Source: Desulfoscipio geothermicus
Lineage (GTDB): Bacteria; Bacillota; Desulfotomaculia; Desulfotomaculales; Desulfallaceae
DNA length: 63,202 nt
Direction of reading: 5' to 3'
Assembly (NCBI GenBank): GCA_016841905.1
Contig: JAENYF010000012.1
Location: 1-63,202 of the forward strand
A program made the translations under genes and the position numbers. Below, one piece after another: positions 1-63,202 of this stretch. The notes below the pieces were generated by a model that saw nothing but the letters and a program-made list of their open reading frames with translations, was not told where the DNA came from and did not search any database. The stretch's first letter is position 1. Each line of letters starts with the position of its first letter.

Positions 1-2255
1 GTCTCAATATTCATAGTGGCATTGTTTCTTTCAGCAATACCGTAACAAACCGAAAGCCCTAAACCCGTCCCATTTTCTTTAGTTGTAAAAAATGGAGTGC
101 CCAACTTTTCAAGTACCTCAGGTTTAATTCCTGAACCCTGGTCCTCCACTGCTAAAACAACTTGCTTACCATCTAAAAATGTTTTAATTTTTAATCTTTT
201 ACCGGATGTCATTGCTTCAAACCCATTTCTTACGAGATTTAGGACCAGCTGTATAATCTCTTCTTCGTCTAGCAGCAAGTCAATAACCTCAGTTAATTCA
301 ACTTCGACAACCATTTCATTATTAATAGCATCAGCTTTAATTAATGGTAAAAGTTTCTTTAATATTAGATTAATATTTTTTAATTTTAAATTTACCGGTT
401 TGTTTTTTGCCAAAGATAAGAACTCAGTAATTATTGAGTTTACCCTATCCAGTTCATCAATCATGAGATCAAAAGTTTCTTTATATTTAATAAACGAATC
501 CTTTTTTCTGTACATTTGTAGAAACCCACGCACAGTAGTCATTGGATTCCTAATTTCGTGCCCGATTCCTGCAGCCATTTGCCCGATAAGATTCAATCGT
601 TCTAAGCTTGCCATTTTGTCTTCCATCTTTTTATAATCCGTAATATCATTTAATGTAATAAGCCTACATTTTTCGTTATTAAGCTCAATTATCTCGCAGG
701 AGAGTAACACATTACGAATATCACCAAATTTTGTTTTAAATAGTACATTTAAATTATGAACATACCCCTGCTCTTTTAATTGTTTTTTTAAAAATTTAAA
801 TTGTTCGATATCATTGTATATACATATATCTGAAACTGTTCGACCAATTAATTCCTCACGGCTAAAACCGAAGAAACGTTCATAACTCTTATTTACTTCA
901 ATGTGCTTATCATCACTTTGCCTAGATATAACCATTGGAGTAGGATTGTTATAAAAAGCCTTGCAAAACCTTTCTTCAGATAAACGCAACGCTTTCTCAA
1001 CCTGTTTAAGTTCCGTTATATCACTGATTACGCTAAGTAAATACTGTTCGCCACCAATAACAATAATCTCCGAAGAAAAAAGAACAATGCGAATATCTCC
1101 TGATCTCTTACGAAAATTAACATTAAGGTTTTTAATAAATCCATGCTGCACTATATAATTAATCAACTTAGCTCGGTCTTCCGGATTCTTGTATATGTTT
1201 AAATCCGCAATCGTATTGTTTATAACTTCCTGACGGGAATAACCGAAAAAACTAAGAAAATTTGAATTTACATCGATTATTCGCCCGCTCTCAATCGTAG
1301 TAATTGCCATTGGGTTAGGACCGGCATTAAAGGCTGTAGAGAACTTTTTTTCGGACAAGCGCAGCATCTTTTCCACCCGCTTGCGGTCGGTTATGTCGTT
1401 AACAAGTGCCTGCATTATAGTTTTACCCTGAATAGTACAAGGAACTGTCACCACTTCTATATCTAAAACTTTTCCATCAGGTCTGACAATCTTTTCTTCC
1501 ATTAATGGGACAATTTTTCTTTCATCCTGCACCTGTCGCCACTTTTCTGCAACAATGTCCTTATAATCGGGATGAATTAAATCGATCATTGATGTTCCAA
1601 CAGCATCGCGGATGCTCCCCAAGCCGAAAAGTTTTGCACCTGCTTTATTTATAAATTCAAGTGTATTTTTGGTATGGAGAAGAATGGCGTTTGGTGAGTT
1701 TTCAACTAGTTGTCGGTAACGTTCCTTGAGCTCTCGTAATGATTCTTCAACCTGTTTCCGCTCGTAAATTTCCTTTTGAAGTTGTTCATTTGCTGTTTTT
1801 AGCTCAATGGTTTGCTTATTTACCAGTTCTTGCGGATGGTTACGCCTACATTTAGTTATATCACGAGCGGTTTCTATAGCACCAACTATATTCCCTTCGC
1901 TGTCATAAAGAGGCGATGCCTTTAGCCACAATAATACCTCTTTTTGACTATATGGTAATTTAACAAAAACCTCACCGCAAATTGTATTTTCTTTTTTCAC
2001 GACATTCAGATATTTTTTTTCGGTTGTAAGATCATCTGAAAAAATTAGATCCAATAAAACTGGTCCATATTCGCCCTTATCAATTATATCTACCTTGCTA
2101 ACACCAGTCATTTTTTCCATAGCTTTATTCCAAACAACTATTTTCCTATTCTGATCAACAACAAGAATAGGATCAGGAAAAAAATCAATTATATCCAAAA
2201 GTTGCATATAAGTCGGATTTTGTTGTCTATTCAAGTAAACCAGTCCCTTAATCAT
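1..2255 (-). CDS. Multi-PAS sensor histidine kinase, cut by the window edge
   Basis: Leftward open frame of about 751 codons that runs off the window, so the last few C-terminal residues are missing. It carries a PAS-like domain near residues 10-125, a charged coiled-coil linker near 130-190, and three more PAS domains to about residue 555. The kinase core follows: H-box [12 protein letters not shown] with phospho-acceptor His near 566, N-box LVLNLVRNGFEAM, G1 VEDQGSGI, and TPFFTTKENGTGLGLS. There is no membrane segment, so it should be a cytosolic sensor. No response regulator lies nearby, as is usual for orphan kinases feeding the Spo0A phosphorelay; that target is inference. The ATG at 2255 lacks a clear ribosome site; a TTG at 2234 has an AAGGGA about 9 bases upstream and may be the real start. 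It is a paralogue of the kinase at 26993-28594. Confidence 0.9.
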   Translation of the reverse strand, partial: MIKGLVYLNRQQNPTYMQLLDIIDFFPDPILVVDQNRKIVVWNKAMEKMTGVSKVDIIDKGEYGPVLLDLIFSDDLTTEKKYLNVVKKENTICGEVFVKLPYSQKEVLLWLKASPLYDSEGNIVGAIETARDITKCRRNHPQELVNKQTIELKTANEQLQKEIYERKQVEESLRELKERYRQLVENSPNAILLHTKNTLEFINKAGAKLFGLGSIRDAVGTSMIDLIHPDYKDIVAEKWRQVQDERKIVPLMEEKIVRPDGKVLDIEVVTVPCTIQGKTIMQALVNDITDRKRVEKMLRLSEKKFSTAFNAGPNPMAITTIESGRIIDVNSNFLSFFGYSRQEVINNTIADLNIYKNPEDRAKLINYIVQHGFIKNLNVNFRKRSGDIRIVLFSSEIIVIGGEQYLLSVISDITELKQVEKALRLSEERFCKAFYNNPTPMVISRQSDDKHIEVNKSYERFFGFSREELIGRTVSDICIYNDIEQFKFLKKQLKEQGYVHNLNVLFKTKFGDIRNVLLSCEIIELNNEKCRLITLNDITDYKKMEDKMASLERLNLIGQMAAGIGHEIRNPMTTVRGFLQMYRKKDSFIKYKETFDLMIDELDRVNSIITEFLSLAKNKPVNLKLKNINLILKKLLPLIKADAINNEMVVEVELTEVIDLLLDEEEIIQLVLNLVRNGFEAMTSGKRLKIKTFLDGKQVVLAVEDQGSGIKPEVLEKLGTPFFTTKENGTGLGLSVCYGIAERNNATMNIE

Positions 2256-2423
2256 TTATAGTATAAAATGATTAATTCTATATAATTCCTTTTTCCCCTT
2301 TGGATATTTTTCTAGATTAAGAATATCTTTAAATTTAGACAACCTTCATATATATGATACGCTAACCATAAATACTATTTCCCCCATTACAAGGCTATTG
2401 CAATAACTAAGGGTCTACGTTTA

Positions 2424-2466
2424 ACAAAAAAACCGCCCTCACCCGCTAACTAGGGGTAAGGACGGT
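2424..2466 (-). terminator. Rho-independent terminator after the 98-residue gene
   Basis: Leftward transcripts read an imperfect 13-pair stem (arms about 2432-2444 and 2454-2466) followed by eight U residues (A-run 2425-2432 on the plus strand). It lies about 40 bases past the stop of the small gene at 2505. Confidence 0.75.
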
Positions 2467-2504
2467 ACGGTAATTAAACCGTCAAATAAGGCCAAAATAG
2501 CCCG

Positions 2505-2801
2505 CTAATTTTCTTCTACTACATTAACAGTAATATCCTGCCTAACTTGCTCTATACCCTTCTCCTTATTGTCCGACTGCACTTTAACGATAAAGGTGCA
2601 TACCTGGTTAAAACCGAGCTCAGTGGGAGTCAAATTGGTATAAATCGCCTTATCTTCAACAATCGCCTCTCCGGATGCCAAGATTTCCCCCAAGTGGTTT
2701 TTGTACTCATACCTCGCTTCTAAAATCTTGAAAGCCACACCATCCGCACCAGACATCTTGATGCCTAGTTCTTTGGTTTCTCCAAGCAAAAAATTCCTCA
2801 T
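2505..2801 (-). CDS. Small conserved-looking protein of unknown function
   Basis: 98 residues, ATG start with GAGAGGA about 10 bases upstream and a terminator directly after the stop, so this is a stand-alone transcription unit. The sequence alternates short hydrophobic beta-like stretches (FKILEARYEY, AIYTNLTPTELG, CTFIVKVQS, DITVNVVEE) and has no Cys and no membrane segment. The pattern suggests a small all-beta, Ig-like fold of the type seen in small phage structural proteins, but no phage genes adjoin it. I do not recognise the family. Confidence 0.7.
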   Translation of the reverse strand: MRNFLLGETKELGIKMSGADGVAFKILEARYEYKNHLGEILASGEAIVEDKAIYTNLTPTELGFNQVCTFIVKVQSDNKEKGIEQVRQDITVNVVEEN

Positions 2802-3020
2802 CTAGACACGTTCCTCTCTAAATATTTCCCGCCGCCGGCTTGCTAGCCTCGTACCGGATCAATACAACCAAATTAATTATATAAATTCAATTTTTAGCAA
2901 AACATTCCTGCCTATTGTTCGACAAAATTAGCGGAATTATAAACTATTCTTTAACCAATTTGACGACTATATACACCAGCAATGAAATTTTTTAGTTGAT
3001 GCAACGGCAAGAAAGATGCT

Positions 3021-4349
3021 TTAATCCCTTAGTTGGATAAGTTGATTCCAACCGGTTAACCGGCTATCGAGTTTTTTTCGAATCGATACTCTCCGTTCTT
3101 TATCGACATTGAAAAATTCAGTAACAATAAACATGTCATTACCGTTTAAATCAACATCGATCATCATATCCTCAGCCGTGATTTGAACACTCTGCCGCCA
3201 AGTGATGATACGATTGGTCCCTACATAAAAGCGGTCCCAAACCTGCAGCTCATCGCAAAGCACCGCTAAATACAACAGGGGGTCTTTATGTAACTCCAGC
3301 TTGATGATTTGGTCCCCGATCTGCTGCAGGTTGTGGTAAATTACCGCTTTGCAGCCCGGAATGATGTGTTCGACAAAAAACGGCACATCATATTTAGCTG
3401 TTTGCGTCATGGAGTCGTACATCTGCTGGTTTACTAGCCGTATCTTATGATAGAGCCAGTACCAGGCCGACGTATATTGAAAGAGCATTAAGCCGCTGGC
3501 CACCGCATGATCCACCTTGGGATCTAAATCTTTTTGATCAGCCACATAGTACCCTTCCGAGGCGATGCGCATGGCTTCCTGGCGCATTTTTTCCCCGTTG
3601 GGATCGAAGGTTTCCATGGCCAGCCAGGCAAAAGCATCCGTTTTTTCAGCCTGATCCGGTAAAAATTCATTAACCCAGATAACATTGCTGAGTTTTTTCA
3701 TGATTATTTCCGGAGTTGGTTCATTAACCAAATCCCACCTTTTATAGTTTCGGGCAAACTCACCGCAAAGCCTCCTCAGGATGGCTTCATATTCCGGCCT
3801 TAAATCACCGATGATATGTTTTTTAATCCAGGCATACTCGAACATGCCGTCGTATAAACGCAGCCCTTCCTCATCAATTTGCACTTTTGCGTCAACTACA
3901 ATGTGATCAAATATGTAGCCAATGTCGTGGAGCAAGGAAGCGTAAGTCCACTGGAAGAGAAAACGTTTCACTTTAAGGTGGGGGACTTCATTAATTGAGT
4001 TATTAATTGCTTCTTTGACATTGGGTAAACTATCGTAAATCCAGACCCCTAAAAGAAAGAGGTACAGCGTGTGGGCGGTATGATCATATTGGTTTTTATA
4101 GCGAATCATGTGCATGAGCTCATAAGTGGCTACCTGGGAGCGCAGCTCCATGATATTCCGGAAATACATGGTGGCTAGAATTAACTGGGCAACTTTTTCC
4201 CCTTCCTGTAAGCGCCGGATATCGGTACGCGCTCTCATAAAGCTCCTCAGCTTATGGACAAAGCCGGGGATTTGTCCCCTTAAATATTCGGCTGCCCCAT
4301 GGCCATAATGGAAATGATCCAGTAGCTGGTCATTGATATTGCTCAGCAT
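3021..4349 (-). CDS. HD-domain-like protein of unknown substrate
   Basis: 442 residues. The ATG has AGAAGG seven bases upstream. The central part holds an HD-type signature: QYDHTAH near residues 88-94 and SLLHDIGYIFDH near 139-149, with the His-Asp pair at 141-142. In HD phosphohydrolases such residues bind metal and hydrolyse phosphate esters, often of nucleotides. The spacing is not that of a GGDEF-linked HD-GYP protein. No signal peptide or membrane helix is visible. It stands alone, with no co-directional partner close by. The HD assignment rests on motif reading; the substrate is unknown. Confidence 0.75.
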   Translation of the reverse strand: MLSNINDQLLDHFHYGHGAAEYLRGQIPGFVHKLRSFMRARTDIRRLQEGEKVAQLILATMYFRNIMELRSQVATYELMHMIRYKNQYDHTAHTLYLFLLGVWIYDSLPNVKEAINNSINEVPHLKVKRFLFQWTYASLLHDIGYIFDHIVVDAKVQIDEEGLRLYDGMFEYAWIKKHIIGDLRPEYEAILRRLCGEFARNYKRWDLVNEPTPEIIMKKLSNVIWVNEFLPDQAEKTDAFAWLAMETFDPNGEKMRQEAMRIASEGYYVADQKDLDPKVDHAVASGLMLFQYTSAWYWLYHKIRLVNQQMYDSMTQTAKYDVPFFVEHIIPGCKAVIYHNLQQIGDQIIKLELHKDPLLYLAVLCDELQVWDRFYVGTNRIITWRQSVQITAEDMMIDVDLNGNDMFIVTEFFNVDKERRVSIRKKLDSRLTGWNQLIQLRD

Positions 4350-4554
4350 AATAATACCTTCTTCAACAAATTTTTTAATATTATTAATTCGCTATATTTT
4401 CTTGATTCCCTTTTAATGAAGGGTTGCTACTGCCAGGCTTGGGCGACCAGTAAATTTTTTACTTTACATTAAGCCTCATGCAATTAAGGTATTAATGTAC
4501 CTTTGACAGCACACGTTTTGGTGTCGTAAACTCCAATTGAAAGTAGGTGAAACA

Positions 4555-4863
4555 ATGACCAGGATAAAGCTTGCATATTCTGATGCTAACGGCATTAGCG
4601 GGACAGTTGCTTTTGAAGGCACCTGGTTACTACGAGAAGTTAGAGAGGACGCTCCAGGCAGGGACATTGGCACCCGATATTCGGTAGCTCTAACAGCTAG
4701 CGGCCAATATCTAGTGTTTATGGAAACGCCTGAACATGGCAGTGGTTATACAGTGTACCATTCCTTCCAAGAAATGATTGACAAGCATGCCGTGCCCCCA
4801 GGAATAGCCTGTACGCTCAACGAACAGATGGGCTATGTTGAATTCTACCCACAGCAGGTGTGA
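4555..4863 (+). CDS. Small protein of unknown function
   Basis: 102 residues beginning MTRIKLAYSD. I chose the ATG at 4555 because AGGTGA lies four to five bases upstream; an in-frame TTG at 4537 would add six residues but has no better site. The protein is soluble, acidic and beta-rich (GTRYSVALTASGQYLVFMET). It is the only rightward gene between leftward neighbours and is followed by a hairpin at 4900-4932. I do not recognise the family. Confidence 0.65.
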   Translation: MTRIKLAYSDANGISGTVAFEGTWLLREVREDAPGRDIGTRYSVALTASGQYLVFMETPEHGSGYTVYHSFQEMIDKHAVPPGIACTLNEQMGYVEFYPQQV

Positions 4864-4899
4864 TAGCGGGCAAGCTGGCCCGCGCCGGTCCGAAAGATT

Positions 4900-4932
4900 T
4901 GTAGGCGATACCCTGCACCGGCATCGCCTACA
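4900..4932. terminator. Hairpin between convergent genes
   Basis: Perfect 10-bp stem (4900-4909 with 4923-4932) and a 13-base loop. It sits between the ends of the convergent genes 4555-4863 and 4960-5514. The U-tracts are weak on both strands, so efficiency is uncertain. Confidence 0.45.
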
Positions 4933-4959
4933 CCATCACTTTCATTTGTTTTAATTCCA

Positions 4960-5514
4960 TCATCTGGGCCAAAATATTTCACAGATCATGCCGTGGGCAT
5001 CCCGGACATCGAACCTGGCTATAAAATGGTTGGGCAAAGTTTCCTGGATCGGTTTGGGGGTGATGATAGCGCGTCCTGATATTTCCGCTACTTTGTGCCC
5101 ATCGGCGTAAAAAGCAAAACCCTGCTCAGTGTTGAAGTTATCGGTAATCACTTGCAACCTGGCCCCTTCATGATGGCGCCAGATGACCGGAGGCCCGCAC
5201 ACGTTCAGAACCTTGATAAACAGCCTCCGCCCTTCGACATACCTCTCCAGCGGCTTAACTCCCTCATGCTGCATGAACATATCATAAAGCCAATTTTCAT
5301 GCTCCAGAAAGGCGATGATGTCCCACAAGGGGGTCCCCAGCACGTCAAGCTTGATGGTCTTTTTAATATTAAATTTGTTATGGCTAAATAACAGCCTGTC
5401 CCCCTGGTAGCCCTTGTATATGTAGGCAGTTGATGTACCGTCCTCCCTTGCCTGCACCAGGTCAATGGTTAGCCCGTTCTGCAGCACAAACTCCTTAAGC
5501 TCTGCTATTTCCAC
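4960..5514 (-). CDS. Protein of unknown function downstream of cvfB
   Basis: 184 residues, GTG start with GGAGG seven bases upstream, only 15 bases after the cvfB stop, so both are probably co-transcribed. It is soluble, with no signal peptide. Features include MFMQHEGVKPLERYVEGRR around residues 79-97 and a C-terminal half rich in beta strands and His/Trp (VIWRHHEGARL). I do not recognise the family and suggest no function beyond co-expression with cvfB. Confidence 0.65.
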   Translation of the reverse strand: MEIAELKEFVLQNGLTIDLVQAREDGTSTAYIYKGYQGDRLLFSHNKFNIKKTIKLDVLGTPLWDIIAFLEHENWLYDMFMQHEGVKPLERYVEGRRLFIKVLNVCGPPVIWRHHEGARLQVITDNFNTEQGFAFYADGHKVAEISGRAIITPKPIQETLPNHFIARFDVRDAHGMICEIFWPR

Positions 5515-5529
5515 TGGATCGCCTCCTGT

Positions 5530-6369
5530 TTACCACATTAGCTCAATGCCTGCCTCGGTAGTTTTAATGGCCCCTTCCTTTAAAAGCCGCCCCACCGCTC
5601 GTTTAAAAGCTCGTTTGCTCATATTTAACTCGGCCTTGATATACTCAGGATCGCTATAATCATTGAAAGGCAACGAACCACCGTTGGCTTTCAAACGCTC
5701 CATAATCTTTTCGGCGTCACCCTCGATTTCTTTATAAGCCATTTGCCTTAAACTTAATTCCAGCTTGCCATCTTCCCTAACTTTTTTTACTCTGGCTGTG
5801 ATTTCATCTCCTGCAGTAAAGTCGCCAAACATTTCGTTGTTATGAATAAACCCGTGATATTTACTATCTATAGCAACAAAAACACCCAGGTCTCGATTGA
5901 TGCGGTAAATAATTCCCTGGACCAGGTCATTTTTTTGGTAGGGTGCTTCGCTGCTCAATAAATCATAGATGCGCATCGTGGCACATATTTTATTACTCTG
6001 ATTAACATACAAACCAACCAGGCATAAATCCCCTATTTTTACCCTGCCTACTTGCTCCTTTATGGGCAACAACAAGTCCTTCGGCAAGCCCCAGTCCAAA
6101 AAAGCACCAAAATTTGTGATGTCTACAACCTGTAGACAACCCAGCTCGCCAATGGTCAGTTTTGGCTTTTCCAGCGTAGCTACGATTACTCCCTCAGCAT
6201 TACTGTTCACAAAGACCTCGAGCTCATCACCTACAGCCAGTTCCTCAGGCAGTTCCCTTTTAGGCAATAAAATATCATCACCATCCTGGGCAACAGGAAA
6301 ATTTAGATAAGCTCCCAGCACAGTTATGCTCATAACCTGCAATTTTTGCATTTTACCGATTTCGATCAT
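5530..6369 (-). CDS. cvfB: S1-domain RNA-binding protein, CvfB family
   Basis: 279 residues, close to the family norm. Known members are RNA-binding proteins with several S1-like OB folds and a C-terminal winged helix; in Staphylococcus CvfB affects virulence gene expression. Here an N-terminal OB-like part (about 1-65) precedes an S1 domain with GCLQVVDITNFGAFLDWG (about 75-140), another S1-like repeat with GIIYRINRDLGVFVAID (about 150-215) and a winged-helix tail with MSKRAFKRAVGRLLKEG. The ATG has GAAGG six bases upstream. It precedes the unknown gene at 4960-5514 in the same direction. Confidence 0.88.
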   Translation of the reverse strand: MIEIGKMQKLQVMSITVLGAYLNFPVAQDGDDILLPKRELPEELAVGDELEVFVNSNAEGVIVATLEKPKLTIGELGCLQVVDITNFGAFLDWGLPKDLLLPIKEQVGRVKIGDLCLVGLYVNQSNKICATMRIYDLLSSEAPYQKNDLVQGIIYRINRDLGVFVAIDSKYHGFIHNNEMFGDFTAGDEITARVKKVREDGKLELSLRQMAYKEIEGDAEKIMERLKANGGSLPFNDYSDPEYIKAELNMSKRAFKRAVGRLLKEGAIKTTEAGIELMW

Positions 6370-6489
6370 TTCGAACCTTCTTTTTTATTTATTGTTTAAC
6401 TGCTCAAGTCCATCGCTTTCTATGAACCGCCGGCTATTTTTATCGTAACCTCAGCGACAGCAGTTCATCGGCCAAGCCTAGTAGTCAAG

Positions 6490-7482
6490 CTATACCTGCA
6501 CAATTTTGCTCAGTGAAAAGACTTTAATCCCATCGCCCAGTTCTTTCCTCACCTGGCCTACCCCCTCAAGGTAGCGCAGGTGAGCATTGGCTTCGCCACT
6601 GGCAAACCATTTTTGCGGTGTGGGATACTCCTCCCAGGAGGAGCAGTCAATATCCCAGCTCATTTGGGTGGCCACCTGGTAAGCCGTGGTCTTGCCTTGA
6701 CGCAATATCGCCAGAATTTCGGCGTTTCTTTCCTGGTGGTGCCGTTTAAGCTCAGCGATTCTCTTATTCACGTTGTAAATTAAATTCCGGTGCCCCGGCA
6801 GCGTCAGTTCAATATCCAGCTGAGAGACTTTTTCCAGGTTATCCAGGTAATCAGCCAAGGGATTACCGGAGATAAATAGAGAGATATTGGGCGTGATATC
6901 ATCCAAAATATGGTCTCCGGAGACCAGCACCTTTTTGTCCGGTTCGTACAGGCACATATGGCCGTCGGTATGGCCGGGGGTGACCACACATTGAAAATGG
7001 TAATCCCCAATCTCGACGTTATCCCCGTCCTGAACGTAGTCAATTTTTATATCGCCCTGGGACGCGTATTTGAAACCCGGGTGCCTCTCCAGCACATTTT
7101 GCAGCTCATCTTCAGGAAAGCCATACCCGCGGGCACCCGCCAAAAGCTCTTCCCCCCTGGCGGCAGGCTCTAAGATTACCTCCGCGTCCGGCCGGCTGCA
7201 ATATATTTTAGAGGTATCTGTGGCCAAAGACCCCACCAGGCCGCAATGGTCAGAATGCATATGAGTAATAAAGAAGTCGGTCTTATCCAGCTGTACATTA
7301 AGTTCCTTTAAGGCTACATACATGACCTCCGAGCATTCCTTCCGATTCATGCCGGTATCGATCATTAAGTATCTTTCCGGTCCCTTGATGATATAGGAAT
7401 TGAGCGCTTTCAGCGGGTTATTGGGCAAGGGAATTTCAATTAAAAAGATATTGGGCAGAACCTCTTTATACAATACCTTCAC
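6490..7482 (-). CDS. Metallo-beta-lactamase-fold hydrolase
   Basis: 330 residues. The zinc-binding motif THMHSDH is at residues 73-79; further ligands are seen in TPGHTDGHMCLY, SGDHILDD and LPGHRN. The C-terminal part (about 250-330) looks like a winged-helix extension found in a subgroup of these hydrolases. The family hydrolyses thioesters, lactones or phosphodiesters; the substrate cannot be read here. It has its own promoter (7509-7537) with an inverted repeat over the -35 box, so regulated single-gene expression is likely. Confidence 0.85.
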   Translation of the reverse strand: MKVLYKEVLPNIFLIEIPLPNNPLKALNSYIIKGPERYLMIDTGMNRKECSEVMYVALKELNVQLDKTDFFITHMHSDHCGLVGSLATDTSKIYCSRPDAEVILEPAARGEELLAGARGYGFPEDELQNVLERHPGFKYASQGDIKIDYVQDGDNVEIGDYHFQCVVTPGHTDGHMCLYEPDKKVLVSGDHILDDITPNISLFISGNPLADYLDNLEKVSQLDIELTLPGHRNLIYNVNKRIAELKRHHQERNAEILAILRQGKTTAYQVATQMSWDIDCSSWEEYPTPQKWFASGEANAHLRYLEGVGQVRKELGDGIKVFSLSKIVQV

Positions 7483-7508
7483 TCCTCAATGCTGCTATAT
7501 ATATATGG

Positions 7509-7537
7509 ATTATAATGCATGATAACCATAATTCCAA
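7509..7537 (-). promoter_or_regulatory. Sigma-A-type promoter for the hydrolase gene
   Basis: On the minus strand TTGGAA (7532-7537) and TATAAT (7509-7514) are 17 bases apart, about 25 bases before the ATG at 7482. Confidence 0.65.
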
Positions 7538-7559
7538 ACATTTCATGCGAATGTTGGAA
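7532..7559. promoter_or_regulatory. Inverted repeat overlapping the -35 box
   Basis: Arms TTCCAAACATT (7532-7542) and AATGTTGGAA (7550-7559) are complementary apart from one extra A. The left arm covers the -35 hexamer of the hydrolase promoter, the position expected for a repressor operator. No regulator is identified. Confidence 0.45.
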
Positions 7560-7624
7560 TTGTCCAATCAAAGACTCATAGTAAGTCATGAAAGACATCC
7601 ATATTTATGACTGGTAGTATTACT

Positions 7625-7658
7625 AAAAAAAAAGAGCCGGAAATCCAGTGCCGGCTCT
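7625..7658 (-). terminator. Terminator after the metN-metQ fusion
   Basis: 8-bp GC-rich stem (AGAGCCGG 7633-7640 with CCGGCTCT 7651-7658) followed on the minus strand by a nine-base U-run (7625-7633). It closes the transcript of the gene ending at 7732. Confidence 0.85.
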
Positions 7659-7666
7659 CTTACTAT

Positions 7667-7740
7667 CTATCCCCATTGCTCTTTAAATTCTTCAAAGGCA
7701 TACTCAGCTTCTTCAAGGGTTCCTTGACTACTTAAAAAGC
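7667..7740 (-). pseudogene. Possible C-terminal remnant of an IS256-type transposase
   Basis: Just past and overlapping the metQ stop, a different minus-strand frame reads GTLEEAEYAFEEFKEQWG and then stops. That pattern resembles the tail of mutator-type (IS256) transposases, where an (E)YAL-x-EF-x-E-x-WG segment occurs. Only about 24 codons remain and there is no inverted repeat, so this is tentative. Confidence 0.3.
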
Positions 7741-8964
7741 TGGGATCACGCTGCCCTCGTAATTATCCTCAATATACTTTTTCACTTCCAGTGACTGAAT
7801 GGCCTGGCCGAGTTTCTTGATGTTTTCCTTATCTTTATCCTCGTCCCGCACTACCAGTACGTTAGCAAAGGGAGAATCTTTCGGTTCCATAAAAATAGCG
7901 TCTTCCACCGGATTTAAATTGCCTTCCAAAGCATAGTTGCTGTTAATTACACACAAATCCAGATCCGCCATGGCCCTGGGCAGCATGGCAGCATCCATCA
8001 TCTGGATTTTAAAATTTTTCGGGTTTTCTACGATGTCGGCATCGGTGGCGGTTACGCCGGCACCTTCTGTAAGCTTTAGTAACCCGGCCGCTTCCAGTAC
8101 ATTTAAAGCCCGGCCGCCATTGGTGGCGTCGTTGGGTATACCTATCTTGGCCCCGTCGGCCAGCTTGTCCAAATTGTCAATTTTGTTAGAATATACGCCC
8201 ATCGGTTCATTGTGCACTTTATACGCCCAGGCCAGGTTGGCATTATTTTTCGCATTATAGTCGTCCAGGTAAGGTATGTGTTGGAAGAAGTTGGCGCCCA
8301 CCTCGACAATATGGGAGCTGTCGATAACCGCCACCCGGTCACATATCTCCTTAATGACGTTCATATCATGGGTAATCAGCAAAATAGTTAAATTTAATTG
8401 GCGGTTAATCTCCCGCAGCAGCTCTAAAATAGAGCGGGTAGTCTGGGGGTCCAGGGCTGAGGTGGCCTCATCGGATAACAGCAGTTTGGGACCGTTGGCC
8501 AGGGCGCGGGCAATGCCTACCCTTTGTTTTTGGCCGCCGCTCAGCTGGCTGGGGTAGGCATCTTCCTTATCCGCCAGTCCCACCAACTCCAGGAGTTCCT
8601 GGGCACGCTGAACAGCCTCCGGCCGGGAAACTTTGGCTATTTCCAGGGGAAACATGACGTTATCAAAGACAGTTCTGGAGGATAGCAGGTTAAAATGCTG
8701 AAAAATCATGCCGATTTTTTGCCGGGCAGCACGCAGCTCACGCTTGTCCAGCCTGGTAATTTCCTGACTGTCCACCACAATAGAGCCCGTGGTGGGTTTT
8801 TCCAGCATGTTAATACACCTAATCAGAGTGCTTTTACCCGCTCCGCTCAAGCCAATTATGCCAAATATTTCGCCCTTCTCCACAGTTAGGCTCACATTAT
8901 CCAAAGCGGTTATCTTTTGGCTTGGGGTCTGATAAACTTTGCTTAGGTCTTTGATTTTGATCAA
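7732..8964 (-). CDS. In-frame fusion of MetN (ATPase) and MetQ (binding protein)
   Basis: 410 residues. Residues 1-222 are a methionine ABC transporter ATPase: Walker [10 protein letters not shown] near 38-46, signature QLSGGQKQR, Walker [13 protein letters not shown], switch His in LLITHD. At residue 223 (DNA near 8290-8300) the MetN frame passes directly into Met[15 protein letters not shown], then typical NlpA/MetQ sequence to the end. Normally metN, metI and metQ are separate; here the C-terminal third of MetN, the whole permease MetI, and the MetQ signal peptide with about its first 80-90 residues are absent. The product would be cytosolic and cannot work as an uptake system alone. The TTG at 8964 has GGAGGG eight bases upstream; an ATG at 8982 and a longer frame to 9075 lack good sites. 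Probably a deletion product. Confidence 0.85.
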
Positions 8965-9163
8965 TTTAACAGCCCTCCGCATCACCTTTCGCAAGACCAA
9001 GAACATTATACATAGTAAACAAATATCAATATGATTATTTCGTCGATAAAACACGAAAAACCTGCCTGGGAGCATGGATAAAATTACTTTGCCTCAGTGC
9101 ACAGGTTTGCAGCTGATGTTAAGTCGATTAATGAATAATTCTTCCATTTATAAAGTTGCCCAG

Positions 9164-9190
9164 AAAAAAGCCCGCCTAAAGCAGGCGAGC
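9164..9190 (-). terminator. Terminator upstream of the metN-metQ fusion
   Basis: 8-bp stem with one G-U pair (arms 9170-9177 and 9183-9190, loop of five) followed leftward by six U residues. It may end the ridA transcript (stop at 9380), or be an attenuator in the leader of the fusion gene. Confidence 0.8.
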
Positions 9191-9204
9191 GGCTTTGGAG
9201 CATT

Positions 9205-9295
9205 TTTTTACTCATTTCCTATTCCAACGAGTGCCTTCATCAGAACGGCACAGTCAGCTGGGCTATGGTCAGTTAGTGAAGGTTAAGCCGACTGT
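9205..9295 (-). ncRNA. Possible structured leader RNA before the metN-metQ fusion
   Basis: Between ridA and the fusion gene the minus strand can form three successive helices: a 10-pair stem with one G-U pair (9286-9295 with 9250-9259), a 5-pair hairpin GTGCC/GGCAC, and a 7-pair stem ACTCGTT/AATGAGT. The terminator at 9164-9190 follows. This resembles a riboswitch or attenuator layout, but the S-box (SAM-I) core typical of met genes is not recognisable. Class unknown. Confidence 0.3.
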
Positions 9296-9379
9296 TTGTT
9301 TAATGCAGCATACACGAACTACTTGCGACAGTTTAGACTCACTGTTAACTTGACTTACTTACTCCTGATCTTGAAGAGG

Positions 9380-9841
9380 TTAGACCGTAATCTGCACGAT
9401 CATTTCCACCTCGCAGGCTGCATTCAAGGGTAAAGCAGCAACTCCCACCGCCGCCCGGGCGTGTTTACCCTGCTCACCAAAAATCTGCTCCAATATTTCG
9501 GAGGCGCCATTGATCACTTTAGCCTGCTCATAAAAATCTGGCCCGCTTTGCACGTAACCAGTTATCTTCACGATTTGCACCAATCTGGACCAGTCTTGGA
9601 GAGTATCATGCAAAACAGCCAAACAATTAATTGCCGCCAGCCTGGCAGCTTCCTGCCCTTCAGCAAGGGTAAGCTCTGCACCTACCCGGCCGGCATAAAT
9701 AATTTCACCCGCTTTGATGGGCAGTTGCCCGGAAACATAAATGAATTCACCCGCCACCCGGCCCGGCACATAAGCGGCCAGTGGCTTGCTAATTTCCGGG
9801 ATAACAATGCCTAATTCCTGCAGTTTATTTTCGATGCCCAT
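9380..9841 (-). CDS. RidA-family enamine/imine deaminase
   Basis: 153 residues from the ATG at 9841, which has GAGGTG five bases upstream; an in-frame extension to 9877 lacks a site. The protein matches the larger YjgF/RidA subgroup: AGEFIYVSGQLPIKAG near the N-terminus, AAINCLAVLHDTLQDWSRL in the middle, and HARAAVGVAALPLNA containing the conserved Arg that holds the substrate carboxylate. Family members release ammonia from reactive enamines made by PLP enzymes, or related compounds. It is a trimeric cytosolic protein by homology. The gene stands alone. Confidence 0.88.
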   Translation of the reverse strand: MGIENKLQELGIVIPEISKPLAAYVPGRVAGEFIYVSGQLPIKAGEIIYAGRVGAELTLAEGQEAARLAAINCLAVLHDTLQDWSRLVQIVKITGYVQSGPDFYEQAKVINGASEILEQIFGEQGKHARAAVGVAALPLNAACEVEMIVQITV

Positions 9842-10174
9842 AACTACACCTCTTTCATAATCTGTCCCGGTTTGCAAATCAAATCTCCACTGATTCCAAA
9901 ATCTATCTATACATTTTTAACATTATATCACGGACTTTTTTTCATTGGCTACAATATCCCATTAATAGCATCCATACCAGTTTTAGCTCCTAAATTTCTT
10001 CACCCTGCTTCTATTACGTTTTAAACTGTAAAACTAGCTGCCGACAAAATATAGGTTTGGTGTATAATTAAATATTAATTCCGTTTACTTTATTACCATA
10101 GCCTCAGTATTATATTTATACGCTTTAATCTAGAGGCAATTGTGTAGCAATTCAACTCAGGAAAGGCAATACAC
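9842..10174. other. Intergenic region without a gene
   Basis: About 330 AT-rich bases between the divergent ridA and glycosyltransferase genes. A TATAAT-like hexamer near 10061 could serve the rightward gene, but no -35 box at good spacing was found. No coding frame or strong hairpin was seen. Confidence 0.4.
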
Positions 10175-11374
10175 ATGAACATTTTAGTCATCTCGCATCT
10201 TTACCCATATACCACTAACCCCTCCTTCGGTATTTTTGTCCATGAACAGGTGCGGGCGCTACAAAAGCTGGGCGTAAGTGTTCAGGTACTCTCACCGGTA
10301 CATTATGCGCCCCGCTTATTATGGCTTAACAGCAAATGGCGTGCTTACGGAGAAATACCCAGGCATGCTGAAATAGACGGCGTAAACGTTTTCTACCCAA
10401 GGACAATTATGCTGCCCAAGGGACTGCTTTTTTCGTTATACGGAGCCATATGCTATCACGCCATCAAAGACCTGGTGGACACGATTAAAAAAACCCAATG
10501 CTTTGATTTAATTCACGCCCATGTGGCTATACCGGCAGGCTATGCGGCAAGCCTGCTCAAGGCCAAGCTCAAGGTGCCTGTTGTATTAACCATCCACGGC
10601 CTGGACCTAGCCGAGACAGTACATCGCAGCAGCCGGTGCCGGCAAAATGTGCTTCAGGCCATCCGCCAGGTTGACCAGACCGTGCTGGTGAGTCATAAAC
10701 TACAAAGGCAGCTGGCAGCGCTGGACAATTTAGCCGCCAGGAACATTATGGTGTTCCCTAACGGCGTAGATCCGGACAAGCTGCAGAACGCCGCGTTAAA
10801 TCCCTACCCGACGGATAAGTACGGGCGCAAAGTGCTGCTTTCCGTGGGCAACCTTTATCACTACAAGGGCCATGACCTGGTCCTCAAAGCCTTGCCGCAA
10901 ATTATTAAAGAATTCCCAGACGTGGTTTACCGCATCGTTGGCGACGGTCCGGAAGAAGGCCGGCTTAAAGCGCTGGTCCAGGAGTTGGACTTGACCAACC
11001 ATGTTGTTTTTATGGGGCGCTTACCTCATATACAAGCACTGGAACATATGGCAGGCTGTGATATTTTTGTTTTGCCAAGCTGGAATGAGGCTTTTGGAGT
11101 TGTTTACCTGGAAGCAATGGGTTTGGGCAAATCGGTTATCGGCTGCCGGGGTGAAGGAGTGGAGGATATAGTGGAGGACGGGCAAACAGGGTATCTCGTG
11201 GAACCACGCAGCACGGAAAGTTTAGCGCGTACTATTATCCAGCTACTTAAAAACGACGCCGCCAGCACGCGAGTGGCGGCAGCCGCCAGGGACAAGGTTT
11301 TGTCTTCTTTTACCTGGGAGCAAAATGCCCGCCAGTATATGGATCTTTACCGGCGCTTGATCGCAAAGGGGTAA
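10175..11374 (+). CDS. GT4-family glycosyltransferase
   Basis: 399 residues. It begins MNILVISHLYPYTTNPSFG, typical of GT-B retaining transferases; the C-terminal nucleotide-sugar site is visible as PSWNEAFGVVYLEAMGLGK (the E-x7-E motif near residues 303-311). It should move a sugar from a nucleotide donor onto a polysaccharide repeat unit at the inner membrane face. ATG with AGGAAAGG upstream. It converges on the leftward exopolysaccharide operon, the last 28 bases overlapping the end of the next gene, so it belongs to the same locus but is transcribed separately. Confidence 0.9.
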   Translation: MNILVISHLYPYTTNPSFGIFVHEQVRALQKLGVSVQVLSPVHYAPRLLWLNSKWRAYGEIPRHAEIDGVNVFYPRTIMLPKGLLFSLYGAICYHAIKDLVDTIKKTQCFDLIHAHVAIPAGYAASLLKAKLKVPVVLTIHGLDLAETVHRSSRCRQNVLQAIRQVDQTVLVSHKLQRQLAALDNLAARNIMVFPNGVDPDKLQNAALNPYPTDKYGRKVLLSVGNLYHYKGHDLVLKALPQIIKEFPDVVYRIVGDGPEEGRLKALVQELDLTNHVVFMGRLPHIQALEHMAGCDIFVLPSWNEAFGVVYLEAMGLGKSVIGCRGEGVEDIVEDGQTGYLVEPRSTESLARTIIQLLKNDAASTRVAAAARDKVLSSFTWEQNARQYMDLYRRLIAKG

Positions 11375-12339
11375 ATACCGCTGTAAAAACCAACCCCCCA
11401 GCTGAAATGCAGCAACCAAAAAGCCACCGGCAGTATAGGCAGGTACTGCCAGCCCCTTTGACTGGACAATTTTACCGACACGCCAACCGTTACCCCAAGG
11501 TACAGCAGAGGAATAAGCCAGCCCAGAGGTGACCCTGCCAATAGCAATAAAACCGAAGTCATTATCCCCGCCACGAGGGCAGGTGGGGCCATTTGGCGCC
11601 AGCGCAGCGAGCCGGGATGGGATACCAGTGTTTTGACCTTCCATTTGCCATAGCGGAAATATTGCCTGGCCAATTGCTGCAGCGAGCCCCGGACATAGTA
11701 GCAGCATTTAATGCGGGGGGAAAGCAGTATTTTACCTCCTGCCTGGCGCAGACGATAGTTAAGCTCATAGTCTTCATTAATGACCCAGTTTTCATTGTAA
11801 CCGCCAATAGCCACCAGACTTTTTTTCCACCAGGCCCCCAGGTAAACGGTATCCACCCAGCAGGCCTCACTGGCATACCTAAATTTGGCGTCCCCGACAC
11901 CAAAGGGTGTGCTGGTTGCCATGGCAATGGCCTCTGTGACATTATCAGTACCCACCGGTTTTTGCACGCCGCCAACATTTACCGCGTCAGTTTCCAAAAG
12001 CAGTTTAACACAGCTGGAGATATAGTCTTGTTCGTAAAAGGTATGGGCATCCACCCGGACGATTATTTCCCCCGCTGCTTGTTTGATGCCCAGATTCATG
12101 GCTCTGGCCGCGGTACGGCCGGGGTTGTCCAGCATTTTTATCCAGGCGTATTGCTTGCTGTACCGGGTGACCAAGGCCCGGCTAGCATCTACGCTCATGC
12201 CGTCAACAATAAGGATTTCGGTAAGCTCACGGGGGTAATCGTTAGCCAGCAGCGAGGCCAGGCATTGTTCGATATATTTTTCTTCGTTAAACATTGGCAT
12301 GACTACGGAAACTGCGGGTAGTTTATTAGCACACTCCAT
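11347..12339 (-). CDS. GT2-family glycosyltransferase, ExoA-like
   Basis: 330 residues. N-terminal GT-A domain: VSVVMPMFNEEKYIEQCL, metal-binding DxD-type VRVDAHT near residue 95, and the catalytic segment VINEDYELNYRLRQAG. The C-terminus has two to three hydrophobic segments that would anchor it in the membrane. ExoA-like proteins add sugars during succinoglycan-type assembly. Its ATG overlaps the stop of the preceding gene (TAATG), so translation is coupled. It is the last gene of the leftward cluster and its end overlaps the end of the gene on the other strand. Confidence 0.9.
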   Translation of the reverse strand: MECANKLPAVSVVMPMFNEEKYIEQCLASLLANDYPRELTEILIVDGMSVDASRALVTRYSKQYAWIKMLDNPGRTAARAMNLGIKQAAGEIIVRVDAHTFYEQDYISSCVKLLLETDAVNVGGVQKPVGTDNVTEAIAMATSTPFGVGDAKFRYASEACWVDTVYLGAWWKKSLVAIGGYNENWVINEDYELNYRLRQAGGKILLSPRIKCCYYVRGSLQQLARQYFRYGKWKVKTLVSHPGSLRWRQMAPPALVAGIMTSVLLLLAGSPLGWLIPLLYLGVTVGVSVKLSSQRGWQYLPILPVAFWLLHFSWGVGFYSGIYPFAIKRR

Positions 12340-13526
12340 TAATAATCTCCCTCTAAAACTTCCCGGTATAAATTCAGCAAATTGCGTTCCTGACTACGCC
12401 AGTTATAATGCTGTAAAACAGCCTCCCGCCCATGCTCTCCCATCAGCTTGGCTTCAGCATTGTGGCTGCTGAGATACTTTATGGCTTCGGTTATTTGTTT
12501 GGTGCTTCCCGGGTCAACCACTAGGCCATATCCCTGATCCTGTACCATAGCTTTCCAGTTTGGGAAATTCGAACACAATATAGGTAACCCCACCAGCATG
12601 TACTCAAAGAACTTGGTCAATTCCTTCTTGACATAATGGGCTGAGGGCTGAAAAATGGCCATTCCTGCCAGCCAGTTGTAGCCGGCATAGCAAGCATCAA
12701 TCACTTCCCGAGGCACGTAGTGTCCCACGCCGTAAATAATCAGGCGGTCCGCCGCGTCCCCGGCAGCGCTTTTCATTTTTTCCGCTAGCTCCGGCGGGCA
12801 TTCCCCCACAAAACACACGCCCACATCTGGCAGCAACCTGGGAATAGCCGCCTGTAGTAGTGCCCCCCGCTCCTCGAGTACATTGCCGGTATACAGCAGC
12901 CATTTAATGTTAGCGTGTTGCTCTAGATTTAATATTTTCCTAACCCGTTGGGCGGCAGCGCCGTTATCTGTTTCAGATGGGTGCTCAGGCAACACAGGGT
13001 AATTCAGGACCAGACGTCCCTGAGGAAACCGCTCCCGGTAATACTTTTCTGCCAGACATACTGTCATACAGCGGGCTGCCCCGCGTTCAAATAAATCAAA
13101 TAACGGCGGCAGGAGTATTTGCACGATACGGGGCAAGTATTCCTTTTGTTTTAAAAAAGTGTAGTTATCTTCATGCACATCGTAAATCACCGCTTTGCCC
13201 AGCAGCCTTAATAACAGCCCAACAGGCAGGAGTTCGGGGTCATGCAGGTGGTAAACGTCGGCCCTTTGCTTAAGCGCCAGTCTGAAGGCCAGGCCGGTCA
13301 AGTAAAGAAACCGGGTAAACCTGCGATTAACTAAAGGAAGAGCTTTGATGCGCACTCCCTGCACTATTTCATCACACCTGTGCCGGGCGAGCAGCGTCAC
13401 ATCATAGCCTGCATGGACTAAAGAGCGGGCTTGCTTGTGAAAAATACGTGTGTCAAAGGGCTGGTGTACTGTGGTGATCATACATATCTTAGGGGGAGAT
13501 TGCCTAGCCAATTTATTTGTTGCCAA
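12339..13526 (-). CDS. GT4-family glycosyltransferase
   Basis: 395 residues. N-terminal ICMITTVHQPFDTRIFHKQ and YHLHDPELLPVGLLLRLL, then the C-terminal donor domain with LTKFFEYMLVGLPILCS and GLVVDPGSTKQI. This resembles GT-B transferases of exopolysaccharide loci. Its start overlaps the flippase gene by 14 bases and its stop overlaps the next ATG, marking a tight operon. The TTG at 13526 follows AGGAG with almost no gap, so the true start could be slightly downstream. Confidence 0.88.
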   Translation of the reverse strand: MATNKLARQSPPKICMITTVHQPFDTRIFHKQARSLVHAGYDVTLLARHRCDEIVQGVRIKALPLVNRRFTRFLYLTGLAFRLALKQRADVYHLHDPELLPVGLLLRLLGKAVIYDVHEDNYTFLKQKEYLPRIVQILLPPLFDLFERGAARCMTVCLAEKYYRERFPQGRLVLNYPVLPEHPSETDNGAAAQRVRKILNLEQHANIKWLLYTGNVLEERGALLQAAIPRLLPDVGVCFVGECPPELAEKMKSAAGDAADRLIIYGVGHYVPREVIDACYAGYNWLAGMAIFQPSAHYVKKELTKFFEYMLVGLPILCSNFPNWKAMVQDQGYGLVVDPGSTKQITEAIKYLSSHNAEAKLMGEHGREAVLQHYNWRSQERNLLNLYREVLEGDY

Positions 13527-14970
13527 CTCCTTTGTAAGGCCATAATTGCCTGGCCAGGCCGCTAAACCAGATTGCTGCCGCCAGGTAAAGCAACGAAGGC
13601 AGCCACAGGCCGATGGCCGGTCCTAAGCCCTGATGGCGAGCTGCCATAAAGGTCAGACCGATGACCACGGCTAATAGCAGGTTGTTTATATTTTGCTTAA
13701 GCATCTCCAAGCTGCCGGGAAGGCTAAAGCTTAAACACAGAACAATGATCAATTCGGTGCCGACTACAGCGGCCGCCCCACCGGCCGCTCCGTAGCCGGC
13801 ACCTAAGGTGTTCTGCAGTGCAATAGCAGACAGCAAACCCACCAGCAGGCAATAAGTACGCCGGCGCTGCATGCCTCGGGTGGTTAGGGCGTCACCCAGG
13901 GGAAAATGCAGGGACTGCAGCACCACCAGGCAGGACAGTATTTGCAGCGCCGCCACCGGGCTGCCAGTCCGCCATGAGCTACCGAACAGCAGGCCCATAA
14001 AAAATTCCGGGTATAAAAGAAAAGGCAGCGCCAGAGTTACACTGAGTATGGTCATTACTTTTAGCTGCACCGCGGCAATATTGGCATGATTATAAATGTC
14101 CAGGTGGCCCTGCCGGAAAAGCAGCGGGTAAAAGGCCCCGGCCACAGTACCAGGAATCATATACAAGAGGCCTGGGATCCGGTAAGCCGCCGCGAAATAG
14201 CCTACCTCTTGCAGTACAGACACTTTCTGCAAAATCAACGTGCCCACCTGTGGTAGAGCCATGGTCAGCATCCCGGCCAAGGTAAAATAGCTAATCTCAC
14301 CCAATAATCCCCTTTGCCAGCTGCCCAAAGAAAAACGCCCCAAAATTAAGGCGAAGCTTAAAACCCCGCCCAGCAGCTGCGAAAAGCCATAGGCAGCGGC
14401 AAAATAAATTAGTTCAGCCTGCCAGTAAATACTGGCTAGCAAGGCCAAGCAGTTAAGCAAGGCTGCACTGCCTTTAATTAAGGCCGTATACTGCATTTTC
14501 TCGGACAGCTGAAAATAGGCCGACCCCACACCCTGCAACGCCGCTCCCCACACGGCAGGCAGAGTGGCCCAGAAGATGATCCGCTGCATTGCTATTTCCG
14601 GGTAAATAAACGGCACAGCTATTACCACTACGGCCGTGACGATTACGGAAAATAACAGCCTCATCCACAGAGCGCTGCCGGTTAAGGACCGTATGTCCGC
14701 CCGGGGCATGCTGCCCTCCCGGATAAAAGTTTGCGTCAGGCCCAGATCGGTACAGTAGCCTGCCAGATTCGCAATAGCTAAGGCCACAGCCAGCGCCCCG
14801 TAGTTTTCAGCCCCCAGGTAGCGGGCCACCAGAATAGTAGCTATCGCTGTCAGTGCCCTGACACCGACATTACCGACCAGCAGATAAACCGCATTGCGCA
14901 TAATCTTGAGCCACTGCTTCCGGGATACAGCGGGTTCGCTTTTGCTTTTTTCCAAACCCTGGTTTGCCAC
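13513..14970 (-). CDS. Oligosaccharide flippase (Wzx/MOP type)
   Basis: 485 residues, about 12-14 hydrophobic helices. The N-terminal region AVYLLVGNVGVRALTAIATILVARYLG-like organisation (residues 27-55) followed by YGALAVALAIANLAGYCTDL is typical of the polysaccharide flippase family, which moves undecaprenol-linked repeat units across the membrane. GTG start. It lies between the priming transferase and the glycosyltransferases in the leftward operon, as expected for a Wzx/Wzy-dependent pathway. Confidence 0.9.
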   Translation of the reverse strand: MANQGLEKSKSEPAVSRKQWLKIMRNAVYLLVGNVGVRALTAIATILVARYLGAENYGALAVALAIANLAGYCTDLGLTQTFIREGSMPRADIRSLTGSALWMRLLFSVIVTAVVVIAVPFIYPEIAMQRIIFWATLPAVWGAALQGVGSAYFQLSEKMQYTALIKGSAALLNCLALLASIYWQAELIYFAAAYGFSQLLGGVLSFALILGRFSLGSWQRGLLGEISYFTLAGMLTMALPQVGTLILQKVSVLQEVGYFAAAYRIPGLLYMIPGTVAGAFYPLLFRQGHLDIYNHANIAAVQLKVMTILSVTLALPFLLYPEFFMGLLFGSSWRTGSPVAALQILSCLVVLQSLHFPLGDALTTRGMQRRRTYCLLVGLLSAIALQNTLGAGYGAAGGAAAVVGTELIIVLCLSFSLPGSLEMLKQNINNLLLAVVIGLTFMAARHQGLGPAIGLWLPSLLYLAAAIWFSGLARQLWPYKGVGNK

Positions 14971-14991
14971 TGCTATTTTCTCCGTCTGTTG

Positions 14992-16398
14992 CTATTTCCC
15001 CGCGCTATTTAATATACCATCGATGGCTTTAAGCTTTTCTTTGGGTATCGCCTTTTGACCGGCAGCTCTCTCACCTGTTAAAGCTACCGGTATAGTCTGT
15101 AACAGTATTTTCAAATCCAAAAACAGCGAATAGTTTCTAAGGTAAAAAATATCATAGTACAGTTTATCCCGGGGGGAAGTGGTATATTTACCCAGCACCT
15201 GTGCCAGGCCTGTAAGACCGGGTTTTACAAGGTGTCTGTAGTGGTAATCGCTGTATTTTTGGTTAAAATGGCTGACAAACAACGGGCGCTCCGGTCTCGG
15301 GCCCACTAAGCTCATCTCTCCCTTAAGGATGTTGAACAGCTGGGGCAGTTCATCCAGCCGGGTGGAACGCATAAATTTGCCCACTTTGGTAATGCGCGCG
15401 TCGTTTTCCGCAGCCAGCACAGGGCCGGTATGCTTTTCCGCATCGTCAATCATGGTGCGGAATTTGTAAAGCTTAAAAATAGTACCGTTTATGCCCACCC
15501 GGCGCTGTACATAAAATACCGGGCCAGGGGAGGTAGTTTTAATCAGTAAGCCGCATAAAACCAGCATAGGCAGCGCAATAATTAAAATCAACAGGGCGAC
15601 ACATATATCGATTGAACGCTTTGAAAATCTTTGTGACAAACTCATGCCCATATGCTGCACTTCCAGTACAGGCAAATCATCAATTTGCGCCGTGTTGGCT
15701 CCTAAAAGCAAGGTATCATAAAGGTCCGGCACGATGAATACTTCCCGCCCGGCATCCTGGCAGGCACGCATTATCCAGGCCTTGTCCTCCTTGGAAAGTG
15801 AGGAAACCAGTAATACCGAATCAATCTTATGCAACCATTCAGCTAGTTTATGTATATCGTTGGGCGGCAGTACACCGTCAATCTTAAACCAACCCTCCGG
15901 CATTTCCATCACTTTTTGCAGAAGCGACTTGGTGTCAGCATCAGGATAACCAATCACCAATAACTTCTTTTGCCCATGCATTTTCTTTTCCAGATGCCAA
16001 TACAGAAGCCGCCAGCCGGAAATGATGATCAGCTGCAACAGAAGGGCAATCAACAATACACTGCGTGGAAAAGCGAAACCACGAAGCCAGAAGGTAATAG
16101 TTATCGCCACCATGGTAATACCAATAACGCCAATGATAATCGAACGCAAAACGGGAGTAAAACCGTTGCGGCGTTTCTCATACAGCCCCAACCCCCCGAA
16201 AATGAGGACCGTAGCAAAACACAGCCACGGCATGGTGTCCAAAAAAGGCTGGTAGTTGCGTGCTTCGATATTTTGCCCGTAACGCAGCCAAAAAGCCAGA
16301 TTAAAACTAGCGATCACCAGCACCATATCCACTACGGCAATTATTACCGGTGAAATTGTTATTTTATTGGCCCGAGCGGACCTTTGCCTAAACTTCAT
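14992..16398 (-). CDS. Priming polyprenyl-phosphate sugar-1-phosphate transferase
   Basis: 468 residues. Four to five N-terminal membrane helices, a Rossmann-like middle with LLVIGYPDADTKSLLQKVM, and the C-terminal bacterial sugar transferase domain: KRSIDICVALLILIIALP (membrane segment), PGPVFYVQRRVGINGTIF, KLYKFRTM, STRLDELPQLFNILKGEMSL and VGPRPERP. These enzymes put the first sugar phosphate on undecaprenyl phosphate, starting repeat-unit synthesis. ATG with CCGGAGGA upstream. It precedes the flippase by 21 bases. Confidence 0.93.
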   Translation of the reverse strand: MKFRQRSARANKITISPVIIAVVDMVLVIASFNLAFWLRYGQNIEARNYQPFLDTMPWLCFATVLIFGGLGLYEKRRNGFTPVLRSIIIGVIGITMVAITITFWLRGFAFPRSVLLIALLLQLIIISGWRLLYWHLEKKMHGQKKLLVIGYPDADTKSLLQKVMEMPEGWFKIDGVLPPNDIHKLAEWLHKIDSVLLVSSLSKEDKAWIMRACQDAGREVFIVPDLYDTLLLGANTAQIDDLPVLEVQHMGMSLSQRFSKRSIDICVALLILIIALPMLVLCGLLIKTTSPGPVFYVQRRVGINGTIFKLYKFRTMIDDAEKHTGPVLAAENDARITKVGKFMRSTRLDELPQLFNILKGEMSLVGPRPERPLFVSHFNQKYSDYHYRHLVKPGLTGLAQVLGKYTTSPRDKLYYDIFYLRNYSLFLDLKILLQTIPVALTGERAAGQKAIPKEKLKAIDGILNSAGK

Positions 16399-16513
16399 TA
16401 TCTTCCTCCGGAAATTCCATGCGTAATAGACAGCCCGTTTCTTTTAGTAACGGAACGATAGGATTTATTAATAACCTACTCCCGGAACACTAATCTATGC
16501 TCTATTAGTTTAT

Positions 16514-17929
16514 CTATATGCGGCTTTCTCTTTTTAGGGCGGATAAATAGGCTATCGATAAGCCAAATAAAATCCATTGGGGGAAAAAAGTGAACAGCGA
16601 GCTTGTACTAATTGCCCCAATCGGAAAAGCAACTAGCGCCAAGAGTAAGGCTTGGCTGATTTGTTTTTGCCTGCTATCCTCCGCCTGTTGATAAGCCTTA
16701 AACATGGAAAGCAAGATTGTCAAATACATAACAAGATAGCCCATGAAAACTAATATGCCATAATTTACCAGCACCTCTAACCACCAGTTATGTACTTTGT
16801 ATATGCCATTGGTATCATAAACACCATGGTATTCTATCATATACTCAATATTGCCGGCGCCTACTCCTAAACCATATGAACCAGCCGAAAAGATCAGAGC
16901 ATTTTTGATCAATGCTATTCTACTGGCTATCGAGCCATCTTCTGATTGTACATCATTCACGGTATGCTGAACTAAGTCCTGAGCATTGGAGGGCATTTCA
17001 CTATTAATTCCGGCTATATTGACCGGAAAGGGAACGAGCAACATTAATAACAGGGTAATTGTCACAAATAATAAGGCGTCTTTCTTGCTCTTACGCCATA
17101 ATAGCACCATTAGCACCATCGCCTGCACGGCGGCGGCCATGAAATTGCCCTTTGAATCACTGTAAAAAAGTATGTCAAACGCGATTAAGCAAAGCAATAT
17201 ACCAGCTAATCTAACAATAGTATTTTTATTATATTGAATAATTGAAACCACAAAAGGCAGCGCTAGTACTATATAGGTAGACAGATCATTGGTATTAAAA
17301 AAAACAGCACTGGGACGGTATAAAAAAGAAAGTTTTTCTACCATATAATAAGCCGAGGTGGATAGATGATGACCGGTAGTAACTTCCCAGACTGCCAGAG
17401 CTAAAAAGATAACCAGCACAGCCGGCCACATATAATAAATAGCAGTAAAATGCTCAATTTTATGCAGGCAAAATATACATAACACAACAATCAGTATGTA
17501 AGTAAAAAGTAAAATTATTGCCTTAATGCCGGCAAGCCGGTCAGGTGCCCAGGCCAGGGAAAGCAGCGCAAAAGCAAACCAGAATAGATAAAAAATCATA
17601 TATAACCTGGTAGTTTTATCCGGTAGACTTAAACATACCTTTTTACGGAATACCTGGGTCATTAGTACGATGCAAAATAAAATAAGCAGTATGCGGTAAG
17701 GGAAAAAAGTAATTCCCATAAACTTAGGTATAAAAAGCACCGGACCCAAAAAACCCGCAAAGATAACCAGGTATAAAAACATACGCATAGACCAATGTTC
17801 ATGCAGATGTTGATTATTACATTCAGCAGCGTAATAAATAATGTATTCCTCCCTAATATCTGCCATGAATCGATAAGCTGGCAGCAAGGGTTGGCTAACC
17901 ACCAGCCAGGTATTTTGTCGAATATCCAA
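16514..17929 (-). CDS. O-antigen ligase/polymerase-like membrane protein
   Basis: Up to 471 residues with about ten hydrophobic helices and a large loop near residues 330-390 containing SYGLGVGAGNIEY and GIYKVHNWWLEVLVNYG, the pattern of the Wzy/WaaL (O-antigen ligase) superfamily. By context it polymerises or ligates repeat units outside the membrane. The start is uncertain: the TTG at 17929 has no ribosome site, and residues before MRMFLYLVIF (ATG at 17788) do not look like the family. It is the second of two ligase-like genes in tandem. Confidence 0.85.
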   Translation of the reverse strand: MDIRQNTWLVVSQPLLPAYRFMADIREEYIIYYAAECNNQHLHEHWSMRMFLYLVIFAGFLGPVLFIPKFMGITFFPYRILLILFCIVLMTQVFRKKVCLSLPDKTTRLYMIFYLFWFAFALLSLAWAPDRLAGIKAIILLFTYILIVVLCIFCLHKIEHFTAIYYMWPAVLVIFLALAVWEVTTGHHLSTSAYYMVEKLSFLYRPSAVFFNTNDLSTYIVLALPFVVSIIQYNKNTIVRLAGILLCLIAFDILFYSDSKGNFMAAAVQAMVLMVLLWRKSKKDALLFVTITLLLMLLVPFPVNIAGINSEMPSNAQDLVQHTVNDVQSEDGSIASRIALIKNALIFSAGSYGLGVGAGNIEYMIEYHGVYDTNGIYKVHNWWLEVLVNYGILVFMGYLVMYLTILLSMFKAYQQAEDSRQKQISQALLLALVAFPIGAISTSSLFTFFPQWILFGLSIAYLSALKRESRI

Positions 17930-18000
17930 GCGTATTATATCAATTAATTAAGCAAGGTTCAATTATCCACATCAAACCTCCATCCCTAGCTACAGGTTTG

Positions 18001-20376
18001 TTATTTTAAGATGGGCAACTCTTTCACCTTGTCATACTCCGCCAGCACACCAGGCATTATTTGCTCAGCCTGGCGGCGCAATTCTTCAGCCCGCCCGGTT
18101 TGCCCTTTTTTATCCGATACCAGGGAAAGCCACGACAATGACCGGGCCCGCACATCCGACTTGGTGCTGTTTACCGCGAGTTTAAGCATTTTTTCGGCCT
18201 GATCATACTCACCCAACTGGTAGCTGGCAGCACCTACTGAAAAATATATCGTCTCAGTCGGAATTAGCAAGGGGCCGTCCCGCCACATTTTTTTATACTG
18301 GTCAGGCAGGTTAGCCATCAACTTTTGTATTTGCTCCGGAAGCTCAACAACTTTGTTAAAATACCCGGTTGCTGCCTGCTGCTCACCAGTGCTGAGCAAA
18401 GCGTACCCGGCGGTGAAATGTCTACCGGCCAACGCATCATACCATTTTATTTGAAACGGCGCTAGGCTTACTGCCTTTTCGGCTTGTTCTAAAGCCAGCT
18501 CATATTGCCTGGCAGCCTGAGCCGCTTCCGCTAAAATATCACGATTTGCCGCACTGTATAAGCTTAACCGCACAGCTTGGCGGGCTGCATTCAAGGCTTG
18601 CTCATAATTCCGGTAGTCTATGTACAGCTTAGCTAACTCTACGCGGTAAGTAGCGTTAAACGGGCTATAAACAACGGCCTTTTGCTGTAAATCGATGCTT
18701 TTTTCCAACTGTCCAACTTGTCTATACCTTTCGGACAGCCAGGCGAAATGATTGGCCATGGTGAGCATTAGAGCGCCGCCAAATATAATAAGCGTTAGAG
18801 ATGATATCACCGCTATTTGTTTCAGGTTGATTTTAGGCACCGGATCCTGCTGACGATCTTCCTGCCCGGAGGTACTTTCTGCCAACCGGCGGTATAAACT
18901 ATTAATCAAGCCCAGGGTAGCCCAGAGCAAAAGCGTTAAAGCGGACAGGGACAAATCAAAATCAATCAGGGCATGCCCGGCGATAACCAGAAAAACAGCG
19001 CACAGAAGCCAGCCGATTTTATATAACGCCGGGTAATCCTGACGTTTTCTAATTAACCGATAGATATAGTAAAGGGCAGTCAACCAAATGCCGGCCACCG
19101 CCAGCAATCCAGGTAATCCCGTTTCCACACCCACTTGGAAATAAAAACTATGCACCTGGTTAGAGTTGTACAGGTAATCTTGAAAAGAAGGATAAGCTTC
19201 TCTCCAACCACCGCCGCCCCAACCCAGCCAGGGCCTAGCTTTAAACATTTCCCAGGCATCTCCGACGAAATACATCCTCTCGATAACGTTGCGCAGAAAA
19301 TCAAAGCTCATTAGCTTTTGCAGCACTGTTTGCTGGCCGGCCAACCAAATGCCCGTGCCGGCTATGCCTAGGGAAAACAAAACACCTGTGGCAAGATTTA
19401 CTTGTCTGTCATTAACTCGGGGCAGGAAATACTTGCGCGTATAAAAGTATGCAACTTGGCCGCCTATTACCAACACCAACCCGGCCAATATCCAGAGCCA
19501 GGCACTGCCGTAGCTTTTATCCAAAGCCAGGTGAATAAACCTATCTATGCAAAAATAAGCTACCACGCCGGTAAATGCCGTATTCAACACCACAGACAAA
19601 CGCGCTCTGGCCCCTAACCCAAATAAGTAAACTACATAGACGAGAGCAAAAACCAGCCAACCTCCACGGGATTTGGTACCAATCAGCGCCGACAGGAGCA
19701 GGAAGTTACCGCAGGCATATAGAAGTTCCGGTATCAGATACCGATAATCACGCCCCTCACCCGTATCTTGGTGACAGATTTGATACCACAGATAGCTGCC
19801 GATAAAAAATACTGCCGCCAGGTAACTGGCCAGGGCATTGGGATATTGAAATGAGGAATAAATGCGTCCCTTGATAAATGCATCATTGATATTGATCAGT
19901 TCCGTTGCCGCTAATAAGCCAAATAAAACCACACCCACGGCTCCCAGGTAAATAACCTGCAGCAATGTATGAACGTCTTCCCTGCTGCGCACAAGCCGGG
20001 AAGCCAACCAATAGCTTAAGAAATACAAAGTATTTTTAACAATTTCGTTAATCGCCAGTCCCTTGTTCACCGCTGCGAAGGTGGAGATAATATAGACAAG
20101 GAGCAAAGACAAGACAAAATAATCCAGCGATCCACTGAGCATTTTATAATCATTTTTCGAGCACCACAAGCAAACCAGCCAGCAAACAAGCACGGCAAAC
20201 ATCAGCGTTTTTTGCTGCTCCGCCGGGAAGTAGAGACCACGTAAAAAGGGCGGAATAAACAGCAGCATAGCAAGACCCCAAAAACCAATTTGCTGCAATA
20301 CCATAGAGGTAAACTGCTCTGAATAAATGTTTTCCTCTGCTCGAAAGCTCTTATTTTTTTTCTTTTTGTTAGACAC
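18001..20376 (-). CDS. O-antigen ligase-like protein with C-terminal TPR repeats
   Basis: 791 residues. The first ~480 residues hold about twelve membrane helices with the ligase signature region ARPWLGWGGGGWREAYPSFQ and SNQVHSFYFQVGVETG. After a helix near 525 comes an extracytoplasmic domain with tetratricopeptide repeats (about 555-780: NATYRVELAKLYIDYRNYEQ, ANRDILAEAAQAARQYELAL, GAASYQLGEYDQAEKMLKLA). Such Wzy-C/TPR proteins link sugars to lipid carriers or proteins. GTG start with GGAGAGG eight bases upstream. It is the first gene of the leftward exopolysaccharide operon, behind a good promoter at 20435-20463. Confidence 0.88.
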   Translation of the reverse strand: MSNKKKKNKSFRAEENIYSEQFTSMVLQQIGFWGLAMLLFIPPFLRGLYFPAEQQKTLMFAVLVCWLVCLWCSKNDYKMLSGSLDYFVLSLLLVYIISTFAAVNKGLAINEIVKNTLYFLSYWLASRLVRSREDVHTLLQVIYLGAVGVVLFGLLAATELININDAFIKGRIYSSFQYPNALASYLAAVFFIGSYLWYQICHQDTGEGRDYRYLIPELLYACGNFLLLSALIGTKSRGGWLVFALVYVVYLFGLGARARLSVVLNTAFTGVVAYFCIDRFIHLALDKSYGSAWLWILAGLVLVIGGQVAYFYTRKYFLPRVNDRQVNLATGVLFSLGIAGTGIWLAGQQTVLQKLMSFDFLRNVIERMYFVGDAWEMFKARPWLGWGGGGWREAYPSFQDYLYNSNQVHSFYFQVGVETGLPGLLAVAGIWLTALYYIYRLIRKRQDYPALYKIGWLLCAVFLVIAGHALIDFDLSLSALTLLLWATLGLINSLYRRLAESTSGQEDRQQDPVPKINLKQIAVISSLTLIIFGGALMLTMANHFAWLSERYRQVGQLEKSIDLQQKAVVYSPFNATYRVELAKLYIDYRNYEQALNAARQAVRLSLYSAANRDILAEAAQAARQYELALEQAEKAVSLAPFQIKWYDALAGRHFTAGYALLSTGEQQAATGYFNKVVELPEQIQKLMANLPDQYKKMWRDGPLLIPTETIYFSVGAASYQLGEYDQAEKMLKLAVNSTKSDVRARSLSWLSLVSDKKGQTGRAEELRRQAEQIMPGVLAEYDKVKELPILK

Positions 20377-20434
20377 TGAACATGCCTCTCCGATGATAAA
20401 TTACATTAGTTAACTACATTTATTATTTTTCTAC

Positions 20435-20463
20435 ATTATCTTAGCTCTACCTGCTTTAAACAA
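20435..20463 (-). promoter_or_regulatory. Promoter of the exopolysaccharide operon
   Basis: On the minus strand TTGTTT (20458-20463) and GATAAT (20435-20440) are 17 bases apart, about 60 bases before the GTG at 20376. Confidence 0.55.
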
Positions 20464-20524
20464 AATAAAGATTAACCAGCGAATTGAATCGTAAGGTCCT
20501 TTATTTTATTATTATAATATAAGT

Positions 20525-20563
20525 ACGGCAGTATAAATCTTACATTTGAAAAAGCACTGCCGT
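20525..20563. repeat. Inverted repeat in the divergent intergenic region
   Basis: Perfect 8-bp arms ACGGCAGT (20525-20532) and ACTGCCGT (20556-20563) separated by 23 bases, between the leftward polysaccharide operon and the rightward GT39 gene. It could be an operator or a hairpin in the leader of the rightward genes. Confidence 0.4.
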
Positions 20564-20626
20564 TATTTACGTTACTTGATATAATATTATAACACTGTAA
20601 ATAAACCGATATTTTAGAGGAATTAT

Positions 20627-22195
20627 ATGAAAAATAGATATTATATACCATTAATCGTTATATGTCTTATTCAAGTTTTTATTGGTATTTATTTTGGCAT
20701 GCAAAAAATGAATTTTCATATGGATGAAATATTTACATATGCACTTTCAAACCATACTAATGGCACAAAATTTGAATTTCCCCAAGGTCAACTTACAGAT
20801 AATAGCATTTTAAAAAACTATGTCATTGTCCCGGAAGATGGTCGATTTAAATATAACAAAGTTTGGCAAAATCAAGCGTCAGATGTGCACCCGCCAATGT
20901 ATTATATCATCATACATACACTTTGCTCTTTATGGCCGGGTAAATATCTAGTTTGGGGTGGGCTGGGATTAAATTTAATTCTATCTGTCCTCAGTACGGT
21001 TTTGTTATATTTTATATCAAGACATTTCTTAAAAAACAATATTTTAGCGTTGCTGTTAGCCTCTGTGTGGGCTTTTTCCTTTGGCCATATTACTTTTGTG
21101 GTTTTTATTCGCATGTATATGTTTTTGACGGTCTGGATATTGGCTATCACCCTGCTGCATCTTAGTTATTTTAAAAAGTCACTGGATATAACCTTTTACA
21201 GCTTACTTGTTTTGCTCAGCGTTTTTGGGACATTAACGCATTACTATTTTTTAATATATATCTTTTTCTTGTGCCTGTTCTTTACTATAAAATTACTGGC
21301 AGCCCGGCAATTCAAAGAAGTATTAATATATTTGTTTTCCCTAGGTATTGCTGGAATCACATCAGTAATCATATTTAGTCCCATGCTTAAACATATTTTT
21401 CTAGGCAACCGTGGCACCCAATCCTTTAACAACTTCGCCAATACCTCTGATACTGCATATCGCCTTGAGCGTTATTTTAATATCATTAGCCATCAGCTAT
21501 TTTATGATCTGCTCTATGCTTTATTATTCATAGCCATGGCAATGCTTTTATACACAATCCTCAAAAACAACAAAGATATTATTAATGTAAATTATAAGTT
21601 TATTACCGGAATCTTATTATCTGATTTATCCATGATCATGTTTGCTTGCCTAGGTTATTTCTTAATTGTCTCCAAAATATCGGTATATATTGTCGATCGG
21701 TATATGGTTGCAATTTATCCTTTGGTTATTCTGGTAGTAGTTTTAGTCTTTATTAACTTAACTAAATTCTGCACCTCCAATAAAATCGTTCCTCATATCG
21801 TTTGTATATTTTTTATTTTCTTGTCACTGACAGGTTTATGGAAGAATGATATATTTTATCTATACAAAGACACCCAAAAAGTAATTGATATTGCAAAAGA
21901 AAACAGCGACCTCCCGTGTCTGGTAGTTTATGATGCCGACTGGAAATTAACTGCCTATTATTTAGAATTAACCAATTATAAACAGTTAATATTTGTTTCT
22001 AAAGACAACCTTCACCTGCTTAGAGCTTTAAATAAGTATGATCGTTTAATAGCCTATTTAATTTTAACTGATGATTTTATAATTTCCCCTGATAATAAAG
22101 TGATATTAGATACCCTTCTCGAGGTAAATAAAGGCCTGGAAAAGTATGATGAAGAGTTTTCATCGGAATATGCTATAACTTATTTATTAGAATAG
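20627..22195 (+). CDS. GT39/GT83-type membrane glycosyltransferase
   Basis: 522 residues, about ten to eleven membrane helices. An acidic pair in NFHMDEIFTYAL follows the first helix (near residues 33-34), and DVHPPMYYIIIH lies near 87-98, the layout of GT-C dolichyl/polyprenyl-phosphate-sugar transferases. It would take a sugar from a polyprenyl-phosphate donor on the outer membrane face. ATG with GAGGA upstream. Followed 31 bases later by GtrB and GtrA, which make and flip that kind of donor. The gene is markedly more AT-rich than the leftward operon beside it. Confidence 0.85.
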   Translation: MKNRYYIPLIVICLIQVFIGIYFGMQKMNFHMDEIFTYALSNHTNGTKFEFPQGQLTDNSILKNYVIVPEDGRFKYNKVWQNQASDVHPPMYYIIIHTLCSLWPGKYLVWGGLGLNLILSVLSTVLLYFISRHFLKNNILALLLASVWAFSFGHITFVVFIRMYMFLTVWILAITLLHLSYFKKSLDITFYSLLVLLSVFGTLTHYYFLIYIFFLCLFFTIKLLAARQFKEVLIYLFSLGIAGITSVIIFSPMLKHIFLGNRGTQSFNNFANTSDTAYRLERYFNIISHQLFYDLLYALLFIAMAMLLYTILKNNKDIINVNYKFITGILLSDLSMIMFACLGYFLIVSKISVYIVDRYMVAIYPLVILVVVLVFINLTKFCTSNKIVPHIVCIFFIFLSLTGLWKNDIFYLYKDTQKVIDIAKENSDLPCLVVYDADWKLTAYYLELTNYKQLIFVSKDNLHLLRALNKYDRLIAYLILTDDFIISPDNKVILDTLLEVNKGLEKYDEEFSSEYAITYLLE

Positions 22196-22226
22196 CTTTT
22201 CGTGTTTTTCTTTATGGAGGGAGACA

Positions 22227-23174
22227 ATGGGAAAAATATCAGTCATTGTACCCTGTTACAATGAACAGGAGGCGTTGCCTCATTTCTATCAAGAAATATC
22301 CAGCATCTCAAAACAAATGTTAGAGTATGATTTTGAGATCATATTTGTTAATGACGGTTCAGAGGATCAAACTTTTGAGATGATAACAGATTTATCTGTT
22401 CAAGATGAACGTGTTAAATATATTTCTTTTTCCAGAAATTTTGGCAAGGAAGCAGCTATCTATGCCGGTTTATTCTATTCGTCAGGTGATTACGTTGTGA
22501 TTATGGATGCTGACTTACAAGACCCCCCGGCACTGCTTCCTGAAATGATGAGAGCTATTCAGGAAGAAGGATATGACTCAGTGGCCACAAGACGTGTGCT
22601 TAGAAAAGGAGAACCTCTTATCCGCTCGTTTTTTGCCAGGTGTTTTTATAAATTGATGCATAATATTTCAAGAACGGAAATAGCCGATGGAGCAAGGGAT
22701 TACCGCTTAATGACCAGAAAATTTGTTGATTCCTTACTAAAGTTAAGTGAATATAACCGTTTTTCCAAAGGCTTATATGGATGGATCGGCTACAAAACCA
22801 AGTGGCTGGAATTTGAAAATGTAGAACGCGTGGCAGGAGAAACCAAGTGGTCTTTTTGGGGCTTATTTTTATATAGCATTGAAGGAATAGTTGCTTTCTC
22901 AACAGCCCCCTTGGCTATTTCCGCTTTTACCGGTATGTTTTTTTGCTTACTGGCATTTATTTTTATTATCATCATTATTGCCAGAACATTAATGTTCGGC
23001 GACCCGGTAGCCGGCTGGCCATCCATGGTATGTATCATACTTTTTGTCAGTGGCATACAGCTTTTCTGTATGGGCATTTTGGGAGAATATTTAGCAAAAA
23101 CTTATCTAGAAACTAAACACCGGCCACTATTTATCTGCCAGGAAACGAATATCCAAGGTCATAATAATGAGTGA
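22227..23174 (+). CDS. Polyprenyl-phosphate glycosyltransferase, GtrB/DPM1-like
   Basis: 315 residues. GT2 domain with ISVIVPCYNEQEALPHFY at the N-terminus, DxD-type motif VIMDADLQDPP near residues 91-101, and two C-terminal hydrophobic helices (about 230-255 and 265-290). Homologues charge undecaprenyl phosphate with glucose or a related sugar. ATG with GGAGGGAG upstream; the end overlaps gtrA by eight bases. With the GT39-type gene before it and GtrA after it, this forms a three-gene sugar-modification module. Confidence 0.92.
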   Translation: MGKISVIVPCYNEQEALPHFYQEISSISKQMLEYDFEIIFVNDGSEDQTFEMITDLSVQDERVKYISFSRNFGKEAAIYAGLFYSSGDYVVIMDADLQDPPALLPEMMRAIQEEGYDSVATRRVLRKGEPLIRSFFARCFYKLMHNISRTEIADGARDYRLMTRKFVDSLLKLSEYNRFSKGLYGWIGYKTKWLEFENVERVAGETKWSFWGLFLYSIEGIVAFSTAPLAISAFTGMFFCLLAFIFIIIIIARTLMFGDPVAGWPSMVCIILFVSGIQLFCMGILGEYLAKTYLETKHRPLFICQETNIQGHNNE

Positions 23175-23589
23175 GTTATTTAATAAGCATAAACAAAAGA
23201 TTAACTACCTGTTTTTTGGCGGCTGTACAACTCTGATCAATACTGCAGTCTATTATATTTGCTATGAGAATTTTGAGCTTAGTAATATACCCAGTAATGT
23301 CTTTGCATGGATAGCAGCGGCTCTTTTTGCTTATGTTACCAATAAAATATGGGTATTCGAAAGTAACTCTGCAGACGTTAAAACCTTACTAAAAGAATTA
23401 AGCAACTTCTTTGGTTGTAGAATGGCAACCGCATTACTTGATTTGACAATTATGATTGTTAGTGTCGACTTGTTAAAATGGAATGCTCTAATAATGAAAA
23501 TTGTTGCAAATTTAATTGTAATTATCTTGAACTATGTATTGAGTAAACTTATTGTCTTTAAAAATGACCAGGATTCCAACAGTAGCTAA
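23167..23589 (+). CDS. GtrA-family membrane protein
   Basis: 140 residues with four hydrophobic helices; INYLFFGGCTTLINTAVYYI and WIAAALFAYVTNKIWVFES are typical of GtrA. The family is thought to flip the polyprenyl-phosphate sugar made by GtrB. It overlaps gtrB by eight bases, so translation is coupled. Confidence 0.9.
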   Translation: MSELFNKHKQKINYLFFGGCTTLINTAVYYICYENFELSNIPSNVFAWIAAALFAYVTNKIWVFESNSADVKTLLKELSNFFGCRMATALLDLTIMIVSVDLLKWNALIMKIVANLIVIILNYVLSKLIVFKNDQDSNSS

Positions 23590-23634
23590 AACTAAATGTA
23601 AAACAACTGGTTAATGGGAAAACATTTAACGCAT

Positions 23635-24021
23635 TTACCTCACATCCAAAGCTCGTAAGAAATCTCGCCATGCTTGATCCACAAGCTCACTTTTCCCTTC
23701 TATAACAGACTTTTGCCGTGCTTTTCTCAAGGCTTGTCTGACCAGTTCACTGTTCTTTATATATTCGGGCAAATCCATTGGAATTTCATTTCTGTCGTTA
23801 GAGGCCAAGTCAATCATCTGATTTATTTCTGCCTCTGATAAAGCAAATATTTTAGTTATTTCCTCAAGTTTATTATAATTAGGTGGATTTCTCCTGCCTT
23901 TTTCTATGTCACTCCAATAAGCGGGGGAAAAGTCCATTAATTCGGCCAATTTTCTTAAACTGATTGCTTTAGCTTTTCTTTTGGCTGTGATAAATTCCCC
24001 AAATTTACCTGAACTAATCAT
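23635..24021 (-). CDS. Xre-family transcriptional regulator
   Basis: 128 residues from the ATG at 24021, chosen because a perfect GGAGGTGAG lies just upstream; a longer frame to 24063 lacks a site. Helix-turn-helix at about 5-60 (ITAKRKAKAISLRKLAELMD, SPAYWSDIEKGRRNPP). The C-terminal part (IPMDLPEYIKNSELVRQALR) resembles short Xre regulators that act as repressors of nearby operons. It faces the GtrA end and has an inverted repeat over its own -35 box, which suggests self-regulation. Confidence 0.88.
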   Translation of the reverse strand: MISSGKFGEFITAKRKAKAISLRKLAELMDFSPAYWSDIEKGRRNPPNYNKLEEITKIFALSEAEINQMIDLASNDRNEIPMDLPEYIKNSELVRQALRKARQKSVIEGKSELVDQAWRDFLRALDVR

Positions 24022-24063
24022 GCTCACCTCCTTATTCATTAAAGCATGTATGCCACCATGCAA

Positions 24064-24099
24064 ACAATACTACAATACAATATTCCTTGTCAAGAATAT
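24064..24099 (-). promoter_or_regulatory. Promoter with inverted repeat upstream of the Xre gene
   Basis: On the minus strand TTGACA (24088-24093) and TATTGT (24064-24069) are 18 bases apart. Arms ATATTC (24080-24085) and GAATAT (24094-24099) flank the -35 box with an 8-base gap, a plausible autoregulatory operator. Confidence 0.5.
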
Positions 24100-24140
24100 A
24101 TTATTTTTGATGGTAAGCACTGGTAAGCAAGAGATAATAC

Positions 24141-24175
24141 AAATAATGCCCCGGCAGTTTTAAGCGCCCGGGGCA
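24141..24175 (-). terminator. Terminator after the rfbH-like gene
   Basis: 8-bp GC-rich stem (24147-24154 with 24168-24175) followed leftward by an A/U-rich tract, about 57 bases after the stop at 24233. Confidence 0.65.
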
Positions 24176-24232
24176 CCAGCAGCAGGCATTTATCTTTTAC
24201 CGTGCAATTATCTATTCCACTGGTTTTTTATT

Positions 24233-25924
24233 CTACTTGTGCTGCAGTTCGATGAAGTTATCAATGGTGTCGAGAATATAGTGCATCTCCTTCTCACCCA
24301 AACCGGGATACAGGCCAAACCAAAAAGTCCGGTGCATGATCGCATCGGTGTTGTTCAGCTCCCCCACCACCCGGTGTTCAACACCCTGAAAAGCAGGCTG
24401 GCGGGTGATGTTACCGGCAAACAGCAGCCTGGTTCTGATCCGATGTTCTTCCAGGTAATCAATTAATTGCTGCCTGGTAAAAGGTGCTTCTGGCCGCAGG
24501 GTGAGCCAAAAGCCAAACCAGCTCGGCTCAGCGTTTTCAGTAGCCAGGGGCAGCATAAACATACCGGCATGCTTTTGCAGCCCTGCGTATAACAGCTGGA
24601 AATTGTGTCGGCGGGTAGCAATAAACTCCGGCAATCTGGCCAGCTGCGCCACCCCAATAGCCGCCTGCAGGTCAGTAAGCTTGAGATTGTAACCCAGGTG
24701 GGAGTATGTGTATTTGTGGTCGTAACCAAAGGGCAGTGTGCCCAACTGCCACTGGAACCGCTTACAACAGGTGTCGTCACTGCCCGGCGGGCACCAGCAG
24801 TCCCGACCCCAGTCCCGCAGTGATACGACAATTCGCTTGAGCAGCGGGTTACCGGTTATTACTGCCCCACCTTCGCCGGTAGTGATATGATGAGCCGGGT
24901 AAAAGCTTAAGGTGGCCAAATCACCAAAGGTACCGGTATACTTACCCCGATAAGTGGCGCCCAGGGCGTCGCAGTTATCTTCAATTAGCCAGAGGTTGTG
25001 GCGGCGGGCAATTTCGGTGACCGTATCCAAATTAAAGGGATTGCCCAGGGTGTGGGCAAGTATAATGGCCCCGGTTTTGGAGCTGATGGCGCTTCCCAAT
25101 TGCTCTACATCAACATTACCGGTATTCATGTCTACATCCACAAATACCGGTATCAGGCGGTTCTGTATAATGGGAGTGACGGTGGTGGGAAACCCTGCAG
25201 CCACCGTGACTACTTCAGCGCCAGGTTTAAGCTGCCGCTCGCCCAGCTTCGGCGAAGTTAGAGCGGAAACAGCCAGCAGGTTGGCAGAGGAACCCGAGTT
25301 AGTTAATAAACAAAAGGGCACATCTAGAAAAGCAGCTAATTGCTCCTCTAGTTTGGTTGCATACCTGCCGGCGGTAAGCCAAAAATCCAGCGAAGCGTCA
25401 ATTAAATATTCCAGCTCCAGTTCATTATATACTTTACCTGAGCAGGACACCCAATTCTGCCCAGGCATAAAGGATGTCGGGGCATGAAATATATGATAAA
25501 ACTGATCAGCCCGCCTGGCAAAATCCTGCCGCCACAACTTTTCCAGCTCCAGGTTGGTCACTGCCCCCACTCTAGACTTAATATGGTCATCGTTCAATTT
25601 ATGCTGCAGACTTAAATCTACACACCAGCTTATCCCGCAGGAAGTTAAAATAGCCACGTCACCATCAGCCAGCTGTTCATCAACCATGTTTGTTTGATGT
25701 TCTTGCTTAGCAACTGTGCGCAGTTGCTTGGGCCATCGCCAACATTTACTTACCGTCTCAGGTAGGTTAACTTTACCGCCAGATTGCTTCTGCCCAACTC
25801 CCCTGGCAACAAGGGTGAGCGGCCATGCAAAATATTCCCGATCATCTACCGCAGCTACCAGGACATATTCGCCGCCGTTATTAACCAGTATATCTCCTGT
25901 TTGAAACAGCGTTAGTCCCCCCAA
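24233..25924 (-). CDS. RfbH-type sugar dehydratase with an extra N-terminal domain
   Basis: 563 residues; RfbH proteins usually have about 440. From about residue 120 it matches the CDP-4-keto-6-deoxyglucose-3-dehydratase E1 family: YLIDASLDFWLTAGRYATKL, LLTNSGSSANLLAVSALTSP, VVTVAAGFPTTVTPII, and SFYPAHHITTGEGGAV, where His replaces the PLP lysine of aminotransferases, the mark of 3-dehydratases. Residues 1 to about 115 (FQTGDILVNNGGEYVLVAAV, ADGDVAILTSCG) form an additional soluble domain resembling small beta-barrel PemK-like folds; identity unknown. The E3 partner and CDP-glucose enzymes are not in the window. TTG start without a close ribosome site, so the N-terminus is uncertain. Confidence 0.88.
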   Translation of the reverse strand: MGGLTLFQTGDILVNNGGEYVLVAAVDDREYFAWPLTLVARGVGQKQSGGKVNLPETVSKCWRWPKQLRTVAKQEHQTNMVDEQLADGDVAILTSCGISWCVDLSLQHKLNDDHIKSRVGAVTNLELEKLWRQDFARRADQFYHIFHAPTSFMPGQNWVSCSGKVYNELELEYLIDASLDFWLTAGRYATKLEEQLAAFLDVPFCLLTNSGSSANLLAVSALTSPKLGERQLKPGAEVVTVAAGFPTTVTPIIQNRLIPVFVDVDMNTGNVDVEQLGSAISSKTGAIILAHTLGNPFNLDTVTEIARRHNLWLIEDNCDALGATYRGKYTGTFGDLATLSFYPAHHITTGEGGAVITGNPLLKRIVVSLRDWGRDCWCPPGSDDTCCKRFQWQLGTLPFGYDHKYTYSHLGYNLKLTDLQAAIGVAQLARLPEFIATRRHNFQLLYAGLQKHAGMFMLPLATENAEPSWFGFWLTLRPEAPFTRQQLIDYLEEHRIRTRLLFAGNITRQPAFQGVEHRVVGELNNTDAIMHRTFWFGLYPGLGEKEMHYILDTIDNFIELQHK

Positions 25925-26279
25925 TCTTACTATATTTGAAGCAACCTCCCGTGCCGGTCTTATATGCCAATATATTACATAAAAAAACTATAATTTAGCT
26001 TGTTTGCATTTGATTAAATAGCTTAAGCTCGTGTTACATCATATAACCACAGCATATTCGTGCCGTTGCTGTTTTGACACAATCAAAAGTTTCCGAATAT
26101 GCGTTTTCATTACAAGCAATGCCAAAGGGCAAACTTGCTGTCATTTCGGAGCGAAGAACAAAGTTATTTAATGCCTTATTTTAACCATAATTAAGGCTGC
26201 GGAGAAGGAAAAATGCCTTTTATCTTGAATATATCATAATCGCATACAGATTAAATATTTGTCAAAGGGAGGAATAATC
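25925..26279. other. Intergenic region with a long inverted repeat
   Basis: About 355 bases between divergent genes. It holds a perfect 9-bp inverted repeat GCATATTCG (26052-26060) and CGAATATGC (26094-26102), 33 bases apart, with a TTGACA hexamer between the arms. No coding frame was seen. Confidence 0.4.
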
Positions 26280-26933
26280 ATGGCAGACGAGCCGAGGGGA
26301 GCGATTCTCCAGCGGGATAAGGAAACTTACGCTATTGTACCCAGAACCCCGATGGGCTTAATAACCCCTGATATTTTAGAAAATATAGCTAATGTTGCCC
26401 GTAAATATGAAATCCCTATCATTAAAATTACCTCTGCCCAACGCCTGGCGCTGGTAGGAATGAAACCGGAAAAAGTCGAGGAAGTTTGGCAGGACCTGGG
26501 GCTGGATGTAGGGCCCGCTGTGGGACTTTGTGTGCATTATGTGCAGGCCTGCCCGGGCACAGCGGTATGCCGATTCGGTATGCAGGACTCCCTGGGGCTG
26601 GCCGGAGAGCTGGAAAAAATGTTCGTGAACATGGAGACGCCCGCCAAAACTAAGATCGGCATATCGGGCTGCCCCATGTGCTGTGGCGAAAGCTATGTTA
26701 AAGACTTTGGCGCCTTCGGTAAAAAAACCGGCTGGACCGTTATTTTCGGCGGCAACTCAGGTGCCCGTCCGCGTATTGGGGACGTTATCGCTGAAAATTT
26801 AAGCAGCGAGGAAGTTATTGCACTGGCTAAAAAATGCTTCGAATATTATGCAGCCAACGCTAAAAGCAAGGAAAGGACCGCCCGCTTCATCGAACGTATC
26901 GGTATAGAAGAATTCAAGAAAGCTGTACTATAA
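26280..26933 (+). CDS. Small stand-alone siroheme sulfite/nitrite reductase-like protein
   Basis: 217 residues from the ATG at 26280, with GGGAGG seven bases upstream. The cysteines follow the C-x5-C-n-C-x3-C rule for the coupled siroheme and [4Fe-4S] centre: C91 and C97 (ACPGTAVC), C131 and C135 (GCPMCCG). The length matches the small assimilatory-type sulfite reductase known from Desulfovibrio vulgaris (218 residues) rather than the dissimilatory DsrAB. It should reduce sulfite or nitrite with an unidentified low-potential donor in the cytosol. It is a single-gene unit ended by the terminator at 26958-26987. Confidence 0.88.
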   Translation: MADEPRGAILQRDKETYAIVPRTPMGLITPDILENIANVARKYEIPIIKITSAQRLALVGMKPEKVEEVWQDLGLDVGPAVGLCVHYVQACPGTAVCRFGMQDSLGLAGELEKMFVNMETPAKTKIGISGCPMCCGESYVKDFGAFGKKTGWTVIFGGNSGARPRIGDVIAENLSSEEVIALAKKCFEYYAANAKSKERTARFIERIGIEEFKKAVL

Positions 26934-26957
26934 ATAAGTCGGTAATCATAAGCACGC

Positions 26958-26987
26958 AAACGGCCAGGGTAACCCCCCTGGCCGTTT
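26958..26987. terminator. Bidirectional terminator between convergent genes
   Basis: 12-bp stem (26958-26969 with 26976-26987) with a 6-base loop and U residues on both strands. It lies between the rightward reductase gene and the leftward kinase gene. Confidence 0.85.
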
Positions 26988-26992
26988 GTATT

Positions 26993-28594
26993 TCATTGAT
27001 TGCTTGTATTAAACCTTACATAAAACGTTGTCCCTTTTGAACCCGTTTTAATATCTATTTGAGCGTTATTTCTCTGTGCTATGCTATAACAAACTGCAAG
27101 CCCCAGGCCGGTCCCATTGTCCTTGGTTGTAAAAAACGGTGTTCCTATCCTTTCCAGGATTTCCGGTGCAATCCCTGAACCCTGGTCTTGTACAGCCAGG
27201 ACAACCCCATCATCATCCTTGAATGTTTTGATGGTCAGCAGCCCCCCTGGCGACATTGCTTCAAGGCCGTTACGGACAAGATTATGGATTAGCTGTTTAA
27301 TCTCATTTCTATCAATAACTATGTAAGGAATATCACCAAGTTCAATATCAATATTTTTATCCTGCTTGATTGCTTCTGCATTGAGTAAAGGAAAGATTGT
27401 CCTAACCTTTTGATTCAGACTCTGTTTTCTTAACTCAACAGCCTTGTCCTTGGCCATTGAAAGAAACTCTGTGATAATGGAATTGGTCCTGTCAAGCTCC
27501 TCCAGCATTATATCCATATATACCTTGTCCTGAGAATATCTGTCCTTTTCTTTAAGTAATTGCAGGAAACCTCTAACCGTTGTCATCGGGTTCCTGATTT
27601 CGTGACCAATTCCGGCAGACATTTCCCCTACCAAGTTTAGACGGTCCAAGCGGGCCATTTCATTTTGGTAGCGGCGAAGTTCGGTTATATTGTGATGTAT
27701 TGCAATATAACACTTCTCATTATTCCAAGTTATAGCGACTCCTGAAAGCAAAACTGTCTTTATTTCACCCGATTTTGTAAAGAAACGCACCTCTTTATTG
27801 TTGAAAAAACCTTCATTCGTAACTGCTTCTACAAATTTTTCCCGTTCCCCGGGGTCCACCCAGAAATTTACATCAACTGTTCTTGCCCCAATCAATTCAT
27901 CCCTGGTAGAACCATAATAATTTAGAGTAGCCTCATTGGCTTCAATAATTGTCCAATTTTTTAGAGACATAATAAACATTGGAATTGGGTTCACATTAAA
28001 AATTGTATAGAATAATTCTTTTGATTTTCGCAAAGCCTCTTCCGCATTCTTTTGTACAGTGATATCCACTAAAGAAGCAAGTATACATTTTTCACCATCT
28101 ACATTTAATAAATTAGCGGTTGCAACTAAAGAACTAATTTCACCTGACTTTCTTCTAAACTTAAATTCGCAATTTCTGGCATAACCATTATCTAGCAGTT
28201 TTTTGTTAACATCCTGCCTTTCCTTCAGATCCACCCAGACACCCAGCTCTAAAACACTTCTGCCGATCATCTCTTCCCGGCTATAACCCAATACTTCTGC
28301 ATAGCTGCTGTTTACATCAATATATATATCGTCTCTAAACCTTATAATAGCCATCATCGTTTGATTATGATGAAATGCTTTATAGAATTTATCTTCGGAC
28401 AAACAAAGAGCTTTTTCCGCCTTGTTTTGTTTTTCAACTTCTTCTTTAAGCCTTATAATTTCTGCTTTAAGCTCTTGGATAATCGCTGTTTTATCCTCGT
28501 TAGGCAGAGAACTAATCTGGTCAATCGTACTGGGTGTGGCAGCACGATTAGCAGATTGCCCAGAAATGCCATCGTCAATAGTAGGCAAGGCCAA
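26993..28594 (-). CDS. PAS-domain sensor histidine kinase
   Basis: 533 residues, no membrane helix. A coiled-coil start ([20 protein letters not shown], about 42-61) leads to two PAS domains (about 65-185 and 190-310). The kinase core has phospho-acceptor His331 in [18 protein letters not shown]-box [15 protein letters not shown], and AVQDQGSGI followed by [17 protein letters not shown]. This core is very like that of the edge kinase at 1-2255. TTG start with AAAGGA about six bases upstream. No response regulator adjoins it; a sporulation-type phosphorelay role is inference. Confidence 0.92.
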
Positions 28595-29100
28595 GTATCA
28601 TCCTTTCATTGATGAAATTGTGGCATATTTAATTAATTAAACATGCCAATTTGTTATACCTTCCAGAACACATGTAAATTATTCAAAAATAGAAAAATAT
28701 TTGTTTTCCAACCTATAAATTAATTTCGCAAGATCAAAGCTATCAACCGTGGTAATATCTTTCTTTATTGCCGTTTATGATACAATGGCAGTAAAGAGCC
28801 GGGAAATTCATCGAGCGGCCCGGGCGGCAGGATCCATTGTTTAAACACAATAAAACTGCATACAATAACCAGTAGTTTGCGTAAATTAGAAATGCATTCC
28901 CAGTTTCATCATACCTACATTAAACATTTAGACATCCATGCCGCTAACGCGGCACCATCAGAATATGAAAATACAGAACACTTATGAAAATTAATGATAT
29001 TGGAAATTCTGAACGAAGTGAAGAATCCTTAGATCCTTCGCTAACGCTCAGGATGACACAAGATAGTAAACTGCCCTTGATAAAGATGGGGGGAGAGCAA
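28595..29100. other. Intergenic region upstream of malQ
   Basis: About 505 bases between divergent genes. It includes a TACAAT hexamer near 28780 that may be a -10 box, a GC-rich block near 28815-28835, and the palindromic repeat at 29006-29058. The open frame of malQ continues upstream to 28984 through this repeat, but without a ribosome site. Confidence 0.4.
29006..29058. repeat. Dispersed-type palindromic repeat
   Basis: Imperfect inverted repeat: TTCTGAACGAAGTGAAGAAT on the left and a right half starting ATCCTTCGCT and ending CTCAGGATGACA. This wording is that of a common bacterial interspersed palindrome (GAGCGAAGCGAAG / CTTCGCTTCGCTC type). It sits in the malQ leader, 43 bases before the ATG. 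Confidence 0.65.
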
Positions 29101-31164
29101 ATGGATAAGCAGAATAACACGCTGCATCAACTTTCCCAAATGTACGGGTTGCAAACAGCCTACCGGGATGCTGGAGGGCAACGCCGACCGGCTTCTACTG
29201 AATCGCTACTGGCCGCACTGCAAACGCTGGGCGCCTCATTAGCCAAGCCGACTGATGTGCCGGGCGCTCTGCGGCAAAGACGCCTGGAACAATGGCAACG
29301 CTGCTGCGAGCCGGTGACAGTGGCCTGGGAAGACCGACCAATACAAATCGGGCTGCGCCTGCCGGTGCGCTTGAGTAATAGCCGGGCTAACTGCCGGTTG
29401 GAGATGGAAAGCGGCGAAATACGGGAATGGTTTTGTGACCTGGCCATGCTTCCCCCGATGGAAGAAACTACGGTGGAAGGCGTCAATTATCAGGTTAAGC
29501 AGATCCCCCTGCCCGGCAGAGCGCCCCTGGGTTATCACCAGTGCACCATAGCCATGCCCGGTTTAACTTGCCAAACAATGCTGATAGCCGCTCCGCAAAA
29601 AGCTTATTTGCCCCCGAAGGAAGCCGCAGAACGCCTGTGGGGGGTGTTCATCCCCCTTTATGCACTGCGCTCCGAGCACAGTTGGGCGGCCGGAGATGTT
29701 GCTGATTTAGGACATTTACTGAGCTGGACACAAAGTCTGGGCGGCAGCATAGTAGGTACACTGCCACTATTAGCCGCTTTTTTGGATGAACCTTTCTCAC
29801 CCAGTCCCTACTCGCCTGCCAGCCGACTGTTCTGGAACGAGTTTTATCTAGACATAACCGCTGCCCCTGAGCTAAAATTATGTACAGAAGCCCAAAATTT
29901 ACTAAATTCAGCGGACTTCCAAGAAGAACTGGCCGCTTTGCGCCAGTCCCCCTACGTAGATTACCGCCGAGGTATGGTTGCAAAACGCCGGATACTGGAA
30001 TTACTGGCCCAGTGTTGCACCAGTTTACCGGACAGGGCGGCTGAACTGCACAGCTGGGCTTCCGCACACCCGGCAGCCCAGGATTACGCCCGTTTTCGGG
30101 CCACTATGGAAAAAAAGCACATGGTTTGGCCCCAGTGGCCAGTCCAAATGCGCAATGGCACACTACAGCCCGGGGATTATAAGCCATCGGACGAGCAGTA
30201 TCATTTATATGTGCAGTGGTTGGCTCAGGAGCAATTACAGGCTCTGTCCTGCCAAGCCCGTCGACGGGGGGCAGGCTTGTATCTCGATTTGCCGTTGGGG
30301 GTACACCAGGTAGGCTACGACGTATGGCGTGAGCAGCAAGCCTTTGCCCTGGAAGCCCAATGCGGCGCACCGCCGGATCAACTGAATGCCTCTGGGCAAA
30401 ATTGGGAATTTCCGCCCCTGCACCCCGAAGGCATCAGGCAACAGGGCTACCGATATTATATCTCCACCCTGCGCCACCACATGCAGCACGCCGGCATACT
30501 GCGGCTGGATCACATCATGGGCTTGCACCGGCTCTTTTGGATTCCCAGAGGCTTGACCGCCCAAGACGGGGTATACGTCAAATACCGTGCCGAGGAATTT
30601 TATGCTATACTGGCCTTGGAATCCCACCGCCACCGGACGCTGCTGGTGGGTGAAGATCTGGGTACCGTACCGCCGGCAGTCCGGGCATCCATGAGCAGGC
30701 ATAAGCTTTACCGGATGCATATTCTGCCCTTTGAACTCGGCCGGCTCAACCGCCGGGGCCCTAATTTGCCCCCGGCCAGGTCCCTGGCTGCGCTGAACAC
30801 CCATGACATGCCACCCTTTGCGGCATACTGGCAGCAGGAAAACCGGCGCAGCCGGCTGGGACTGTCCCGCTTTTTGTTTCGCCAGGACTGGTTGCCGACG
30901 CCCATTGCTCATCCCGGCCAGGTCTTAAAGGGTTGTTTGCAGCACCTGGCAGCCAGCCGGGCACGGATAATGCTGGTTAATTTGGAAGACCTATGGTTGG
31001 AAACAGCACCCCAGAATGTTCCAGGTACCACCAAAGAATATCCTAACTGGCAGCGTAAGGCCAGGCATGATATCGAGGATTTCACCCGGCTGCCTGGTGT
31101 TTTAAGCACATTGCGGTCAATCAACCTGCTGAGAAAGCGGAAAATAGGCAGAAAATTTAATTAA
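29101..31164 (+). CDS. malQ: 4-alpha-glucanotransferase (amylomaltase)
   Basis: 687 residues, GH77. It transfers alpha-1,4-glucan segments between chains and releases glucose in maltodextrin or glycogen turnover. Catalytic motifs are visible: LRLDHIMGLHRLFW with the nucleophile Asp, LLVGEDLGTVP with the acid/base Glu, and NTHDMPPFAAYW with the stabilising Asp. The N-terminal ~170 residues are the extra beta domains seen in the longer bacterial MalQ type. I chose the ATG at 29101 because GGGGGGAG precedes it; the frame is open back to 28984 only because a palindromic repeat is translatable. The GH57 gene follows about 170 bases later. Confidence 0.93.
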   Translation: MDKQNNTLHQLSQMYGLQTAYRDAGGQRRPASTESLLAALQTLGASLAKPTDVPGALRQRRLEQWQRCCEPVTVAWEDRPIQIGLRLPVRLSNSRANCRLEMESGEIREWFCDLAMLPPMEETTVEGVNYQVKQIPLPGRAPLGYHQCTIAMPGLTCQTMLIAAPQKAYLPPKEAAERLWGVFIPLYALRSEHSWAAGDVADLGHLLSWTQSLGGSIVGTLPLLAAFLDEPFSPSPYSPASRLFWNEFYLDITAAPELKLCTEAQNLLNSADFQEELAALRQSPYVDYRRGMVAKRRILELLAQCCTSLPDRAAELHSWASAHPAAQDYARFRATMEKKHMVWPQWPVQMRNGTLQPGDYKPSDEQYHLYVQWLAQEQLQALSCQARRRGAGLYLDLPLGVHQVGYDVWREQQAFALEAQCGAPPDQLNASGQNWEFPPLHPEGIRQQGYRYYISTLRHHMQHAGILRLDHIMGLHRLFWIPRGLTAQDGVYVKYRAEEFYAILALESHRHRTLLVGEDLGTVPPAVRASMSRHKLYRMHILPFELGRLNRRGPNLPPARSLAALNTHDMPPFAAYWQQENRRSRLGLSRFLFRQDWLPTPIAHPGQVLKGCLQHLAASRARIMLVNLEDLWLETAPQNVPGTTKEYPNWQRKARHDIEDFTRLPGVLSTLRSINLLRKRKIGRKFN

Positions 31165-31337
31165 CATTGAAACGGTCCAAGCTGAATTTAACGAAGACCG
31201 GCTCATTTTGATAAATAGACGCCTGGCATAAGGCTAGGCTAACCAGTGTAAACTACCTTCATATACAGCAACAGGACAATTTATGTACTCATATAATAAT
31301 GTAAGCTTAAAGTTTCCCCTGAAGAAAGGATGTTAAA

Positions 31338-33770
31338 ATGGAACGCTTTCTTTGTATTCACGGCCATTTTTACCAGCCACCCCGGGAAAACCCTTGGCTT
31401 GAATTCCTTGAGATTCAGGATTCGGCCTACCCTTACCATGATTGGAACGAACGGATCAATGCCGAATGCTATGCACCCAATACCGTAGCCCGTATTTTGA
31501 ACGATAAGGATTTAATTAGGAAAATTTTTAACAACTACTCCCGGATCAGTTTTAATTTCGGCCCCACCCTGCTGGATTGGCTGGAAACCAGTGACCCCGA
31601 GGTTTACGAGGAAATCATCAAAGCTGACCGGGACAGCCGCCGGCATTTTTCCGGACACGGCTCGGCGATAGCCCAGGCTTATAATCATATGATCATGCCG
31701 CTGGCGAGCAGCCGCGATAAACTTACCCAGGTGCGCTGGGGGATTGAGGATTTTAGATATCGTTTTGGGCGGGATCCAGAGGGCATGTGGTTGCCCGAAA
31801 CTGCTGTGGATCTGGAAACGCTGGACATCCTGGCTCAGGAAGGGATTAAATTCACCATTTTATCGCCCTACCAGGCCCAGCGGGTACGGGCCATCGGAGG
31901 AGTTTGGCAGGAGGTAAACCCAGCGGGCATCGATTCCACCATGCCCTACCTGCTCCTTCTGCCCGAAACAGGACGCCAGATTAATATCTTCTTTTATAAT
32001 GGTCCAATTTCCCAGGCTGTAGCCTTTGAAAAACTGCTCTCCAATGGAGAACAGTTCGCCCACCGGCTGCTGAGCGGTTTTTCCGACCGCAGCGACCGGC
32101 CTGAACTGGTGCACATTGCCACCGATGGTGAAACCTACGGTCACCACCACCGGCACGGAGAAATGGCCCTGGCTTATGCTCTGGATTATATAGAGTGTCA
32201 TAAACTGGCCCGGATTACCAACTACGGTGAGTTCCTGGCCCTGTTCCCCCCCACTCATGAGGTGAAGATTAAAGAACAAACTGCCTGGAGCTGCGCCCAC
32301 GGAGTAGACCGTTGGCAGGATGACTGTGGCTGCCGTACCAACCAGCACCCGGGCTGGACCCAGACCTGGAGGGCACCGCTGCGCCGAGCCTTGAACTGGT
32401 TGCGCGACGCGATAACACCTGAGTACGAGAAACACGCCAGCCGGCTCTTTAAAGATCCCTGGACTGCCCGTGACGCATATATCGACGTGGTACTGGACCG
32501 TTCCCCGGAGAACAGAGAACGCTTCCTGGCCGAGCACGCTATACATCCATTGGACGACTCAGAACATGTGACCGCACTCAGTTTGCTGGAAATTCAGCGA
32601 CATGCCATGCTGATGTTCACCAGCTGTGGATGGTTTTTTGATGATGTATCAGGCATTGAAACGATCCAGGTACTCCAGTATGCCAGGCGGGTAATTCAAC
32701 TGGCCGGTAATATTTTTGCCATCCCGCTGGAACCGCAATTTCTGGAAATGCTAGCCCAGGCAAAAAGCAACGACCCCCGCTACCAGGACGGTGTATATAT
32801 CTATCATCATAAAATAACCCCGGCCATGGTGGATTTAACCAATGTGGGCGGCCACTATGCCACACTCTCTTTGTTTGAAAACTTCAGACGGATTTCCCGC
32901 ATTCGCTGTTATGAGGTAGAGAGACTGGATAATTATACCACGGAGGCCGGCTCTACTAAGTTCACCATCGGCAAAATACGGGTAACCTCCTTGGTGACAA
33001 TGGATTCAACCATCCTGTACTACTGTGCTATTTATTTCGCGGTACATAATGTCAGCTGCAGCATTCAGGAATTTTCTGATGAACAGCATTACCAGCAGCT
33101 GCGGGTAAAAGCCATCGATGCCTTTGAACGGGCAGATTTTCATAAAGTCATCCAGATGCTGGATAACTATTTTGAAAATGGTTCCTTTCTCTCATTAAAA
33201 GAGCTGTTCCGTGACCGGCAGCGAAGCATCTTAAGTAAAATATTAAACTCCACGTTGAAGGATATCGAGGCCGAATATAAGCAAATTTATCATTATAATG
33301 CCACGCTCATGCGGTTTTTGAAAGACTTAAAAATTCCTCTGCCACAAGCCCTGCTGTGTACCGCAGACCTGAACCTAAACGCGGAGCTGCGCCATGCCTT
33401 TGACGAACAAGAATTGGATATTGAGCATATTAATACCCTATTTAATGAAGCTAAAATGCTGGACATTAAGCTTGATGACGTCAGCTTGGGCTATGTGCTA
33501 AAGGCCAATATGGAAAAGACAGCGCAAAAGTTGTATTCCGAACCAATGAACCTGACCCTGCTAAACAACCTGGATACGATGACCGGCCTAACTCACGAAC
33601 TGCCCTTTGAAATTGAGTTATGGAAGATCCAAAATATTTACTACCGGTTGCTGCATGACTTTTATCCCTATCTGCAGCGTAAAGCAGAACAGGGAGACAA
33701 GGATACCCTGGCCTGGGTAGAACTGTTTAAAACCCTGGGGGGAAAATTGCATATGCAAATAAGTAAATAA
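31338..33770 (+). CDS. GH57-family glycoside hydrolase (alpha-amylase-like)
   Basis: 810 residues, cytosolic. The N-terminus FLCIHGHFYQPPRENPW and motifs DPEGMWLPETAVDLETLDIL and HIATDGETYGHHH are GH57 signatures; the last holds the catalytic Asp candidate. The C-terminal half (about 430-810) corresponds to the long DUF3536-type extension of this subfamily. Likely an intracellular alpha-glucan hydrolase or branching-type enzyme acting with MalQ. ATG with AAAGGA upstream; a strong terminator follows at 33781. Confidence 0.9.
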   Translation: MERFLCIHGHFYQPPRENPWLEFLEIQDSAYPYHDWNERINAECYAPNTVARILNDKDLIRKIFNNYSRISFNFGPTLLDWLETSDPEVYEEIIKADRDSRRHFSGHGSAIAQAYNHMIMPLASSRDKLTQVRWGIEDFRYRFGRDPEGMWLPETAVDLETLDILAQEGIKFTILSPYQAQRVRAIGGVWQEVNPAGIDSTMPYLLLLPETGRQINIFFYNGPISQAVAFEKLLSNGEQFAHRLLSGFSDRSDRPELVHIATDGETYGHHHRHGEMALAYALDYIECHKLARITNYGEFLALFPPTHEVKIKEQTAWSCAHGVDRWQDDCGCRTNQHPGWTQTWRAPLRRALNWLRDAITPEYEKHASRLFKDPWTARDAYIDVVLDRSPENRERFLAEHAIHPLDDSEHVTALSLLEIQRHAMLMFTSCGWFFDDVSGIETIQVLQYARRVIQLAGNIFAIPLEPQFLEMLAQAKSNDPRYQDGVYIYHHKITPAMVDLTNVGGHYATLSLFENFRRISRIRCYEVERLDNYTTEAGSTKFTIGKIRVTSLVTMDSTILYYCAIYFAVHNVSCSIQEFSDEQHYQQLRVKAIDAFERADFHKVIQMLDNYFENGSFLSLKELFRDRQRSILSKILNSTLKDIEAEYKQIYHYNATLMRFLKDLKIPLPQALLCTADLNLNAELRHAFDEQELDIEHINTLFNEAKMLDIKLDDVSLGYVLKANMEKTAQKLYSEPMNLTLLNNLDTMTGLTHELPFEIELWKIQNIYYRLLHDFYPYLQRKAEQGDKDTLAWVELFKTLGGKLHMQISK

Positions 33771-33780
33771 TTCAAGAAAT

Positions 33781-33818
33781 AATACCCGGCCGCTTTTAGC
33801 TGCCGGGTATTATTTCCT
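33781..33818 (+). terminator. Terminator after the GH57 gene
   Basis: 10-bp stem (33781-33790 with 33802-33811) followed by a U-rich tract. It lies 11 bases after the stop at 33770 and closes the glucan-enzyme unit. Confidence 0.85.
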
Positions 33819-33875
33819 CAATATGCACTTATGGTTATGCCATCACTAAAAATAAAACCAGACGCGCCGTGAAGG

Positions 33876-34226
33876 TTATTCTTCCATTTCCAGTGCGGTT
33901 ACAGTTACATTAATGGTGTTGACCGTTAAATCTGTCATAGCTTCAATCTTTTCCTGAACCTTGCACTGTACGTTTTGTGCTACCTCCCGCAGAGATAGCC
34001 CATATTTTACCATAATAGCCAGGTCAACAGTTAAATTTTTCCCGTCTATCGATATTTTATTGATATGAGAATCGCTTTTACGGCTTAGAATATTTCCTGT
34101 ACTGCGGCTTTCAATGCCGGCAACACCCTCTACTTCGGCCATAGCCATATTGACCATGGTTTTAATTACCTCGTCGTTATACCTGATTGCACCAAGGGTG
34201 TCTTGTTCGGATGGATCCGTTTTCAT
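33876..34226 (-). CDS. Asp23/Gls24-family envelope stress protein
   Basis: 116 residues. GAIRYNDEVIKTMVNMAMAE, EVEGVAGIESR, LTVDLAIMVKYGLSLREVAQ and TDLTVNTINVTVTALEM follow the family pattern (YloU/Asp23). These proteins are abundant, membrane-associated through partners, and tied to envelope stress or alkaline shock in Firmicutes. ATG with AAGGAGG upstream and a promoter at 34260-34287. Single-gene unit. Confidence 0.92.
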   Translation of the reverse strand: MKTDPSEQDTLGAIRYNDEVIKTMVNMAMAEVEGVAGIESRSTGNILSRKSDSHINKISIDGKNLTVDLAIMVKYGLSLREVAQNVQCKVQEKIEAMTDLTVNTINVTVTALEMEE

Positions 34227-34259
34227 AAAAAGCCTCCTTGTTGATAACTTATTGTTTAT

Positions 34260-34287
34260 ATTTTACCATAATTATACTCTTTGTAAA
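34260..34287 (-). promoter_or_regulatory. Promoter of the Asp23-family gene
   Basis: Minus strand TTTACA (34282-34287) and TAAAAT (34260-34265) with a 16-base spacer, about 35 bases before the ATG at 34226. Confidence 0.55.
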
Positions 34288-34427
34288 GCGCTACCGGACA
34301 AGCTATCCATAATCTGTCAATATTGCATGGATTTATCGTAATAATTCTGGATTTTCTAATAATAAAAGTATATAATATAATAGTGCCCATAATGATATTC
34401 CTTTAGTTAGGAACTGAGGTGTAAAAT

Positions 34428-34607
34428 ATGCTATGTAAAGATTGCCTGCATTTTAAGCAGTGGAAGAAAATTGAAGCTTGCGTTTGTAAAAAAACTAACC
34501 AACAAGTGAACGCCGACAAACGACTGTGTGATGATTTTATCAGCAAGTCAGGGCTGACTGATGAATGGGGAGAATCTACCACTGATGGACACAATTGCTA
34601 TGACTAA
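34428..34607 (+). CDS. Small Cys-rich protein (59 residues)
   Basis: MLCKDCLHFKQWKK then CVCKK and LCDDF: cysteines at 3, 6, 18, 20, 34 and 57 suggest a small zinc- or iron-binding knuckle (CxxC ... CxC ... C). ATG with GAGGTG seven to eight bases upstream and a strong terminator 31 bases after the stop, so a real stand-alone gene is likely despite its length. The N-terminal C-x2-C-x2-F pattern with later Cys resembles short uncharacterised Firmicute proteins. Function unknown. Confidence 0.7.
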   Translation: MLCKDCLHFKQWKKIEACVCKKTNQQVNADKRLCDDFISKSGLTDEWGESTTDGHNCYD

Positions 34608-34638
34608 ACTACGCTAATTAAATTATCAACTTTTTGAA

Positions 34639-34664
34639 AATCCGGGTTCACCCGGGTTTTTTTT
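34639..34664 (+). terminator. Terminator after the small Cys-rich gene
   Basis: 8-pair stem (34639-34646 with 34651-34658, one U-G pair), TTCA loop, then a run of U residues to 34664. Confidence 0.85.
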
Positions 34665-34690
34665 ATCTGTTTTCTCAATATATTAAGCTA

Positions 34691-34718
34691 AAGCTGCCCG
34701 CATTTCACCGGGCAGCTT
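34691..34718 (-). terminator. Hairpin after clpB
   Basis: 10-bp stem AAGCTGCCCG (34691-34700) with its complement at 34709-34718, 15 bases after the clpB stop. The leftward U-tract is weak but the position suits a terminator of the chaperone operon. Confidence 0.6.
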
Positions 34719-34732
34719 GTTTAGACTTTGCT

Positions 34733-37321
34733 TTACTCGAAACGCAATTTTCCATCTTCCGCCCGCAGGGTAACAGTTTGCTGGGGCCCCACTTCCCCCT
34801 TGATAATCATTCGGGAAAGGGCGGTTTCCACCGACTGTTGAATAACCCGCTTGAGCGGCCGGGCGCCGTAAACCGGCTCATAGCCTTGATTGGCCAATAA
34901 ATTTAAGGCGCTTTCCTCCCAGGCCAGCTTAATGCCTATACCGGCGTAAATACGTCTGGCCAGGTTTTCCAGGAGCAGACCCGCAATTTGCCGCACTTGG
35001 GCCTGGTTCAGGGCGTGGAACACCACGGTTTCATCCACCCGGTTTAAAAACTCAGGGCGGAAATGCTGCCGCAATATGCCCAGCACGGCCTCCTTCATTT
35101 GGTTATAATCACCGCCGCGCTCCTGATAGGCCAGTATCTCGTGACTGCCCAGGTTGGAGGTCATAATGACCACCGTGTTCTGAAAATTAACGGTGCGCCC
35201 CTGCCCGTCGGTGAGCCGGCCGTCATCCAACAGCTGCAGCAGCACATTAAATACATCCTGGTGGGCCTTTTCAATCTCATCCAGCAAAAGCACCGAGTAA
35301 GGTTTGCGCCGCACCGCTTCGGTTAGCTGGCCACCCTCCTCATACCCTACGTAACCGGGAGGTGCGCCAATAAGCCGGGCCACGGTATGCTTTTCCATAT
35401 ATTCCGACATATCCAGCCGGGTCATATTGCGCTCATCGTCAAACAGGGCCTGTGCCAGAGCTCTGGCTAGCTCAGTTTTACCAACACCGGTGGGTCCCAG
35501 GAAAATGAAACTACCAATTGGCCGGTGCGGGTCTTTGATGCCGGCCCGAGCACGCAGCACGGCATCGGCCACTGCCCGCACCGCCTCATCCTGACCAACC
35601 ACCCGCTTATGCAGTTCATCATCCAGGTGGATGAGTTTTTCCCTTTCGCCTTCCATTAACTTGGTCACCGGGATACCCGTCCAGCGGCTCACCACCCGGG
35701 CGATATCCTCTTCATCCACTTCTTCTTTGAGCAGCATGCCATGCTTTTGCTTGCCGGACAGGTGTTCTTCCTCGCTTTTCAAGCGACGCTCCAGTTCATT
35801 CAACCGGCCGTACTTCAGCTCGGCCAAGCGATTTAAATCATACTCCCGCTCGGCCCGCTCAATTTCCTGGCGGGTTTCTTCAATTTCCTTTTTCAGCTGG
35901 CGCAACCGGGAGATAGCCTGCTTTTCCACCTGCCACTGAGCCTGCATAGCGCCGGACTCTTCCCGCAGCTCGGCCAGTTCAGCCTTGAGTTTTTTCAATC
36001 GCTCCGCGGATGCGGGATCGGTTTCCTTGTTTAGCGCAGCCTCTTCAATTTCCAGCTGCATTATCCGGCGGGTAATTTCATCCAGCTCGGCCGGCATGCT
36101 ATCGATTTCAGTGCGCAGGCGGGCCCCCGCTTCATCCATCAGGTCAATGGCTTTATCCGGCAAAAAACGGTCGGAAATGTAACGGTCGGACAAAGTAGCT
36201 GCCGCCACCAGCGCGCTATCCTGGATGCGTACCCCGTGGTGCACTTCATAGCGTTCCTTGAGGCCTCGCAATATGGAAATGGTGTCCTCCACCGAGGGCG
36301 GCTGAACCTGCACGGGCTGGAAACGCCTTTCCAGCGCAGCATCCTTTTCCACGTTTTTGCGGTATTCATCCAGGGTAGTGGCACCAATGGTCCGCAGTTC
36401 TCCACGGGCCAGCATGGGCTTTAATAAATTACCTGCATCCATTGCTCCTTCTGCTTTACCGGCCCCCACCACGGTATGCAGTTCGTCAATAAACAAAATA
36501 ATTTGCCCCTGGGATTGCTGCACCTCTTTAAGCACAGCCTTCAGCCGTTCCTCGAACTCGCCCCGGTACTTGGCCCCGGCCACCAGCGCGCCCATATCGA
36601 GCCCGATGATGCGCTTTTCTTTCAAACCTTCGGGCACGTCACCGGCCACAATGCGCCGGGCCAAGCCTTCCACAATGGCGGTCTTACCCACGCCAGGCTC
36701 CCCGATGAGCACGGGATTGTTCTTAGTGCGCCGGGAGAGTATTTCCATGACCCGCCGAATTTCGTTATCCCTGCCGATCACCGGGTCCAGCTTGCCCTCA
36801 GCAGCCAGTTTGGTCATGTCCCGACCGTAACGCTCCAGAGACTCGTACGTCTCTTCGGGGTTTTCACCGGTTACCCGTTGGTTGCCCCGCACCGCCCGCA
36901 GTGAGTTGAGCAGCGCGTCCCTGGTCAGACCGTTTTTGCGCAACAAGTCGCGGGTTTCCGATTCCCCCTCCTCCAGTAAGGCCAATAGCAAGTGTTCTAC
37001 GCTGATGTAGTCATCCTTCATGTCCCGGGCTTCTTTTTCAGCCTGAGCCAGAATCCGGGCCAGAGAGCTACTTAGATGCAATGAGCTTTCATAGCCCGTG
37101 ACAGACGGAATTTTTTTTAAGACGGCCTCTACCTGGCTAGTTAAGTTAACTTGACTAACTCCGGCATGCTCCAAAAAGCGGGCTGCCATGCCTCCTTCCT
37201 GGGCCAGCAGCGCCGCCAGCAGGTGTTTCCCCGTGACCTCCTGGTGATGCCTGGCAGCGGCTAGTTGCTGGGCTGCAGCCAGGGCTTCCCGCGATCTTTG
37301 TGTGTAATGGTTGATATCCAT
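34733..37321 (-). CDS. clpB: ATP-dependent disaggregase ClpB
   Basis: 862 residues, full length. Clp N-domain (1 to about 145), first AAA+ module with [13 protein letters not shown] near 200, the long coiled-coil M domain (about 400-530, rich in [15 protein letters not shown]-type heptads), second AAA+ module with [13 protein letters not shown] near 600, and the C-terminal small domain. It resolves protein aggregates together with DnaK. The ATG at 37321 has GGAGG 11 bases upstream; a GTG at 37333 has the ribosome site touching it. It is the last gene of dnaK-dnaJ-cbpM-clpB. Confidence 0.96.
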
Positions 37322-37367
37322 AGATTTGTCCACCTCCTCTTAGTTCTAATTGTTATACTTTAGCTTT

Positions 37368-37667
37368 TCACCTATAATTTTTGAATTTTTCCATTTCATC
37401 CTCTAATTGTTCAATACGTTCGAGCAAATCCATTATGATAACCGCCCCGGTTAAGTTTACCCCGAGGGTTTGACGCAAGCGCAGAAACCGGTATAATCGT
37501 TGCACCTGTTGCACAGGTATGCTCCCGTGGCGCACCTCAATAACACCGAATTCAACCAGCTGCTGAATCAAATCAGGGTGTATGCCCAGACTCGCCAGCT
37601 CCACCCAGGCACCTTCATCACCTGCCGGCAGAGTATGTCTATATATCTGCATGTAGAACTGCGGCAC
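37368..37667 (-). CDS. cbpM: Chaperone modulator, CbpM-like
   Basis: 99 residues. A MerR-like N-terminal helical region (WVELASLGIHPDLIQQLVEF, GSIPVQQVQRLYRFLRLRQT) and a C-terminal coiled coil (LLERIEQLEDEMEKF) match CbpM, which binds the J-domain of CbpA and tunes its activity. It begins three bases after the dnaJ-like stop, so the two are translationally linked. This supports reading the upstream J-protein as CbpA-type. Confidence 0.85.
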   Translation of the reverse strand: MPQFYMQIYRHTLPAGDEGAWVELASLGIHPDLIQQLVEFGVIEVRHGSIPVQQVQRLYRFLRLRQTLGVNLTGAVIIMDLLERIEQLEDEMEKFKNYR

Positions 37668-37670
37668 TGC

Positions 37671-38666
37671 TTACACCCCTTTCCTTAGCTCAGCCAGCTG
37701 CCGGTAAAGCTGTTCCTCTTCCGCCGACAGCTGCTCAGGGATATCTATTTTTATGCGTACATATTCATCCCCCCGACCATTTGTAACCGGCAGTCCCTTG
37801 CCCCGCAGCCGCAAGCGCTTGCCGGCCCGGATGCCGGGGGGCACTTTCATCAATACCGGACTATCCAGGGTAGGCACTGAGACCTTGTCGCCAAGCACGG
37901 CCTGCTCCGGACGCAGAGTTATTTCAGTCTCCAGGTCATTGTCCTGCACCTTAAACAAGGGGTGCGGCAGCAACCGCACTTTCAGGTACAAGTCGCCTTG
38001 AGCGCCCCCGGCCAAACCGTCGCCTCCCTGTCCTTTTAACCTGATACGGCTGCCCTGGTTCACTCCCGGGGGTATCTTTACCGTAAGCGTCTTGCTGCCC
38101 ATAATCTCCCCGGTTCCGCCACAGCGATAACAAAAGGCATTGTCAATTTGACCTGAACCACCGCAGGTGGGACACAGTTCCCGGTTGGACAACTGCAGCA
38201 CTTTGTCGCCGCCCCGGTAGGCCTCCTCCAAAGTCAGCTCCAAGTCGGCCTCAATATCTCGGCCGCGTACCGGACCACGGCGCATCCCGCGCCCGGCTCT
38301 ATTAAAACCGCCAGGCGCAGCACCGCCAAACAGCATTTCAAAGAAATCACTAAAACCCCCCGCCTCACCGTTTATATCGGTATAAAAATGGAACCCATCC
38401 ATATCGGGTGGCGGCCGAAAATCCTGCCCAGACTGCCAATTAGCTCCCAGCTGGTCATATTTAACTCTTTTTTCGGCATCCTTTAACACTTCATAGGCCT
38501 CATTGATTTGTTTAATTTTCTCTTCAGCTTCTTCTTTATCTTTACCTGTATGCAAATCCGGATGCCACTTCCGGGCCAACTTGCGGTAAGCCGCCTTAAT
38601 CTCTTTTTCCGTAGCGTCACGGTTGACACCGAGGGTTTTATAATAATCCTGATAGGTTACACCCAT
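37671..38666 (-). CDS. DnaJ/CbpA-type co-chaperone with half a zinc finger
   Basis: 331 residues. J-domain 1-75 with the HPD motif in KWHPDLHTGKDKEE, a Gly/Phe-rich linker (about 95-130), then only two CxxCxGxG-type knuckles (CPTCGGSGQI and CYRCGGTGEI, about 168-194) instead of the four in DnaJ, followed by the C-terminal substrate-binding beta domains. It delivers substrates to DnaK and stimulates its ATPase. It lies 44 bases after dnaK. The halved zinc centre places it between DnaJ (type I) and CbpA (type II). Confidence 0.93.
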   Translation of the reverse strand: MGVTYQDYYKTLGVNRDATEKEIKAAYRKLARKWHPDLHTGKDKEEAEEKIKQINEAYEVLKDAEKRVKYDQLGANWQSGQDFRPPPDMDGFHFYTDINGEAGGFSDFFEMLFGGAAPGGFNRAGRGMRRGPVRGRDIEADLELTLEEAYRGGDKVLQLSNRELCPTCGGSGQIDNAFCYRCGGTGEIMGSKTLTVKIPPGVNQGSRIRLKGQGGDGLAGGAQGDLYLKVRLLPHPLFKVQDNDLETEITLRPEQAVLGDKVSVPTLDSPVLMKVPPGIRAGKRLRLRGKGLPVTNGRGDEYVRIKIDIPEQLSAEEEQLYRQLAELRKGV

Positions 38667-38710
38667 TCATTTATTCACCTGCCTTAACCGGGTATTTATG
38701 GTACGCAAAT

Positions 38711-40615
38711 TTAAGCGTTGGGTCTTTCCTCATAATCGGCATCAACAACGTCATCGTAACCTCTGTTGGCTGCGTTCCCATGATTACCGGTATCGGTACC
38801 GGCATCTTGCCCGGATTGCTGGTAGGCCTGCTGGGACAGGCTATAAGCCGCTTGTTTCAATTCCTCGGTAAGGGTGCGAATGCGATCGGCAAGCGCATTT
38901 TCTTTCAATGCAGACCTTAAATCATTTTGCATTTGTTCGATACGTGACTTATCGCTCATAGGCACCTTGTCACCCAGATCTTTAAGCTGGCGTTCCACCT
39001 GGTATAGCACGGAGTCGGCCTCGTTACGCACTTCTGCCTCCTCACGGCGTTTTTTATCCTCTGCAGCGTTCATTTCACCCTCCCGCACCATGCGGTCGAT
39101 ATCGGCCTGCTCCAGGCTGCTGGATCCCGTGATGGTAATAGTCTGCTCCTTGTTAGTATCCTTGTCCCGGGCACTAACCTTGAGAATACCGTTAGCATCT
39201 ATATCAAAAGTGACCTCTACCTGTGGTACACCCCGGGGAGCCTGGCGAATGCCATCCAGCTTGAACTGTCCCAGGGAACGGTTATCCCGAGCCATTTCCC
39301 GCTCGCCCTGCAGTACATGAATGTCCACAGCGGGCTGGTTATCATCCGCGGTAGTAAACACCTGACTGCGCCGCACCGGAATGGTGGTATTGCGTTCAAT
39401 AATCTTAGAAGTTACACCGCCCAGGGTTTCTACACCCAGGGATAGCGGGGTCACATCCAGCAGCAGCACATCTTTTACTTCCCCGGCCAGCACACCGCCC
39501 TGCACCGCAGCGCCCACAGCCACAACTTCATCCGGGTTAACGCTCTGGTTGGGCTGCTTGCCTCCGGTAAGCTCACGCACCAGGTTTTGCACCGCCGGTA
39601 TACGGGTGGAACCACCCACCAGAATGACATCGTTAATATCCTGGGATGACAGCTTTGCGTCCGCCAAGGCCGCTTGCACCGGCCCCCTGCACCGCTCTAC
39701 CAAATGATGAGTCAGGTCTTCAAACTTAGCCCGGGTCAGCTTGCTTTCCAGGTGTTTGGGACCGCTGGCATCAGCTGTAATAAAAGGCAGATTAATCTGT
39801 GTTTCCATCGTGGAGGAAAGCTCAATTTTAGCCTTCTCAGCCGCTTCCGTCAGCCTCTGCAAAGCCTGTTTGTCGTTGCGCAAATCAATACCATAATCCT
39901 TCTTAAACTCCTCAGCCATCCAATCCACCAGAGCTTTATCAAAATCATCGCCGCCCAAGTGCGTGTCACCATTGGTTGATTTAACCTCAAACACTCCGTC
40001 GCCTACTTCTAATATAGATACATCGAAGGTGCCACCGCCTAAGTCGAAGACCAGGATAGTCTGGTTCAGCTTTTTATCCATACCATAAGCAAGCGCCGCC
40101 GCCGTGGGCTCATTAATGATCCGGAGCACATTTAGACCAGCTATTTTACCGGCATTTTTGGTCGCCTGCCGCTGGGCATCATTAAAATAAGCCGGCACAG
40201 TGATTACCGCATCGGTAACGGATTCCCCCAAATATTTAGACGCGTCATCAACCAGCTTACGCATCACCATCGCGGAAATTTCCTCAGGCGCATATTCCTT
40301 GCCGCGGATTTGAAAGCGCACAACATCGCTGGGGCCAGCCTCAACCTTATAGGGGACCAGGGACCGTTCGTCAACTACTTCAGAATACCGCCGGCCAATA
40401 AACCGCTTTACCGAATACAGCGTATTTTCCGGGTTCAATACTGATTGGCGCCTGGCCACCTGGCCCACCAACCTTTCCCCGTCATCCTTAAAAGCAACTA
40501 CTGATGGGGTAGTACGGGAGCCTTCCGCATTTACGATGACCGTAGGTTTGCCGCCCTCCAGCACCGCCACCACCGAGTTAGTAGTACCAAGATCAATGCC
40601 TACAGTTTTTCCCAT
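38711..40615 (-). CDS. dnaK: Hsp70 chaperone DnaK
   Basis: 634 residues, full length. [17 protein letters not shown] at the N-terminus, [27 protein letters not shown] and [12 protein letters not shown] in the ATPase domain, then the substrate-binding domain and a Gly/Asn-rich tail ending [10 protein letters not shown]. It is first in dnaK-dnaJ-cbpM-clpB. The promoter is at 40743-40771 with a CtsR-type direct repeat right after the -10 box; no CIRCE element was found, and grpE and hrcA are not in the window. Confidence 0.97.
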
Positions 40616-40717
40616 TTATAAAACCTCCTTTGAAATTGTTCCGGGTGCCTTCCCGGTCATGGCTGTTGTTATATTATTAGCAAATTTTATGGATATAACT
40701 ACATCTACTAGTCTGAC

Positions 40718-40740
40718 ATTGACTTTGACCTTCGCTGACC
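40718..40740 (-). promoter_or_regulatory. CtsR-type operator at dnaK
   Basis: The minus strand reads GGTCAGC-GAA-GGTCAAA (40724-40740): two heptads with a 3-base gap, the layout of the CtsR box (GGTCAAA-N3-GGTCAAA). Two further half-like copies (GTCAA, GTCAG) follow at 40714-40723. It lies just downstream of the -10 hexamer, over the expected transcription start. Confidence 0.7.
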
Positions 40741-40742
40741 TT

Positions 40743-40771
40743 ATCTTATTAAAAATATAACCGTCTGTCAA
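40743..40771 (-). promoter_or_regulatory. Sigma-A promoter of the dnaK operon
   Basis: Minus strand TTGACA (40766-40771) and TAAGAT (40743-40748) separated by 17 bases, about 125 bases before the dnaK ATG. Confidence 0.75.
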
Positions 40772-40831
40772 CAGAAAATCGCAATTAATTTGTTATTTTT
40801 TATAATATTTAATTAATTACTTTTAAGTCTA

Positions 40832-40860
40832 TTGTGCATTTAAACTCCCTAAAATATAAT
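40832..40860 (+). promoter_or_regulatory. Promoter of the universal stress protein gene
   Basis: TTGTGC (40832-40837) and TATAAT (40855-40860) with a 17-base spacer, 25 bases before the ATG at 40886. Confidence 0.6.
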
Positions 40861-40885
40861 AATTACATGGAAAGGGGGATTAAGG

Positions 40886-41257
40886 ATGAAGGTCCTGGTG
40901 CCCACGGACGGTTCAAATAATGCTATGGAGGCCGTTAATTTTGCTATTGCTTTAGCCAGAGAAAATCCTACGACTCAGGTTACTGTTATTAGCGTAATTG
41001 CGCCGTTTTCAGAATCACGAGCCGGTATAGCCCTGGAAAAAGCCAGAAACGCTTTTATCAAAGCCGGATTAACCGTGCAAACAGTACTGCTGGAAGGGGA
41101 GCCGGCTGATACCATCATCAAGTTCGCCCAGGAGCAAAAAATAGAACATATTATCTTGGGCAGCCGGGGCATGGGTGCATTGAGAAGCATGGTTCTGGGC
41201 AGTGTAAGTCAAAAGGTACTGCAGAATACCAGTATACCGTTAACCATCGTTAAGTAA
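40886..41257 (+). CDS. Universal stress protein, UspA family
   Basis: 123 residues, single Usp domain. The N-terminal KVLVPTDGSNNAMEAVNFA and the C-terminal ATP-binding pattern GSRGMGALRSMVLGSVS (G-x2-G-x9-G-S) are intact, so it is of the nucleotide-binding type. ATG preceded by AAAGGGGGA. The TPR gene follows 13 bases later, probably in one transcript. Confidence 0.92.
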   Translation: MKVLVPTDGSNNAMEAVNFAIALARENPTTQVTVISVIAPFSESRAGIALEKARNAFIKAGLTVQTVLLEGEPADTIIKFAQEQKIEHIILGSRGMGALRSMVLGSVSQKVLQNTSIPLTIVK

Positions 41258-41270
41258 TTGAGGGATATCA

Positions 41271-41933
41271 TTGAAAACCTTCGGACTTTTTATGCTAATA
41301 TCCATGCTTACCCGCAACCCGTTGGTGGCTTTATTAATCATCATCCTGGTTTATTTGGTCATTGACCGGAGTTTTATCGGTTTTTTACCGGATTACACAG
41401 CACCCCTGCGCCGGAAGAAAAGGCTGGGCGAACTGCAACGTGAACTGGCCGTTAACCCACACAACGCCAATGCCCGGATGGAACTGGGCGAACTGTACTA
41501 TGACCGGGGCGATTATAAAAGAGCAGTGGACCAGCTGCAAATGGCACTGGTAAAAATGGAGGATTCTCCTCTGACCCACTATTACCTTGGAGCATCACTG
41601 CTGCATCTTGGCCGGGCGGAGGGACTGAAGGAAGTGGCCAGAGCGATTGAAATTAACCCCAAAGCTGCCCAGGGCTATCCATATTTTTATTTATTGAAAT
41701 ACGGGAATAAAGATGGCAGTGCGCCAGTGGAGGAGCTGCAAGAAAATTTACTGCGATATGGCTCGGTGCGGACATTTTACGAGGCTGGTAAATATTTTAA
41801 AAGCACTGGACAAACTAAGCTGGCCAGTAAATTCTTACAGGAAGTGCTGGATATCTACCGCATCTCCTCCCCCGCCATGCGCCGCAGATTACGCCGCATG
41901 GCCCTCTATGCCAGGCTTTATGGTAAAACATAA
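41271..41933 (+). CDS. TPR protein with an N-terminal membrane anchor
   Basis: 220 residues. A hydrophobic segment at about 3-36 (LLIIILVYLVIDRSFIGF) is followed by tetratricopeptide-like helices (about 45-115: ELAVNPHNANARMELGELYY, GDYKRAVDQLQMALVKMED, LTHYYLGASLLHLGRAEG) and a further helical part. It resembles small membrane-bound scaffold proteins; function unknown. TTG start with GAGG seven bases upstream, 13 bases after the Usp gene, so the pair is likely co-expressed. Confidence 0.78.
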   Translation: MKTFGLFMLISMLTRNPLVALLIIILVYLVIDRSFIGFLPDYTAPLRRKKRLGELQRELAVNPHNANARMELGELYYDRGDYKRAVDQLQMALVKMEDSPLTHYYLGASLLHLGRAEGLKEVARAIEINPKAAQGYPYFYLLKYGNKDGSAPVEELQENLLRYGSVRTFYEAGKYFKSTGQTKLASKFLQEVLDIYRISSPAMRRRLRRMALYARLYGKT

Positions 41934-41952
41934 TGCCTGGCCTACCACACCA

Positions 41953-42594
41953 TTAGGTCAGGTATGAATCCACCTGGTTTTCCAGCGCTTTAATCTCCTC
42001 TTCATTTAATTCACGGCCGAGGAAACTCTGCAACGCCTTGATGGATGCCCCCAAAGCCACTCGCCGCACATCCACCCCGGTATCCCGGCCGGCCGTGGGA
42101 CGGTGACCGGTTTCATACTTGGCTGAGGGCAGACCGGGTCCCTCGCTCCCCGACTCAAGCTCAAAAAACATGTCGTATGCTAAAGGCCGGTCATCTTCCT
42201 GCACCTGGGCATCCCTGCTTTTCCTATCGGGAACCGGTTTTGCGGCCACGCTCGGGTCCATGGCTGGTACAGGTCCATCGTTAAGGTCAAATGGTACGGC
42301 GGTATTGCCCTTCTTCAGCAACCTCTTTTCTCTGGTTTTTTCTTTCTTTTGTACATGGTTGAAAAAAGCATTGGCAATCTCTTCTTCCACCTGCAATAAC
42401 TCCACCCTGTGCTGCTCAATAAGGACAGGGTTATTAGCTGCTTTTCCCTCCAGCATTTCTAACAAATCAATCTGGTTGGCAATTAACGCCTGCAGCGCTG
42501 GCGATACCTTGACTAATACCTTCATTAAATCCTTGTCCACATGGTGACCGGACGGTGTGAAAATTTCTTCCTGCTTTTTACTCTTTCTGACCAA
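41953..42594 (-). CDS. Uncharacterised hydrophilic protein
   Basis: 213 residues, TTG start with AGGAG eight bases upstream. An N-terminal helical region (about 20-100: VLVKVSPALQALIANQIDLL, then VELLQVEEEIANAFFNHVQK) leads to a disordered, Pro/Asp-rich centre (about 100-165) and a short C-terminal helix pair (LGRELNEEEIKALENQVDSY). No membrane segment or catalytic motif was seen. It converges with the TPR gene, 19 bases apart. I do not recognise the family. Confidence 0.7.
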   Translation of the reverse strand: MVRKSKKQEEIFTPSGHHVDKDLMKVLVKVSPALQALIANQIDLLEMLEGKAANNPVLIEQHRVELLQVEEEIANAFFNHVQKKEKTREKRLLKKGNTAVPFDLNDGPVPAMDPSVAAKPVPDRKSRDAQVQEDDRPLAYDMFFELESGSEGPGLPSAKYETGHRPTAGRDTGVDVRRVALGASIKALQSFLGRELNEEEIKALENQVDSYLT

Positions 42595-42749
42595 CGTTTA
42601 CACTCCTATCACGGCATACTCTACCACTATTTCCATGTGTTTTATTCAACAAATAGTCTGCTAAATCCTTGGTACCATGCAGATTAGTTCTGTTAACTAA
42701 AGTCAGATATTTGTAAATGTAATCCTTAGTCAATTAACAAAACTAAATG

Positions 42750-42779
42750 TTGACTTTATAGCTAAGTCTATATTATAAT
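42750..42779 (+). promoter_or_regulatory. Promoter of the flavodiiron protein gene
   Basis: TTGACT (42750-42755) and TATAAT (42774-42779) with an 18-base spacer, 51 bases before the ATG at 42831. Confidence 0.65.
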
Positions 42780-42830
42780 TCATATAAATTAATAGTGTAT
42801 ATAATTTTAAAGAGGAGGGATTAGTTACAT

Positions 42831-44018
42831 ATGAAACCGCTGGAAATTAAACCTGGCATTTACTGGGTAGGGGGAATTGACTGGAACCTGCGTTTATTTC
42901 ACGGTCATGTAACGCCCCGGGGAACTACCTACAATGCTTATCTGATCATCGACGACAAAATTACCCTGGTAGACACAGTAAAATACTACATGGTCAACGA
43001 AATGCTTGACAGGATTAAGGAAATCATCGATCCTTCCCGCATTGACATCGTGGTTTCCAACCACGTGGAGATGGACCACTCCGGTGGCCTGCCTAAAATC
43101 ATGGAGCTTGCGCCCAATGCCAAGGTGGTTACCTCTCCCCAAGGCCAAAAAGGGCTTAAACGGTATTACAAACAGGATAACTGGGACTTTATGGTTGTAA
43201 AGTCCGGCGAGGAATTAAACATCGGTTTGCGCACTTTAAAATTTGTGCATGTACCAATGGTTCATTGGCCTGATTCCATGGTTACCTATATCCCGGAAGA
43301 AAAGTTACTGCTGCCCAATGATGCCTTCGGCCAGCATATGGCCAGCACAGGTCGTTTTGATGATGAGGTCGGCTGGGACATCGTTCGTGAAGCAGCAGCC
43401 GGCTATTACAGCAATATTGTTTTACCCTATGGCGATAATGTACTGAAAGCTCTGGATGTTGTTGAACAGTTAGATATCGACACCATTGCTCCCAGTCACG
43501 GCGTCATCTGGCGTTCTTATATTGATAAAATCTTGCCTGTTTACCGACGCTGGGCCAGCAACCAAACTGAGCCCAGGGCATTAATCGTATATGATACCAT
43601 CTGGGAATCCACTAAAAAGATCGCCTTGACTTTGCAAGCAGGGCTGGAGGAAGCAGGTGTACCAGTTGTGGTAAGATTCCTGCAAACCAGCCATATTTCT
43701 GAAGTGATGGATGATTTATTGGAATCCAAAGCGGTACTAATCGGCACCCCCACATTAAACAACGGCATGATGCCCACTGTGAGCGCGCTGCTCACCTACA
43801 TGAAGGGTTTACGCCCCAAAAACCGGCTTGGTTTGGCCTTTGGCTCTTACGGCTGGGGCGGCCAGGGCGCCCGGGAAGTAGCTGCGGCTATGCAGGGAAT
43901 GGGCATGGAAATGCCACTGGACACGGTCAACATGCTGTATTTACCCAATGAATCTGAGATGGTAGCAGTTAAAGAGGTTGGAAGGAAAATGGGCGAACTA
44001 ATTTTGAATATAAAATAA
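42831..44018 (+). CDS. fprA: Flavodiiron protein (FprA-type oxygen/NO reductase)
   Basis: 395 residues. The N-terminal metallo-beta-lactamase-like domain carries the diiron ligands H78-x-E80-x-D82-H83 (SNHVEMDHSGG), followed by VHWPDSM, LLPNDAFG and PSHGVIW. The C-terminal flavodoxin domain (about 249-395) begins ALIVYDTIWESTKKIA. These enzymes reduce O2 to water or NO to N2O in strict anaerobes, taking electrons from rubredoxin. It heads the oxygen-defence cluster; the flavin reductase-rubredoxin fusion at 45199 is a likely electron donor, as described for Moorella. Confidence 0.95.
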   Translation: MKPLEIKPGIYWVGGIDWNLRLFHGHVTPRGTTYNAYLIIDDKITLVDTVKYYMVNEMLDRIKEIIDPSRIDIVVSNHVEMDHSGGLPKIMELAPNAKVVTSPQGQKGLKRYYKQDNWDFMVVKSGEELNIGLRTLKFVHVPMVHWPDSMVTYIPEEKLLLPNDAFGQHMASTGRFDDEVGWDIVREAAAGYYSNIVLPYGDNVLKALDVVEQLDIDTIAPSHGVIWRSYIDKILPVYRRWASNQTEPRALIVYDTIWESTKKIALTLQAGLEEAGVPVVVRFLQTSHISEVMDDLLESKAVLIGTPTLNNGMMPTVSALLTYMKGLRPKNRLGLAFGSYGWGGQGAREVAAAMQGMGMEMPLDTVNMLYLPNESEMVAVKEVGRKMGELILNIK

Positions 44019-44051
44019 TTTTAAATATTCAAAAAAATTGTCTTGGACTAC

Positions 44052-44080
44052 TTAACAAAAAAATCGTTCTATGGTTTAAT
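44052..44080 (+). promoter_or_regulatory. Candidate promoter of the desulfoferrodoxin gene
   Basis: TTAACA (44052-44057) and TTTAAT (44075-44080) with a 17-base spacer, 35 bases before the ATG at 44115. Confidence 0.45.
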
Positions 44081-44114
44081 TGATATGATTTATAAAATTT
44101 AAGGGAGGATTATC

Positions 44115-44507
44115 ATGGCTGACAGGTATGAAGTTTACAAATGTAATGTGTGCGGCAATATAGTCGAAATAGAACACGGGGGTAAAGGGCAGCTGGTTTG
44201 CTGCAATCAACCCATGAAACGTATGGTGGAAAACACTGTCGACGCCGCCTACGAAAAACACGTGCCCGTAGTGGAAAAAGCCGATGGCAAGGTTACAGTC
44301 AAAGTGGGCAGCGTTGAACACCCGATGGAAGAAAAGCATTATATCGAATGGATCGAAGTCATTGTGGACAACAAACTATTTGGAGAACAATTAATATACA
44401 GGAAGTATTTAAAACCTAGAGACAAACCAGAAGCAGTTTTCAATATCGCCGATGGCAACATTATTGTTCGAGAATATTGCAACCTGCACGGTCTCTGGAA
44501 GGCCTAA
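44115..44507 (+). CDS. dfx: Desulfoferrodoxin (superoxide reductase)
   Basis: 130 residues. The N-terminal desulforedoxin-type iron site has C10, C13, C29 and C30; the superoxide reductase centre has H49, H69, H75, C122 and H125, with E47-K48 next to the active site ([22 protein letters not shown]). It reduces superoxide to hydrogen peroxide without releasing O2. ATG with GGGAGG upstream. Rubrerythrin, which can remove the peroxide, follows 27 bases later. Confidence 0.96.
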
Positions 44508-44534
44508 TAAAAAATAAGTAAGGAGTGATATATA

Positions 44535-45107
44535 TTGTCAATTAAAGGAACTCGCACTGAAAAAAACCTACTCGCTGCCTTTGCCGGTGAATCTCAAGCC
44601 AGAAACCGCTACACTTATTTTGCCAGCGTCGCTAAAAAGGAGGGTTACGAGCAAATCTCAGCTGCCTATCTAGAAACAGCTGATCAGGAGAAGGAGCACG
44701 CGAAAAGGCTGTTTAAGTTTTTAGAAGGCAATGATCTGGAAATTACTGCTAGCTTCCCGGCCGGGATAATCGGCACCACAGCGGAGAACCTGCAGGCCTC
44801 TGCAGCTGGGGAAAACCACGAGCATATCGAGATGTACCCCGAGTTTGCCCAAATTGCAGACGAAGAGGATTTCCCTGAATTGGCAAAAATTTTTAGAGCC
44901 ATTGCGGCAGCAGAAGTTGGCCATGAGCAACGTTTTCTCGCCTTCCTGGAAAACATCCGGAAAGGCCAGGTCTTCAAACGCTCCGAAAAAGTAGTCTGGA
45001 GATGCCGTAATTGCGGGTACATGCATGAAAGTACCGAGGCACCTGAAATATGCCCGGCCTGTGACCACCCACAGGCTCATTATGAGCTATGGTGCCAAAA
45101 TTACTAG
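44535..45107 (+). CDS. rbr: Rubrerythrin
   Basis: 190 residues. The four-helix diiron domain shows AAFAGESQARNRYTYFA, TADQEKEHAKRLF and AAAEVGHEQRFLAF; the C-terminal rubredoxin-like knuckles are WRCRNCGYMH and CPACDHP. It reduces hydrogen peroxide to water using electrons relayed through its rubredoxin centre. TTG start preceded by AAGGAG. Third gene of the oxygen-defence cluster. Confidence 0.95.
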   Translation: MSIKGTRTEKNLLAAFAGESQARNRYTYFASVAKKEGYEQISAAYLETADQEKEHAKRLFKFLEGNDLEITASFPAGIIGTTAENLQASAAGENHEHIEMYPEFAQIADEEDFPELAKIFRAIAAAEVGHEQRFLAFLENIRKGQVFKRSEKVVWRCRNCGYMHESTEAPEICPACDHPQAHYELWCQNY

Positions 45108-45198
45108 GCACCAATTTGGCTGACTGTATATATAGCCATTAAAGGGAAATAATTATGGGTAGCCTATTTGAAGAAGTTTTTTTATGGAGGTGTTGGTA

Positions 45199-45882
45199 TT
45201 GGATTTAAAAGCGCTGTATAAGATCAGCTATGGTCTTTACATTATTACATCGAAAAAGGGCGAGCAAATCAACGGCCAAATAGCCAATACAGTTTTCCAA
45301 ATTTCCAGCGAGCCGGCCACCGTGGCAATTAGTATTAACAAACAAAACTTAACCAATGAGTTTATCAGGGAAAGCAAGGTATTCGGTGTATCTGTACTAG
45401 CCCAGGAAGCTCCACTGTCAATAGTTGGGCAATTTGGTTTCAAGTCCGGCAGAGATGTGGATAAGTTTCAGGGGGTTAGCTATAAACAAGGAATAAGCGG
45501 AGTACCGGTTATCACCGAACATACGCTGGCCTGCCTCGAAGCAGAAGTGATTAATGAAGTAGACGCCGGAACGCATCATATCTTTATCGGCCGGATTACC
45601 AATGCTGAGGTATTTTTAGAAGGCACTCCCATGACTTATGCGTATTATCAACAAATCAAAAGAGGTTCCGTACCACCCACCGCACCAACTTTTGTACCAA
45701 AACAAGCTGAAGGGACAGAAAAGATGGATAACTACGTATGCAATATCTGCGGCTATGTTTACGACCCGGCCCAAGGTGACCCGGAAAATGGAGTTGCCCC
45801 GGGAACTCCATTTGATAAACTACCGGATGATTGGACTTGCCCTGTTTGCGGCGCCGGCAAGGATGAATTTGCGAAGGAATAA
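45199..45882 (+). CDS. hrb: Flavin reductase-rubredoxin fusion (high-molecular-weight rubredoxin)
   Basis: 227 residues. Residues 1 to about 150 form a flavin reductase-like FMN-binding domain ([31 protein letters not shown]); residues about 175-227 are a complete rubredoxin ([17 protein letters not shown] and [13 protein letters not shown]). In Moorella such Hrb proteins pass electrons from NADH to flavodiiron protein. I chose the TTG at 45199 because GGAGGTG precedes it by six bases; an ATG at 45184 would overlap that site. Followed three bases later by the next gene. Confidence 0.92.
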
Positions 45883-45885
45883 GTC

Positions 45886-46479
45886 ATGCTAAGCTGCCTG
45901 GCTCTGGCCTGCAGCCCGCGCAAAAATGGCAATACCGCCCTGCTGGCCAGGCAGGCGCTGGATGCCTGTGCGGCGGCAGGCTGCGCAACGGAATATCTCC
46001 ACCTGGCGGGGTTTAATTATCAGCCCTGCCAGGCCTGTGAGGGCTGTAATACCACCGGCCGATGCGTGCTCAAAGACGATGCTGGAATGCTTTATGAAAA
46101 AATCCTGGCCGCCGACAGGATAATTTTAGCCGCCCCTATTTATTCCATGGGCATTTGCGCCCAGGCTAAAACCTTCATTGACCGAGCCCAGCAGTTCTGG
46201 GCGACGAAATATTTGTTAAAACGTAATGTCATCACCGACCAAAACAGGCTTGCCCGCCAGGGCATTTTTATTAGCTGCGCGGGCTCTACTTTGCCCAAGG
46301 TTTTTGACGGTGCCAGGCAGGTTGCTAATTATTTTTTTCAGATGTTGGAAATCGAACTACTGGCTTCCCTTTGCTTTGACGGAGTAGATCATCAAGGTGA
46401 GATCCTGAACCACGCAACAGCCATGACCCGGGCAGCCGAATACGGCCGTTTACTTGGCGAAAACACGAAAAAGCCCTAA
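45886..46479 (+). CDS. Iron-sulfur flavoprotein, NADPH-dependent FMN reductase family
   Basis: 197 residues. Flavodoxin-like fold with SPRKNGNTALLARQALDA binding FMN phosphate, and the compact cluster motif C48-x2-C51-x2-C54-x5-C60 typical of Isf-type proteins of anaerobes. AAPIYSMGICAQAKTFIDR is the second flavin-contact region. It is likely an electron carrier or O2/peroxide-reducing partner for the cluster. It starts three bases after hrb and a terminator follows at 46492, so it ends the operon. Confidence 0.88.
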   Translation: MLSCLALACSPRKNGNTALLARQALDACAAAGCATEYLHLAGFNYQPCQACEGCNTTGRCVLKDDAGMLYEKILAADRIILAAPIYSMGICAQAKTFIDRAQQFWATKYLLKRNVITDQNRLARQGIFISCAGSTLPKVFDGARQVANYFFQMLEIELLASLCFDGVDHQGEILNHATAMTRAAEYGRLLGENTKKP

Positions 46480-46491
46480 TGAGGACCGACC

Positions 46492-46512
46492 GGCCCCCTT
46501 TAGGGCCTTTTC
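46492..46512 (+). terminator. Terminator of the oxygen-defence cluster
   Basis: Stem GGCCC (46492-46496) with GGGCC (46503-46507), followed by TTTT. A longer alternative pairing uses the A-rich stretch before it. Confidence 0.7.
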
Positions 46513-46599
46513 ATAATTTAACACAATCCCGGCGTAAACACAGCCTGTAGCAATAACGCCGCCGGTTAACCTGGTCAGTGGTAATTACAGCTTATTTGC

Positions 46600-46628
46600 T
46601 TGCCTTGAAAGGTCCGGTTTGTTATAGT
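46600..46628 (+). promoter_or_regulatory. Promoter of the DUF1624-type gene
   Basis: TTGCCT (46600-46605) and TATAGT (46623-46628) with a 17-base spacer, 41 bases before the ATG at 46670. Confidence 0.6.
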
Positions 46629-46669
46629 GCAAGTAAATAACAAATTCTCCAAAGAAGGAATTAATATCC

Positions 46670-47413
46670 ATGCAACGGACTGCTCAGCCGCGGTTATGGG
46701 AAATTGATCTAGCCAGAGGTATTGCTTTAATCTTAATGATTACCTACCACCTGCTTTACGACCTCAATGTGTTTTTTAACTTTGACGTCGCTTATGAGCA
46801 GGGCTTATTTTACTTGCTCGGTAAAGCAGCTGCTACATTATTTATTCTGGTAGCTGGATTGAGCAGTTCCTTTAGCCAAAATAACACTGTCCGGGGGCTT
46901 AAGTTAATCGGCTGGGGCTGCGTCATTTTTCTGGTTACCAGTATCGCGGTGCCCGGCTCGAACATAGTGTTCGGCATTTTGCAATTTTTAGGCGTTTGCC
47001 TGTTACTCTACCCGGTGATAAAAAAAATTTCTCCCTATATGATGGTGGGAATCGGAGCAGCTGTTATGCTGGGCGGTGAATTCACTTCCTCATTACCTAT
47101 TAGTCATAACTGGCTTGTACCGCTGGGGTTTAGAACGCCCGGCTTTGCTTCGGTTGATTACTTTCCTTTAATACCCTGGTGGGGAGTTTTTCTATGGGGT
47201 ATAGCCCTCAGCAAGCTTGTCTATCCACAAAAAAAAGGCCTTATCAAGTCCAACAGCAAGCTGCTTAAGCCCTTGTCAGTTGCCGGGCAGCATACTCTGC
47301 TCATCTATCTGCTCCATCAACCCGTTCTACTGGCCGCTCTATATTTAATCTTCGAGCCGGCAGGTTTCTTTAATTTGCTCACCAATTTATTATTCTTAAT
47401 GCACCGGATATAA
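46670..47413 (+). CDS. DUF1624 / heparan-alpha-glucosaminide N-acetyltransferase-like membrane protein
   Basis: 247 residues with seven to eight hydrophobic helices. The N-terminus LWEIDLARGIALILMITYHL and the region GKAAATLFILVAGLSSSFS match the DUF1624 family, distant relatives of membrane acyltransferases. The C-terminal SVAGQHTLLIYLLHQPVLLA is typical too. It may acetylate cell-surface sugars; substrate unknown. ATG with AAGGA about 11 bases upstream. Own promoter. Confidence 0.85.
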   Translation: MQRTAQPRLWEIDLARGIALILMITYHLLYDLNVFFNFDVAYEQGLFYLLGKAAATLFILVAGLSSSFSQNNTVRGLKLIGWGCVIFLVTSIAVPGSNIVFGILQFLGVCLLLYPVIKKISPYMMVGIGAAVMLGGEFTSSLPISHNWLVPLGFRTPGFASVDYFPLIPWWGVFLWGIALSKLVYPQKKGLIKSNSKLLKPLSVAGQHTLLIYLLHQPVLLAALYLIFEPAGFFNLLTNLLFLMHRI

Positions 47414-47414
47414 C

Positions 47415-47662
47415 CACCTGCAGCACCTGCTCAGGTCCGGGCGATAAATGCACTGCTCAATCCAGTCGGAGGTAATCTGTTCAGGTTCCACCGTCCATTA
47501 TCCCCTGGTATAGGCAAGGTGATAGGACAGGCGAACTTTTCCCAAATCCATCGGTGAGCCACCGGCCATAATTATTATCGGCTAGCTTGCCCCGGACCGT
47601 TCCGCCTCGATAAAATCCATAATGCAGTTAACCACTAGCTCAGCCGGATAATATGACGGCAT
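47415..47662 (-). pseudogene. Possible decayed coding region
   Basis: The minus strand can be read as MPSYYPAELVVNCIMDFIEA, then a stop, then MAGGSPMDLGKVRLSYHLAY, a second stop, and VEPEQITSDWIEQCIYRPDL followed by a frameshift. The amino-acid composition looks protein-like and the pieces stay in one frame over two stops, so this may be an old gene. The family is not identified. Confidence 0.3.
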
Positions 47663-47721
47663 TATACATAATCAGCATATTATTACCAATACCTTATATC
47701 ACCGAACCGCAAGTGTTAAAC

Positions 47722-47952
47722 TTATTGACGCTCCTCAATAAACATCACTACATCACCTACGGTATGAATTTTTTCCGCTTCTTCATCGGATATCATTAGA
47801 TCAAACTCATCTTCCAATGCCAGTAATAGTTCAACAAAATCCAAAGATTCAACGCCCAGGTCATCGACAAAGGACGCATCCATATTAACCGCGTCTTCTT
47901 CTCTAAAAAACTGTTCAACCAGTATCGCTTTTACCTGTTCAAATATTTCCAT
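47722..47952 (-). CDS. Acyl carrier protein
   Basis: 76 residues. The attachment serine is Ser36 in [19 protein letters not shown]; the usual DSL is ESL here. The four-helix length and acidic composition match ACP. The ATG at 47952 has GGAGG nine bases upstream; a GTG three bases earlier is equally possible. It stands alone, away from fab genes, so it may serve a specialised acylation rather than bulk fatty-acid synthesis; that is inference. Confidence 0.9.
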
Positions 47953-48102
47953 CACTCATTACCTCCCTATTTCAAAAACTTCCTTAACTACCTTCAAACA
48001 TAACTTATATATATTATTAAGCATTGCAAGCATCTGTCACCAAATCGCCAACATAACATTTGTTATTTTCTCTCATTACCCAGACCGGCAAGTAAATAAC
48101 AA

Positions 48103-48151
48103 CAAAAAAGCATTGCACATCCTCCGCAAAAGGATGTCAATGCTTAAGTTT
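48103..48151. terminator. Long hairpin between ACP and the next rightward gene
   Basis: An almost continuous 15-bp stem (48108-48115 plus 48117-48123 with 48131-48145, one bulged C), flanked by A6 on the left and T5 on the right, so it could end transcription in either direction. Confidence 0.7.
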
Positions 48152-48215
48152 TTGCCAGTTTTATCGCGGCTAAAACTGTAGTATGATAAATGTACCGAAA
48201 ATGGAGGTTACCAGC

Positions 48216-48743
48216 ATGGCAGAAATCAATTGGTCTTTTTATTACCAACAGTTAGATAAAGTCACGCCGCTGCCGGTCGATTGCGGTAGACTCTGCGGTT
48301 CCAAATGCTGTACCGAATGGGACAATGGGGCGGGGGTTTACCTGCTGCCGGGTGAAGAAAAGCTATTTGAAGGGTTGGCCTGGTGCCAAACAGCCCCGAT
48401 CCCAAAAATAGAAGCAGCTTTCCCCGGGGAATATTCTTATATCCTGCACTGCCGGGGCAAATGCCCCAGAGTTAGGCGGCCCCTGTTATGCCGCACCTTT
48501 CCCCTTACTCCTTATCTTAAAGACGGCAAAGATATCAGCCTGGTATTCGATGAAGCCGGCTGGCTTATCTGCCCCCTGGTGCAGCTGGGTGAGCTGAGCC
48601 GGCTGGATTCCCGCTTTGTCAGGCAAGTGCTAGCTGTGTGGCGACAGCTGGCCGAAGATCAGGCCATCCACAGCTATATTTTAGCCCGCAGTAAGGAAAT
48701 TGATCACAGCCGGAATGACCCGTGGAAAAAACTGCTTTTTTAG
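48216..48743 (+). CDS. Cys-rich protein of unknown function, YkgJ-like
   Basis: 175 residues from the ATG at 48216, which has GGAGGT seven bases upstream; a frame to 48183 has no better site. Cysteine pattern: DCGRLCGSKCC near residues 22-32, HCRGKCP and LCRTFP in the middle, ICPLVQ later. That resembles the CxxxCxxxCC-type putative zinc/iron-chelating proteins (YkgJ family and relatives). Cytosolic, no membrane segment. Its end is seven bases from the end of the convergent gene. Function unknown. Confidence 0.75.
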   Translation: MAEINWSFYYQQLDKVTPLPVDCGRLCGSKCCTEWDNGAGVYLLPGEEKLFEGLAWCQTAPIPKIEAAFPGEYSYILHCRGKCPRVRRPLLCRTFPLTPYLKDGKDISLVFDEAGWLICPLVQLGELSRLDSRFVRQVLAVWRQLAEDQAIHSYILARSKEIDHSRNDPWKKLLF

Positions 48744-48750
48744 CCCCGGC

Positions 48751-49230
48751 TTAATAGCCCATCTCCTCTAAAATTCTGGCTAGAGTACGCAACCGCTCTC
48801 CGAGCAGCTCATCATCATTACTGAGCGCCTGGCTGAATAGCTTAATATCCTCATCGATCTTTTCATTATCGGTACAGACAGCCACCGTCATAGCGTCGCC
48901 CTGTAAACCCACCCGATCGATGACCGGCTTTTCGGGATTATATAATTTCTCATACCGGTAAGCTTCTTGAAAATGTAATTTTGCCCGGCAGACTAAAATG
49001 GCCAGGTCGAGCACACGGTGCAGCGGCATTTCCTCAGATTGCCTGGACCATTTTTCACCCGTATGCCGCCACACTTTGGCTGATATTTCTACTTTACCCC
49101 GGTCATTCCATTGCGCCAGGCCTAATGAAAGGCCCTTAGCATCCGTATCATACGCGTACCTGCCGTCCACATTTTCGTAGTTTTCAGAGACAATCACCGG
49201 TTTATGTTTTAACGTAGTCGGTATCTTCAT
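48751..49230 (-). CDS. Conserved-looking protein of unknown function with a regulated promoter
   Basis: 159 residues, ATG preceded by GAGGGGG. Features: VIVSENYENVDGRYAYDTDA near the N-terminus, LAQWNDRGKVEISAKVWRHT with a Trp-rich beta strand pair, and LHRVLDLAILVCRAKLHFQE helix. Soluble. The leader carries a consensus-quality promoter (49283-49311) and a 23-bp operator-like element (49249-49271) that recurs before the GIY-YIG gene at 50509-50868. No function can be assigned; co-regulation with the GIY-YIG gene is the main clue. Confidence 0.78.
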   Translation of the reverse strand: MKIPTTLKHKPVIVSENYENVDGRYAYDTDAKGLSLGLAQWNDRGKVEISAKVWRHTGEKWSRQSEEMPLHRVLDLAILVCRAKLHFQEAYRYEKLYNPEKPVIDRVGLQGDAMTVAVCTDNEKIDEDIKLFSQALSNDDELLGERLRTLARILEEMGY

Positions 49231-49248
49231 TATTTGGCCCCCTCAAAT

Positions 49249-49271
49249 TTAGTGATTTACTAAATTACTAA
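49249..49271 (-). promoter_or_regulatory. Shared operator-like element, copy 1
   Basis: 23 bp made of TTAGT / ATTTACTAAA / TTACTAA pieces with internal direct and inverted symmetry. It matches copy 2 (50890-50912) at 21 of 23 positions. It lies between the -10 box and the ATG at 49230. Confidence 0.7.
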
Positions 49272-49282
49272 ATGTTGATTTG

Positions 49283-49311
49283 ATTATAGCTTTGCAGCTT
49301 TTGAATGTCAA
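49283..49311 (-). promoter_or_regulatory. Promoter of the 159-residue protein gene
   Basis: Minus strand TTGACA (49306-49311) and TATAAT (49283-49288), both perfect, with a 17-base spacer. Confidence 0.8.
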
Positions 49312-49325
49312 GGCTAACAAAAAAT

Positions 49326-50228
49326 TTAAACTCCCTCACAGTTAAACTCCGGAATAAAGCTTTCCAAAGCAGTTTCTCCTTGCTGAATAAAACCATTTTC
49401 TATACCTAGAGCGATAGCGTAATCCACCAGAGCATTATATTCCTGCTCGGTTACCCTCCGATTAATTTCCGGATATTGATTTATCTGTGCTAACGGAGTG
49501 TACTGGTTCATAATACTGAGCAAAATTTTATCGCCAAAAGAATCGTATAAATATTTTAATATCAGCTTTGAATCCTCGAGATACCCGGGAAGTGTTAAAT
49601 GCCTGACCAGCACACCCCTGGTTAGCAAACCCTCTTCATTGAAAGCAGGCTCACCGGCCTGACGCACCATTTCCTTAATTGCTGCTAAAGCTATAGCAAA
49701 ATAGTCCGCGGCATGGGAATATTTCCTGGCCACCTCTTGGGACATATATTTACAATCCGGCAGGTAGATATCCACGTAACCCTCCAGCAACCGCAGCGTC
49801 TCTACTTTTTCGTAACCACTGCAATTATAGACAATTGGTACAACAAGACCTTTTCCTCGCGCAAGTATTAAAGCTTCGATAATCTGCGGCACGTAATGGG
49901 TGGGGGTTACTAAATTGATGTTATGGGCTGCTTGCCCCTGAAGTTCTAAAAAGATATCCGCCAGCCGGGCTATGGTGATTGGCTTACCGGCCAGTCCTTG
50001 CGCAATATGATAATTTTGGCAATAGACACAGCCTAGTGAGCATCCGGAAAAGAACACCGCACCTGAGCCATTGGCCCCGGAAAGGCATGGTTCTTCCCAC
50101 ATATGCAAAGCAGCCCTCGCTACCACCAACTCCGCTGTTTGCCTGCAGTACCCTCGCTGCCCCCGGGTACGGTCTACCTGACAAGCCCGCGGACATAAGG
50201 TACAATTCTTTAACAATGTTGAACTCAT
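49326..50228 (-). CDS. Radical SAM protein, PflA-activase-like
   Basis: 300 residues. The SAM/[4Fe-4S] motif is in FFSGCSLGCVYCQNYHIAQG (Cys-x3-Cys-x2-Cys). An N-terminal Cys group CTLCPRACQVDRTRGQRGYC (9-28) suggests a further metal site. The rest resembles the widespread pyruvate-formate-lyase-activating-enzyme-related family of anaerobes, whose substrates are mostly unknown. It begins about 85 bases after the 3' end of the tRNA-Glu gene, with the tRNA terminator between them. Confidence 0.88.
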   Translation of the reverse strand: MSSTLLKNCTLCPRACQVDRTRGQRGYCRQTAELVVARAALHMWEEPCLSGANGSGAVFFSGCSLGCVYCQNYHIAQGLAGKPITIARLADIFLELQGQAAHNINLVTPTHYVPQIIEALILARGKGLVVPIVYNCSGYEKVETLRLLEGYVDIYLPDCKYMSQEVARKYSHAADYFAIALAAIKEMVRQAGEPAFNEEGLLTRGVLVRHLTLPGYLEDSKLILKYLYDSFGDKILLSIMNQYTPLAQINQYPEINRRVTEQEYNALVDYAIALGIENGFIQQGETALESFIPEFNCEGV

Positions 50229-50250
50229 TAGGTTTCTTCCCTTAACAAGA

Positions 50251-50295
50251 TTTTAAAAGAATAAGCCATCTTTCCATAACAGAAAGATGGCTTAT
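50251..50295 (-). terminator. Terminator after tRNA-Glu
   Basis: Perfect 13-bp stem (50261-50273 with 50283-50295) and a 9-base loop, followed leftward by UUCUUUU. It lies 18 bases past the CCA end of the tRNA. Confidence 0.85.
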
Positions 50296-50312
50296 ACAAA
50301 TAACATTCTTAT

Positions 50313-50387
50313 TGGTAGCCCCAAGGGGAATCGAACCCCTGTTTCCGCCTTGAGAGGGCAGCGTCTTTACCGCTTGACCATGGGGCC
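50313..50387 (-). tRNA. tRNA-Glu (anticodon CTC)
   Basis: 75 bases with encoded CCA. Acceptor stem GGCCCCA pairs with the 3' strand TGGGGCT (one G-U at the end), discriminator A. The anticodon loop CTCTCAA puts CTC at positions 34-36, reading GAG. The T-loop GGTTCGATTCC and the D-arm GTCAAGCGGTAAAGAC are intact. Solitary gene followed by a strong terminator. Confidence 0.95.
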
Positions 50388-50508
50388 ACAGCAAATATTA
50401 TTATATAGGTTTGTTGCACGAAAAACAAGCCCATCTTTGGATTTGGCAAATTGTTTCGCCAGGCAATTAAATCTGCATCAGGCAAAAACCATACTTTAAC
50501 TTTTGTTT

Positions 50509-50868
50509 TTATGGTAAAGACGGCTTATTGTAGCCTCTGTCTCCATAGGGCTGTAATTTCTCCAACCACGGTTTGGTCATTTGTTTAAGTTCCCAGCGCC
50601 TGTCGGTTACTTCGCCGGCATCCTTTTCCTCCAGCACCTCGTAGGTGAAGACTTCAGGCCCCAGATCCTTCCAGTCCTGCTGCAGCTGGGTATTGGCAAA
50701 CCTGCCCATGTCCAGCTGGGCCTGAATGGTCAGCCACTTGTTTTTTAAGTTAGGATAAGAAGCAACGTAAATTTTGCCGCTGGCTTTATTGGTTATTTTT
50801 ATGACACCCATGTAGGTCTTAATCTTCTTGTACTCCTCCAGCAACTCCTTGCGTTTTTGCTTATCCAT
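50509..50868 (-). CDS. GIY-YIG-like protein with degenerate catalytic motifs
   Basis: 119 residues. It aligns with the GIY-YIG nuclease fold: MGVIKITNKASGKIYVAS corresponds to the GIY and YIG strands, and VFTYEVLEE to the strand with the metal-binding Glu. However GIY reads GVI and YIG reads YVA, and the usual Arg after YIG is not evident, so nuclease activity is doubtful. The leader has a good promoter (50916-50945) and an operator-like element (50890-50912) shared with the gene at 48751-49230. ATG with AAAGGA upstream. Confidence 0.82.
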   Translation of the reverse strand: MDKQKRKELLEEYKKIKTYMGVIKITNKASGKIYVASYPNLKNKWLTIQAQLDMGRFANTQLQQDWKDLGPEVFTYEVLEEKDAGEVTDRRWELKQMTKPWLEKLQPYGDRGYNKPSLP

Positions 50869-50889
50869 GTTTTTATATCCTTTCAGCTC

Positions 50890-50912
50890 TTAGTAATTTA
50901 CTAAACTACTAA
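50890..50912 (-). promoter_or_regulatory. Shared operator-like element, copy 2
   Basis: 23 bp differing from copy 1 (49249-49271) at only two positions. It lies three bases downstream of the -10 box and 22 bases before the ATG at 50868, where a bound protein would block transcription. Confidence 0.7.
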
Positions 50913-50915
50913 CAA

Positions 50916-50945
50916 ATTATAACCCTCCCCAATACTAAATGTCAA
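50916..50945 (-). promoter_or_regulatory. Promoter of the GIY-YIG-like gene
   Basis: Minus strand TTGACA (50940-50945) and TATAAT (50916-50921), both perfect, with an 18-base spacer. Confidence 0.78.
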
Positions 50946-50963
50946 TAATAAAAAGCATCAAAA

Positions 50964-51986
50964 CTAAATCGTAGCAATCTTTTTCCCCTCAAAGGCGATC
51001 CGGCGTTTCAAATCCGCCATTAAATCTCTAAACTGCGCCAAATCAATTGACTGTGCACCATCACATAAAGCCCGGGCCGGGTCGTTGTGAGTTTCAATCA
51101 TCAAACCATCTGCACCCGCCGCTACCGCAGCACGTGCCAGGGGAGTCACCAGGTTCCGCAGGCCGGCGGCATGGCTGGGGTCGACGATCACCGGTAGGTG
51201 AGACTTCTGTTTGAGCAAGGGAATAGCAGATAAATCCAGGGTATTCCGGGTAGCTGTCTCAAAGGTGCGAATTCCTCGCTCACACAGGATAACCTGGCTG
51301 TTTCCCGCGGATAAAATATACTCGGCACTCATCAACAGCTCTTCCAGGGTATTGGCCAGCCCCCTTTTCAGCAGCACCGGCTTGTTAAACCGCCCCACTG
51401 CCGTGAGCAGGTCGAAATTTTGCATGTTCCTGGCACCAATCTGGATGATATCGATCTCCTCGAATAAAGATAGCTGGGTTTGGTTCATGATCTCAGTCAC
51501 CACCGGCAAGCCGGTTTCTTTTTTAGCCTTCAGCAAAAGGCGCAGCCCATCTTCATGCAGTCCCATAAAGGCATAGGGTGAAGTACGCGGCTTAAAAGCA
51601 CCGCCCCTGAGCAGCGTGGCACCGCTGGCTTTCACTGACCTGGCCACCGCGATAATTTGTTCTTCGCTCTCAACAGAGCAAGGCCCCGCGATAACCTGGA
51701 ACATGCCCTCACCAAAGGTTACACCGTTTACCTTGACTAGAGTATCCTCCGGATGGATGGTTCGGTTTACTGCTTTATAGGGTTCGGTTACGCGTTTGCC
51801 AAATTCTACAATAGCGTTGTTTTGCACCACCGCATCCATATCTATTACCGCTGTGTTGCCAATCAAACAGACCACGGTATGTTCCGTGCCTGTATTGAGG
51901 AAAGTTTTGAGGCCCCGGGACTCAATCATCTGCTGAAATTGTATTATTTTTTTTTGCGGCACACCCGGTTTTAATACAAATATCAT
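50964..51986 (-). CDS. aroF: DAHP synthase, type I-beta
   Basis: 340 residues. An N-terminal ferredoxin-like regulatory domain (about 1-85) precedes the barrel with [56 protein letters not shown] and [11 protein letters not shown]. It condenses phosphoenolpyruvate and erythrose-4-phosphate, the first step toward chorismate. No chorismate mutase domain is fused. It starts 17 bases after trpF and ends the trp operon, so chorismate supply is controlled with tryptophan synthesis. Confidence 0.94.
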
Positions 51987-52003
51987 TTTTGCTGCCCCCT
52001 CGT

Positions 52004-52621
52004 TTATCCTGTTAAACTTCTCACTGTTTTAATAACCTGCCTGATCTTATCCTCATCCTTCAGGCCACCTGTTTCCACACCGCTGCTGAGATCAACGCCA
52101 TAAGGCCGGCACTGCTCAATGACCAGGGCCAGGTTGCTATTATCCAGCCCGCCGGCCAGCCAAAAGCGCTTCTGTAAATCAGGAACCAGCGCATAGTCAA
52201 AAGTTTTGCCGCTGCCCCCGTATTCATCTTTTTGATAAGTATCAAGCAGCAGCATATCGCAAGATAACTGCTCGGCCTGCAACACCTGTTCCGCACTCCG
52301 CACACGCACGGCCTTGATAACCGGGCAATTAATTTGATCCTTGAGTTCCTTGATATATGCTTCACTTTCATCCCCGTGCAGCTGCACCACATCGATTACC
52401 CCGATATAGCATAGTTCCACTATCGAGGTAACCGGTGCATTGACAAAAACCCCAACTGCTTGAACGCGGGCATCAAGGCCGGCTCTTAAAAGAGCGGCCT
52501 GTTCAGGTGTCACCTGCCGGCGGCTTCGGGCAAACACGAAACCCACATAGTCCGGCAGCCGGCGGTTCACTGCTTCAATATCCTCCTGGCGCGTTAAACC
52601 GCAGATTTTAATTTTGGTCAT
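52004..52621 (-). CDS. trpF: Phosphoribosylanthranilate isomerase
   Basis: 205 residues from the ATG at 52621; an in-frame GTG at 52630 sits inside the ribosome site. [17 protein letters not shown] at the N-terminus holds the catalytic Cys; [11 protein letters not shown] and [17 protein letters not shown] are typical phosphate-binding and C-terminal motifs. Third catalytic step of tryptophan synthesis. It overlaps the trpC stop by 14 bases. Confidence 0.94.
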
Positions 52622-53402
52622 TAGCCCCACCTCGCAATTCGGCGAGCTTAGCTTGCTTATTGTGACAGCGCATCAGTGTTTCACCGATCAGGACACCGTT
52701 GACTTTGGCCTGCCGCAGCATGGCGATATCAGAGGCAGTTTGAATACCGCTTTCCGCGACAAAGAGAATATTTTCCGGTACTAACTGGCGCAGCCTGATG
52801 CTGTTGCTAATATCAACTGTAAAATCCTTAAGGTTGCGATTGTTCACCCCGATAATCCCTGCCCCGGCTGTCATAGCTGCATCAATTTCCCTCTCGTCGT
52901 GGGCTTCGACCAGTGCCGACAGGCCCAGTTCACTGCAGATAGCCAGATAATCGCAGATGGCCCGGGTATCCAGCAGAGCGCAGATTAGCAAAACAGCCGA
53001 CGCACCCAGGGTTTTAGCTTCATATAGCTGATAAGCATCAACTACGAAGTCCTTGCGCAGCACCGGCAGTGCAACCGCCTCTTTTATTTGCACTAGATAA
53101 TCGTCGCTGCCCTGGAAGTATTCAGGTTCCGTCAGTACCGATATGGCGTCTGCTCCGGCCTGTTCGTATTCTCCGGCGATCTGTAGATAGGGAAAATCAG
53201 TCACCAGCACTCCTTTGGACGGCGAAGCTTTTTTTACCTCACAAATGAAACTAATCTCCGGTTTATTTAAGGCCGCGGCAAAGGTAAATCCGGTACCGGA
53301 CCCCATGCTCAGAGCTACGAGTTTAACTTTTTCCAGCTGCACTTCCGCTTTTTTACGCTCAATTCTGTGCCTGGTGGCTGCCGCAATTTTATCGATAATC
53401 AT
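52608..53402 (-). CDS. trpC: Indole-3-glycerol-phosphate synthase
   Basis: 264 residues. FICEVKKASPSKGVL, VLTEPEYFQGSDDYL, VLRKDFVVDAYQLYEA, GVNNRNLKDFTVD and FVAESGIQTASD are the conserved active-site segments. It closes the indole ring. ATG overlaps the trpD stop (ATGA type), so translation is coupled. Confidence 0.95.
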   Translation of the reverse strand: MIIDKIAAATRHRIERKKAEVQLEKVKLVALSMGSGTGFTFAAALNKPEISFICEVKKASPSKGVLVTDFPYLQIAGEYEQAGADAISVLTEPEYFQGSDDYLVQIKEAVALPVLRKDFVVDAYQLYEAKTLGASAVLLICALLDTRAICDYLAICSELGLSALVEAHDEREIDAAMTAGAGIIGVNNRNLKDFTVDISNSIRLRQLVPENILFVAESGIQTASDIAMLRQAKVNGVLIGETLMRCHNKQAKLAELRGGANDQN

Positions 53403-54421
53403 TGGGCGACCTCGTTGGTCAGCCGGCGAAACTGCTCCAGTTTGGCCAGAGCCTTGCCGCTATCGATGATATCCTGAGCTTTTTCAATACAATCTGCTAC
53501 GGTGCAATCATCTATGCCCAAATAAAGGGCTATGGCCGAGTTCAGCACTACCACGTCGCGCCTGGGGCCTCTCTCCCCGCCACTTAAAATATTCAGGGTG
53601 ATCCGGGCATTTTCTTCGGGGCTGCCGCCGGCCAAATCCTCAAGGTTACAGCGGCTGAAGCCAAATTGCTCAGGAGTGATTATATAAGAGGTCAGCTTGA
53701 CATACCTAATTTCACAAACGCAGGTTTCTCCGGTCAGGGTTACTTCATCCATGCCCTCCTCGCCGCCGCTGACCACCACACCCCTTACCACGCCCAGATT
53801 GGCCAGCACCTGGGCCAACGGTTCAACCAGCTTACGGTCATATACGCCCATTAGCTGCATAGTCGCTCCCGCCGGGTTGGCCAGGGGTCCCAATATATTG
53901 AAAATGGTCCGTACGCCCATTTCCCGGCGCACCGGAGCGGCATATTTCATGGAGGCATGATAAAGCTGGGCGAACATGAAACAAATATTGCTCTTGGCCA
54001 ATACTGCTTCGCTTTGTTCAGGCGACAGGTTGAGGTTAATCCCCAGGCATTCCAGGACATCTGCCGCCCCACTTTTGCTGGATACCCCGCGGTTCCCATG
54101 CTTGGCGACCGGAACACCACCGGCCGCAATCACAAAGGCAGAGGTGGTGGAGATGTTAAAGGTGTTCGTCCCGTCACCGCCGGTGCCAACGATATCAATC
54201 ACATTGCGTACAGGGTTAAGCTTCAAGCCTTTTTCCCGCATTACCGTAGCGCAGGCAGTAATTTCCTCCACAGTTTCGCCTTTGATGCGCAGCCCGGTCA
54301 ATAAGGCACCCATTTGCGCCTGGGTAGCTGTTCCGTCCATCATGGCGTTCATTACTTCTTTAGCAGTAGCAAAGTCCAGATCCCGGCCGCTGATTACTGT
54401 TTGAATAGCATTTTTAATCAA
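53399..54421 (-). CDS. trpD: Anthranilate phosphoribosyltransferase
   Basis: 340 residues. The PRPP site DIVGTGGDGTNTFNIST and VAKHGNRGVSSKSGAADVLE are intact. It joins anthranilate to phosphoribosyl pyrophosphate. TTG start with GGAGG eight bases upstream, 12 bases after trpG. Confidence 0.95.
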   Translation of the reverse strand: MIKNAIQTVISGRDLDFATAKEVMNAMMDGTATQAQMGALLTGLRIKGETVEEITACATVMREKGLKLNPVRNVIDIVGTGGDGTNTFNISTTSAFVIAAGGVPVAKHGNRGVSSKSGAADVLECLGINLNLSPEQSEAVLAKSNICFMFAQLYHASMKYAAPVRREMGVRTIFNILGPLANPAGATMQLMGVYDRKLVEPLAQVLANLGVVRGVVVSGGEEGMDEVTLTGETCVCEIRYVKLTSYIITPEQFGFSRCNLEDLAGGSPEENARITLNILSGGERGPRRDVVVLNSAIALYLGIDDCTVADCIEKAQDIIDSGKALAKLEQFRRLTNEVAQ

Positions 54422-54433
54422 TTTTATCTCCTC

Positions 54434-55003
54434 CTAAAAATTTATGAAATTTTTTATCACTACCTGCCCCCGGGGGGTCATGATGGATTCCGGGTGAAAC
54501 TGCACGCCGTAAACCTGGTACCTACTATGCCGGACGGCCATCACTTCGCCCAGCTCATCTTTAGCGATGACCTGCAATTGGTCAGGCAGAGTATGGTCTC
54601 GCGCTGCCAGCGAATGATAGCGCGCTGCCTCAATATGACCGGGCAACCCCTTAAAGAGGGGGCATGCGTTATCAAGGGTAATGGTACACTGCTTGCCATG
54701 CATCAGCCGCCTGGCGTAAGTTATCTTAGCTCCAAACACTTCACAGATCGCCTGGTGCCCGAGGCACACCCCCAGGATGGGCACTTTTCCCGCCAGGCGG
54801 TAAACCACATCCTCGCAGATGCCGGCATCTTGAGGGTAACCGGGACCGGGCGATAGAATAATATGCGAAGGCCGCAGCGCTTCAATCTCCGGCACGGTCA
54901 ATTCATCATTGCGCACTACTTGAATATCCGGGTTGATGCTGCCGGCCAGTTGCACCAGGTTATAGGCAAAGCTGTCGTAATTATCGATCAGTAAAATCAT
55001 CAA
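54434..55003 (-). CDS. trpG: Anthranilate synthase glutamine amidotransferase subunit
   Basis: 189 residues. Class I amidotransferase with the nucleophile Cys80 in ILGVCLGHQAI and the His/Glu pair in GVQFHPESIM. It supplies ammonia to TrpE, and in related bacteria may also serve para-aminobenzoate synthesis. Its start overlaps the trpE stop by four bases. Confidence 0.94.
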   Translation of the reverse strand: MMILLIDNYDSFAYNLVQLAGSINPDIQVVRNDELTVPEIEALRPSHIILSPGPGYPQDAGICEDVVYRLAGKVPILGVCLGHQAICEVFGAKITYARRLMHGKQCTITLDNACPLFKGLPGHIEAARYHSLAARDHTLPDQLQVIAKDELGEVMAVRHSRYQVYGVQFHPESIMTPRGQVVIKNFINF

Positions 55004-56460
55004 TCATCGACCTCCGCTGCACGGCATATCGCGTTAATTACCGCCCGGGCTTTATTGCCGGATTCCTCATACTCGTTTTCCGGGATACTATCGGCCACAA
55101 TACCGCCACCCGCCTGCACATACACTTGATTACCCTTCTTTACCGCCATACGAATAGCAATGCAGGTATCCATATTCCCGGTAAAGTCGAGATAACCCAG
55201 TGCGCCGCCATATATCCCCCGCGGCTGCTCTTCCAGCTCATCGATAATTTCACAGGCCCTGATCTTTGGCGCACCGGACAGGGTGCCGGCCGGCAGCAGC
55301 GCCTCAAGGGCGCTGAACCCGTCACAACCGTGCAGGATGTTACTTTCCACCTGGGAACAAATATGCATGATAGTGGAATAGCGATGGATAGACTTATAAT
55401 TGGTGACTTCAACCGAGGAGTACTGCGAAATTTTACCCAGGTCGTTCCTGCCGAGATCAACCAGCATGTTGTGCTCGGCCAGTTCCTTTTCATCAGCCAG
55501 CAGCTCGGCCTCCAGGCGCCGGTCCTCCGCGTCGGTCTTGCCTCGCGGCCGGGACCCGGCCACCGGGAAAGTAGTCAGCCGCCCGTTTTGTAAACGTACC
55601 AGTGTTTCCGGAGAGGTGCTGATAATCTCATCCCCATCCAGATTCATATAGACCATGTAGGGCGAAGGATTGGTGGTTCTCAACACCCGGTAGGCATTAA
55701 GCAAGATGCCCTGGTAAGGAGCAACGAACTGCCTTGAGATTACGGCCTGAAAGATGTCTCCCTCCCGGATATATTCCTTGGTCCGCTCGACCATTCGACA
55801 GTATTCTTCCTTGCTCACATTGCAGGTAAAGCTGACATTTTGCTCACTCTTTAGCCCGGGCAGCCTCCGGGTATCCCTGATCAGGCCGGTAAGGGCTTCC
55901 AGCTCCGCGGTGGCCTTGCCGTAGTTTTCCAGCACCCGGTCGGTTTTCATATTCACCACAATACAGATTTTTTGCTTGAGATGGTCATAGGCAATAACTT
56001 TGTCAAAGAGCATTACATCAAAATCATTAAAGTCGCCTCGCTTAATGGCCAATTTCGGCTCTGCGTAACCAATCATGGCGTAACCCCAGTAGCCGACAAA
56101 TCCCCCGGTAAAGGGCGGCATATCAGGCAGGCAGGGAGCTTTGTAATCCTGCTGAATCTTCCGCAACACATCGTAAGGACGGCTAGTTTGAAGCCGGCAA
56201 ACCTTACCGTTCTGTTCGATGGTAACTTTATGATCCTTACCGTACACGCGCAGCACCGGGTCAAAGCCCAGGAAAGAATAACGGCCCCACTTTTCCCCGC
56301 CCTCGATACTCTCCAGCAGGAAATAACGCCGGCTGATGTCGGAAAACTTTCTCAGCAGTGCAATGGGCGTAATCACATCGGCATAGATTTCCCGGCAGAT
56401 TGGTATAATGCTGTAATCCTTCGCCAGTGCCGGAATGTTATCACTATCAGGTCTAATCAT
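55000..56460 (-). CDS. trpE: Anthranilate synthase component I
   Basis: 486 residues. FQAVISRQF, TSPETLVRLQNGRLTTFPVA, GSRPRG, HNMLVDLGRNDLGKI, LLPAGTLSGAPKIRA and QAGGGIVADSIPENEYEE are the chorismate-binding signatures. The N-terminal LLESIEGGEKWGRYSFLG region holds the tryptophan feedback site of the family. ATG with GAGG eight bases upstream. It has its own T-box (56505-56769) although it lies inside the operon, 24 bases after trpA. Confidence 0.95.
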   Translation of the reverse strand: MIRPDSDNIPALAKDYSIIPICREIYADVITPIALLRKFSDISRRYFLLESIEGGEKWGRYSFLGFDPVLRVYGKDHKVTIEQNGKVCRLQTSRPYDVLRKIQQDYKAPCLPDMPPFTGGFVGYWGYAMIGYAEPKLAIKRGDFNDFDVMLFDKVIAYDHLKQKICIVVNMKTDRVLENYGKATAELEALTGLIRDTRRLPGLKSEQNVSFTCNVSKEEYCRMVERTKEYIREGDIFQAVISRQFVAPYQGILLNAYRVLRTTNPSPYMVYMNLDGDEIISTSPETLVRLQNGRLTTFPVAGSRPRGKTDAEDRRLEAELLADEKELAEHNMLVDLGRNDLGKISQYSSVEVTNYKSIHRYSTIMHICSQVESNILHGCDGFSALEALLPAGTLSGAPKIRACEIIDELEEQPRGIYGGALGYLDFTGNMDTCIAIRMAVKKGNQVYVQAGGGIVADSIPENEYEESGNKARAVINAICRAAEVDD

Positions 56461-56504
56461 CTACTCAACCTCATTTCACCTGCGCTTAGCCGCTTTTATA
56501 GCAT

Positions 56505-56769
56505 TAAAAAAAGCTTTTGTCCCTGTAAAGGGACAAAAGCTTTAACTTCTGCGGTACCACCCAAATTGACGATATAAATCGCCCGCTCATTTTGCATACT
56601 AATCATATGCACCCCACTGGTAACGGACAGGGTTTCCGTCGACGTCTACTCCTCACCGGTTTCGAGCCGCCCTCGCAAGTCCATTCAGTATGTTCCGGTA
56701 CACCGCTTTCCCAGCAACAGCGGCTCTCTGGGCTACCTTCCCCTACCTACTTTTCTTGCTCATCGGTTT
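56505..56769 (-). promoter_or_regulatory. Tryptophan T-box riboswitch before trpE
   Basis: Leftward leader with the T-box core GGGTGGTACCGC (about 56551-56562), a terminator (56510-56543) of a 15-pair stem followed by a U-run, and a Stem I with a UGG specifier in GAATGGAC (codon 56681-56683). Uncharged tRNA-Trp should pair with UGG and the T-box and allow read-through into trpE. It is nearly identical to the copy before trpB and starts just after the trpA stop. Confidence 0.93.
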
Positions 56770-56792
56770 AACTATTGATATTCAATTTTATG

Positions 56793-57563
56793 TTATTCAA
56801 TCGCGTTTTTCATGCTGCGCACATATTCCACAACATGAGGCACACAGTCCGCGCCGTATTGGCCGATAATTTTTACGATGGCGCTGCCCACAATCACGCC
56901 GTCAGCCAGCCGGGCCATTTGCCTGGCTTGTTCCGGTGTCGAAATGCCGAACCCAATGGCGCAGGGGATATCTTTAACCTCTTTAACTAACTTTATCATC
57001 TGCTCCACGTCGTTGCTGAGTTCCCGGCGCACTCCGGTGACCCCCAGCGACGATACGCAATAAATAAAGCCTTGCGCCTCACTAGCGATCTTGCGTATGC
57101 GCCGGTTTGAAGTAGGGGCAATCATGGAGATTAAGTCAACTTCGTATGTTGAGCAAAACGGCAATAGTTCCTGTTTTTCTTCAAAGGGCACATCCGGCAC
57201 TATCACCGCGTACACGCCAACTTCCCGGCAGTTTTTCATGAACCGCTCGGTGCCATAAGTAAAGATGGGATTTACATAGGTCATAAAAGCAATGGGCACC
57301 TGGCAGCACTGTCGGATGCGCGCTACCATGGCAAATATTTTATCCGTCGTCGTGCCTGCAGCTAAAGCACGGTTATCTGCCTCCTGGATCACCGGCCCTT
57401 CGGCTATTGGGTCAGAAAAAGGGATCCCCAGCTCAATTAAATCCGCGCCGACCTCCGCCATTTGATACACCAGCTGTTCCGTTACCTCAAGCTCCGGGTC
57501 GCCTGCAGTGATAAAAGGAATAAACGCCTTGCCGTTTGCAAATACCTGTGGTAATTTATTCAT
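56793..57563 (-). CDS. trpA: Tryptophan synthase alpha chain
   Basis: 256 residues. [14 protein letters not shown], then the catalytic residues E44 ([11 protein letters not shown]) and D51, and [17 protein letters not shown] with the phosphate site [11 protein letters not shown]. It releases indole from indole-glycerol phosphate to TrpB. It overlaps trpB by eight bases. Confidence 0.95.
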
Positions 57564-58740
57564 CGATTTGTTCCCCCCTGTAACGCGCTATGGCTGCCAC
57601 ATCCTTATCGCCCCGGCCGGAAAGGTTAACTACCAGGATTTGGTCTTTACCCATCGTAGGGGCAAGCTTCCTGGCATAAGCCACCGCGTGAGCACTTTCA
57701 ACAGCCGGGATAATTCCTTCCGTCCGCGAGAGGTATTCAAAGGCCTCTACCGCCTCGTCGTCAGTAACCGGCACATATTCCGCCCGGCCTGTATCGTAAA
57801 GATGAGCGTGCTCGGGCCCTATCCCAGGGTAATCAAGTCCCGCTGAAATGGAATACACCGGTGCGATTTGACCGTACTGGTCCTGGCAGAAATAGGACTT
57901 CATGCCGTGAAAGATGCCCGCCGTACCGGTGGCTATAGTGGCCGCCGTCTCGGCGGTATCAACGCCGCGCCCGGCAGCTTCACAGCCTATTAAACGAACC
58001 CCCGGCTCTTCGATAAAATTATAAAAAATTCCCATCGCATTGCTGCCACCGCCCACGCAGGCCAGCAAAGCATCAGGCAGCCGGCCTTCTTTTTGCAGCA
58101 CCTGCTGCTTGACTTCCCGACCAATCACGCTTTGGAAATCGCGCACTATAGTGGGAAAGGGATGTGGCCCCATCACTGAGCCCAGTACATAATGAGTATC
58201 TGCAACGCGATTTGTCCATTCACGCATGGTTTCGTTGACTGCATCTTTAAGCGTCTGGGTACCGCTAATCACCGCATGTACCTGCGCCCCCAAAAGCTCC
58301 ATCCGGTATACATTGAGCCTTTGCCGGTCGGTGTCCTCCTTGCCCATGAATATCTCGCAGTCCAGCCCCATGAGAGCGGCGGCTGTGGCTGTGGCCACCC
58401 CGTGCTGTCCCGCGCCTGTCTCCGCAATTACGCGGGTCTTGCCCATGCGCTTAGCCAGCAGCACCTGACCGAGCACATTGTTGATTTTATGCGAGCCGGT
58501 ATGATTGAGATCCTCCCGTTTGAGATAAATTTTAGCGCCCTTTAAATCTCCGGTCATCTTTTCGGCAAAGTAAAGCAAAGAGGGGCGACCGGCGTAATTA
58601 TTCAGCAGTTCTGTCAGCTCATCTTGAAAACCAGGGTCGTTCTTATAATGATAATAAGCGTCCTCCAGCTCAAGCACTGCGTTCATTAGCGTTTCGGGGA
58701 TATACTGTCCCCCGTGGTTGCCAAAGTGCCCGTTGGACAT
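57556..58740 (-). CDS. trpB: Tryptophan synthase beta chain
   Basis: 394 residues from the ATG at 58740, which has AAAGGAAG upstream; the open frame to 58896 runs through the T-box terminator and is not credible. PLP lysine K85 in [35 protein letters not shown]. It makes tryptophan from indole and serine. It is the first gene of the operon, unusually ahead of trpEGDCF. Confidence 0.96.
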
Positions 58741-58786
58741 GTCTGCCACTTCCTTTCCGGTTACTGATGCTATTTGCGCGATAAAA

Positions 58787-59053
58787 ATAAAAAAGCTTTT
58801 GTCCCTGCATAAAGGGACAAAAGCTTTAAGCTTCTGCGGTACCACCCAAATTGACGATAAAAATCGCCCACTTATTTTGCATACCATCATATGCACCCCA
58901 CTGATAACGGACAGGGTTCCCGTCGACGTCTACTCCCTACCGGTTTCGAGTCGCCCTCGCAGGTCCATTCAGAATCATCTCTGTAACCGCATTCCCACCA
59001 GCCAGCGGCTCTCTGAGTACAGCCAATCATTCCTACTTCTCTTGCTCATCGGT
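58787..59053 (-). promoter_or_regulatory. Tryptophan T-box riboswitch before trpB
   Basis: Same layout as the trpE copy: Stem I from about 59053 with a UGG specifier in GAATGGAC (codon 58965-58967), T-box core GGGTGGTACCGC (58836-58847), and a terminator (58793-58826) whose stem differs from the other copy mainly in the loop. It lies between the trp promoter and the trpB start. Confidence 0.94.
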
Positions 59054-59076
59054 TTATAACTGATAATGATAAAATG

Positions 59077-59105
59077 ATTTTAGCACCGGCTATTACTTCT
59101 GTCAA
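59077..59105 (-). promoter_or_regulatory. Promoter of the trp operon
   Basis: Minus strand TTGACA (59100-59105) and TAAAAT (59077-59082) with a 17-base spacer, 24 bases before the T-box begins. Confidence 0.8.
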
Positions 59106-59316
59106 CCTGTATTTGATTCATTATCCAACCCCTAAGTATCATAGCATAATTGTGCACGTCACAAAACTTACACATCAATTCAGCCTTGTAAAATGATAAA
59201 ATGGGCTCCAGGCTTATTATAAAGCATTGCTATAAAAAAGAGACGGCGCCGTTGAATATATTGCCGCTGTGACTTCACAAGGCAAATGAATATACGGTGC
59301 GTCCCATTTCAGCGCT

Positions 59317-59539
59317 TCATCCCTTTGATTTAAGTGCATAAAAAACCAGAGTAAAGATATTTTTGCCTTCATCCCGTTTATTATGGACTTCATCTATTTC
59401 CCGGTGGGCAATATCCGCATTATATGACCTGTTTTGGGTGCAGCCCCGCTTTTTCCACAAAATCAAAGACATATTCGCTAATCTCCGGAATCAGTTCCAC
59501 TTTTGCCGGGAAAACTTTTTTATCTCTTACTTCTTGCAT
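59317..59539 (-). pseudogene. Remnant of an RsbW-like anti-sigma kinase
   Basis: The ATG at 59539 (AAAGGAATGG upstream) opens a 39-residue frame, VFPAKVELIPEISEYVFDFV ... HPKQVI, then stops at 59420. Another frame continues ADIAHREI and DEVHNKRDEGKNIFTLVF to 59317. In intact HATPase_c-type anti-sigma factors those pieces are separated by the ATP-binding core, missing here. So the gene appears to have lost at least two internal segments. It lies downstream of an equally broken STAS gene. Confidence 0.6.
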
Positions 59540-59576
59540 TTGTATTCATTCCATTCCTTTATCTTTAATTTGCAGG

Positions 59577-59604
59577 AAAAGGGACAGGGGTTTATCCCCG
59601 TCCC
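59577..59604 (-). terminator. Hairpin between the two broken genes
   Basis: Stem GGGACGGGG/CCCCTGTCCC (59581-59604, one unpaired base) followed leftward by TTTT. Confidence 0.65.
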
Positions 59605-59634
59605 TCTGCCTCAGTCCCTGCTGCACTTTGCATG

Positions 59635-59775
59635 TCAATTGATTTTTATAATTCCAGAAAATCCCGTGATGTCAAATACACGCAGCCCTGCACTGCTGAT
59701 GTATTCCAGTGCGACAAAATCGAAAACGAGATTGACCGATCCCCCTTTAATAGGTAGTATTTTTGAAACGTCCCC
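59635..59775 (-). pseudogene. Remnant of a STAS-domain anti-anti-sigma factor
   Basis: The minus strand reads VNLVFDFVALEYISSAGLRV joined directly to FDITGFSGIIKIN and a stop. In STAS proteins (RsbV/SpoIIAA type) about 25 residues normally lie between those motifs, including a helix and a strand, and about 30 N-terminal residues are also missing. No start codon is evident. Together with the RsbW-like remnant it is the relic of a partner-switching module. Confidence 0.6.
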
Positions 59776-59781
59776 GTGTCT

Positions 59782-62532
59782 TTATCGTGTCTTAGCTCGA
59801 TAATTCGAAATTTGCTTATAGATTTCCATTATCAATAACAGTGGCAAGGCCAATGCAAAGACCTCCAGCCATTCAAAAATAGTTATCGGTTCTATCCTAA
59901 GAATGGTCTGCATAAAAGGCAAATGCATGCTCAGGATATGAATCCCCTGAGCAACCAATACACCCGCAACTAAAATGTAATTCCGGCTTATCGGCACCCT
60001 AAAGGCTGAGACAAATTCCGACCGGCAATTAAACACATGGACATTCTGCAACAATACCATCTGTAACAGGATGATGTTACGTGCATGGGTTTCATCCATC
60101 ATTTGTACTTCCACCAGGAAATACCAAAACACAAAGGTAATCGCGCCCATTGTCAATCCGGAAATCACCGTTTGATTTATCATCTGGGGGTTGAATATCT
60201 TTTCGTTGGTTTTCCTTGGTTTTCTTTTCATGGCACCTGGCTCTCCACCTTCAAAAGCAAGGGCAACATCCTGGATGCCGTTGGTTACCAGGTTGAGCCA
60301 AAGAAGCTGCACCGCAAGCAAGGGTAAAGGCAGTCCGGCAAATATGGAAGCGACAAAAAGCGCAACTTCGGCGGCACCAGTTGAAATAAGCAAATAGATT
60401 ACTTTTCGTACATTATCGTAGGCAAATCGCCCTTCTTCCACTCCCGACACAATGGAAGAAAAATTGTCATCAGTCACAATCATAGAACTGATTTCTTTCG
60501 CCACATCCGTACCGGATCCCATGGCAACACCGATATTGGCCCGGCGCAAGGCCGGAGCATCATTAACCCCGTCACCTGTAACAGCCACGAATTCTCCCTG
60601 ATTGATCAGCACTTCTACTATCTCCAGTTTCTGCGTAGGGGAAACTCTGGCAAATACATGAGTAGAAGAAGCCAGTTTGATAAATTCCGGGCTATTGGAA
60701 TTGCCTGCCTCGCTTAAATCTTGACCGGTTACCACCAACTCATTATCGCCGGCAATGCCCAATTCTCTTGCTATAGCCTGGGCAGTTTTCGGATGGTCTC
60801 CTGTGATCATGATGACCTTAATCCCAGCATCCTTACACGTATTAACGGAATCGAGCACTTCCGGCCGTAAGGGATCAATGAAGCCTACCAAACCGCAGAA
60901 AACCATTTGGGGCAGATCCTCATCCCGATAAACATCTTTTTTCTCGAATCCCGGATACTTAGCTTCTGCCACCGCCAATACCCTGTAGCCTTGAGCCGCC
61001 ATCTCTTCTGCCTGGTTCTCAATTTTTAACTTGTCGATGTCAACAATTCCGTTTTTCCCCTGCATTTGGCTGCAAAAATTCAGTATTGTCTCTACTGCAC
61101 CTTTTGCCGCCATAAATGTGATAGCTTCTTTCTGATAAAAGACAGCGGAAAATTTTCGTTCCGATTCATAGGGGATCATCCCTAAAATATTGGTTTCTTT
61201 TCGCACTTCTTCCGGATTGATCCCCATCTTATAGCCCATAGCCAAAAAGGCTACATCCATGGCATCACCATAATGGACCCACTCTCCCATTTCCTGGGTG
61301 AGTGACCCTTCATTAGCCAGCATCGCCAGAATGGATAATTCCTTTAAACGACTCCTTTCTGCATCAGAAATCTCTCCCTGGTTAACAGGGGAAAATTCCC
61401 CTTCCCCGTTATATCCTTGCCCGGAAATCTGATACCCCTGCCCATCTGCAAGATAAACCAGACGTGCTGTTTGTTGATTCACGGTAAGAGTTCCCGTTTT
61501 ATCGCTGGCAATTACCGTACAGCTGCCCAGACTTTCCACAGCAGGAAGCTTCCGCACAATCACATTTCTTCTTGACATCCTGGATACAGCAATGGAAAGA
61601 GCCACCGTAAGGGCAACAGGCAACCCTTCCGGGATAGCGGAAACCGCGAGAGCCACAACAAAGAAAAAGATAGATGCTGCATCTAGACCCTGAATTCTTA
61701 ATGCTACTGCCAAAAAAGCACTAATTAACAAAACCAGAATACTGATTTGTCTTGTAAATCTCTCCATTCTCATGACTAGAGGAGGCTTGGCGCTTTCCGA
61801 CTCATTTACATGCTCCGCAATTTGCCCTACTTCTGTTTCCAGTCCCGTAGCTACTACAATCCCCATTCCTCGACCTGCTGTAACTGTTGCACCGGCAAAA
61901 GCCATATTTTCTCTCTCGCTCACCCCGATGTTTTCAGGTAGCAGACCGATTCCTTTTGTTGCTGCAATAGACTCTCCCGTCAAAAAACTTTCGTCGGAAG
62001 AAAGATTATTAGCCTCCAGGAGACGAATATCTGCAGGAACCTTGTATCCTGATTCCAATAAAACAATATCTCCGGGTACAAGCTCTTCCGAAGGAAGCTC
62101 AAATTCCTTGCTTCCCCGCCTTACTCTTGCCTTAATCTTAAGGAGATTCTGCAAGCTTGCCGCACTCTTTTCCGCATTATACTCCTGATACGCTCCCAAA
62201 CAGCTGTTCAGAGCAATTACAATCATGATAAATATGGCATCCGTCATTTCACCAATAGCCAATGATGCTACCGCTGCAGCTATAAGAATAAAAATCAAAG
62301 GATTTTTTATCTGATGAAACAATACTTCCCATATAGTAGTCAATTTCTTAGCCGGCAGGGCGTTTGGTCCATAGATTGCTTGACGATCGGTTGCTTCTTT
62401 TGGATCAAGCCCTGCTTTGCTGCTCAACAAAGCTTCAATAACAACGTTTTCTTCAAGTGAATGCCAACTTCTGCTATGTATATACATCCTTTCATTTTGT
62501 GACATATCTTTCTTTTGACTGTTTTCCTGCAT
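59782..62532 (-). CDS. P-type cation-transporting ATPase (Ca2+-type, P2A)
   Basis: 916 residues from the ATG at 62532, which has GGAGGGGG a few bases upstream; the frame extends to 62706 without a site. N-terminal cation ATPase domain (SLEENVVIEALLSSKAGLDP), actuator loop FLTGESIAATKG, ion-site helix AVSAIPEGLPVALTVALSIA, phosphorylation motif ASDKTGTLTVNQ, hinge VAVTGDGVNDAPALRRANIG, and six C-terminal helices. PEGLP with C-terminal helices of this type suggests Ca2+ or Mn2+ export. A BlaI/CopY-like remnant lies upstream. Confidence 0.93.
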   Translation of the reverse strand: MQENSQKKDMSQNERMYIHSRSWHSLEENVVIEALLSSKAGLDPKEATDRQAIYGPNALPAKKLTTIWEVLFHQIKNPLIFILIAAAVASLAIGEMTDAIFIMIVIALNSCLGAYQEYNAEKSAASLQNLLKIKARVRRGSKEFELPSEELVPGDIVLLESGYKVPADIRLLEANNLSSDESFLTGESIAATKGIGLLPENIGVSERENMAFAGATVTAGRGMGIVVATGLETEVGQIAEHVNESESAKPPLVMRMERFTRQISILVLLISAFLAVALRIQGLDAASIFFFVVALAVSAIPEGLPVALTVALSIAVSRMSRRNVIVRKLPAVESLGSCTVIASDKTGTLTVNQQTARLVYLADGQGYQISGQGYNGEGEFSPVNQGEISDAERSRLKELSILAMLANEGSLTQEMGEWVHYGDAMDVAFLAMGYKMGINPEEVRKETNILGMIPYESERKFSAVFYQKEAITFMAAKGAVETILNFCSQMQGKNGIVDIDKLKIENQAEEMAAQGYRVLAVAEAKYPGFEKKDVYRDEDLPQMVFCGLVGFIDPLRPEVLDSVNTCKDAGIKVIMITGDHPKTAQAIARELGIAGDNELVVTGQDLSEAGNSNSPEFIKLASSTHVFARVSPTQKLEIVEVLINQGEFVAVTGDGVNDAPALRRANIGVAMGSGTDVAKEISSMIVTDDNFSSIVSGVEEGRFAYDNVRKVIYLLISTGAAEVALFVASIFAGLPLPLLAVQLLWLNLVTNGIQDVALAFEGGEPGAMKRKPRKTNEKIFNPQMINQTVISGLTMGAITFVFWYFLVEVQMMDETHARNIILLQMVLLQNVHVFNCRSEFVSAFRVPISRNYILVAGVLVAQGIHILSMHLPFMQTILRIEPITIFEWLEVFALALPLLLIMEIYKQISNYRAKTR

Positions 62533-62967
62533 TTTCCCCCTCCTTTGCTTTTGAAGAAATTTAATGTATGTTAACATATTTTGGCTCATAACTCCAATTT
62601 GGATGCAATAATAGCATTCTCTAGGTTTAAACCATGTGGTAAAAGGAATAAGACTACAAAAAAAAGATTTGTTACCAATTAAGCAAACGGATATCTCATA
62701 TGGCACAACAACGCCTTAGCTAGAAATATAAGAGGTGCCCTCTAAAGCAACGACTTAAACTGTTTGGGGAATCGTAAAGAGGTACCCGGTGTATACATGT
62801 ATCATCTTTATTACTTACCTTGCAGGGATTGCTTTTTCGATTTTGTTGACAGTGCTGCATTTAAAAAAAAACTAAAGAAACCTGTTAAGGTACCGCATGA
62901 AATACATAGAGTACTTCCAAGGCATTTTTCCTTAATAAATTCAGGCACCTCGACCCCGCTCTCGTCA
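62533..62967. other. Upstream region of the P-type ATPase, no intact gene seen
   Basis: About 435 AT-rich bases. Leftward frames here (for example 62811-63029) carry on from the BlaI-like remnant in a shifted frame and show no family pattern. No clear promoter was identified. Confidence 0.35.
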
Positions 62968-63117
62968 TCACACATAGTAATGGACGATTTTTCCCTCGGA
63001 TAAAACCTTTTCCTCAAGAAAGTTGGCAATAGTCTGTTGATAAATGTTTTTATGGTTTTGGGCGACCAGTCCTTTTTTTCTGAAAGAGAGGCAATTATTT
63101 CTTCAGCTGTTAATGAG
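62968..63117 (-). pseudogene. Remnant of a BlaI/CopY-family repressor
   Basis: The minus strand reads LTAEEIIASLSEKKDWSPKT and IKTFINRLL, the recognition helix region of BlaI/MecI/CopY winged-helix repressors, and then, after a one-base shift, ANFLEEKVLSEGKIVHYYV to a stop at 62968, like the C-terminal dimerisation helix. The N-terminal ~20 residues and the middle of the protein are absent and no start codon is seen behind the GGGAGG at about 63125. It probably once controlled the downstream ATPase or a neighbouring gene. Confidence 0.5.
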
Positions 63118-63202
63118 TTTTTCCTCCCTTAACTAACTTTGATTATCTTTAATTACCTTCGTTTTTCTTAGTATTTCACTTTTTATTCGGACAGCCTATC
63201 TC

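What the first reader, a model, noticed from the sequence alone, without database searches (positions are those of the whole stretch)
49249..50945. Two neighbouring genes share a strong promoter and a 23-bp operator
Seen directly: copies at 49249-49271 and 50890-50912 agree at 21 of 23 bases; both lie between a consensus TTGACA/TATAAT promoter and the start codon. The element combines a direct repeat and a palindrome built on TTTAGTAA. The genes code for an unknown 159-residue protein and a degenerate GIY-YIG protein; the intervening radical SAM and tRNA genes lack the element. This looks like a small regulon with an unidentified repressor, a candidate for an undescribed system.
Basis: partly seen in the sequence, partly recalled or inferred. 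Interest (0 to 1): 0.7.

Follow-up and report, generated by a model that had tools for sequence, protein, structure and literature searches.

The report
DUF6530 gene and its tandem boxes
Two neighbouring bacterial promoters carry the same array of short DNA boxes, and comparison with relatives and small plasmids suggests that the boxes are read by the uncharacterised protein (DUF6530) made from one of the two genes, which would make it a self-regulating DNA-binding protein of a new type.

Summary
The 23-bp elements at 49249-49271 and 50890-50912 match at 21 of 23 bases, lie between a TTGACA/TATAAT promoter and a start codon, and are the only two copies in the genome. The element is three tandem 7-bp palindromes, TTASTAA, at 8-bp pitch. 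The 159-residue protein is PF20140 (DUF6530); the other is a degenerate GIY-YIG domain. Upstream of 89 distinct canonical DUF6530 genes, 86 carry at least two such boxes, against about 1% of shuffled sequences. In 398 Bacillota genomes array and DUF6530 co-occur strongly. The boxes also precede partner genes (GIY-YIG, an AAA/VWA ATPase), but GIY-YIG is not found in 11 of 30 DUF6530 genomes tested. DUF6530 also sits on small proteobacterial plasmids, where the same box recurs at 9-, 12- or 7-bp pitch. Forms with boxes share residues 1-75; a form without boxes keeps the C-terminal half instead. Best reading: DUF6530 itself binds the boxes through its N-terminal domain and represses its own and its partners' genes. 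Binding is inferred, not shown.

The parts
48751..49230 (-). DUF6530 (PF20140) gene, 159 aa: proposed box-binding autorepressor
   Evidence: structure model pLDDT 92.1
49249..49271 (-). Array A: three TTASTAA boxes (minus strand TTAGTAA 49265-49271, TTAGTAA 49257-49263, TCACTAA 49249-49255), 8-bp pitch
49283..49288 (-). -10 hexamer TATAAT of the DUF6530 promoter, 11 bp before array A
   Evidence: read directly
49306..49311 (-). -35 hexamer TTGACA of the DUF6530 promoter
   Evidence: read directly
50509..50868 (-). Degenerate GIY-YIG domain gene, 119 aa: proposed target/partner
50890..50912 (-). Array B: three boxes (minus strand TTAGTAG 50906-50912, TTAGTAA 50898-50904, TTACTAA 50890-50896), 8-bp pitch
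50916..50921 (-). -10 hexamer TATAAT of the GIY-YIG promoter, 3 bp before array B
   Evidence: read directly
50940..50945 (-). -35 hexamer TTGACA of the GIY-YIG promoter
   Evidence: read directly

Best explanation
DUF6530 is a sequence-specific DNA-binding protein. Its N-terminal domain (about residues 1-75: N-terminal arm, a beta-meander with the AQWNDRG loop, and the KVWRxTGEKWSRQSEE strand region) reads the 7-bp palindrome TTASTAA. Several molecules occupy tandem boxes just downstream of the -10 and block RNA polymerase, so DUF6530 represses its own gene (autoregulation) and, in trans, its partners: here the degenerate GIY-YIG gene, elsewhere an AAA/VWA ATPase. The C-terminal half does two jobs that vary by subfamily: it sets the spacing of neighbouring molecules (pitch 8 bp in Bacillota; 9, 12 or 7 bp in proteobacterial plasmid forms, whose C half is largely dissimilar) and, in the Bacillota forms, works with the partners. 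SHOWN by computation: boxes, co-occurrence, positional link, pitch differences, partition of conserved residues. INFERRED: binding, repression, cooperativity, the role of the C half. The signal that relieves repression and the purpose of the partners are not known.
For: (1) 86 of 89 distinct canonical DUF6530 genes have >=2 boxes (each >=6/7) at 8-bp pitch within 160 bp upstream, 1.06% in Markov shuffles. At pitches 6, 7 and 9-14 at most 3 of 89; for four scrambled AT-rich boxes at most 1 of 89; upstream of 554 other ORFs in the same loci 21, of which 4 are not near a family gene. Some of the 89 came from array searches; in loci brought in by the protein or its coordinates 41 of 43, and in the phylum sample's fetched loci L144-L169 26 of 26. 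(2) In 398 Bacillota genomes: DUF6530 in 64, array in 53, both in 47, Fisher p = 6.6e-40 (relatedness not corrected). (3) In 100 genomes (own and relatives) all 14 with a site of <=2 mismatches have DUF6530. (4) GIY-YIG is not found in 11 of 30 DUF6530 genomes, several of which still have the array at DUF6530; DUF2087 and AAA/VWA are not found in the window's genome. DUF6530 is the only gene seen throughout. (5) Of 24 genomes with a canonical GIY-YIG 23 have DUF6530; the one without (Paenibacillus cisolokensis, a draft) has no array. GIY-YIG genes next to or fused with DUF2087 have no array in front (18 loci). (6) On plasmids of another phylum the same box precedes DUF6530 at a different pitch: of 18 proteobacterial loci 13 have P <= 0.004 for a constant-pitch array with boxes >=5/7, 12 have P <= 0.002 with boxes >=6/7; e.g. 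9 bp x5 in Aeromonas hydrophila, 12 bp x5 in two Acinetobacter plasmids. One plasmid with two boxes is 2,593 bp with four annotated genes (that gene table can be incomplete). (7) A scan of 2.9 million viral contigs for the 9-bp-pitch pattern gave 34 stretches, one with a DUF6530 gene 45 bp from the array. (8) Double dissociation: residues 1-75 are 68% identical to the canonical consensus in plasmid forms and 33% in the box-less form; residues 76-159 are 21% and 57%; 24 of 26 positions specific to canonical plus plasmid forms lie in residues 1-72. N half pI 8.0, C half 4.9. (9) Box columns 3-5 (A, S, T) are constant in 278, 277 and 277 of 278 boxes although boxes were accepted with one mismatch anywhere; the gap from -10 to array is 3-4 or 11-12 bp in 49 of 85 promoters scoring >=9 of 12, an 8-bp register.
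Against: No binding or expression data. Neither Foldseek search of the high-confidence model found a known DNA-binding fold, and Pfam sees no known DNA-binding domain in the pieces tried. An unlinked host regulator cannot be excluded by co-occurrence alone. Six of 398 genomes have an array match without DUF6530, and the reversed pattern matches in 10 of 398 (my count of the table), so some array hits are chance. 17 of 64 DUF6530 genomes lack the strict three-box pattern; several of these have two-box arrays, the box-less form or partial genes. Three of 89 canonical genes have one box only (L027, L202, L211). Among 18 proteobacterial plasmid loci, L271, L273 and L274 show no significant array, L263 and L266 weak ones (P 0.02-0.03), and Thiothrix L272 only with the laxer box rule; L261 (a Bacillota plasmid) shows none. 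Klebsiella/E. coli forms have only two boxes about 70 bp from the start. For one search, 14 of 18 proteobacterial proteins were used (L258, L272, L273, L275 left out) and four of the 14 (L263, L266, L271, L274) have weak or no arrays themselves; the box-less group has 7 sequences; members are related. Repression rather than activation rests only on position.
Confidence: 0.75

Rival explanations
1. A separate, unlinked host transcription factor binds the boxes and controls DUF6530, GIY-YIG and AAA/VWA.
For: Most operators are read by dedicated HTH or ribbon-helix-helix proteins (general knowledge); DUF6530 has no recognised DNA-binding fold.
Against: Arrays are almost confined to genomes with DUF6530 and to DUF6530 and its partners; among the array loci examined no regulator gene with the array in front was recognised; the box follows DUF6530 into proteobacterial plasmids while its pitch changes; box presence tracks residues 1-75 of DUF6530.
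Confidence: 0.15
2. The array is first of all a maintenance (centromere-like) site and DUF6530 a single-protein stability factor, as StbA/stbDR of R388 or Omega/parS of pSM19035; promoter control is secondary. (Not exclusive with DUF6530 binding the boxes.)
For: DUF6530 sits on small plasmids, some mobilizable, without the partners; tandem boxes over the own promoter are the layout of stbDRs and parS (passages of PMC3098194 and PMC9499535).
Against: In the window it is chromosomal, and a second array stands before a different gene; arrays have only 2-6 boxes; no ParA/motor gene was seen beside it in the annotated plasmid regions.
Confidence: 0.2
3. The degenerate GIY-YIG protein is the operator-binding regulator.
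For: Its gene carries the element; GIY-YIG domains are fused to DUF2087 proteins in relatives.
Against: Not found in 11 of 30 DUF6530 genomes, several of them with the array; DUF2087-linked GIY-YIG genes and P. cisolokensis have GIY-YIG but no array.
Confidence: 0.03
4. The sites are 7-1-7 inverted repeats of a Fur/PerR-type regulator.
For: Two adjacent boxes make a 15-bp 7-1-7 arrangement (recalled knowledge of Fur boxes).
Against: Box orientation is free: of 24 two-box arrays >> 16, >< 3, <> 3, << 2; and pitch varies between subfamilies.
Confidence: 0.03

Closest known systems
Omega repressor / ParB of pSM19035 (ribbon-helix-helix; 7-bp heptads WATCACW)
   Same: Short boxes in contiguous arrays over the promoters of its own and other genes, either orientation allowed, one dimer per box (passages of PMC9499535).
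   Different: DUF6530 is 159 aa with a predicted beta-meander plus helices, no ribbon-helix-helix seen; the box is TTASTAA; the pitch varies by subfamily; no ParA partner seen.
MetJ (ribbon-helix-helix; tandem 8-bp met boxes) - recalled, no paper read
   Same: Palindromic boxes at 8-bp pitch, expected cooperative binding, autoregulation.
   Different: No sequence relation seen; different box; no link to methionine genes in the loci examined.
StbA/stbDR of plasmid R388
   Same: DNA-binding protein acting on direct repeats around its own promoter, with copies of the box at other promoters (passages of PMC3098194).
   Different: Different box (9 bp spaced by 2) and operon; a stability role of DUF6530 is untested.
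PF20140 (DUF6530)
   Same: The window protein is a full-length member.
   Different: Family has no assigned function; no paper of the held library contains the word DUF6530.
GIY-YIG domain of I-TevI (PDB 1mk0)
   Same: Clear profile match, E = 7e-12.
   Different: The position of the catalytic Arg is Lys here and Arg in only 4 of 53; the GIY Tyr is Ile here, Tyr in 11 of 53; probably not a nuclease.

Membership tests
PF20140 DUF6530 | Profile match over curated cut-off | tested here: met
   299.1 bits, cut-off 23.7, full length 1-159
GIY-YIG nucleases | Sequence similarity to the fold | tested here: met
   1mk0/1ln0 E about 7e-12 with the 53-member profile; Pfam gave no hit for the window protein alone
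GIY-YIG nucleases | Catalytic residues (GIY Tyr, YIG Tyr, Arg, His; roles recalled) | tested here: not met
   Window: Ile23, Tyr34 (kept), Lys44, Phe57; Arg at 44 in 4 of 53 homologues
Array-binding autorepressors (Omega/MetJ-like mode) | Tandem boxes of fixed pitch over the own promoter | tested here: met
Array-binding autorepressors (Omega/MetJ-like mode) | Protein binds the boxes and represses | not testable with these tools
   inferred from co-occurrence and position only
Ribbon-helix-helix proteins | RHH fold or sequence similarity | tested here: inconclusive
   No Pfam hit other than DUF6530 for the window's two pieces; Foldseek PDB best E 0.82; the monomer model gives extra strands and helices. 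These searches are weak for small domains
Plasmid maintenance (StbA/Par-like) systems | Effect on plasmid loss | not testable with these tools
   only context

The most novel reading that the evidence does not exclude
DUF6530 defines a new DNA-binding fold: a conserved N-terminal reader of the palindrome TTASTAA, joined to exchangeable C-terminal halves that act as rulers setting the box pitch (7, 8, 9 or 12 bp). It spreads between Bacillota chromosomes and small proteobacterial plasmids and, in Bacillota, governs a mobile module with a catalytically dead GIY-YIG protein and an AAA/VWA ATPase. A box-less sister form has swapped to another operator (TCTACGGAGCGTGGATT).
Probability: 0.5. Interest if true: 0.85.

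Novelty: new variant of a known kind. Interest (0 to 1): 0.72.

Why it matters
It turns a domain of unknown function found across Bacillota and on small plasmids of Enterobacterales, Aeromonas and Acinetobacter into a concrete, cheaply testable regulator with a known target sequence. If right, it adds a DNA-binding family with no counterpart found in the PDB by Foldseek, and a natural experiment in which one box is read at four different pitches. It also ties a degenerate GIY-YIG protein and an AAA/VWA ATPase to one operon logic, giving a handle on what that module does.

Tried and rejected
DUF2087 as regulator: found next to DUF6530 in some relatives, but not found in the window's genome. GIY-YIG as regulator: rejected. 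Fur-type 7-1-7 reading: orientation free. PDB sequence search for DUF6530: best E 0.18, not credible. Defence library: no DUF6530 in PADLOC, only weak homing-endonuclease hits for GIY-YIG; PHROGs none for DUF6530. Viral scans for 8- and 12-bp pitch (4 and 24 stretches): no DUF6530 on the stretches held; 33 of the 34 stretches of the 9-bp scan likewise, so most are probably chance. Papers: DUF6530 0 hits; two or more of four box sequences 0; GIY-YIG with DUF2087 0; MetJ/met box 0; one broad query 0; DUF2087 gave 5 papers (listing only); MetJ with ribbon-helix-helix 5 (listing only). Other two-box sites in the own genome (contigs C8, C45, C74) number 3 against 4 for the reversed control and were not followed. 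In one search the upstream stretch of fusion genes was taken before the GIY-YIG domain, not before the gene; redid it before the gene.
Full report
CHECK. The two 23-bp elements exist as described. Read on the minus strand they are three tandem boxes each: TTAGTAA-T-TTAGTAA-A-TCACTAA (49249-49271) and TTAGTAG-T-TTAGTAA-A-TTACTAA (50890-50912). With up to 3 mismatches these are the only two sites in the 3.08-Mb genome, and the reversed control gives none. Each lies between a consensus promoter and a start codon; array A begins 11 bp and array B 3 bp after the -10, one box apart in register.

THE GENES. The 159-aa gene is DUF6530 (PF20140, 299 bits). The 119-aa gene is a GIY-YIG homologue (profile match to I-TevI 1mk0, E = 7e-12) in which the position of the catalytic arginine is Lys (Arg in 4 of 53) and that of the GIY tyrosine is Ile (Tyr in 11 of 53), so it is probably not an active nuclease (residue roles recalled). 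The nearest named relative is Sporotomaculum syntrophicum, with the same gene order and both elements (L003).

WHERE THE ARRAY OCCURS. In 100 genomes (own and relatives), 14 have a site of <=2 mismatches to the consensus and all 14 have DUF6530. 17 of the 18 such sites lie just upstream of DUF6530 or GIY-YIG (my reading); the exception is G013:C25. In 398 Bacillota genomes DUF6530 is in 64 and the three-box array in 53, both in 47; the reversed pattern is in 10 of 398 (my count). The six genomes with an array match but no DUF6530 were confirmed to lack it, and in the one locus looked at in each no family gene is beside the match (L043; L170, L183, L217, L218, L220). Seven further arrays fetched because their gene was unknown proved to lie before DUF6530 (six) or AAA/VWA (one). 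Array sites that stay without a family gene are two in G126 (L215, L216) and one in G202 (L219).

HOW TIGHT THE LINK IS. Of 89 distinct canonical DUF6530 genes 86 have at least two boxes at 8-bp pitch in the 160 bp upstream; in shuffles 1.06%. Some of the 89 entered through array searches; in those that entered through the protein or its coordinates it is 41 of 43, and in L144-L169 26 of 26. Other pitches give at most 3 of 89, scrambled boxes at most 1, and 554 other ORFs give 21, of which 4 are not near a family gene. Columns 3-5 of the box are constant in 278, 277 and 277 of 278 boxes, while each box was allowed one mismatch anywhere. The orientation of S is free (24 two-box arrays: >> 16, >< 3, <> 3, << 2), and the array starts 3-4 or 11-12 bp after the -10 in 49 of 85 promoters scoring at least 9 of 12 (sequences are related, so this is not a clean statistic).

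PARTNERS. Arrays of at least two boxes also precede GIY-YIG genes that stand apart from DUF6530 (L003, L004, L017, L023, L025), a GIY-YIG gene that stands first in its operon (L203) and AAA/VWA genes (L007, L008, L011, L022, L134). Against this, L018 and L024 (GIY-YIG) and L015 (AAA) show none or one box there. L173 is listed without an array because its GIY-YIG frame overlaps DUF6530, which has one, and L008's GIY-YIG follows the AAA gene. The AAA/VWA protein is AAA_5 plus a CobT-like VWA in L022. It was not found in the window's genome (a search without positive control), nor was DUF2087, another neighbour in relatives.

WHO READS THE BOXES. GIY-YIG is not detected in 11 of 30 DUF6530 genomes tested (G134, G146, G185, G202, G218, G223, G257, G306, G330, G444, G479), several of which have the array at DUF6530. 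Conversely, of 24 genomes with a canonical GIY-YIG 23 have DUF6530, also where the array stands before GIY-YIG or AAA at another locus; the one without DUF6530 (P. cisolokensis) has no array. G104 and G119 have DUF6530 but no hit to the strict three-box pattern. GIY-YIG genes beside or fused to DUF2087 genes have no array in the 300 bp before the gene (18 loci; most of these genomes lack DUF6530). So DUF6530 is the common factor.

THE PLASMID TEST. DUF6530 occurs on 109 or, with another query, 118 plasmid records, led by Klebsiella, Escherichia, Enterobacter and Aeromonas; many of the listed ones are under 10 kb. In complete E. coli genomes it is found in 23 of 5,426 (21 of 25 places on plasmids). 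The proteobacterial proteins keep the N-terminal ~75 residues but have a largely dissimilar C half. I fetched 22 plasmid regions (L257-L278) and tested 20; L261 (no array) and L278 (truncated gene) were left out. Of the 20, two are Bacillota (Listeria L277, Enterococcus L260) with 8-bp arrays of 4 and 5 boxes. Of the 18 proteobacterial ones, 13 have a constant-pitch array at P <= 0.004 per locus with boxes of at least 5/7, allowing any pitch from 7 to 13, and 12 at P <= 0.002 with at least 6/7: 9 bp in Aeromonas L259 (4 boxes), L262 (5), L264 (4), E. coli L265 (2), Pseudomonas L269 (2); 12 bp in Acinetobacter L267 (5), L268 (5), L270 (3); 7 bp in the related E. coli/Klebsiella forms L257, L258, L275 (2 each) and, only with the laxer rule, Thiothrix L272 (4); Citrobacter L276 has 7- and 9-bp steps. 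L263 (0.03) and L266 (0.02) are weak; L271, L273 and L274 are not significant. Several of these loci are close relatives. The scan of viral contigs for three exact boxes at 9-bp pitch gave 34 stretches, of which one (L301) has a DUF6530 gene beside the array, a motif-first recovery.

DOUBLE DISSOCIATION. A second Bacillota form (operon GIY-YIG, DUF6530, AAA/VWA, in five loci then an XRE-like gene; L142/L076, L195-L201) has no array (0 of 8 with two boxes in 300 bp) but shares a 17-bp block TCTACGGRGCRTRGATT upstream in 8 of 8. Against the canonical consensus, residues 1-75 are 68% identical in plasmid forms and 33% in this form, residues 76-159 are 21% and 57%; 24 of 26 positions shared only by canonical and plasmid forms fall in residues 1-72 (44 canonical, 14 of 18 plasmid and 7 box-less sequences; four of the 14 have weak or no arrays). 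Genomes G394, G457 and G478 hold both forms, and the array stands before the canonical-type gene or, in G478, its operon. The simplest reading is that residues 1-75 read the box and the C half serves partners and spacing.

STRUCTURE. With 51 diverse sequences AlphaFold2 gives pLDDT 92.1 and pTM 0.87: strands 10-15, 31-38, 49-56, 61-63, helix 70-92, strands 103-108, 113-118, helices 125-138, 140-156. No PDB or BFVD match at E <= 0.001. The first ten residues and the 41-50 stretch are the less confident parts (block means 80 and 75), yet much of them is conserved in box-bearing forms, as expected of DNA-contacting segments (inference).

MECHANISM. Boxes just after the -10 would block initiation, so DUF6530 is most simply an autorepressor that also represses its partners. 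This is the layout of Omega (heptads over its own and other promoters; PMC9499535, passages) and of the StbA repeats (PMC3098194, passages), without sequence or fold similarity shown. What relieves repression, and why small plasmids carry DUF6530 without the partners (copy control, maintenance, or interference with a resident module), is open. No paper of the held library contains the word DUF6530.

Noticed in passing
L142, L195-L201, upstream of the GIY-YIG start: 17-bp block TCTACGGRGCRTRGATT conserved in 8 of 8 operons of the box-less DUF6530 form: likely a different operator.
   Followed up: partly
L106, L114, L115, L116, L117, L119, L122: Single reading frames with DUF2087 and GIY-YIG domains, with weak HTH hits before DUF2087 in the one scanned (L106); no array in front.
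   Followed up: partly
L195, L196, L197, L199, L201: XRE-type HTH gene downstream of the AAA/VWA gene in the box-less operons; the L201 one has weak desulfoferrodoxin/zinc-ribbon hits after its HTH.
   Followed up: no
G002:C7:78710-79186, G042:C5:87042-87338, G186:C48:19807-20283: DUF6530 copies with internal stops; also decayed GIY-YIG remnants in G157 and G036: the module is gained and lost.
   Followed up: no
L271, L267, L269: Plasmid DUF6530 genes lie near a viperin-family gene (Moraxella), ArdA (Acinetobacter) and a VRR-NUC gene (Pseudomonas).
   Followed up: no
L257:822-1301, L258:2138-2617: A 159-aa lipoprotein-like gene follows DUF6530 on small E. coli/Klebsiella plasmids.
   Followed up: no
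L215, L216 (G126): Arrays of several exact boxes not next to a DUF6530-family gene, in a genome where only the box-less form was found: chance or remnant sites.
   Followed up: partly
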